The position numbers and the translations under genes were made by a program. The notes below the pieces were generated by a model that worked only from the letters and a program-made list of their open reading frames with translations, was not told the DNA's origin and did no database searches. DNA of 22,453 nucleotides from a virus, in the IMG/VR virus record IMGVR_UViG_3300031775_000046, positions 1-22,453 of that record; one strand, given 5' to 3'. Of this stretch, positions 1 through 22,453 are shown one piece after another (positions within the stretch are counted from its first letter, which is position 1; every line of letters starts with the position of its first letter).

Positions 1-31
1 AATCCACGTGTAAAATAGTGGCAAATGACAC

Positions 32-58
32 AAAACCCTATGATTTATAAGGGTTTTT
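32..58 (+). terminator. rho-independent terminator
   Basis: Inverted repeat AAAACCCT (32-39) and AGGGTTTT (50-57) with a 10-base loop, running into a T tract. It would end transcription from a gene left of the window, just before the promoter at 64-92. No supported gene lies in bases 1-31. Confidence 0.75.
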
Positions 59-63
59 AACGC

Positions 64-92
64 TTGACAAATAGACTATTTTATGATAGAAT
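64..92 (+). promoter_or_regulatory. sigma70-type promoter
   Basis: TTGACA at 64-69, 17-base spacer, TAGAAT at 87-92 preceded by TGA (extended -10). The GC just before TTGACA is shared with the other promoters of this class in the window. It should drive the gene at 123 and the overlapping genes behind it. Confidence 0.75.
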
Positions 93-122
93 TAATGAAT
101 AAACTAACAAAAGGACTATATT

Positions 123-497
123 ATGATAACTAAAGAAACTATATTTGAAGAATTTAAGATTGCAAAACAAAAAGACATTGCAAAATCAACAACTAAACCT
201 CCGTACGAGAATATGTTTACAAACAGAATTGCTGTATTGAGATCACATGCCGATACTAAAAAAACAAATCCTAAAATGTACAGAAATTTAGATATTAATT
301 TTGATAGACTCATACTTGCCTATCAATCACCTGTACCAGTTGATCATTTTTACAAAGTTGTTTTCGGTATGACGTTGAAAGAATACGAACATAAAAAGAT
401 GATTGATGAAATGACCGAAAAACAAAAAGAAAGAGAAGAAGAAAAAAAGAAAAAAGAGAAAGAGATTGAAGGTGTTAAAGAAGTTACTTTTAATTAG
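123..497 (+). CDS. hypothetical protein with charged C-terminal helix
   Basis: A 124-residue protein I do not recognise. Residues 1-90 look globular. Residues from about 95 to 115 are almost entirely Glu and Lys (a REEEKKKKEKE stretch), predicting a single charged helix or coiled coil. The start is supported by an AAAGGA ribosome site about 9 bases upstream and the promoter at 64-92. It is first in a run of overlapping genes: its last 32 bases overlap the lipoprotein gene starting at 466, so the two are probably translationally coupled. No function can be assigned. Confidence 0.8.
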   Translation: MITKETIFEEFKIAKQKDIAKSTTKPPYENMFTNRIAVLRSHADTKKTNPKMYRNLDINFDRLILAYQSPVPVDHFYKVVFGMTLKEYEHKKMIDEMTEKQKEREEEKKKKEKEIEGVKEVTFN

Positions 498-960
498 TTG
501 TTTGTTGTTCCTATGCAATTGTGCTAGTAAACAGTCCTATATTGGTGCGTCCACTACAGCGGCTGTTGCTGGTACAGCATGTTGGCAATACTTATCAGAT
601 AATCCTGCTGTCGTTGCTACTTGTGCAGTTGCAGGTTCTTTTAAGGGTGCAGATATAATGAACTCCGAAACAGACGATCAGTTAATGACAAGAGCATTTA
701 TAGATCATTTAGACAATGCTCCTAATAGTCCAGGGTTTACTACTTGGCAAAACCCTAAAACACAAAGTAATGGTATTATTAAAACTACAGGTTTTTATTT
801 AAAGGGACCTATTAAATGTACAATGATTGAAACTACACACGATCAGAATTTAGATAACACTAGATTCTTTGATACTATACTATATGGTAATCCGTATAGA
901 CAAATGCAATGGCATGAGGCGTGTAAAATGCCTGACGGTAGATGGATGTTAACACAATGA
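466..960 (+). CDS. lipoprotein, surface-antigen-like
   Basis: A 164-residue predicted lipoprotein. The N-terminus has two Lys, a hydrophobic stretch and an atypical lipobox, LCNC, with the lipid-bearing Cys at residue 19. An Ala/Gly-rich segment follows (about 27-60), then a soluble domain ending in DGRWMLTQ, a C-terminal pattern seen in 17-kDa-type surface antigens. Start is TTG at 466 or GTG at 472, both inside the end of the previous gene; the signal peptide is intact either way. The Asn at -1 of the lipobox recurs in the gene at 1575. A phage lipoprotein could act in superinfection exclusion or envelope modification; that is inference. Confidence 0.75.
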   Translation: MKVLKKLLLISCLLFLCNCASKQSYIGASTTAAVAGTACWQYLSDNPAVVATCAVAGSFKGADIMNSETDDQLMTRAFIDHLDNAPNSPGFTTWQNPKTQSNGIIKTTGFYLKGPIKCTMIETTHDQNLDNTRFFDTILYGNPYRQMQWHEACKMPDGRWMLTQ

Positions 961-1427
961 AAAAATTTATAGACCCTAAAAATCCACACACGGTGGGTGA
1001 GAGTGCCTGGAATCTAGGCAATCATATATTACTAATAATGTTTGTTATGGCATTATTGTTTGTAGTAAAATCAAGTTATGCTGAAGATAGTTTTGAAAAC
1101 ACAATAAAGAAACTAGAGGCATTAGAAAACAATGGTACAAAAGTTGAATATGATAAAATACAACCTATCAAAGATCAATATTGTTTCATTAAAGTAGAAA
1201 TTAAGCAATTAGACAATGGCGATATTGTTAAACAGGAAGTAGTAGAATGTGCAGATGGCCGAAAGGCATACGATGGCCCTAGTTATTGGGAGTTGTTTGC
1301 TCAATTCTATTATAGAGATATGTTTACACCTGCCTATTGCAGATATTATGAAAGGCCGAAACATGCCTATCATAAACCTGGCAAAGTTTGCCTTGATAAA
1401 GACGGTAATTGGGAGGTACGAAAATGA
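957..1427 (+). CDS. membrane-anchored or secreted hypothetical protein
   Basis: A 156-residue protein starting at the ATG that overlaps the previous stop (ATGA). Residues about 20-42 are hydrophobic and followed by SSYAED, so this is a signal-anchor or a cleavable signal peptide with an AxA-like site. The remainder has several Cys (in YCFIKVEI, VVECADG, AYCRYYE and KVCLDKDG), which suggests disulfides in an exported domain. The C-terminal DGNWEVRK resembles the DGRWMLTQ end of the preceding lipoprotein, so the two may be related. Function unknown; it belongs to an envelope-directed cluster. Confidence 0.75.
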   Translation: MKKFIDPKNPHTVGESAWNLGNHILLIMFVMALLFVVKSSYAEDSFENTIKKLEALENNGTKVEYDKIQPIKDQYCFIKVEIKQLDNGDIVKQEVVECADGRKAYDGPSYWELFAQFYYRDMFTPAYCRYYERPKHAYHKPGKVCLDKDGNWEVRK

Positions 1428-1582
1428 TAAGAGGTATAATAACCTTAACGATTTTGTGGGTTATCCTTGCTTTTGCATGGGATCCATTTACATCAACAGT
1501 TGAGAAAACACAGGCTGTTGACAAAACAAAAGAAATAGTATATAATGTGTTTAATAATATGAAGGAGAAGGTGAATGAGTAA
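1424..1582 (+). CDS. small membrane protein
   Basis: A 52-residue ORF starting at an ATG that overlaps the previous stop (ATGA, 1424-1427) and ending inside the next gene. The first 20 residues (MIRGIITLTILWVILAFAW) form one transmembrane segment, followed by a short polar tail with KTKEIVYNVFNNMKEK, probably an amphipathic helix. The tight overlaps on both sides are the main evidence that it is real. Its coding sequence also contains the promoter at 1518-1546. Function unknown. Confidence 0.65.
   Translation: MIRGIITLTILWVILAFAWDPFTSTVEKTQAVDKTKEIVYNVFNNMKEKVNE
1518..1546 (+). promoter_or_regulatory. sigma70-type promoter inside a gene
   Basis: TTGACA at 1518-1523, 17-base spacer, TATAAT at 1541-1546, both perfect hexamers. 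It lies within the small membrane protein gene and predicts a start near 1553, just ahead of the lipoprotein gene at 1575 and its GGAGAAGG ribosome site. It lacks the GC and TGA extensions of the other promoters. Confidence 0.65.
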
Positions 1583-2183
1583 GATACTCAAATATATAAT
1601 GATCGGTTCTATAGGTCTGTTACTTGCAAATTGTTCTAGTAGCACTTATAAAATCAAACAAGAAAAGGATAAACAAGTCCTTAAAGTACCATCTTGGTAT
1701 ATGAAAGATTATAACGAGAAGAAAGAATGTGGTACTAAAACGTTCGGCAAAGGCAAAGATAAAGTTTGTATCTTTGGTGTCGGTACGAGTGTTTCACCAG
1801 ATTTAGAACTTGCAATTGAAAAAGGTATGATGATTGCAAAGGCTGAACTTGCTGATAAAGTAAAAGGTGAGATGAATAAGAAAGCGAAAATATTTACTAC
1901 TGAATTAGGTAAGAATACTAATAAGACCGTAGTTACAGATGTTGAAACTACATTGGTAAATATAATTAAACAAACACCTGTAAGAGGTTATGAAGTGTTT
2001 GCTCAGGAAGTAACGCTTACAAAGAACGGATACTATCGTTCTTGGATAGGTTTAAGATTACCTATGGGTGAATACAATAAGATGTATAACTACTCTATTG
2101 AAACTGTTGTTGACGCTTTCAAACTAAAAGAAATGGCTGATAAGGCCTATGACGAAGTAGAGGTTATTGCTAATGAGCAGTAA
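1575..2183 (+). CDS. LPP20-family-like lipoprotein
   Basis: A 202-residue lipoprotein: MSKILKYIMIG signal, lipobox LLANC with the lipid Cys at residue 20. Residues about 60-105 carry the pattern of LPP20/LPP20-like lipoproteins: a short strand with FGVGTS, then a long Ala-rich helix with AIEKGMMIAKAELADKVKG. A second strand region (about 140-165) includes YRSWIGLRLPMGEYN. Start at 1575 follows a strong GGAGAAGG site and overlaps the previous gene by 8 bases. It probably sits in the outer membrane. Phage use of this family is unusual and may reflect acquisition from a host. Confidence 0.75.
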   Translation: MSKILKYIMIGSIGLLLANCSSSTYKIKQEKDKQVLKVPSWYMKDYNEKKECGTKTFGKGKDKVCIFGVGTSVSPDLELAIEKGMMIAKAELADKVKGEMNKKAKIFTTELGKNTNKTVVTDVETTLVNIIKQTPVRGYEVFAQEVTLTKNGYYRSWIGLRLPMGEYNKMYNYSIETVVDAFKLKEMADKAYDEVEVIANEQ

Positions 2184-2442
2184 AATAGAAATATACTCAA
2201 AGCCCAATTGTACATATTGTACAAAATCAAAACACTTGGTTAAGAGTTTGGGCTTTGAATACACAGAAAAGATGTTTGGTAAAGACTTTAAAACACCAGA
2301 CGAGTTATTTGAGGCCGTAGGTAAACAAGTAAGAACTATGCCACAAATATTAATTGATGATAAACATATCGGTGGGTACAATGAATTAGTTGAATACTTT
2401 GCCGATAAAGGTTTAGTAAACTTTAAGGGTGAGAAAATATAA
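2173..2442 (+). CDS. grx: glutaredoxin
   Basis: An 89-residue glutaredoxin covering the complete fold. Active-site CTYC is at residues 13-16, the cis-Pro TMPQ loop at 55-58 and the glutathione-binding GGYNEL at 67-72. Glutaredoxins reduce disulfides with glutathione; in T4-like phages they can supply electrons to ribonucleotide reductase. ATG at 2173 is preferred over the in-frame TTG at 2167 because it gives the usual short N-terminus; it overlaps the previous stop by 11 bases. Two active-site Cys favour the dithiol class over the monothiol Fe-S-carrier class. Confidence 0.93.
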   Translation: MSSKIEIYSKPNCTYCTKSKHLVKSLGFEYTEKMFGKDFKTPDELFEAVGKQVRTMPQILIDDKHIGGYNELVEYFADKGLVNFKGEKI

Positions 2443-2654
2443 TGGCATTATCAGATTATTCTTCACACGATTGGCGTAAACATACAGATGACGCTGTTAT
2501 TGTAAGTGATAAGGAATTTGAACAATTAAAAGTAAATAATAGTAGAGTTATCTTTATCAATCCAAAAACATTAAAAGAGGAATCTGTTGAAGTATCCAGA
2601 TTGATTAGAGTCTTTGTAAATAATAGAGATGATCTAAAAAGGAGTGTTAAGTAA
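2442..2654 (+). CDS. small hypothetical protein
   Basis: A 70-residue soluble protein with no family I recognise. It has acidic and basic patches and a VIFINPKTLKEESVEVSRL segment that looks like strand-turn-strand. ATG overlaps the final base of the glutaredoxin stop, and its own stop overlaps the next ATG (TAATG), so it is in a tightly coupled operon. No function assigned. Confidence 0.7.
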   Translation: MALSDYSSHDWRKHTDDAVIVSDKEFEQLKVNNSRVIFINPKTLKEESVEVSRLIRVFVNNRDDLKRSVK

Positions 2655-2782
2655 TGTCAAAGTTGAATGCTATTATATTGTTAATATTATTAAGTATTAC
2701 AATTGCTAATTCTATTGCAATTAAAAATATACATGATGAAGTATTTTGGCCTGAAGGCATAATGAAACCATTAAAGAGATGA
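2654..2782 (+). CDS. tiny membrane or secreted protein
   Basis: A 42-residue ORF. Residues 5-24 (NAIILLILLSITIANSIAI) are hydrophobic and followed by a short polar tail ending in MKPLKR. It starts at a TAATG junction with the previous gene and overlaps the next start (ATGATG at 2779), which supports translation. It could be a single-span peptide or an exported peptide. Function unknown. Confidence 0.6.
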   Translation: MSKLNAIILLILLSITIANSIAIKNIHDEVFWPEGIMKPLKR

Positions 2783-3156
2783 TGACAAAAGAAAAGAAAC
2801 CAGATAACATAATATTGTTTCCTAAAATTCCTATGAAAAGACCTAATCAAAAGGCACAAGAATTAGACGCTAAACGACAGGAGATGATGAGATTGCAACA
2901 TAACAAGGTTTATGTACAGGCAATATCTGAACAGTTAACAGAGTCAATGCTATTGATATTAAGAGATGAGAATATTAGTATAACAGACAAAACGTTTTTA
3001 AGTGACTATAAACTAACACTAGAGGCGATTAACTCTATGTTGTTAAGACATGTACATATAAAACACCCTTTACAAGAGCGTGTAGATAAATCAGTAACAA
3101 CAAAGGGTGAAGGTAAAGATGTTTATGCTATTACAATTGACTATAACAAATTTTAA
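2779..3156 (+). CDS. conserved T4-like marine phage protein, unknown function
   Basis: A 125-residue soluble protein. The N-terminus has a DNIILFPKIP motif, followed by a mostly helical middle (about 25-85) with AISEQLTESMLLILRDENI and a positively charged segment before the C-terminal strand YAITIDYNKF. I recall similar small proteins in marine T4-like phages but no function. The start overlaps the previous gene by 4 bases; the alternative start is the adjacent second ATG at 2782. It is the last gene before the 92-base gap at 3157-3248. Confidence 0.75.
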   Translation: MMTKEKKPDNIILFPKIPMKRPNQKAQELDAKRQEMMRLQHNKVYVQAISEQLTESMLLILRDENISITDKTFLSDYKLTLEAINSMLLRHVHIKHPLQERVDKSVTTKGEGKDVYAITIDYNKF

Positions 3157-3180
3157 GAATTCCATAAAGCACTTTGGGAT

Positions 3181-3222
3181 AATTACTAATACTGGCAAAG
3201 TTAGTAATTCTAAATCATGCCA
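3181..3222 (+). promoter_or_regulatory. inverted repeat / possible H-type pseudoknot before HTH gene
   Basis: AATTACTAA (3181-3189) and TTAGTAATT (3201-3209) form a perfect 9-base inverted repeat with an 11-base loop. The loop contains TGGCA (3193-3197), which is complementary to TGCCA just downstream (3218-3222), the geometry of an H-type pseudoknot. It lies 27 bases before the start of the DNA-binding protein gene. Either an operator for that protein or an RNA control element in its leader. Confidence 0.5.
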
Positions 3223-3248
3223 ATATATAATAGAAAAGGAGTGAATAA

Positions 3249-3581
3249 ATGTTTAAATCATTATTTACAAATGACTCATTAAGAGTTGTATCAAAATCAA
3301 AAAAAACTGAAACTAGAGGCAGAAAAACTTTGTCTAAAAGACAAAAGGTTCTAAATCTTTTATCAAAAGGTCAATCTGTGACTTGGAAAGCATTAAGAAG
3401 CAGATTCGATTTAGTATCGCCAAGAGCACTTGTTGATACTTTGAGAGCAGAAGGTAACATGATCTATGTTAACAAAACTGCTAAAGGTACATCTTACAGA
3501 ATGGGTGTTCCTACAAAAGCGATTATCGCTGCTGGTATTAAAAAATTATATGGGACTCCGTTCGCATATAAAAATGCTTAA
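3249..3581 (+). CDS. winged-helix-like DNA-binding protein
   Basis: A 110-residue basic protein (pI clearly high). Residues about 28-90 read as a winged helix-turn-helix: RQKVLNLLSKGQSVTWKALRSRF, then VSPRALVDTLRAEGNMI as the likely recognition helix, then a wing with VNKTAKGTSYRM. The N-terminal 27 residues and the C-terminal tail are Lys-rich. It is expected to bind DNA, perhaps as a phage regulator or nucleoid-type protein. AAGGAG about 7 bases upstream of ATG is a strong ribosome site. The inverted repeat at 3181-3222 is a natural candidate for autoregulation. No T4 homologue is recognised. Confidence 0.75.
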   Translation: MFKSLFTNDSLRVVSKSKKTETRGRKTLSKRQKVLNLLSKGQSVTWKALRSRFDLVSPRALVDTLRAEGNMIYVNKTAKGTSYRMGVPTKAIIAAGIKKLYGTPFAYKNA

Positions 3582-3592
3582 TTCTCATTAAG

Positions 3593-3600
3593 TATAAATA
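3593..3600 (+). promoter_or_regulatory. T4-type late promoter
   Basis: Exact TATAAATA box, 12 bases after the previous stop and upstream of the gene at 3656. T4 spacing puts the start near 3606, so the message would begin with the hairpin at 3608-3629. The gp33 gene in this window supports use of this promoter class. Confidence 0.7.
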
Positions 3601-3607
3601 TCTGTAT

Positions 3608-3629
3608 AGGGGTAGGGAGACTTACCCCT
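3608..3629 (+). promoter_or_regulatory. 5'-leader hairpin and strong ribosome site
   Basis: AGGGGTA (3608-3614) pairs with TACCCCT (3623-3629) around an 8-base loop. On a transcript from the late promoter it would lie at the extreme 5' end, where hairpins can protect RNA from decay. Downstream, GAGGAGG at 3644-3650, 5 bases before ATG, is the strongest ribosome site I see here. Both suggest very high expression. Confidence 0.55.
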
Positions 3630-3655
3630 TTACATAACAACATGAGGAGGGCATT

Positions 3656-4141
3656 ATGCCAATGACAACATCACAATTACATGGTATGGATACAGCAGGT
3701 TCATCTGCTCCATTACTACATGAAATTCTAACAAAAGTAAATAACGCAAAAGATAAACCAGCAAAGATTGCTGTTTTAAAGAAGAATGACTCTATACCTT
3801 TAAGACAAATTATAAAAGGTGCATTTGATCCTAAAATTAAATGGGCATTACCTGAAGGTATACCACCATACAAAGAGAATGACGCACCAGCAGGTACTGA
3901 ACATACTACTTTATTCCAAGAAGCTAGAAGACTATGGCACTTTGTAGAAGGCGCTGACAGTAAACTACCTAAAACTAAAAAAGAAATGATGTTTATTCAG
4001 TTACTTGAAGGCCTACATAAAGATGACGCTGCTCTTATGGTCGCAGTAAAAGACAAAGCACTTAATAAAAAGTACAAAGGTCTAACAGACGCTGTGGTAA
4101 AAGAAGCATTTGGTTGGAATTCAGATTACAAAACGTCCTAA
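3656..4141 (+). CDS. DUF6433-like conserved phage protein
   Basis: A 161-residue protein with the pattern of a family very common in T4-like cyanophages and pelagiphages, which I recall as DUF6433. Landmarks are LLHEILTKVNNAKDKPAKIAVL (about 20-41), LRQIIKGAFDP, WALPEGIPPY, the central NDAPAGTEHTTL (about 80-91), LWHFVEGADSKLP and EMMFIQLLEGLH, ending in AVVKEAFGWN. Function is not known. Its own late promoter, leader hairpin and consensus ribosome site point to abundant late expression, consistent with a virion or assembly role (inference). Confidence 0.85.
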   Translation: MPMTTSQLHGMDTAGSSAPLLHEILTKVNNAKDKPAKIAVLKKNDSIPLRQIIKGAFDPKIKWALPEGIPPYKENDAPAGTEHTTLFQEARRLWHFVEGADSKLPKTKKEMMFIQLLEGLHKDDAALMVAVKDKALNKKYKGLTDAVVKEAFGWNSDYKTS

Positions 4142-4178
4142 AACATAAATATTATTAAGTGATTCTATAATATTCAAC

Positions 4179-4211
4179 TATAGGGTGCATGACAGAATGT
4201 CACACCCTATA
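4179..4211 (+). terminator. long hairpin, probable terminator or RNA end
   Basis: TATAGGGTG (4179-4187) pairs with CACCCTATA (4203-4211), and inside it TGACA (4190-4194) pairs with TGTCA (4198-4202) around a GAA loop. That is 14 base pairs with one two-base bulge (4188-4189). No T tract follows, so it may be a two-way terminator or an RNA-stabilising end for the highly expressed gene before it. Confidence 0.6.
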
Positions 4212-4250
4212 AACCTATTGATTTATCTACATTATTTGTCCATTTTTTGC

Positions 4251-4279
4251 TTGATTTCTTTGTTGATTTCTGATATTAT
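4251..4279 (+). promoter_or_regulatory. weaker sigma70-type promoter
   Basis: TTGATT at 4251-4256 preceded by GC, 17-base spacer, TATTAT at 4274-4279 preceded by TGA. It is a degenerate copy of the recurring GCTTGACA / TGATATAAT pattern. It should drive the gene at 4312, whose AAAGGAG site is at 4297-4303. Confidence 0.55.
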
Positions 4280-4311
4280 TATCATATGAAAACAACAAAG
4301 GAGAATATATA

Positions 4312-4506
4312 ATGTCAAAAACAAAACAATGGATTGAAGATACTACTGAAACTAAAGTTGATAACATCATTGCTAAATTAACATCTGGTGAGATTACTAG
4401 AACAGACGCTAGAGATCAAATTATGGATGTTGATAATATTGCAATGTTAGGTATTGATGAGAATACAGTTGATGAAGTAATTTACGAGGCACATGCCAAT
4501 GCGTAA
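4312..4506 (+). CDS. small hypothetical protein
   Basis: A 64-residue acidic, mostly helical protein (KTKQWIEDTTETKVDNII, then EITRTDARDQIMDVDNIAMLG). No family recognised. AAAGGAG sits 8 bases upstream of ATG and a promoter precedes it, so it heads the transcription unit that runs through the SprT-like protease and glucosaminidase. Its end overlaps the start of the next gene. Confidence 0.75.
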   Translation: MSKTKQWIEDTTETKVDNIIAKLTSGEITRTDARDQIMDVDNIAMLGIDENTVDEVIYEAHANA

Positions 4507-4819
4507 ATCTTTCTTAATTTTATTTTTATTATTTGTCTATACTTGGTCTTGGTCTATCTTTAACGTTGCCAAGGCAGATGACTATAACAAGGCTGTAATT
4601 GGTCATGTTATTTCAGAAACTATTAAAGGCACAGATATTGATACATCATACATTATGGAGCAAGAACTTGAAAAACTTGCCCACAAATTTATGATAGATT
4701 CAGTAATTATATTACAGGCATACTTACCACAAATTATTGATGGTGTTGCCGCTGATTTAAGATTAAAACTTGACGAAAAATACAAAGAGGCAATTTTAAA
4801 TGGCGAAAATAACAACTAG
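4499..4819 (+). CDS. exported hypothetical protein
   Basis: About 106 residues. MRKSFLILFLLFVYTWSW... is a signal peptide with predicted cleavage after VAKA before DDYN. The mature part (about 80 residues) is helical and moderately acidic. ATG at 4499 puts Arg-Lys right before the hydrophobic core; an in-frame ATG at 4493 adds two residues. It overlaps the genes on both sides (8 and 20 bases). Probably periplasmic; function unknown. Confidence 0.7.
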   Translation: MRKSFLILFLLFVYTWSWSIFNVAKADDYNKAVIGHVISETIKGTDIDTSYIMEQELEKLAHKFMIDSVIILQAYLPQIIDGVAADLRLKLDEKYKEAILNGENNN

Positions 4820-5219
4820 AAAAATGAAGGCAATGAAGTTGAAAAAGGCTCTTAAAAAGGAGTTTTCTTCTAAGCGTCAATATAAGACTACCTATAAAGA
4901 TATTAAAAAGTATTTCAAAATTCTAAACAATGTTATTTTTGATAGCAAGTTAAGTCCGTTCGGACAAATTCAAATAAAAGATTTACAAAGAGAGAAGTGT
5001 GTAGGACAAGTAGTAACCTTTGAATGGAAAAGAAAAGGTACTAGATTATACAAGTTAGAGATGTTACCTACATATCCTGATAAAAGAGATTTTATGGACA
5101 CTTTAGTACATGAAATGGTACACTTGTACCAAATGCAAAACCTGGGAGACTCGGGCAATCACAATGACGTGTTTTGGTCGTTTAGTCCAAAAGTAAACTA
5201 CGTGGGTTTACAATTATAA
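4800..5219 (+). CDS. SprT-like zinc metalloprotease-like protein
   Basis: A 139-residue protein with a basic N-terminus (about 1-30) and an SprT-like core. The zinc motif HEMVH is at residues 104-108 (Glu105 catalytic) and a third ligand is expected at His121 in GNHNDVFW. The sequence ends soon after (VNYVGLQL), so the C-terminal zinc ribbon of host SprT is missing; this short form is the usual one I recall from marine T4-like phages. SprT/Spartan-type proteins cleave proteins crosslinked to DNA, and the basic N-terminus would suit DNA binding. The phage role is not established. Confidence 0.85.
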   Translation: MAKITTRKMKAMKLKKALKKEFSSKRQYKTTYKDIKKYFKILNNVIFDSKLSPFGQIQIKDLQREKCVGQVVTFEWKRKGTRLYKLEMLPTYPDKRDFMDTLVHEMVHLYQMQNLGDSGNHNDVFWSFSPKVNYVGLQL

Positions 5220-5232
5220 GAAAGAGTATATT

Positions 5233-5511
5233 ATGAAAGACGGTGAGAAGAACCACATTGATGAGTGGCTACAGAAACAAATCAAAAAAGGTATTGTCAT
5301 TATTGACAAGGTACTTAACAATAACGTAAAAGAGTGGGAACTATATTATACAGGACATTTACAAAAAGATATATTGTGTAACTTTCCTGGTAGAACTAGT
5401 AAAAAGATTTTCAAAGGATATAGAAGTCATTTGGATAACGACAACCTTGTTTTTACACAAAAGAAATTTGAAGAACATGGTTATGAATATTATGTAAAGA
5501 GAGGTATATAA
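5233..5511 (+). CDS. small hypothetical protein
   Basis: A 92-residue soluble basic protein with no recognised family. It opens with a charged helix (DEWLQKQIKKGIVIIDKVL) and continues with aromatic-rich segments (ELYYTGHL, EEHGYEYYVKRGI). AAGAAAGAG upstream is a modest ribosome site, and its stop overlaps the next ATG (TAATG), indicating coupling. Function unknown. Confidence 0.7.
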   Translation: MKDGEKNHIDEWLQKQIKKGIVIIDKVLNNNVKEWELYYTGHLQKDILCNFPGRTSKKIFKGYRSHLDNDNLVFTQKKFEEHGYEYYVKRGI

Positions 5512-5792
5512 TGAAACTATTGAAGAAACATAAAGAGATATTAAACGAACTGATAAAAGGTAAAGGTTATTTCAAAACACCTACCGTACCTAAAAACCAC
5601 CAAGAGAATATTTTAGATGATTTAGTCAATCTTTATTTAAAAGATTTACTTGTGTTTAATAGAGAATATGACGTGCCATCATTTGGTCCTAGTAGTGAAC
5701 ACAAGGTAAGATATAAATGGTATACAGTTACAATGCCTAAAACTAAAACAATCAAAGACTTAAAAAAGGTGGTTAAAGATGGCAAAATTTAA
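5511..5792 (+). CDS. small hypothetical protein, wHTH-like
   Basis: A 93-residue basic protein. LLKKHKEILNELIKGKGYF followed by NILDDLVNLYLKDLLVFN and a strand pair (YDVPSF..., KVRYKWYTVT) is compatible with a small winged-helix fold, but no specific family is recognised. The C-terminal tail is Lys-rich. It begins at the TAATG junction with the previous gene and overlaps the next one by 14 bases. Confidence 0.65.
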   Translation: MKLLKKHKEILNELIKGKGYFKTPTVPKNHQENILDDLVNLYLKDLLVFNREYDVPSFGPSSEHKVRYKWYTVTMPKTKTIKDLKKVVKDGKI

Positions 5793-6459
5793 TTGGCATA
5801 GACTAGCAAATCTGGCTTGGTTTTATACAAAGGTATTCTTTGCAGTATTGACTTTATGCGTTGTTTCATACTTGTACGGTACACATAAACCTAATGAGTC
5901 TGCTATTGCAAAAGTGAATGAAGAATTAGATATATTTTATATGAATGAGATTAAGGCAATGGATTTACAAGAACCTGAATTTACATATAACAATGATATA
6001 CAATTTGTACGTGCTATGCACAAATGTATAAACTTCATAAATTTTACATTACCTAAAGATAAAAGAGTACCTTATGAGATGATTATAGGTCAGGCAGCGT
6101 TAGAGTCTGCTTGGGGTCAATCAAGGTTTGCAGTAGAAGGTAATAATTTATTTGGGATTAGAACATGGAGTAAAGACTCACCACATCTATTACCACAAGG
6201 TGTTACAAAGTGGCCTGGTTGGGGTGTAAAAGTATTTGCTAGTAAATGTGATAGTGTAAACTATTATATTGATCTATTAAACAATCATAATGCTTACAAA
6301 GAGTTTAGAGTATTAAGACAAAAAATGCTTGATAAGAATCAAATGCTAGACTCATTGTTATTGATTAAAAAACTTGATAAGTTTTCTACAACAAAAGATT
6401 ATGACGCTAGAGTTGCTAGAATGATATTTAAAATCAGAAAACTAGAGGAGAAAAAATGA
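5779..6459 (+). CDS. membrane-anchored glucosaminidase (candidate endolysin)
   Basis: A 226-residue protein with one N-terminal transmembrane segment (about 13-33, WFYTKVFFAVLTLCVVSYLYG) and a Bax/FlgJ-type glucosaminidase domain (about 75-225). The motif GQAALESAWGQSRF (104-117) carries the expected catalytic Glu109, followed by EGNNLFGIRTW. It should cleave glycan strands of peptidoglycan in the periplasm. The uncleaved N-terminal segment suggests a signal-anchor-release endolysin or a tethered enzyme. The adjacent small membrane protein (6456) could be a partner. A second wall enzyme, an M15 peptidase, is at 10505. Confidence 0.85.
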   Translation: MAKFNWHRLANLAWFYTKVFFAVLTLCVVSYLYGTHKPNESAIAKVNEELDIFYMNEIKAMDLQEPEFTYNNDIQFVRAMHKCINFINFTLPKDKRVPYEMIIGQAALESAWGQSRFAVEGNNLFGIRTWSKDSPHLLPQGVTKWPGWGVKVFASKCDSVNYYIDLLNNHNAYKEFRVLRQKMLDKNQMLDSLLLIKKLDKFSTTKDYDARVARMIFKIRKLEEKK

Positions 6460-6647
6460 CAGCAGAGTACGGAGTAGGTTTATTCTTTTTAGGTATGACA
6501 ATAACTTTTATAGGTTTTTTCATTGCCTTTTTAGTTGTTAACTATAATGAAAAGGTAGAACGTAAAAAGAAATACAAAGAAAAAGGTCCATTAGCAGACT
6601 TGTATAAGTATATGCCTGGTGTAAAATACGGAGATGATTGCCAGTGA
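6456..6647 (+). CDS. small single-span membrane protein (holin-like or spanin-like candidate)
   Basis: A 63-residue protein overlapping the glucosaminidase stop (ATGA). One transmembrane segment (about 6-30, GLFFLGMTITFIGFFIAFLVVNY) is followed by a highly basic tail (KVERKKKYKEKG). Position directly after a wall hydrolase suggests a lysis role such as a holin or inner-membrane spanin, but size and topology alone do not prove this. Confidence 0.65.
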   Translation: MTAEYGVGLFFLGMTITFIGFFIAFLVVNYNEKVERKKKYKEKGPLADLYKYMPGVKYGDDCQ

Positions 6648-6862
6648 GTTATGCTAATTCAGAAAATCACAAAAGAAACGTAAGAACTTTAGCAGAGGGT
6701 GCTAGAGGTAAAAAGGTTACACGTAAAGTTGACACGTGGGAATATCAATCACTTGCAGAATGTATTAGGAGTGATCAAGTACCTGCCGAAGAAATCGCAG
6801 AAATCTTTACAGATAAAGCATATTATAACTGGTACAAAAAGACTTATTGGTCTAATAAATAA
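6644..6862 (+). CDS. small hypothetical protein
   Basis: About 72 residues, starting at a GTG that overlaps the previous stop (GTGA, 6644-6647); an in-frame TTG at 6638 is the alternative. Basic N-terminal half (HKRNVRTLAEGARGKKVTRK), acidic helix (AECIRSDQVPAEEIAEIFTD), then an aromatic end YYNWYKKTYW. It resembles small conserved proteins of T4-like phages; function unknown. Confidence 0.65.
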   Translation: MSYANSENHKRNVRTLAEGARGKKVTRKVDTWEYQSLAECIRSDQVPAEEIAEIFTDKAYYNWYKKTYWSNK

Positions 6863-6865
6863 TAC

Positions 6866-7789
6866 ATGTTCTTAACATTAATAACTTTTATAAGTGCAAT
6901 CAGCATATCGTTAATTGCTGCTGGGTATTCTATACTTGGTTTAGCGACATTGTTTGCTGGTGCATATGTACCTATTATTGCAATGGGTTCAGCATTAGAA
7001 GTAGGTAAGTTAGTTGCTGCCTCATGGTTGTATCATAACTGGCGCTCAAACATACCTAAATCATTAAAGGCATATCTATTTACATCAATTATAGTTTTAA
7101 TATTCATAACATCAATAGGTATCTTTGGTTTCTTATCAAAGGCACACCTAGATCAAGTTAAACCTACAGCAGGTAATACTGAACAAATAGAACTAATAGA
7201 TAAAAAGATTAGACAGGAAGAGAAGATTATAGAACGAGCAGAAAGAACACTTGCTCAATTAGATAAAGCACTTGACGTTTATATTGACAAGGAATTTGTT
7301 ACTAGGGGACTAAAAGAGCGAAAGAAACAAAAAGAAGAACGAGACCTGTTGAATAAATCAATAGACGAAGCAATGGAAAAAATAACGAACTTGAACAATT
7401 CCAAATCGTCAATAAATATAGAACAATTAAAATTAGAAGCGGATGTGGGTCCATTAAAGTACGTTGCCGAGTTGATTTATGGTGATAATGCTAATGATCA
7501 TTTTGATAGTGCCGTTCGTATTATTATATTAATACTTATATTTGTTTTTGACCCACTTGCAGTATTACTATTGATCGCTGCTAATATATCACTAAATCAA
7601 TGGCGTGATAAGAGAGATGAAAAGAAAACAGATACTATGGAGAGAGCATTAAAAAGAATAGAAGTATTAGAGAATCGTAACAAACGACTCAAAATATACA
7701 AAGATTTAACAAAAGAGTTAGGTGACAATCCAGACGAAATTAAACTTAAATTAAATCAAATATATGACTGGAATAGCGATAAAAATTAG
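6866..7789 (+). CDS. large membrane protein with coiled-coil stalk
   Basis: A 307-residue protein. Two or three N-terminal transmembrane segments (about 1-50 and 70-92), including GSALEVGKLVAASWLYHNW; a charged coiled coil (about 105-195, IRQEEKIIERAERTLAQLDKA); a further transmembrane segment (about 218-243, IIILILIFVFDPLAVLLLIAA); and a C-terminal coiled coil with RIEVLENRNKRL. The layout resembles DUF4407-type membrane proteins. I recall similar proteins in marine T4-like phages, without a proven role. It could alter the host membrane, for example in superinfection exclusion (inference). Confidence 0.8.
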   Translation: MFLTLITFISAISISLIAAGYSILGLATLFAGAYVPIIAMGSALEVGKLVAASWLYHNWRSNIPKSLKAYLFTSIIVLIFITSIGIFGFLSKAHLDQVKPTAGNTEQIELIDKKIRQEEKIIERAERTLAQLDKALDVYIDKEFVTRGLKERKKQKEERDLLNKSIDEAMEKITNLNNSKSSINIEQLKLEADVGPLKYVAELIYGDNANDHFDSAVRIIILILIFVFDPLAVLLLIAANISLNQWRDKRDEKKTDTMERALKRIEVLENRNKRLKIYKDLTKELGDNPDEIKLKLNQIYDWNSDKN

Positions 7790-7792
7790 TGC

Positions 7793-7821
7793 TTGACTTT
7801 ATTGTCAAAATGATATATAAT
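7793..7821 (+). promoter_or_regulatory. sigma70-type promoter, leaderless geometry
   Basis: TTGACT at 7793-7798 preceded by GC, 17-base spacer, TATAAT at 7816-7821. The predicted start, 7 bases after the -10, is 7828, the A of the next gene's ATG. An alternative -10, TATATA at 7814, would start 2 bases earlier. Confidence 0.7.
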
Positions 7822-7827
7822 AATACT

Positions 7828-8010
7828 ATGACTACTAAATTTGATAGACCTATTAGATTCTCAACCAAAGTTAAGAGATTAAACAACCTTGCTAGTGCAT
7901 GTGCTAAATCAAATAACAATGACTTTAAAGCAATGTGGTACCATAAACTAATTGACTTGGCAAAAGAATATGATATGTTAAACTATGTAATGAGAAAGGT
8001 AATACACTAA
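7828..8010 (+). CDS. small hypothetical protein from a leaderless message
   Basis: A 60-residue basic helical protein (TKVKRLNNLASACAKSNNND, MWYHKLIDLAKEYDML). The ORF extends upstream to 7789, but that start lies before the promoter at 7793-7821; ATG 7828 coincides with the predicted transcription start and has no ribosome site, so the message is probably leaderless. Its stop overlaps the next ATG (TAATG). The helical-repeat look suggests a small protein-interaction module; no function assigned. Confidence 0.7.
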   Translation: MTTKFDRPIRFSTKVKRLNNLASACAKSNNNDFKAMWYHKLIDLAKEYDMLNYVMRKVIH

Positions 8011-8588
8011 TGAATATATTTTATGTTGACAAAGACCCGAAGACAGCGGCTAAGATGATGTGTGATAAACATATTATTAAAATGATACTAGAGTCTGCTC
8101 AGATGTTATGTACTGCTAAAAGAGTACTTGACGGCACAGAATATATTGATACTACAAAGAATGGTCGTAAGATTAAAAGATGGCGACTAGATAACCCTAA
8201 CGAAGAAGCAATAGTTTACAAAGCAGGTTGGTTAGGTCACCCTAGTACACAATGGGTAATCAAGTCAGCATATAATTACAACTGGTTATTTAATCACTTC
8301 ATAGCACTAAACGAAGAATACAAATTAAGATGGCAAAAAGATACAGACCATGTATCAATAACTAAACTTGCTGATCTACTAAAACACCCACCTAAAAATG
8401 CACCATTGAACGTAGTCGCTACAGACGCTACACCAGCAATGCCTGATCATTGTAAGATACCAGGCGATGTTGTAGGTTCGTATCGTAAGTATTACATATT
8501 AGAAAAAGTAAGATTTGCTAAATGGGAAAAACATGGTGCAGTTATGCCTGATTGGTTCAAACAAGGGTTACAAGAAAATGCCAGGTAA
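8010..8588 (+). CDS. conserved T4-like marine phage protein, possibly DenV-like
   Basis: A 192-residue protein of a type I recall from marine T4-like phages. It opens MNIFYVDKDPKTAA followed by DKHIIKMILESAQMLCTA (about 19-36), then LGHPSTQWVIKSAYNYNWLFNHF (about 75-97) and MPDWFKQGL near the end. The spaced His residues and the GHPS...YNYNWL helix recall the pyrimidine-dimer glycosylase (DenV) fold, which also has an N-terminal helix with a His and a GHV...FYDKLEFL helix. That resemblance is weak and untested; an unrelated function is equally possible. Confidence 0.75.
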   Translation: MNIFYVDKDPKTAAKMMCDKHIIKMILESAQMLCTAKRVLDGTEYIDTTKNGRKIKRWRLDNPNEEAIVYKAGWLGHPSTQWVIKSAYNYNWLFNHFIALNEEYKLRWQKDTDHVSITKLADLLKHPPKNAPLNVVATDATPAMPDHCKIPGDVVGSYRKYYILEKVRFAKWEKHGAVMPDWFKQGLQENAR

Positions 8589-8721
8589 ATGGGATGGTAA
8601 GAGTAGAATACCTACTCAACTATACAAAGATAATTACAATAGAATATTTGGTAAGAAGGATGATAAAAGAAAGAATACAACAAAAGGGCGAAGACCTAAA
8701 AATGTTGCAAGGGCACGATAG
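8578..8721 (+). CDS. small basic conserved phage protein
   Basis: A 47-residue, very basic protein beginning MPGKWDGKSRIP, with LYKDNYNRIFGKK in the middle and a Lys/Arg tail ending VARAR. Short proteins with this KWDGKSR...IFGK pattern are common in T4-like marine phages; function unknown, nucleic-acid binding plausible from charge. ATG at 8578 overlaps the previous gene by 11 bases; an upstream TTG/ATG extension at 8515 lies wholly inside that gene and is less likely. Confidence 0.7.
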   Translation: MPGKWDGKSRIPTQLYKDNYNRIFGKKDDKRKNTTKGRRPKNVARAR

Positions 8722-9064
8722 ACTTGCATATTTAATAGACATTGCCAAAGACGTAGAACAATTACCAGATGAAGTTAAAACAGATGATAATAAGATAAGA
8801 GGTTGTGCTAGTAATCTATGGTTGATTGGTGGTGCAAAAGAAGATAATACAATGATATATAAGATTGACGCTGACGCATTTATAACAAAAGGTACAGCAA
8901 AGTTAGTTACTGACTTATGCAATGGTTGTCCTAAAGACGAAGTTGCTAGTTTAACTATAGAAGACTTTTTACCTTTAGGCGTTAAAGAACTTTTAACTAT
9001 GCAAAGACAGAATGGTCTAGGCAGTTTGATAGAGAGGATAGTAACAATAGCAAATACTAAATAG
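8702..9064 (+). CDS. sufE: SufE-like sulfur acceptor
   Basis: A 120-residue SufE-domain protein. The core motif KIRGCASNLWLIGG (31-44) has the conserved sulfur-accepting Cys35; FITKGTAKLVTDL and the C-terminal LGSLIERI also match the family. SufE takes persulfide sulfur from a cysteine desulfurase (SufS) for Fe-S cluster assembly. No desulfurase gene is in the window, so it presumably works with the host enzyme. Start ATG 8702 overlaps the previous gene by 20 bases; ATG 8660 would add 14 residues (including LKMLQ) and give an N-terminus closer to cellular SufE, at the cost of a 62-base overlap. Confidence 0.88.
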   Translation: MLQGHDRLAYLIDIAKDVEQLPDEVKTDDNKIRGCASNLWLIGGAKEDNTMIYKIDADAFITKGTAKLVTDLCNGCPKDEVASLTIEDFLPLGVKELLTMQRQNGLGSLIERIVTIANTK

Positions 9065-9068
9065 AACT

Positions 9069-9449
9069 ATGAATAACGTAACAGATTTTATACAATTAAA
9101 CATGAACTTTTTAAATGATATTCAAAGTTATCATTGGCAAACAGAGTCATATTCTGAGCATGAAACAACAGGTGAATATTATGAAAAATTTAATAAACTA
9201 AATGACGAGTTTGTAGAAACTTGGCAAGGTAAATCAGGTACTAGAATTAAGTTTAGTGCAGAATTAAGACCTGGCATAATGAACTATGCTGATAATAGTC
9301 AAGTAAAAGGTGAAGTGCAGAAACAAGTTGCTAGACTTAATAAGATAGCACAGAACCCTAAAGTGCAAGGTCAAATGGATTTAGAAAGTATATTAGAAGA
9401 TATGCTTTTAGCAACAAATCAATTACTATTTCATCTAACTTTAAAATAA
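9069..9449 (+). CDS. DUF5856-like, ferritin/Dps-like helical protein
   Basis: A 126-residue helical protein matching a phage family I recall as DUF5856: IQLNMNFLNDIQSYHWQTESYSEHETTGEYYEKFNKL at the N-terminus, then NDEFVETWQGK and a C-terminal helix with LLATNQLLFHLTL. The HWQT...H...E arrangement resembles Dps/ferritin-like proteins that bind iron in a four-helix bundle. It follows SufE directly, an iron-sulfur theme. Iron binding is inference. Confidence 0.75.
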   Translation: MNNVTDFIQLNMNFLNDIQSYHWQTESYSEHETTGEYYEKFNKLNDEFVETWQGKSGTRIKFSAELRPGIMNYADNSQVKGEVQKQVARLNKIAQNPKVQGQMDLESILEDMLLATNQLLFHLTLK

Positions 9450-9764
9450 ATGCCCCTATACACATTTAAGAATACCAAAACTGGTAAAGAGTTTACTGAC
9501 ATGATGTCAATAAGCGAAATGGAATCATATCTTAAAAAGAACAAACATGTAAAACAACAGATTACAAGTGTTAATATTGTTGCAGGTGTTAGTGGTATGA
9601 GTTATAGACATGATCAAGGATGGAAAGAAGTGCAATCAAAAATCGCAGAAGCACACCCACAAAGTGCCTTTGGCAGAGAACATGGTAAGAAAAGCGTTAA
9701 ACAGATTAAAACAGAACAAGTAGTTAAAAAACATATGGCTAGACAACGTGCAAAAAATAAATAA
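9450..9764 (+). CDS. FmdB-like phage protein lacking zinc cysteines
   Basis: A 104-residue basic protein starting directly after the previous stop. MPLYTFKNTKTGKEFTDMMSISEMESYLKKN is the fold of FmdB-type zinc-ribbon proteins, but the usual Cys pairs are absent (there is no Cys in the protein). The middle has VAGVSGMSYRHDQGWKEV, and the tail is Lys-rich and helical. Cys-less forms are typical of T4-like marine phages. Function unknown. Confidence 0.75.
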   Translation: MPLYTFKNTKTGKEFTDMMSISEMESYLKKNKHVKQQITSVNIVAGVSGMSYRHDQGWKEVQSKIAEAHPQSAFGREHGKKSVKQIKTEQVVKKHMARQRAKNK

Positions 9765-9846
9765 TAAATGGGTACAGAGCGAGCAACTGAACAACAACGG
9801 TCGTATACCAGAGTCTAATAAGTCAATCCGCTCATTGTACAATACA

Positions 9847-9978
9847 ATGCGGGCAGGACTTATAGTCCTGCCAACGCTAATACTACTAACAGGTTGTGGG
9901 GTAAAAGATTATAACTTTAATCCTTATACAACATTATTAAATCAAGTAATTAAAACACAAAATAAACAAGGAGAATAA
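9847..9978 (+). CDS. small lipoprotein
   Basis: A 43-residue lipoprotein: MRAGLIVLPTLILLTGC is a complete signal with a classic LLTGC lipobox (Cys at 17), leaving a 27-residue mature peptide. An in-frame GTG at 9748 would add 33 polar residues and spoil the signal, so ATG 9847 is preferred. The size suits an outer-membrane spanin (Rz1-like), and the M15 peptidase gene is 0.5 kb downstream; no matching inner-membrane spanin is evident, so that role is a guess. Codons 3-9 form the hairpin at 9852-9872. Confidence 0.65.
   Translation: MRAGLIVLPTLILLTGCGVKDYNFNPYTTLLNQVIKTQNKQGE
9852..9872 (+). repeat. hairpin just after the start codon
   Basis: GGCAGGACT (9852-9860) and AGTCCTGCC (9864-9872) are perfectly complementary around a TAT loop: nine GC-rich pairs starting 3 bases after the ATG at 9847. 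It could limit initiation of the lipoprotein, or attenuate transcription of the downstream genes, although no T tract follows. Confidence 0.7.
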
Positions 9979-9980
9979 CT

Positions 9981-10358
9981 ATGGCAGACATACCTGATTT
10001 TATGCGAGAGTTTGATACAGACGTTGACTTTGGTTTTACTCCTGTATCTAAAAAACCAGCTGAAGAAACAACAAGTCAGCCGAGTGCTGATCCACTAGAA
10101 CTAGCAAAAATTAAGTCAGACGTATCTGATATAAAATCTGCTATGAATGAGGTTATGCAGATTGTAGCAGAGAAAGACTCTGTTAACAAAGATATACAGG
10201 ACGCTGATACTACAGCAAGATTTAAAGAGATTGAAAAGATTATGTTACCTTTTTTATATAATCTTTCAAAGTCTAATGAACCTTATATACATTGGCCAAA
10301 TAGAGGACCAATTATCAAGGCTCAGATGGACAAATTGTTAAAACTTACAAGGGGGTAA
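9981..10358 (+). CDS. conserved T4-like marine phage protein
   Basis: A 125-residue acidic protein. Residues 1-45 are low-complexity (Ser/Glu/Pro), 45-80 form a helix (IKSDVSDIKSAMNEVMQIV), and the C-terminal 40 residues hold the conserved-looking end LPFLYNLSKSNEPYIHWPNR...LLKLTRG, which I recall in many marine T4-like phages. GGAG 7 bases before ATG is a good ribosome site. Function unknown; the disordered N-terminus plus compact C-terminus suggests a protein-interaction role. Confidence 0.75.
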   Translation: MADIPDFMREFDTDVDFGFTPVSKKPAEETTSQPSADPLELAKIKSDVSDIKSAMNEVMQIVAEKDSVNKDIQDADTTARFKEIEKIMLPFLYNLSKSNEPYIHWPNRGPIIKAQMDKLLKLTRG

Positions 10359-10359
10359 T

Positions 10360-10533
10360 ATGTTAGAAGTGAAAACTCATCATAAAGAACTGAAAAGAGC
10401 AGTGAATGAAGTTGAAGAAAAAAGAAGAAATGACAGATCATCTAAATTATGGTTTGATGTAAGAACCTTGAAGAAAATTAAACTAAATGCAAAGGATAAA
10501 CTAAATGCAACTAAGCAAAAACTTTTCGCTTAA
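10360..10533 (+). CDS. DUF465-like small coiled-coil protein
   Basis: A 57-residue ORF with a GGGGG run 5 bases before ATG 10360. HHKELKRAVNEVEEKRRND followed by LKKIKLNAKDKLN is the two-helix pattern of small DUF465 (YdcH-like) proteins, whose function is unknown. It begins 1 base after the previous stop and overlaps the M15 peptidase by 29 bases. The end holds a 13-base direct repeat (10480-10492 and 10498-10510); the second copy supplies the ATG of the next gene. Confidence 0.65.
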   Translation: MLEVKTHHKELKRAVNEVEEKRRNDRSSKLWFDVRTLKKIKLNAKDKLNATKQKLFA

Positions 10534-10975
10534 AGAACTAACTGCTTCACAAACAGCAGATAGACATGGTATTAGCAATAATCCAAGCGAAGATCATATG
10601 GATAACTTAAAAAAACTATGTGATAATGTTCTACAAAAAGTTAGAGATCATTATGGCAAAGTAGTATCTGTATCAAGTGGTTATCGTAGTCCTGAATTGT
10701 GTGTAAAGATTGGGTCAAGTATGAAGTCCCAGCACGCAAAAGGCCAGGCTGCGGACTTTGAAATCTTTGGAATTGCTAACGCTGACTTAGCAAAGTATAT
10801 TATAGATACTTTAGATTTTGACCAGCTGATTTTAGAGTTTCATAAACCAGAAGAACCTAATAGCGGATGGATTCATTGTTCGTATAAGAACAAAGAAGAA
10901 AACAGAAAACAAGTATTAAGAGCATACAGAAATGATGATGGTAAGACGGTATACGAACCGTATGACCCTAGTTGA
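10505..10975 (+). CDS. peptidase M15 family, candidate endolysin
   Basis: A 156-residue peptidase of the M15 (VanY/M15_3) type, most like phage L-Ala-D-Glu or D-Ala-D-Ala peptidases. Zinc ligands are visible as His77 and Asp84 in SQHAKGQAADFE and His124 in SGWIHCSY; VSSGYRSPELC (about 56-66) is the family's Arg-containing segment. There is no signal peptide, so it needs a holin or acts from the virion. It should cut peptide stems in peptidoglycan, complementing the glycan-cutting enzyme at 5779. Start ATG 10505 overlaps the DUF465-like gene. The 77 bases after it hold no supported gene. Confidence 0.87.
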   Translation: MQLSKNFSLKELTASQTADRHGISNNPSEDHMDNLKKLCDNVLQKVRDHYGKVVSVSSGYRSPELCVKIGSSMKSQHAKGQAADFEIFGIANADLAKYIIDTLDFDQLILEFHKPEEPNSGWIHCSYKNKEENRKQVLRAYRNDDGKTVYEPYDPS

Positions 10976-11052
10976 GCTGTTGAACGTCTTAATGATGATA
11001 GAAAAAAAGAACAAGACAAGATAATTGATTTGTATTGTCAAAAAGGTATATA

Positions 11053-11631
11053 ATGAAATACACCATTGTTATGTTAATTGATTTTATTGGTCATCCTTTA
11101 TTGGGTGACCAATATACAAACGGTAGAAGATATTCCGAATTACTTAAATTTGCTACATGTTCAAACCTTGACAAAGATAATATTGTCTTTGTTACAAATA
11201 CAAAACCAGAGCATAATGAATTTTCTGAATTGTTAGCAATGTTACATGGTGCAGGCTATGATATAGTCTATACTTCAAGCGAAGAACAAATATCAAACAT
11301 CATAGAAAAAGTAGAAGACCACATGAATTGGGATATTAAAGAATACAATACCCAAGTAATAATAGGTGGGTGTAATCTAGGTGGTTGTGTTATAAATGCA
11401 AAACCTATGAGTGCAGTATTTTGGCAACTAAAAGGTTACAAAACTACAATACATTTACCATTATGTGCAGAATATGAGCAACCAGGTGCTAATCAGATAG
11501 AGAAAGTCTATCGTAGTATTGAGCAACTATTTCATTTTACAAAAGAATATAAAGCATTTGGCATAGAATATTGTACAGATTTTCATAGATTAAAGATGGC
11601 CTACAAGGGGCTTGACAATATTGACAAATAA
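11053..11631 (+). CDS. unknown protein, possibly cysteine-hydrolase-like
   Basis: A 192-residue protein. MKYTIVMLIDFIGHPLLG opens like a strand plus acidic loop, NIVFVTNTKPEHNEF and YDIVYTSSEEQI are further strands, and TQVIIGGCNLGGCVINAKPMSAVFW (about 103-127) resembles the strand-Cys-helix of isochorismatase/nicotinamidase hydrolases. That similarity is only suggestive. ATG 11053 follows AAAAGG; an in-frame upstream start at 11035 has a poorer site. The hairpin at 11085-11114 lies inside codons 11-21. Confidence 0.75.
   Translation: MKYTIVMLIDFIGHPLLGDQYTNGRRYSELLKFATCSNLDKDNIVFVTNTKPEHNEFSELLAMLHGAGYDIVYTSSEEQISNIIEKVEDHMNWDIKEYNTQVIIGGCNLGGCVINAKPMSAVFWQLKGYKTTIHLPLCAEYEQPGANQIEKVYRSIEQLFHFTKEYKAFGIEYCTDFHRLKMAYKGLDNIDK
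11085..11114 (+). repeat. strong intragenic hairpin
   Basis: TATTGGTCATCC (11085-11096) pairs with GGGTGACCAATA (11103-11114), 12 base pairs with one T-G wobble around a TTTATT loop, centred about 47 bases inside the gene that starts at 11053. It is unusually strong for AT-rich coding sequence and may affect early elongation or RNA decay. Confidence 0.65.
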
Positions 11632-11640
11632 TGATATAAT
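11612..11640 (+). promoter_or_regulatory. sigma70-type promoter
   Basis: TTGACA at 11612-11617 preceded by GC, 17-base spacer, TATAAT at 11635-11640 preceded by TGA. A second TTGACA at 11621-11626 lies inside the spacer. It overlaps the end of the previous gene and drives the nuclease at 11671; transcripts could read through to 12391 and the tmRNA. Confidence 0.8.
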
Positions 11641-11670
11641 GATTATATAATATTTAACGGAAGGTATATT

Positions 11671-12375
11671 ATGGCGTTTAATTATGTAGAACTGAATGAA
11701 GAAAAACTACCTAAAACTTTAGGTGTGAAAGGTAAGAACCAAGATGGTATAAGATATTATACTATTGATGGTGTTAATATGCCTTCTGTTACTTCTATTC
11801 TAGGTGCGATTCCCGAAAGAAAAGTAAAGATTGAAGGTTGGCGTAATGCAGTTGGTGAGAAGATGGCCAACTACATATCTGCCTCTGCCATAAATAGAGG
11901 TAAGGCAACCCACACACTAATAGAAAATCATATTAGAAACCAAGATGAGAAGTCTATGGGTATCACAGCTGTGACACCACTAGGTCTGTTTAGAATTATT
12001 AAACCTTATCTTGCTAGACTTGATAACATACATTGTGTAGAAGAATATCTATACTCAAAAGAGATTAGTGTTGCAGGTCAAGTAGATTGTATTGCTGAAT
12101 ATAAAGGCAAACTATCTGTAATTGATTTTAAGACCAGTACAAAACAAAGAGATAAAGATTACAACTATGGTAACTTCTTACAATGTTCAGCATATGCTAA
12201 AATGTTTGAAGAAATCTATCCTAACAAAAAGATAGAACAAACGGTTATTTTGGCTGCCTGTGAAGACGGGTTTGTACAAGAGTGGATACATGGGCCAGAG
12301 AGCATTGCAAAACACCAAGAGCTGTTTTATAAGCACACGAAAGACTTTTTTGAAAGGAATAGTATAAATAGTTAG
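11671..12375 (+). CDS. PD-(D/E)XK exonuclease, MGME1/RecB-like
   Basis: A 234-residue nuclease. The catalytic signature is GQVDCIAEYKGKLSVIDFKTS: Asp139, Asp152 and Lys154 form the D...(D/E)XK core, followed by the QCSAYAKMFEE helix (171-181) typical of RecB/Cas4/MGME1 relatives. Conserved His81 in RGKATHTLIE also fits the family. It probably degrades DNA from ends during phage recombination or repair, or host DNA breakdown. GGAAGG lies 8 bases before ATG. Its last 13 bases contain the late promoter of the next gene. Cyanophages carry similar nucleases. Confidence 0.88.
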   Translation: MAFNYVELNEEKLPKTLGVKGKNQDGIRYYTIDGVNMPSVTSILGAIPERKVKIEGWRNAVGEKMANYISASAINRGKATHTLIENHIRNQDEKSMGITAVTPLGLFRIIKPYLARLDNIHCVEEYLYSKEISVAGQVDCIAEYKGKLSVIDFKTSTKQRDKDYNYGNFLQCSAYAKMFEEIYPNKKIEQTVILAACEDGFVQEWIHGPESIAKHQELFYKHTKDFFERNSINS

Positions 12376-12390
12376 ACCGAAAGGCTAACT
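12363..12390 (+). promoter_or_regulatory. T4-type late promoter with RBS-masking hairpin
   Basis: TATAAATA (12363-12370) is an exact late box. Directly after it, AGTTAG (12370-12375) pairs with CTAACT (12385-12390) and CC with GG around a GAAA loop, with one bulged A. The only ribosome site, AAAGG (12380-12384), is inside this hairpin. T4 spacing puts the late start at 12376, just past the 5' arm, so late RNA could not form the outer stem. Confidence 0.7.
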
Positions 12391-12765
12391 ATGAAAAAAC
12401 TATTACTATCTATACTCGGACTATTATTGTTAACAAGTGTAACAATTGCTGAAGAGTCAGAAATCAAAAAGTACAACTTCTATTGGGATGAAGTACCTGT
12501 AGTTTGTGGTGCACCTGAAGAAATTGATCGTTGGGCGAATGATAAAGGTTTTACACCTCTCTCATTAAGTTACGGCAAAGAAGGTGGTGATCCAGATGGT
12601 GTAGTAGTTTATATAGTAGTATATTATTTAAATAAAAGCAACGGCGAAACATTTGCAACCGTTACCACACCTACTGGTAAAGATGTATGCGTAATTTTTA
12701 GAACATTTAATTTACAATTAAATCCTGAAATTATGGAACAATACGCACCAGGACTTAATTTATAG
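12391..12765 (+). CDS. exported hypothetical protein under late translational control
   Basis: A 124-residue exported protein: signal peptide MKKLLLSILGLLLLTSVTIA cleaved before EESEIK. The mature part has two Cys (in VVCGAPEE and DVCVIF), perhaps a disulfide, and is strand-rich (YFDG-type turns, VVVYIVVYYLN). Function unknown. ATG directly abuts the hairpin at 12370-12390; a late transcript would expose AAAGG six bases upstream. The arrangement copies the known control of the T4 lysozyme gene e, where early read-through RNA hides the ribosome site. The tmRNA follows 5 bases or so after its stop. Confidence 0.75.
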   Translation: MKKLLLSILGLLLLTSVTIAEESEIKKYNFYWDEVPVVCGAPEEIDRWANDKGFTPLSLSYGKEGGDPDGVVVYIVVYYLNKSNGETFATVTTPTGKDVCVIFRTFNLQLNPEIMEQYAPGLNL

Positions 12766-12770
12766 AATTT

Positions 12771-12998
12771 AACGTAGAAGGTATGATAATACCTGTAGAA
12801 GACCCGAGTGCAATTCTCGGCTACTCCACCATCTAAACAATGAAATTTAGGGGGTAGAGTTAGGATCGATTCACAGATAAAACATACTGGAGTTAAATGG
12901 TTGACTACCTTATAGTCTTTATAAACGCAAATAATAACTTTGCAATGGCAGCTTAATCTGCTATAAGGGTTTGCCTGTACCTAGTAACAGAAACAGGC
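12771..12998 (+). ncRNA. ssrA: permuted two-piece tmRNA (alphaproteobacterial type)
   Basis: Acceptor piece first: P2 strand and T arm with stem CCGAG/CTCGG (12804-12808, 12816-12820) around TGCAATT, then CTACTCC-A-CCA (12821-12831). A 19-base intervening segment follows, then the coding piece starting at 12851. GGGGTAG (12851-12857) pairs with CTACTCC as a perfect 7-bp acceptor stem with the G3-U70 wobble (G12853/T12825) recognised by alanyl-tRNA synthetase. GGATCGAT (12863-12870) is the D-loop analogue. P2 pairs: CATAC/GTATG and ACAG/CTGT. A GACTA/TAGTC hairpin (PK1 position) precedes the tag frame 12927-12956, encoding ANNNFAMAA and stop; GCAG/CTGC brackets the stop as P5. GCCTGT/ACAGGC (12973-12998) may end it. 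It rescues stalled ribosomes and tags their products. Exact processed ends are not determined. Confidence 0.92.
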
Positions 12999-13026
12999 TT
13001 GACAAATACGTAGATTGTGATATAAT
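12999..13026 (+). promoter_or_regulatory. sigma70-type promoter
   Basis: TTGACA at 12999-13004 preceded by GC, 16-base spacer, TATAAT at 13021-13026 preceded by TGA. It starts directly at the end of the tmRNA's last hairpin and drives 13050, gp33 and gp59; predicted start is near 13033, with AGTGAGG as ribosome site. Confidence 0.8.
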
Positions 13027-13049
13027 ATTATTATAAAGTGAGGTAAATT

Positions 13050-13253
13050 ATGGCAGATAATTACAATAGAGATTCGCATGAGCAAGATATGACTTATGAG
13101 AATGAGCAATCAACGGTAACAATACCGTTAAAAGAATATGATAGACTAAAAGCAGAACAAACTTATATTACAGACCCAAGTTTAATTAGTATCATAGATA
13201 AAATAGAAGAACTAACAAGAGCATTAAGAAAACACATAGTCAGAAAACTATAA
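13050..13253 (+). CDS. small hypothetical protein upstream of gp33
   Basis: A 67-residue protein: a polar, acidic N-terminus (about 1-22, DSHEQDMTYENEQ), a strand VTIPLKEYDRLKAEQ, and a C-terminal helix IIDKIEELTRALRKHIVRKL. The ITIPLxEYDxL pattern is common in phage coiled-coil proteins and often precedes an oligomerising helix. GTGAGG lies 9 bases before ATG. Its stop overlaps the gp33 start (TAATG). Function unknown. Confidence 0.75.
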   Translation: MADNYNRDSHEQDMTYENEQSTVTIPLKEYDRLKAEQTYITDPSLISIIDKIEELTRALRKHIVRKL

Positions 13254-13474
13254 TGTTAATGAATAGTAAAAAGTTTGCTCTTATTATAGAGGGCGTAGTA
13301 AAGGATAAAAGAATATCTTACCTGGATGCTGTATTGCATTATTGTGAAGATAACGACATAGACACAGCGTCTGTAGGTCCTTTAATCAACAAATCATTAA
13401 AAGAAAAAATAAAAGCAGAGGCAGAAAAACTGAACTTGGTTGAGCGATCAAGTACAGCAGTTTTACCTATATGA
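13253..13474 (+). CDS. 33: late-transcription co-activator gp33
   Basis: A 73-residue homologue of T4 gp33, shorter than the T4 protein (about 112) as in cyanophages. ISYLDAVLHYCEDNDID (about 21-37) and LINKSLKEKIKAEAEKLNL (about 43-61) match T4 SYLEATTAFLEENSI and IIEKIQSEA. gp33 links the RNA polymerase beta flap to the sliding clamp and, with gp55, activates late promoters; the TATAAATA boxes in the window fit. The C-terminal hydrophobic end (VLPI) corresponds to the clamp-binding tail. ATG 13259 is an alternative start two codons later. It overlaps gp59 by 4 bases. Confidence 0.87.
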   Translation: MLMNSKKFALIIEGVVKDKRISYLDAVLHYCEDNDIDTASVGPLINKSLKEKIKAEAEKLNLVERSSTAVLPI

Positions 13475-14073
13475 ATAGTTATGAAGCATATACATTATAT
13501 TTGGCTATTAAACTACACTTCACTTCCGATAGTTATGATTTTTACAGGCACAATGCCAAAGTTAATTCATCATTTAACACATTTTTAAAACGTAATGATA
13601 GATTTTTCTTTCATAAACTTACAACTAAATATACAAAGGAAGAAATGCTAGATTATTTTATATGTAACTTCTTCCATAATTCAAAAACATGGATAGGCAA
13701 TTTAGTTAGAGCAGATGGAGAAACTACTTACAATAAGTGGCGAAAGTATAATCAATCTTTTACGTACAATTTTAGAGGGGATTGTGTATTACTTTCTAAT
13801 GTCATTAATGATAATTCTATTTTGTTTGATGATGTGTTTCGTGTACATAATGGGCAACATCCACGATTGCTACGACTACTTCTATCTGAAAAAATATCAG
13901 TACAAACAATCATCATCTTGGATAAGATTTTATCTTTTATTAAGAGATGGGACAAAGACATTGCTGAAACAGTTATCTGGCCTGAAAAATCGTTTAAAAT
14001 AAAGAAACTATCACCATTTATAAAGTTTAACCTTACTAAATGTAAGTTTATAATGAAAGAGGTATTTGTGTGA
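13471..14073 (+). CDS. 59: helicase loader gp59
   Basis: A 200-residue homologue of T4 gp59 (217). YEAYTLYLAIKLHF aligns with VYKLYLMIKQHM, NDRFFFHKLTTKY with RDKYFFQKLSEKY and NSKTWIGNL with NQDAWIGDI; RLLLSEKISVQTIIILDKIL matches the C-terminal domain. gp59 binds forked DNA and gp32 and loads the gp41 helicase during recombination-dependent replication. gp33-gp59-...-gp32 is the T4 gene order, here with four extra genes between gp59 and gp32. The C-terminus is basic, as expected for DNA binding. Confidence 0.9.
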   Translation: MNSYEAYTLYLAIKLHFTSDSYDFYRHNAKVNSSFNTFLKRNDRFFFHKLTTKYTKEEMLDYFICNFFHNSKTWIGNLVRADGETTYNKWRKYNQSFTYNFRGDCVLLSNVINDNSILFDDVFRVHNGQHPRLLRLLLSEKISVQTIIILDKILSFIKRWDKDIAETVIWPEKSFKIKKLSPFIKFNLTKCKFIMKEVFV

Positions 14074-14240
14074 ACGAATATGTACCGCCACCATGTATAA
14101 ACATATGTACAATAGATGAAGAAAGTGGTTATTGTATGGGTTGCAGTAGAACAAAAGAAGAAATAGAGAAGTGGGATCATCCTGATACAACTAAAGAATG
14201 GAAAGAAAACAATTTGAAGGAGTTAGATGGAAGAGGGTAA
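14070..14240 (+). CDS. DUF1289-family cysteine-rich protein
   Basis: A 56-residue ORF from GTG 14070, overlapping the gp59 stop by 4 bases. PPCINICTIDEESGYCMGCSRTKEEIEKW is split here as PCINIC, then YCMGCSRTKEEIEKW: four Cys at 9, 13, 22 and 25 and the SRTKEEI...W ending of DUF1289 proteins, common in alpha- and gammaproteobacteria. The Cys set probably binds zinc or an Fe-S cluster. Function unknown. It is probably host-derived and overlaps the next gene by 14 bases. Confidence 0.83.
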   Translation: MNEYVPPPCINICTIDEESGYCMGCSRTKEEIEKWDHPDTTKEWKENNLKELDGRG

Positions 14241-14391
14241 GTTAACAGAGGAACAAGTAAGAGAAGAATATAGACAGCAACGTAAGGACAAAACATTTGC
14301 TTCATGTTGGCCTGCTAACAATGATAGTTTTTATGAGTGGTGCTCACAATACCTAGATTACAAACATATAACTAAAAAGAAAAAGAAATGA
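14227..14391 (+). CDS. small hypothetical protein
   Basis: A 54-residue polar protein from ATG 14227, with GAAGG about 11 bases upstream. LTEEQVREEYRQQRKDKTF is a helix, then SCWPANNDSFYEWCSQYLDY with two Cys and several aromatics, then a Lys tail. It overlaps the genes on both sides (14 and 4 bases). No family recognised. Confidence 0.65.
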   Translation: MEEGKLTEEQVREEYRQQRKDKTFASCWPANNDSFYEWCSQYLDYKHITKKKKK

Positions 14392-14702
14392 CAATAGAAC
14401 CAATAAGAGAAAAACTAGATGACAAGATTGCTAAACTAAACAGTAGCAGAGTTATTAAGAAGATTACACCTAGAGGTGATCTGTCTTGGTATGTAAAATG
14501 GGTATCAGTATTTCTTATATTATTTGCAACTGTAGCCAGAAGTGTTGGATCAATACCTCAAATAGATATGTGGTTTGGTCTGTTTGGAACTATAGGTTGG
14601 GCATACGTAGGATATCTATGGCATGATAGAGCATTATTAGTATTGAACTCTATACTTGTTACACTATTAGTTGTAGGTTTAGCGAATTATTATTATGGTT
14701 AA
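14388..14702 (+). CDS. small integral membrane protein
   Basis: A 104-residue protein. A basic cytoplasmic N-terminus (1-33) is followed by three hydrophobic segments (about 37-54, 60-78 and 82-102): WVSVFLILFATVARSVG, LFGTIGWAYVGYLWHDRA and LVLNSILVTLLVVGLANYYY. I recall similar three-span proteins in marine T4-like phages beside gp32/gp59; function unknown. ATG overlaps the previous stop (ATGA). Confidence 0.78.
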   Translation: MTIEPIREKLDDKIAKLNSSRVIKKITPRGDLSWYVKWVSVFLILFATVARSVGSIPQIDMWFGLFGTIGWAYVGYLWHDRALLVLNSILVTLLVVGLANYYYG

Positions 14703-15630
14703 ATATTTTGATGAAGAATGGCCTAAAGAAGAAGAATTATTAAAAATAGGATTAGAGCAATCTAAAAGAAACAAGGCAGATAGATTTCCTACTGCTGATG
14801 AAAGATGGCCTAGACAAGGTATAGTTATGAAGAATAGAGTTTTTATTATTGGCAATGGTGAAAGTCGTAAAGATTTTGACTTGACAAAACTAAAAGAACA
14901 TGGTAAGATATATGCCTGTAATGCTTACTATAGAGATAATCCTATACCAGACGTATTGATTGCTGTTGATAGCACAATGACACACGAAATATATCACAAG
15001 GGTATTGCTCATAAGATACCTTGCTATTTTAGAGAGTGGACTAAAGTGCCTAACTACATGTATGATACAATGGTACTAGGTATGTTACATACACAGGACA
15101 AAGACGAGGCAGATAGTTTGATAACAAATGATGGCCCAACAAATTACTATGTTATGAATGCTCATACAATCAAAGGTGAAGCAACGATAAGAAAAGAAGA
15201 CGGCACGAAGTATAAGAAAAATATTGACAACACCCACATCTATGTATCTTGGATTACAGACGGCGATAAGACACAAGAATGGGAAGACCCAGGATATCAT
15301 GCTGGTGCTACAGCAGGCCATGTTGCATGTAAGTATGATAAACCTACCGAAGTCTATATGATAGGTATGGACTTGGTATCAGATACAAAATTATATAACA
15401 ACATCTACAAGGGTACTAAAAACTACTCATCAGCACATTATGAACCTAGTCCTACAGGCGTATGGGAAGCAGAGTGGTTACGAGTATTGAAAGACAACCC
15501 TAACGTGTCGTTTTATAAAGTCAATAAGTCAGATGACGATAAACCCACTAATAAAGAACTATTGGGAAATGAGAAGAATTTAACATATATCACACAGGCA
15601 CAGCTGCTTGACAGATTGAGTCAAAAGTGA
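14695..15630 (+). CDS. MptE/sialyltransferase-like Rossmann-fold protein
   Basis: A 311-residue soluble protein. After a charged N-terminus, VFIIGNGESRKDFDLTKL (about 49-66), IYACNAYYRDNPIPDVLIAVDSTM (about 73-96) and a later VYMIGMDLV match the pattern GNGxS...CN..y....pD...avD shared by MptE-like (DUF115) proteins and CST-type sialyltransferases. It probably transfers or binds a nucleotide-linked sugar; substrate unknown. It could modify phage DNA, virion or host surface. It overlaps the previous gene by 8 bases and its end overlaps the promoter at 15608-15636. Confidence 0.7.
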   Translation: MVKYFDEEWPKEEELLKIGLEQSKRNKADRFPTADERWPRQGIVMKNRVFIIGNGESRKDFDLTKLKEHGKIYACNAYYRDNPIPDVLIAVDSTMTHEIYHKGIAHKIPCYFREWTKVPNYMYDTMVLGMLHTQDKDEADSLITNDGPTNYYVMNAHTIKGEATIRKEDGTKYKKNIDNTHIYVSWITDGDKTQEWEDPGYHAGATAGHVACKYDKPTEVYMIGMDLVSDTKLYNNIYKGTKNYSSAHYEPSPTGVWEAEWLRVLKDNPNVSFYKVNKSDDDKPTNKELLGNEKNLTYITQAQLLDRLSQK

Positions 15631-15636
15631 TATAAT
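15608..15636 (+). promoter_or_regulatory. sigma70-type promoter for gp32
   Basis: TTGACA at 15608-15613 preceded by GC, 17-base spacer, TATAAT at 15631-15636 preceded by TGA. The predicted start, about 15643, gives a 95-base AU-rich leader before gp32. Confidence 0.8.
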
Positions 15637-15659
15637 TGCTAAATGAACTGTAAAAAATG

Positions 15660-15667
15660 TATAAATA
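15660..15667 (+). promoter_or_regulatory. T4-type late promoter in the gp32 leader
   Basis: Exact TATAAATA inside the early leader of gp32; predicted start about 15673. So gp32 has tandem early and late promoters. TGTAAA (15649-15654) and TTTACA (15675-15680) could form an AU hairpin on the longer transcript only. AAGGAG lies 9 bases before ATG 15738. Confidence 0.65.
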
Positions 15668-15737
15668 ATATTATATTTACAATTAAATATACATTAATAC
15701 AAATACGTACAACAATATATACAAGGAGTAAAATACA

Positions 15738-16637
15738 ATGTCAAGTGCATTAGAAGCCCTAAAGAAGTCAAAATCAAATTTTGACATACTAACAAAGAAG
15801 TTAGAAAACACAATAGAACAACCCGAAAAGAAAAACAAGTACCAAGACGACAGGTTATGGAAACCTGAACTAGATAAGTCTGGCAATGGTTACGCAGTAT
15901 TAAGATTCTTACCTGCTATAGAAGGCGAAGATATGCCTTGGCAAAGAGTCTGGAATCATGCGTTTCAAGGACCAGGTGGTCAATGGTATATTGAAAACTC
16001 TTTAACTACACTAAACAAAAAGGATCCTGTTAGTGAAGAAAACACAAGGTTGTGGAATACAGGCATAGAAGCCGATAAAGAAATTGCTAGAAAGAGAAAA
16101 AGAAAGTTATCTTACTATTCTAATATCTTTGTAGTATCTGATCCTAAACATCCAGAGAATGAAGGCAAGACGTTCTTGTTCAAATTCGGTAAGAAAATCT
16201 TTGATAAAATTACTGAAGCAATGAATCCTGCTTTTGAAGATGAAAAGGCTGTAAACCCATTTGATTTTTGGGAAGGTGCAAACTTTAAACTAAAAATCAG
16301 AAAGGTTGATGGTTATTGGAATTATGATAAATCTGAATTTGAGCCAGTTAGTAGAGTAAAACCTACTGATGAGGAGATTGACAAGATATGGAAATCTCAA
16401 TATGCTCTAAAAGCCTTCGTTGATCCTAGTAATTTTAAATCTTATGAAGAACTCAAAGAGAAACTTAATAAGACACTTACTGGACAAAGAAGTACCGAGT
16501 CAGTTGAAGATATTGACCTCCCACCTGTCAGCAATGACATACCAACGTCTTCTAACAATTCGGTAGAGAAAGTTGAATCGTCTAACGACAGCGATGACCT
16601 GTCGTATTTTAGTAAACTTGCTGAAGACGATTCATAA
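15738..16637 (+). CDS. 32: single-stranded DNA-binding protein gp32
   Basis: A 299-residue homologue of T4 gp32 (301). The N-terminal self-association segment is SSALEALKKSKS; the OB core includes YAVLRFLPA (52-60), WNHAFQG (72-78), GQWYIENSLTTL (81-92) and YYSNIFVVSDP; the C-terminus is Ser/Asp-rich and acidic (about 250-299), the part that contacts other replication proteins. In T4, His64 and three Cys bind zinc; here the His is kept (His74) but the segment after IEN has Ser88 and no Cys, so zinc is lost, as in cyanophages. It coats single-stranded DNA in replication and recombination. Tandem promoters and a long leader suggest high, perhaps self-limited, expression. Confidence 0.95.
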   Translation: MSSALEALKKSKSNFDILTKKLENTIEQPEKKNKYQDDRLWKPELDKSGNGYAVLRFLPAIEGEDMPWQRVWNHAFQGPGGQWYIENSLTTLNKKDPVSEENTRLWNTGIEADKEIARKRKRKLSYYSNIFVVSDPKHPENEGKTFLFKFGKKIFDKITEAMNPAFEDEKAVNPFDFWEGANFKLKIRKVDGYWNYDKSEFEPVSRVKPTDEEIDKIWKSQYALKAFVDPSNFKSYEELKEKLNKTLTGQRSTESVEDIDLPPVSNDIPTSSNNSVEKVESSNDSDDLSYFSKLAEDDS

Positions 16638-16662
16638 TCTATCTCTCTCACTTTCTCAATAT

Positions 16663-16682
16663 GGGGTGCCTTCGGGCACCCT
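16663..16682 (+). terminator. hairpin terminator after gp32
   Basis: GGGTGCC (16664-16670) and GGCACCC (16675-16681) around a TTCG loop closed by C-G, the very stable UUCG tetraloop, with an extra G-T pair outside. There is no immediate T tract (a TTTT occurs about 14 bases on), so termination may be partial or the hairpin may protect the gp32 message 3' end. The rest of 16638-16844 holds only the promoter at 16751. Confidence 0.75.
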
Positions 16683-16750
16683 ACAATGTTCTCGTTTTGT
16701 TCTCATCTAAAATACACTTAAAATAACCCTAAAAAAGACCCAATTCACGC

Positions 16751-16779
16751 TTGACAAAAGCGGCAAACTATGATATAGT
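16751..16779 (+). promoter_or_regulatory. sigma70-type promoter
   Basis: TTGACA at 16751-16756 preceded by GC, 17-base spacer, TATAGT at 16774-16779 preceded by TGA. Start near 16786, giving a leader of about 60 bases before the DUF262-HNH gene, whose GAAAGG site is 9 bases before ATG. Confidence 0.75.
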
Positions 16780-16844
16780 ATTACTATGAATTAAACAATT
16801 GTGTTTGATTCTTTTATTAAACAGATAATAAGAAAGGTTATATT

Positions 16845-18284
16845 ATGTTATTATCACAAATGAAAGACTTTAGTTACGAAGTATTAAATGATACCGTACT
16901 GAAGCAATCTTACCTAGACAAATCGTTTCAGGTAGGAATATTTAAATCAAAAGAAAAAACAATTGATGTTGTAGGGATTGATTCCAGATGGGACAATACT
17001 ATGCGTCAAAGTTTCATCAAATCAGTTGCTACTGGTAATGCAGTAACACCTCTAGTCATTGTTGACGCAAAAGAATGCTTAAACAATGCTGATACTCAAA
17101 AAGACCAAGAGTATTTTCAATCTATCATAGACAAAGGTTTCAGATACATTGTTGTTGATGGTTGGAATAGAGTAGTTGCTTTGTTGAAATTCAAAAACAA
17201 TCTATTTCAGTTTCCGAAAACTAGAAAGATGTTTGTACTTGACAATAACAACAATGAACAGTTTGTAGAAGTTACACAACCTGTTTCATATTCTACATTG
17301 AAAGAGTCAGTAACTAAAAACGAGATCAATTTAGTTAATGCCATTGACAATGCTAAAATATATGTTATTATGGTTACAAAGGCAAGTAAGAAAGATATAT
17401 CTAATCTTTTTTTAAGAGTCAACGATGGTAAAACATTGAACGGCCAAGAAAAAAGAAATGGTATGTTGAATGTAGTTGCTGATACTATAAAAGTATTGTC
17501 AGATCAAAACATTGAGTACATGTCAAAACTGTTTAGTGATACCGAGATAACAAGATTGAAGTTTGACGACTTCATCGCTAACTGTTTACTTGGTTACTCA
17601 TACAAAAACGAGAAGAATATCTCCGACACTGCTAAAAACAAAATGTATGCAGATGAGTCAGATGATAATCCTGCTGTTAAGTTTTTACACAAATTTAGTA
17701 AAGACTTTACAGATTTTTGTAAGTTTATCAATGAGAGTAATACCGACAAGATAAACTCAAAAACATTTTTGTTCTATGATTATTTCATGCTAACAAAATT
17801 GCTTGAAGATAAGAACATTGTCATAAAAGATAGAAAACTCTTTTATCAATGGTACAAAGGCTTTGTGATTAAGAATATACAAAGTAAAAAGACCTACGAT
17901 ATTGATGATGATGTTTATACGTTTGACCGTATGTTAAGAAAGAACAATGCCAATATCATACAATACAGAATGAACATGTATGTAAATGATATATACGCTA
18001 ATCTTCTTAATACAGATGTTATCAATGAATATACACCGAGATCAGACTCGTATCAGAAATACAGATATGAGTTATGGGCCAAACAAAATGGCTTTGACGC
18101 TGTGTCAGGTGAGTCAATATCACTACATGAAATACTTGACGAGAAGTACCATGTAGATCACATTGTGCCTTTGAGTAAACAAGGTTCAAACGACATCTCA
18201 AATTTGAGATTAGTAAGTAGAGAATTTAATCTAAAGAAATCAAATAAACTTGATGAAGAATTAGATATGCAATTTTCTGCTTAA
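16845..18284 (+). CDS. DUF262-HNH endonuclease-like protein
   Basis: A 479-residue two-domain protein. The N-terminal DUF262/ParB-like domain has VVDGWNRVVALLKF (103-116), a variant of the DGQQR motif, and FLRVNDGKTLNGQEKRNGML (about 186-205). The C-terminal HNH domain has VDHIVPLSKQGSNDISNLR and EFNLKKSNK, with His439, Asn453 and Asn462 as likely active-site residues. The zinc Cys pairs of many HNH proteins are absent. The layout recalls GmrSD type IV restriction enzymes, where DUF262 hydrolyses nucleotide and HNH cuts modified DNA, but here in one short protein. It has its own promoter and terminator-bounded block between gp32 and gp4, like a mobile or homing gene. Target unknown. Confidence 0.82.
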   Translation: MLLSQMKDFSYEVLNDTVLKQSYLDKSFQVGIFKSKEKTIDVVGIDSRWDNTMRQSFIKSVATGNAVTPLVIVDAKECLNNADTQKDQEYFQSIIDKGFRYIVVDGWNRVVALLKFKNNLFQFPKTRKMFVLDNNNNEQFVEVTQPVSYSTLKESVTKNEINLVNAIDNAKIYVIMVTKASKKDISNLFLRVNDGKTLNGQEKRNGMLNVVADTIKVLSDQNIEYMSKLFSDTEITRLKFDDFIANCLLGYSYKNEKNISDTAKNKMYADESDDNPAVKFLHKFSKDFTDFCKFINESNTDKINSKTFLFYDYFMLTKLLEDKNIVIKDRKLFYQWYKGFVIKNIQSKKTYDIDDDVYTFDRMLRKNNANIIQYRMNMYVNDIYANLLNTDVINEYTPRSDSYQKYRYELWAKQNGFDAVSGESISLHEILDEKYHVDHIVPLSKQGSNDISNLRLVSREFNLKKSNKLDEELDMQFSA

Positions 18285-18742
18285 AACGTTTTAAGGTGGT
18301 CTTCAGTAAGTATTAGAAACTTCATGTTTCGCTTGTGACACCAGGCATACGCTGTAGACCACTTTCTTCTATTTCTTTCATAAGTAATCAACGCATTTTT
18401 ATAAGTACGAGTTACACGCAATGGCGCTTTAGGTTTACGTGTTTGTGCTTTAGGTTTAATCTCTACAACAAACTTTTTAAATGTGCCGTTTGATTGTCTA
18501 ACTTTCATATAAAAATCAGGATAGTATCTATGTGGTCTATTGTCAACTGAACGATAAGATATTGCTATTTCTTCACTACCCCATTCCATAACATCCCTAG
18601 TTTTATCACAATAAATCATAAAACGTTTCTCCCAACTAGACCTATAAATAACATTGTTTACATTGCCTTTATATTTCTGTGGGTTGAGTGGTTTGTATAT
18701 ACCTTGATAGGGTCGTTTATCTATATTCTTCAACTTCTTCAT
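18281..18742 (-). CDS. 4: head completion protein gp4/gp50
   Basis: A 153-residue homologue of T4 gp4 (gp50/gp65). PYQGIYKPLNPQKYKGN, VIYRSSWEKRFMIYCD, VMEWGSEEIAISYRS, HRYYPDFYMKV and KFVVEIKPKAQ are the family's core, a TnsA/endonuclease-like fold with the conserved E...PDFY...EIK residues. It acts in the last steps of head maturation. It is the only supported minus-strand gene. Start ATG at 18742; an in-frame ATG at 18763 would add 7 residues. Its 3' end overlaps the HNH gene by 4 bases tail to tail, and its 5' end is 31 bases from the + strand gene at 18774. Confidence 0.9.
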   Translation of the reverse strand: MKKLKNIDKRPYQGIYKPLNPQKYKGNVNNVIYRSSWEKRFMIYCDKTRDVMEWGSEEIAISYRSVDNRPHRYYPDFYMKVRQSNGTFKKFVVEIKPKAQTRKPKAPLRVTRTYKNALITYERNRRKWSTAYAWCHKRNMKFLILTEDHLKTF

Positions 18743-18760
18743 AAATCTATTTATTACCAA

Positions 18761-18768
18761 CATAAATA
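18761..18768 (+). promoter_or_regulatory. late promoter variant, leaderless geometry
   Basis: CATAAATA, one base from the late box. T4 spacing puts the start at 18774, the A of the next ATG, and no ribosome site precedes that ATG. An exact TATAAATA at 18643-18650, inside gp4 and pointing the same way, is the alternative and would give a 118-base leader. Confidence 0.55.
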
Positions 18769-18773
18769 GTAAT

Positions 18774-19328
18774 ATGGCAAGCGTATTTGACACTATAAAA
18801 ACACGTGCTGGGGATACAACAAAGTCTGCTACTTGGTATAGAACGCAAGTAAATAAGATTGCTAGTAATACTACAGCAGGACAATTGTTTAGACAAGGTA
18901 AACTTAATCGTAGACCAAGTGTAGGCAGATTGAACTTATTTGGGTACAATCCTAAATACAGAAAAACGTTACCTTATTATGATGTATTCCCATTGGTGTT
19001 GCCATTAGAACCAATATCAGGTGGGTTTATGGGTATGAACTTTCACTATCTACCACCACTATTGAGATTTAGATTATTAGAACGTATGCAGGCAACAGCA
19101 ACAGATAGTAGATTTGACGATAAGACAAAATTCAATGTAAACTATGATGATGTAAAGAATATAAAAATTGTGAAACCAACAATCAAAAAGTATTTGTACT
19201 CATATGTACAGACAGGATTTTTTAGAGTAAATGCAGATGAGGCAGCAGTTGCTATCTACTTACCTGTACAAAGATTCAAAAAGGCAACTGAAGCAAAAGT
19301 TTATTCAGACAGTAGGAGATTTATTTAA
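18774..19328 (+). CDS. virion protein, probable tail or baseplate component
   Basis: A 184-residue basic protein. After a polar helix (SVFDTIKTRAGDTTKSATWYRTQ), the centre has YYDVFPLVLPLEPISGGFMGMNFHYLPPLLRFRLLERM (split here as YYDVFPLVLPLEP, then GFMGMNFHYLPPLLRF), a pattern I recall in proteins of T4-like and other large myoviruses without an established function. It lies between gp4 and the gp54-like gene and overlaps the latter by 1 base, supporting a tail role. It does not resemble T4 gp53. No ribosome site is seen before ATG. Confidence 0.75.
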   Translation: MASVFDTIKTRAGDTTKSATWYRTQVNKIASNTTAGQLFRQGKLNRRPSVGRLNLFGYNPKYRKTLPYYDVFPLVLPLEPISGGFMGMNFHYLPPLLRFRLLERMQATATDSRFDDKTKFNVNYDDVKNIKIVKPTIKKYLYSYVQTGFFRVNADEAAVAIYLPVQRFKKATEAKVYSDSRRFI

Positions 19329-20419
19329 TGTCAATAATTAGTGTAGGTAAAAAGATAGGTGATTTAGATATACGATTAGGTATACCACCATCTAAAGCAC
19401 AATTCAATGTAAGCGAAACTAATAAAAGATTTTCAGTAAATAACGTTACATCTAATTACAATTCAGTTTACAACATATTCAGATCAGGCATAACACAATC
19501 AGGTGGGTTTGCAAGACCGACACAATTTATGGTTACGATTGATGGTCCTAAAGCAGCAACGTTTGGCGATACATCAATATACGCTGACGCAAAAGGTAAA
19601 GATCAGGCTGCTCGTATGGCAAAGAGTGCTAGATTGTCAGCGGCAATCAAAAAGAATATGCAGTTAAGAATGGATCTATTCTGTTCAAGTGTATCATTAC
19701 CTGATAAGACTATCACAGACGATACAAATGAAACCTATTATGGTCCTAAAAGAGCATTTGCTAAAAATGTACAATTCAATGAGGTCACATTAGAATTTTA
19801 TACTAGTATAAACTATGATGAACGTATATTTTTTGAGGCATGGCAAAACAGCATAGTTGATCCTATATCACATAACGTAGGTTACTATGATGATTATGCT
19901 ACACCATGTATGATTACAATTACACCATTAACTAAAACGTTTATCGCTGCATTACAAAATTTTGAACCAACAGGCGATACACTTGCAGATAGAGATAAGA
20001 TCAGACAATCACTAGGCGATAACTCTGGTTTCTCATCTTATCAAGTGCAAATGTATGAAGTGTGGCCTAAAACAATTGCTGCTACACCATTGAGTTATGA
20101 CGCTCAAAATCAGATTGTTAAAACTAGTGTTACATTTACATACAGAAATCATGCTACATCAGCATGGAACTTTTTAGGTAAAACAGCAACCGAAGAATAC
20201 AGCACACTAAACAGAAACGAATATAGAACTAATACGACAGCAATACAAGGTAACCTATTAGATAACCTACCTTTTGGTATAGGTAACGAGATAGGTAGAG
20301 CAGGTCGTCAAGTGTATGAAACACTTAAAAAGAATTTGCCTATTGGGCGAACAACGGGAGGACGTGTGTTCCCGAAAGGTCTACCAGACCCTAGAATCAT
20401 ACGTGATTTTTTATATTAA
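19328..20419 (+). CDS. tail-tube-fold baseplate protein, gp54/gp48-like
   Basis: A 363-residue protein with the tail tube fold shared by T4 gp19, gp48 and gp54. FARPTQFMVTIDG (about 60-72) is the first strand; MDLFCSSVSLPDKTI (about 117-131), EFYTSINYDERIFFEAWQNSIVDP and PLSYDAQNQIVKTSVTFTYR match T4 gp54's ...WVNSVQDP and LSYDGDNQITTFDVTFAYR. gp54 starts polymerisation of the tail tube on the baseplate; gp48 is the neighbouring cap protein. The T4 gp54 spacing of the DP and LSYD motifs makes gp54 the better guess. ATG follows the previous stop by overlap (TAATG). Confidence 0.8.
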   Translation: MSIISVGKKIGDLDIRLGIPPSKAQFNVSETNKRFSVNNVTSNYNSVYNIFRSGITQSGGFARPTQFMVTIDGPKAATFGDTSIYADAKGKDQAARMAKSARLSAAIKKNMQLRMDLFCSSVSLPDKTITDDTNETYYGPKRAFAKNVQFNEVTLEFYTSINYDERIFFEAWQNSIVDPISHNVGYYDDYATPCMITITPLTKTFIAALQNFEPTGDTLADRDKIRQSLGDNSGFSSYQVQMYEVWPKTIAATPLSYDAQNQIVKTSVTFTYRNHATSAWNFLGKTATEEYSTLNRNEYRTNTTAIQGNLLDNLPFGIGNEIGRAGRQVYETLKKNLPIGRTTGGRVFPKGLPDPRIIRDFLY

Positions 20420-20433
20420 TAAGGAGTTAAATA

Positions 20434-21129
20434 ATGAGTTTATCATTTATAAAGGTGCCTGAATATAATTTGACGTTATCAAATAATGTAAAGGTGAAAT
20501 ACAGACCATTCTTAATAAAAGAAGAAAAAGTTTTATTGATGGCTGTAGAGAGCAAAGACGAAGGTGAGATGAACAATGCTCTAATTAAAATTGTTCAACA
20601 ATGTACATTATCACAAATAGACGTAACGAAGTTACCAGTATATGACTTTGAATATCTTTGGTTAAATATACGAGGTAAATCTGTTGGTGAAATTATAGAA
20701 ATGAAATTGAAATGTCCAGATGACGATACCGTTTCTGTTGACTATCAATTAAAATTAGATGATGTTAAACCTGACCTTGATAAGAAGGTTGATACAAAGA
20801 TTGAATTTGAAAAAGACTATGGTGTGATAATGAAAGTGCCTACAATTATGCAGATTGCTAACAAAAGAACATTGTTAGATTTGTCTTTTAATTTAGTTAG
20901 GGATTGCATTGCTCAAATATACAATGGTGACGAAGTACACGAAGCAAATGATTTATCTGTAGAAGAACTTGACGAGTATGTTGAACATTTAACTACAAAG
21001 CAGTTTAAACAGATAAGAGAGTACTTTGAACATTTACCTATTGTATCACACCTGATTAAGTATAACAATCCTAAATCAGGTAAAGAGTTTACATTATTGT
21101 TACAAGGGGCGTCAGATTTTTTTCAGTAA
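20434..21129 (+). CDS. 26: gp26 baseplate hub / tail assembly chaperone
   Basis: A 231-residue protein of the T4 gp26 family (T4_baseplate, T4 protein 208 residues). VKYRPFLIKEEKVLLMA (about 20-36), LPVYDFEYLWLNIRGKSVGE (about 68-87) and MKLKCPDDD are its hallmarks; the C-terminal half is helical and ends KYNNPKSGKEFTLLLQGASDFFQ. AAGGAG precedes ATG by 7 bases. The final codons TTT TTT CAG TAA sit on a slippery heptamer, so part of the product is predicted to shift to -1 and gain 63 residues. This makes gp26 the likely equivalent of lambda gpG, a chaperone of the tape measure protein. Confidence 0.88.
   Translation: MSLSFIKVPEYNLTLSNNVKVKYRPFLIKEEKVLLMAVESKDEGEMNNALIKIVQQCTLSQIDVTKLPVYDFEYLWLNIRGKSVGEIIEMKLKCPDDDTVSVDYQLKLDDVKPDLDKKVDTKIEFEKDYGVIMKVPTIMQIANKRTLLDLSFNLVRDCIAQIYNGDEVHEANDLSVEELDEYVEHLTTKQFKQIREYFEHLPIVSHLIKYNNPKSGKEFTLLLQGASDFFQ
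21117..21123 (+). other. programmed -1 frameshift site
   Basis: T TTT TTT in the correct phase for gp26 (codons TTT TTT at 21118-21123, preceded by GAT) is an ideal X XXY YYZ slippery heptamer, two codons before the gp26 stop. The -1 frame downstream is open for 63 codons with conserved-looking sequence and no credible start of its own. Confidence 0.85.
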
Positions 21130-21314
21130 CCCTCTTGCATGAAAACCTGGAGAGTTTGTACCGTACTAATTTTGCATTAATGCAGTACCATAAATACTCT
21201 TTAAGTGAATTAGAAGATATGATACCATGGGAGAGGGAGATATATGTTGAAATGCTTATGCAACATATAAAAGAAGAAAACGAGAAGATAAGAGAAAAAC
21301 AAAGAAAAGGATAA
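21123..21314 (+). CDS. -1 frame extension of gp26 (gp51 / GT-like domain)
   Basis: A 63-residue extension read after a -1 shift from 21123: S-V-T-L-L-H-E-N-L then YSLSELEDMIPWEREIYVEM and a charged helical end KEENEKIREKQRK. The SELEDMIPWEREIYVEML motif is typical of the second half of tail assembly chaperones. It occupies the place of T4 gene 51 (after 26) but is much shorter than T4 gp51. The only internal ATG in this frame (21180) lacks a ribosome site and would lose the first 19 residues. The full fusion would be about 293 residues. Nested repeats AGAGT/ACTCT and GTACT/AGTAC (21151-21200) may fold downstream of the slip site. Confidence 0.82.
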   Translation, partial: SVTLLHENLESLYRTNFALMQYHKYSLSELEDMIPWEREIYVEMLMQHIKEENEKIREKQRKG

Positions 21315-21317
21315 TTT

Positions 21318-21617
21318 ATGAATTTTTTAAAGAATATGCTAACAACAGGTTGGCAAGGTTTTAAACATGGTGCTAAATCACTATGGCATTTCATTGAGGT
21401 AGAGATACCTGAATTGATGTCAAACTGGAGACTAGTACCAAGACTATTAATGCTTGCTTATGGTTGGGCATTTTTAGATGTAATCAACTGGTTTATGATG
21501 TTAGAAAATCCTAACAACGCACAGGCAGGGTTAGTGTCAGTAGTAGTTGGGGCTGGTGCAGGTTGGTTTGCAATATATGTAAACGGTAAACCATCTAAAG
21601 TTAAAAACAAAGAATAA
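21318..21617 (+). CDS. small membrane protein among tail genes
   Basis: A 99-residue protein. N-terminal amphipathic part (MNFLKNMLTTGWQGFKHGAKSLWHF), then two hydrophobic segments (about 43-60, LLMLAYGWAFLDVINWFMM; about 67-88, AGLVSVVVGAGAGWFAIYV) and a basic tail. Two-span topology with a basic C-terminus is holin-like, but its place between the tail chaperone and probable tape measure suggests a tail-associated role instead, for example a membrane-interacting virion component. AAAAGG precedes ATG by 7 bases. Confidence 0.75.
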   Translation: MNFLKNMLTTGWQGFKHGAKSLWHFIEVEIPELMSNWRLVPRLLMLAYGWAFLDVINWFMMLENPNNAQAGLVSVVVGAGAGWFAIYVNGKPSKVKNKE

Positions 21618-21620
21618 TAA

Positions 21621-22453
21621 ATGCCAGAACAAGTAAAATTTAAGAAACCTAAACCTAACTTTCAATCCATCTTAAAGAAACAAAAAGAGATGGAAGATGA
21701 TGAGAAGTTCGCTATATCTGATTCGTTACAAGAATACATTGATACGATAGGTAAAAAGGCAGGTTATCAGAACCAAGAGAAGTTAGAAAAGGCCAATATC
21801 AGACAAGAGGTAATTAACTTTGTTGATAATTACACTATCAGCAGCCTTGATAGTATCAAAGGCATGGAGTATGATGACGCATTACAATTACAATCATCAA
21901 CCGAAAAGAGTATAGCAGAGATAGAAGGTACTGGTCAATTGAATGAGGCAGAATTAGATTTTATTAGAGCAACGGTAGGTGAAACCAATACTAGATTAAA
22001 AGAAGTATTGAAGTTATCTACACGATTAAAGTTTGCATTTAGAGATTTGAAGAAAGAACTTAAACCTCTAAAACTTGCTGCTAGAGTAGGTCTAACAAGA
22101 ATACCTATTTTAGGTAAAAGAATTGAGAGAGCAATACGTGCTGAAGAAGAAGGTGAGTCAGAAGCATTACGTATTAAAAGAGGTTTAAGAAAAAGAGAAG
22201 CAAGAGATACCAGAAAAATGGGTGACACTTCATTCCCAGCACCCAACGATCAGAGTCAAACTCAACAAAATAAAACAATTGCAAAACAAACTACTGCTGG
22301 AATAATGGCAACAGATAATAAATCTATACCAAAAGGAGATAGAGAAGAACTTGTTGAGGAAGAAAGAGAGTCAGACGCTCAGTTTGAAACTACAAGTGGT
22401 ACATTAGAAAGAATACTTGAAGAAACAGAATTAACAAATGAATTACTAGGTGG
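21621..22453 (+). CDS. probable tail tape measure protein, N-terminal part (cut by window end)
   Basis: At least 277 residues, open to the window edge. Highly charged and helical, with few hydrophobic strands. Landmarks are SLDSIKGMEYDDALQLQSS (about 75-93), LRARDTRK-type basic stretches around 160-195, and a Gln/Thr-rich linker near 210-225. Residues 140-175 (LKKELKPLKLAARVGLTRIP) are strongly basic. Position right after the frameshifted chaperone is where long-tailed phages encode the tape measure protein (T4 gp29), which sets tail length. The 3 bases between stop and ATG and lack of a strong ribosome site suggest coupling. Identification is by context. Confidence 0.7.
   Translation, partial: MPEQVKFKKPKPNFQSILKKQKEMEDDEKFAISDSLQEYIDTIGKKAGYQNQEKLEKANIRQEVINFVDNYTISSLDSIKGMEYDDALQLQSSTEKSIAEIEGTGQLNEAELDFIRATVGETNTRLKEVLKLSTRLKFAFRDLKKELKPLKLAARVGLTRIPILGKRIERAIRAEEEGESEALRIKRGLRKREARDTRKMGDTSFPAPNDQSQTQQNKTIAKQTTAGIMATDNKSIPKGDREELVEEERESDAQFETTSGTLERILEETELTNELLG

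What the first reader, a model, noticed from the sequence alone, without database searches (positions are those of the whole stretch)
12771..12998. Phage carries a circularly permuted, two-piece tmRNA
Seen: a CCA-ended T-arm piece lies upstream of a GGGG-started D-loop piece; the two form a perfect 7-bp acceptor stem with G3-U70 and pair again in P2 (CATAC/GTATG, ACAG/CTGT). The downstream piece encodes a short tag ending AMAA-stop inside a P5-like hairpin. Known: permuted two-piece tmRNA is characteristic of alphaproteobacteria. Inference: the phage took it from its host and uses it to keep ribosomes recycling, or to redirect tagging, during infection.
Basis: partly seen in the sequence, partly recalled or inferred. 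Interest (0 to 1): 0.88.

Follow-up and report, generated by a model that had tools for sequence, protein, structure and literature searches.

The report
Marine phage carries two-piece tmRNA
This ocean phage really does carry its own ribosome-rescue RNA (a two-piece tmRNA), but the same gene at the same place is already annotated and published in related phages of SAR11 and OM43 bacteria, so it is a sound new example rather than a new kind of thing.

Summary
Confirmed. The window, a fragment of a T4-like marine myophage, holds a circularly permuted, two-piece alphaproteobacterial-type tmRNA at about 12766-12998 (Rfam RF04321 87.6 bits, RF01849 79.1 bits; ARAGORN tag ANNNFAMAA). Among 27 distinct phage relatives, 27 of 40 base pairs have changes on both sides, while G3-U70 and the encoded CCA are invariant. 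The structure is under selection, so this is neither chance nor a decaying remnant.

The phage copies form their own clade (support 0.98), so recent capture from the present host is not supported. HTVC008M, Mosig and a 165-kb relative encode no SmpB; host SmpB is presumably used.

New details: alleles without the tmRNA; tag/3' ends swapped by recombination between otherwise near-identical tmRNAs; tags ending MAA/IAA in the window's group; and in Melnitz the glutamine riboswitch lies downstream of the tmRNA, so it probably controls gp33. Function during infection (rescue or re-tagging) is inferred, not shown.

The parts
12766..12998 (+). permuted tmRNA gene (ssrA), precursor region
   Evidence: Rfam RF04321 12769-12956 and RF01849 12722-13001; ARAGORN; covariation over 27 phage sequences
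12769..12831 (+). predicted mature 5' piece: P2 5' strands, T arm, acceptor 3' strand, encoded CCA
   Evidence: CM alignment; CTCCACCA invariant in alignment A1
12832..12850 (+). intervening segment between the two pieces (19 nt, CTAAA/TTTAG hairpin extending the acceptor stem; up to about 50 nt in relatives)
   Evidence: sequence; variants listed
12851..12998 (+). predicted mature 3' (coding) piece: acceptor 5' strand, D-loop, P2 3' strands, PK1, tag, 3' hairpin (148 nt)
   Evidence: CM alignment
12821..12857 (+). acceptor stem 12821-12827 with 12851-12857, G3-U70 = 12853/12825
   Evidence: helix 5: pairs 5 and 6 show compensatory changes (C-G, A-U, U-A types); G3-U70 27/27
12804..12820 (+). 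T stem-loop
   Evidence: helix 4: 3 of 5 pairs with double changes, 100% paired
12769..12896 (+). P2 helices joining the two pieces: 12769-12773/12892-12896, 12781-12785/12883-12887, 12793-12800/12870-12876
   Evidence: helices 1-3: 15 of 17 pairs with double changes
12899..12917 (+). PK1-like pseudoknot upstream of the resume codon
   Evidence: helices 6-7, GG/CC to CG/CG and GAC/GUC to GAU/AUC to AAC/GUU changes; window row misaligned by one base in stem 2
12927..12956 (+). tag reading frame: resume codon GCA to TAA, ANNNFAMAA; stop in hairpin loop 12952-12957
   Evidence: indels among relatives are multiples of three and every tag ends AA-stop
12973..12998 (+). 3'-terminal hairpin GCCUGU ... 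ACAGGC with conserved loop ACCUAGUAACAGAA
   Evidence: helices 8-9; stem wholly replaced (GATAGTTTT/AAAACTATC) in L010 and L022
11612..11640 (+). perfect sigma-70 promoter (12/12, extended -10) upstream of nuclease, ORF 12391-12765 and tmRNA; likely source of the tmRNA transcript
   Evidence: use is inferred
12999..13026 (+). perfect sigma-70 promoter directly behind the tmRNA, for ORF 13050 and gp33
   Evidence: kept in alleles without tmRNA
11671..12375 (+). PD-(D/E)XK exonuclease, upstream neighbour
   Evidence: phrog_298
12391..12765 (+). ORF of unknown function whose stop codon abuts the tmRNA
   Evidence: no family hit
13253..13474 (+). gp33-like late transcription coactivator
   Evidence: phrog_254

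Best explanation
It is a functional, phage-adapted, two-piece tmRNA gene. It is transcribed early with the upstream nuclease and ORF 12391-12765, and host tRNA-processing enzymes (RNase P and 3' processing) remove the 19-nt intervening segment. The two pieces, held together by the acceptor stem and P2, are charged by host AlaRS (G3-U70), bound by host SmpB, and rescue ribosomes stalled on broken or non-stop mRNAs during infection, adding the peptide A-ANNNFAMAA to the stalled protein for proteolysis. By supplying its own tmRNA the phage keeps ribosomes recycling while host transcripts are being destroyed. Shown here: structure, selection on structure, tag frame, locus and lineage. Inferred: transcription, processing, charging and rescue.
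For: Two Rfam families above gathering score and ARAGORN agree. Twenty-seven of 40 pairs have double changes and 158 double-changed cells were seen against a shuffled mean of 46.4; sliding the partners destroys the signal. G3-U70, acceptor pairs 1-4 and CCA are invariant in 27/27, while neighbouring acceptor, T-stem, P2, PK1 and 3'-hairpin pairs covary. Tag lengths of 8-10 codons differ only by multiples of three and all end AA-stop. The locus is conserved in 96 of 126 spanning loci, some contigs counted twice, and annotated as ssrA in Mosig and Melnitz. A perfect sigma-70 promoter lies upstream. No SmpB gene is found in HTVC008M, Mosig or a 165-kb relative, so host SmpB is the presumed partner.
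Against: No transcript, processing or tagging data exist. The gene is absent in 30 of 126 spanning loci, so it is dispensable. SAR11-like hosts already have their own tmRNA. The phage tmRNA scores well below host tmRNAs in the alpha model (60-107 bits against about 143-313), so it has diverged from the bacterial form.
Confidence: 0.72

Rival explanations
1. Tag redirection: the phage tmRNA competes with host tmRNA for SmpB and stalled ribosomes and writes a tag that the host protease adaptors read differently, so stalled products are spared or processed in a phage-favouring way.
For: The window's group has tags ending MAA or IAA (ANNNFAMAA, ANNLAMAA, ANNLAIAA, DNHIDYRMAA), while the SAR11-like hosts found have ANESYALAA and ANESYAIAA. 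The tag/3' module is exchanged by recombination between otherwise near-identical tmRNAs. A tag-less mycobacteriophage DS6A tmRNA inhibits host tmRNA in E. coli (cited in PMC11915505).
Against: All phage tags keep the C-terminal Ala-Ala that proteases read; HTVC008M, Mosig and Melnitz tags end LAA, as host tags do, and one SAR11-like host tag ends IAA.
Confidence: 0.2
2. Non-functional host remnant carried along by the phage.
For: Low CM score compared with bacterial tmRNA; absent in some relatives.
Against: Extensive compensatory change, invariant functional positions and in-frame tag indels.
Confidence: 0.03
3. Host DNA, assembly chimera or very recent capture from the current host.
For: Viral records of this size can be chimeric.
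Against: Same gene at the same phage locus in dozens of independent viral contigs and in the phage isolates HTVC008M, Mosig and Melnitz; phage clade separate from sampled hosts.
Confidence: 0.02

Closest known systems
ssrA of Pelagibacter phage Mosig EXVC030M (MT647606, Mosig_00148)
   Same: Permuted two-piece tmRNA at the orthologous site between the nuclease/small ORF and gp33, with gp59 further downstream.
   Different: Tag GEDNFALAA and a longer intervening segment; ORF 13050 is absent before gp33.
ssrA of Methylophilales phage Melnitz EXVC044M (MZ577097, gene 86; Buchholz et al. 2022, PMC9004378)
   Same: Permuted alpha-type tmRNA, same gene order, RF01849 106.7 bits.
   Different: Longer tag ANDNYVPVDYALAA and a glutamine riboswitch directly downstream; the window has no riboswitch and a sigma-70 promoter in that place.
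unannotated tmRNA of Pelagibacter phage HTVC008M (KC465899, about 145100-145410)
   Same: Same locus and the near-identical 3' hairpin that gave the blastn hit; RF01849 83.8 bits.
   Different: Tag ANFNEYALAA; not annotated in the record.
Alphaproteobacterial two-piece tmRNA (Rfam RF01849 / RF04321)
   Same: Gene order, two pieces, acceptor with G3-U70, P2, PK1, tag with stop in a hairpin, ACCUxGYAACAGAA 3' hairpin loop.
   Different: Shorter tag and coding piece than most, T-loop UGCAAUU rather than GGCGGUA/GGCAGUA, and much lower model score.

Membership tests
permuted tmRNA (Rfam RF04321 / RF01849) | covariance-model score above curated gathering score | tested here: met
   87.6 bits (47) and 79.1 bits (50)
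permuted tmRNA (Rfam RF04321 / RF01849) | CCA-ended acceptor 3' strand/T-arm piece lies upstream of the D-loop/coding piece | tested here: met
   12769-12831 before 12851-12998
permuted tmRNA (Rfam RF04321 / RF01849) | 7-bp acceptor stem with G3-U70 alanine identity pair | tested here: met
   sequence; G3-U70 in 27/27 relatives
permuted tmRNA (Rfam RF04321 / RF01849) | tag reading frame with resume codon and stop in a hairpin loop | tested here: met
   ANNNFAMAA*, 12927-12956
permuted tmRNA (Rfam RF04321 / RF01849) | P2 joining the pieces and PK1 upstream of the resume codon | tested here: met
   helices 1-3, 6 and 7
permuted tmRNA (Rfam RF04321 / RF01849) | processing into two mature RNAs | not testable with these tools
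   needs RNA from infected cells
permuted tmRNA (Rfam RF04321 / RF01849) | alanylation, SmpB binding and trans-translation | not testable with these tools
   needs biochemistry
pelagimyophage ssrA (Mosig/Melnitz type) | located between PD-(D/E)XK nuclease/small ORF and gp33, gp59 of a T4-like marine myophage | tested here: met
pelagimyophage ssrA (Mosig/Melnitz type) | glutamine riboswitch associated (Melnitz; reported for Mosig); common but not a defining feature according to PMC9004378 | tested here: not met
   no riboswitch in window 12300-13300 at E up to 1

The most novel reading that the evidence does not exclude
Phage tmRNAs of this locus are an evolving counter-system. The tRNA-like body is kept while the tag/3' module is exchanged by recombination between phages (for example L013 and L017: 5' part 152/154 identical, tag and 3' part 48/79), to re-address the fate of proteins released from stalled ribosomes during infection.
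Probability: 0.2. Interest if true: 0.6.

Novelty: new member of a known kind. Interest (0 to 1): 0.32.

Why it matters
It confirms that carrying a two-piece tmRNA is a stable, selected trait of a widespread group of marine T4-like phages and not a stray host fragment. It gives a comparative set (tags, alleles with and without the gene, mosaic copies) that makes the open question, what a phage gains from its own ribosome-rescue RNA, directly testable with isolates such as HTVC008M or Mosig.

Tried and rejected
Direct blastn of the tmRNA to phages found only the 33-bp 3' hairpin in HTVC008M and promoter-like matches in PaP3 and Lactococcus phages, which start at or near the promoter and are not tmRNA. 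A genome contigs pattern scan for the hairpin found only Novosphingobium; it served as an entry to the alphaproteobacterial class. A SAR11 16S probe search of 25 small genomes found none; one closed 1.21-Mb genome (G104, tag ANESYAIAA) later matched three SAR11 FISH probes, recalled from memory, with 1-2 mismatches, so the SAR11 label is probable, not certain. A glutamine riboswitch at the window locus was sought and not found. Plain MFE folding gives z = -2.15 with a misfolded two-piece topology; not used as evidence. Chance, remnant and chimera readings were rejected on covariation and synteny. No covariance model of our own was built because Rfam plus nhmmer were enough.

Full report
What is there. 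The window is a 22.5-kb viral record, 32.8% G+C, from a T4-like myophage: late-transcription coactivator gp33, helicase loader gp59, ssDNA-binding protein gp32, DNA end protector, tail tube and baseplate hub are present. Its nearest named relative is Pelagibacter phage Mosig (nuclease 49% and gp59 45% identical). Between the stop codon of ORF 12391-12765 and a perfect sigma-70 promoter at 12999-13026 lies a permuted tmRNA, found by two Rfam models and by ARAGORN.

Is it real. A set of 27 distinct phage tmRNAs was collected from the same locus. For a structure of 40 pairs, 95.1% of cells pair, 27 pairs show changes on both sides, and 158 cells are double changes (shuffled 46.4 +/- 5.4); sliding the partners by 1-3 columns drops pairing to 33-46%. 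Acceptor pairs 1-4, G3-U70 and CCA never change, while acceptor pairs 5 and 6, the T stem, P2, PK1 and the 3' hairpin change in a compensated way. The tag frame varies in steps of whole codons and always ends Ala-Ala-stop. This is the signature of a functional two-piece tmRNA under selection.

Where it sits. Of 126 loci spanning nuclease to gp33 (some contigs appear twice), 96 carry the tmRNA and 30 do not; ARAGORN alone misses 32 of the 96, which nhmmer recovers and Rfam confirms where tested. In most alleles without it, the small ORF's stop codon is followed almost directly by the same GC-TTGACA...TATAAT promoter, so the tmRNA behaves as a clean cassette between gene and promoter; L073 and L079 have a longer gap and no detected tmRNA. 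A second perfect promoter at 11612-11640 reads through the nuclease and ORF into the tmRNA and is the likely source of its transcript (inferred).

Origin. Phage copies from this locus, including HTVC008M and Mosig, form one clade (0.98) apart from the sampled alphaproteobacteria, including genomes that are probably SAR11. Short RNAs and long branches limit this tree, the host sample is unnamed, and Melnitz was not in it. The simplest reading is one old acquisition by this phage group. Some phage tmRNAs are mosaics: the tRNA-like part is at least 99% identical while the tag and 3' part is only 61-73% identical (L013/L017, L028/L048, L042/L056).

Mechanism. Shown: anatomy, selection, tag frame, locus, absence of SmpB in two isolate genomes and a 165-kb relative. 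Inferred from established tmRNA biology: early transcription, RNase P and 3' processing into pieces of about 63 and 148 nt, charging by host AlaRS, partnership with host SmpB, rescue of stalled ribosomes and tagging with A-ANNNFAMAA. Whether the gain to the phage is ribosome recycling or altered tag fate is open. The MAA/IAA endings of the window's group are suggestive only, since HTVC008M, Mosig and Melnitz tags end LAA.

What is known. Mosig and Melnitz records annotate ssrA in the same gene order. The window is therefore a new member of a known kind. One point of that paper looks doubtful: the Melnitz glutamine riboswitch (locus 2940-2988) starts after the tmRNA model ends (2932), upstream of the coactivator gene, so it more likely controls that gene than the tmRNA. 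In the window no riboswitch is found and a promoter lies there instead.

Noticed in passing
L381:2940-2988 (Melnitz): The glutamine riboswitch said to control the phage tmRNA lies just downstream of it, in the leader of the gp33-like coactivator gene, so the published regulatory reading may be misplaced.
   Followed up: partly
L013, L017, L028, L048, L042, L056: Mosaic tmRNAs: nearly identical tRNA-like parts joined to different tag/3' parts, as if the tag module is exchanged by recombination.
   Followed up: partly
L002:4725-5036 (HTVC008M, KC465899): An unannotated permuted tmRNA (tag ANFNEYALAA) in the isolate HTVC008M.
   Followed up: yes
L065, L068, L105, L120 and others: Alleles without the tmRNA keep the flanking ORFs and the perfect promoter; the tmRNA is a clean presence/absence cassette.
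   Followed up: partly
window 8636-9064: SufE-like Fe-S metabolism protein (PF02657, E 6.9e-28) encoded by the phage.
   Followed up: no
window 2167-2442: Phage glutaredoxin (PF00462).
   Followed up: no
window 14070-14240: DUF1289 cysteine-rich small protein (PF06945) encoded by the phage.
   Followed up: no
L076:1245-1565: Tag DNESYRMAA shares the NESY core and its DNA (AACGAAAGTTA) with probable SAR11 host tags ANESYALAA/ANESYAIAA; common descent or tag capture from a host is possible.
   Followed up: no
L033, L061, L092 and others: ARAGORN misses about a third of the phage permuted tmRNAs that nhmmer or Rfam RF04321 finds, so published counts based on ARAGORN are likely too low.
   Followed up: partly
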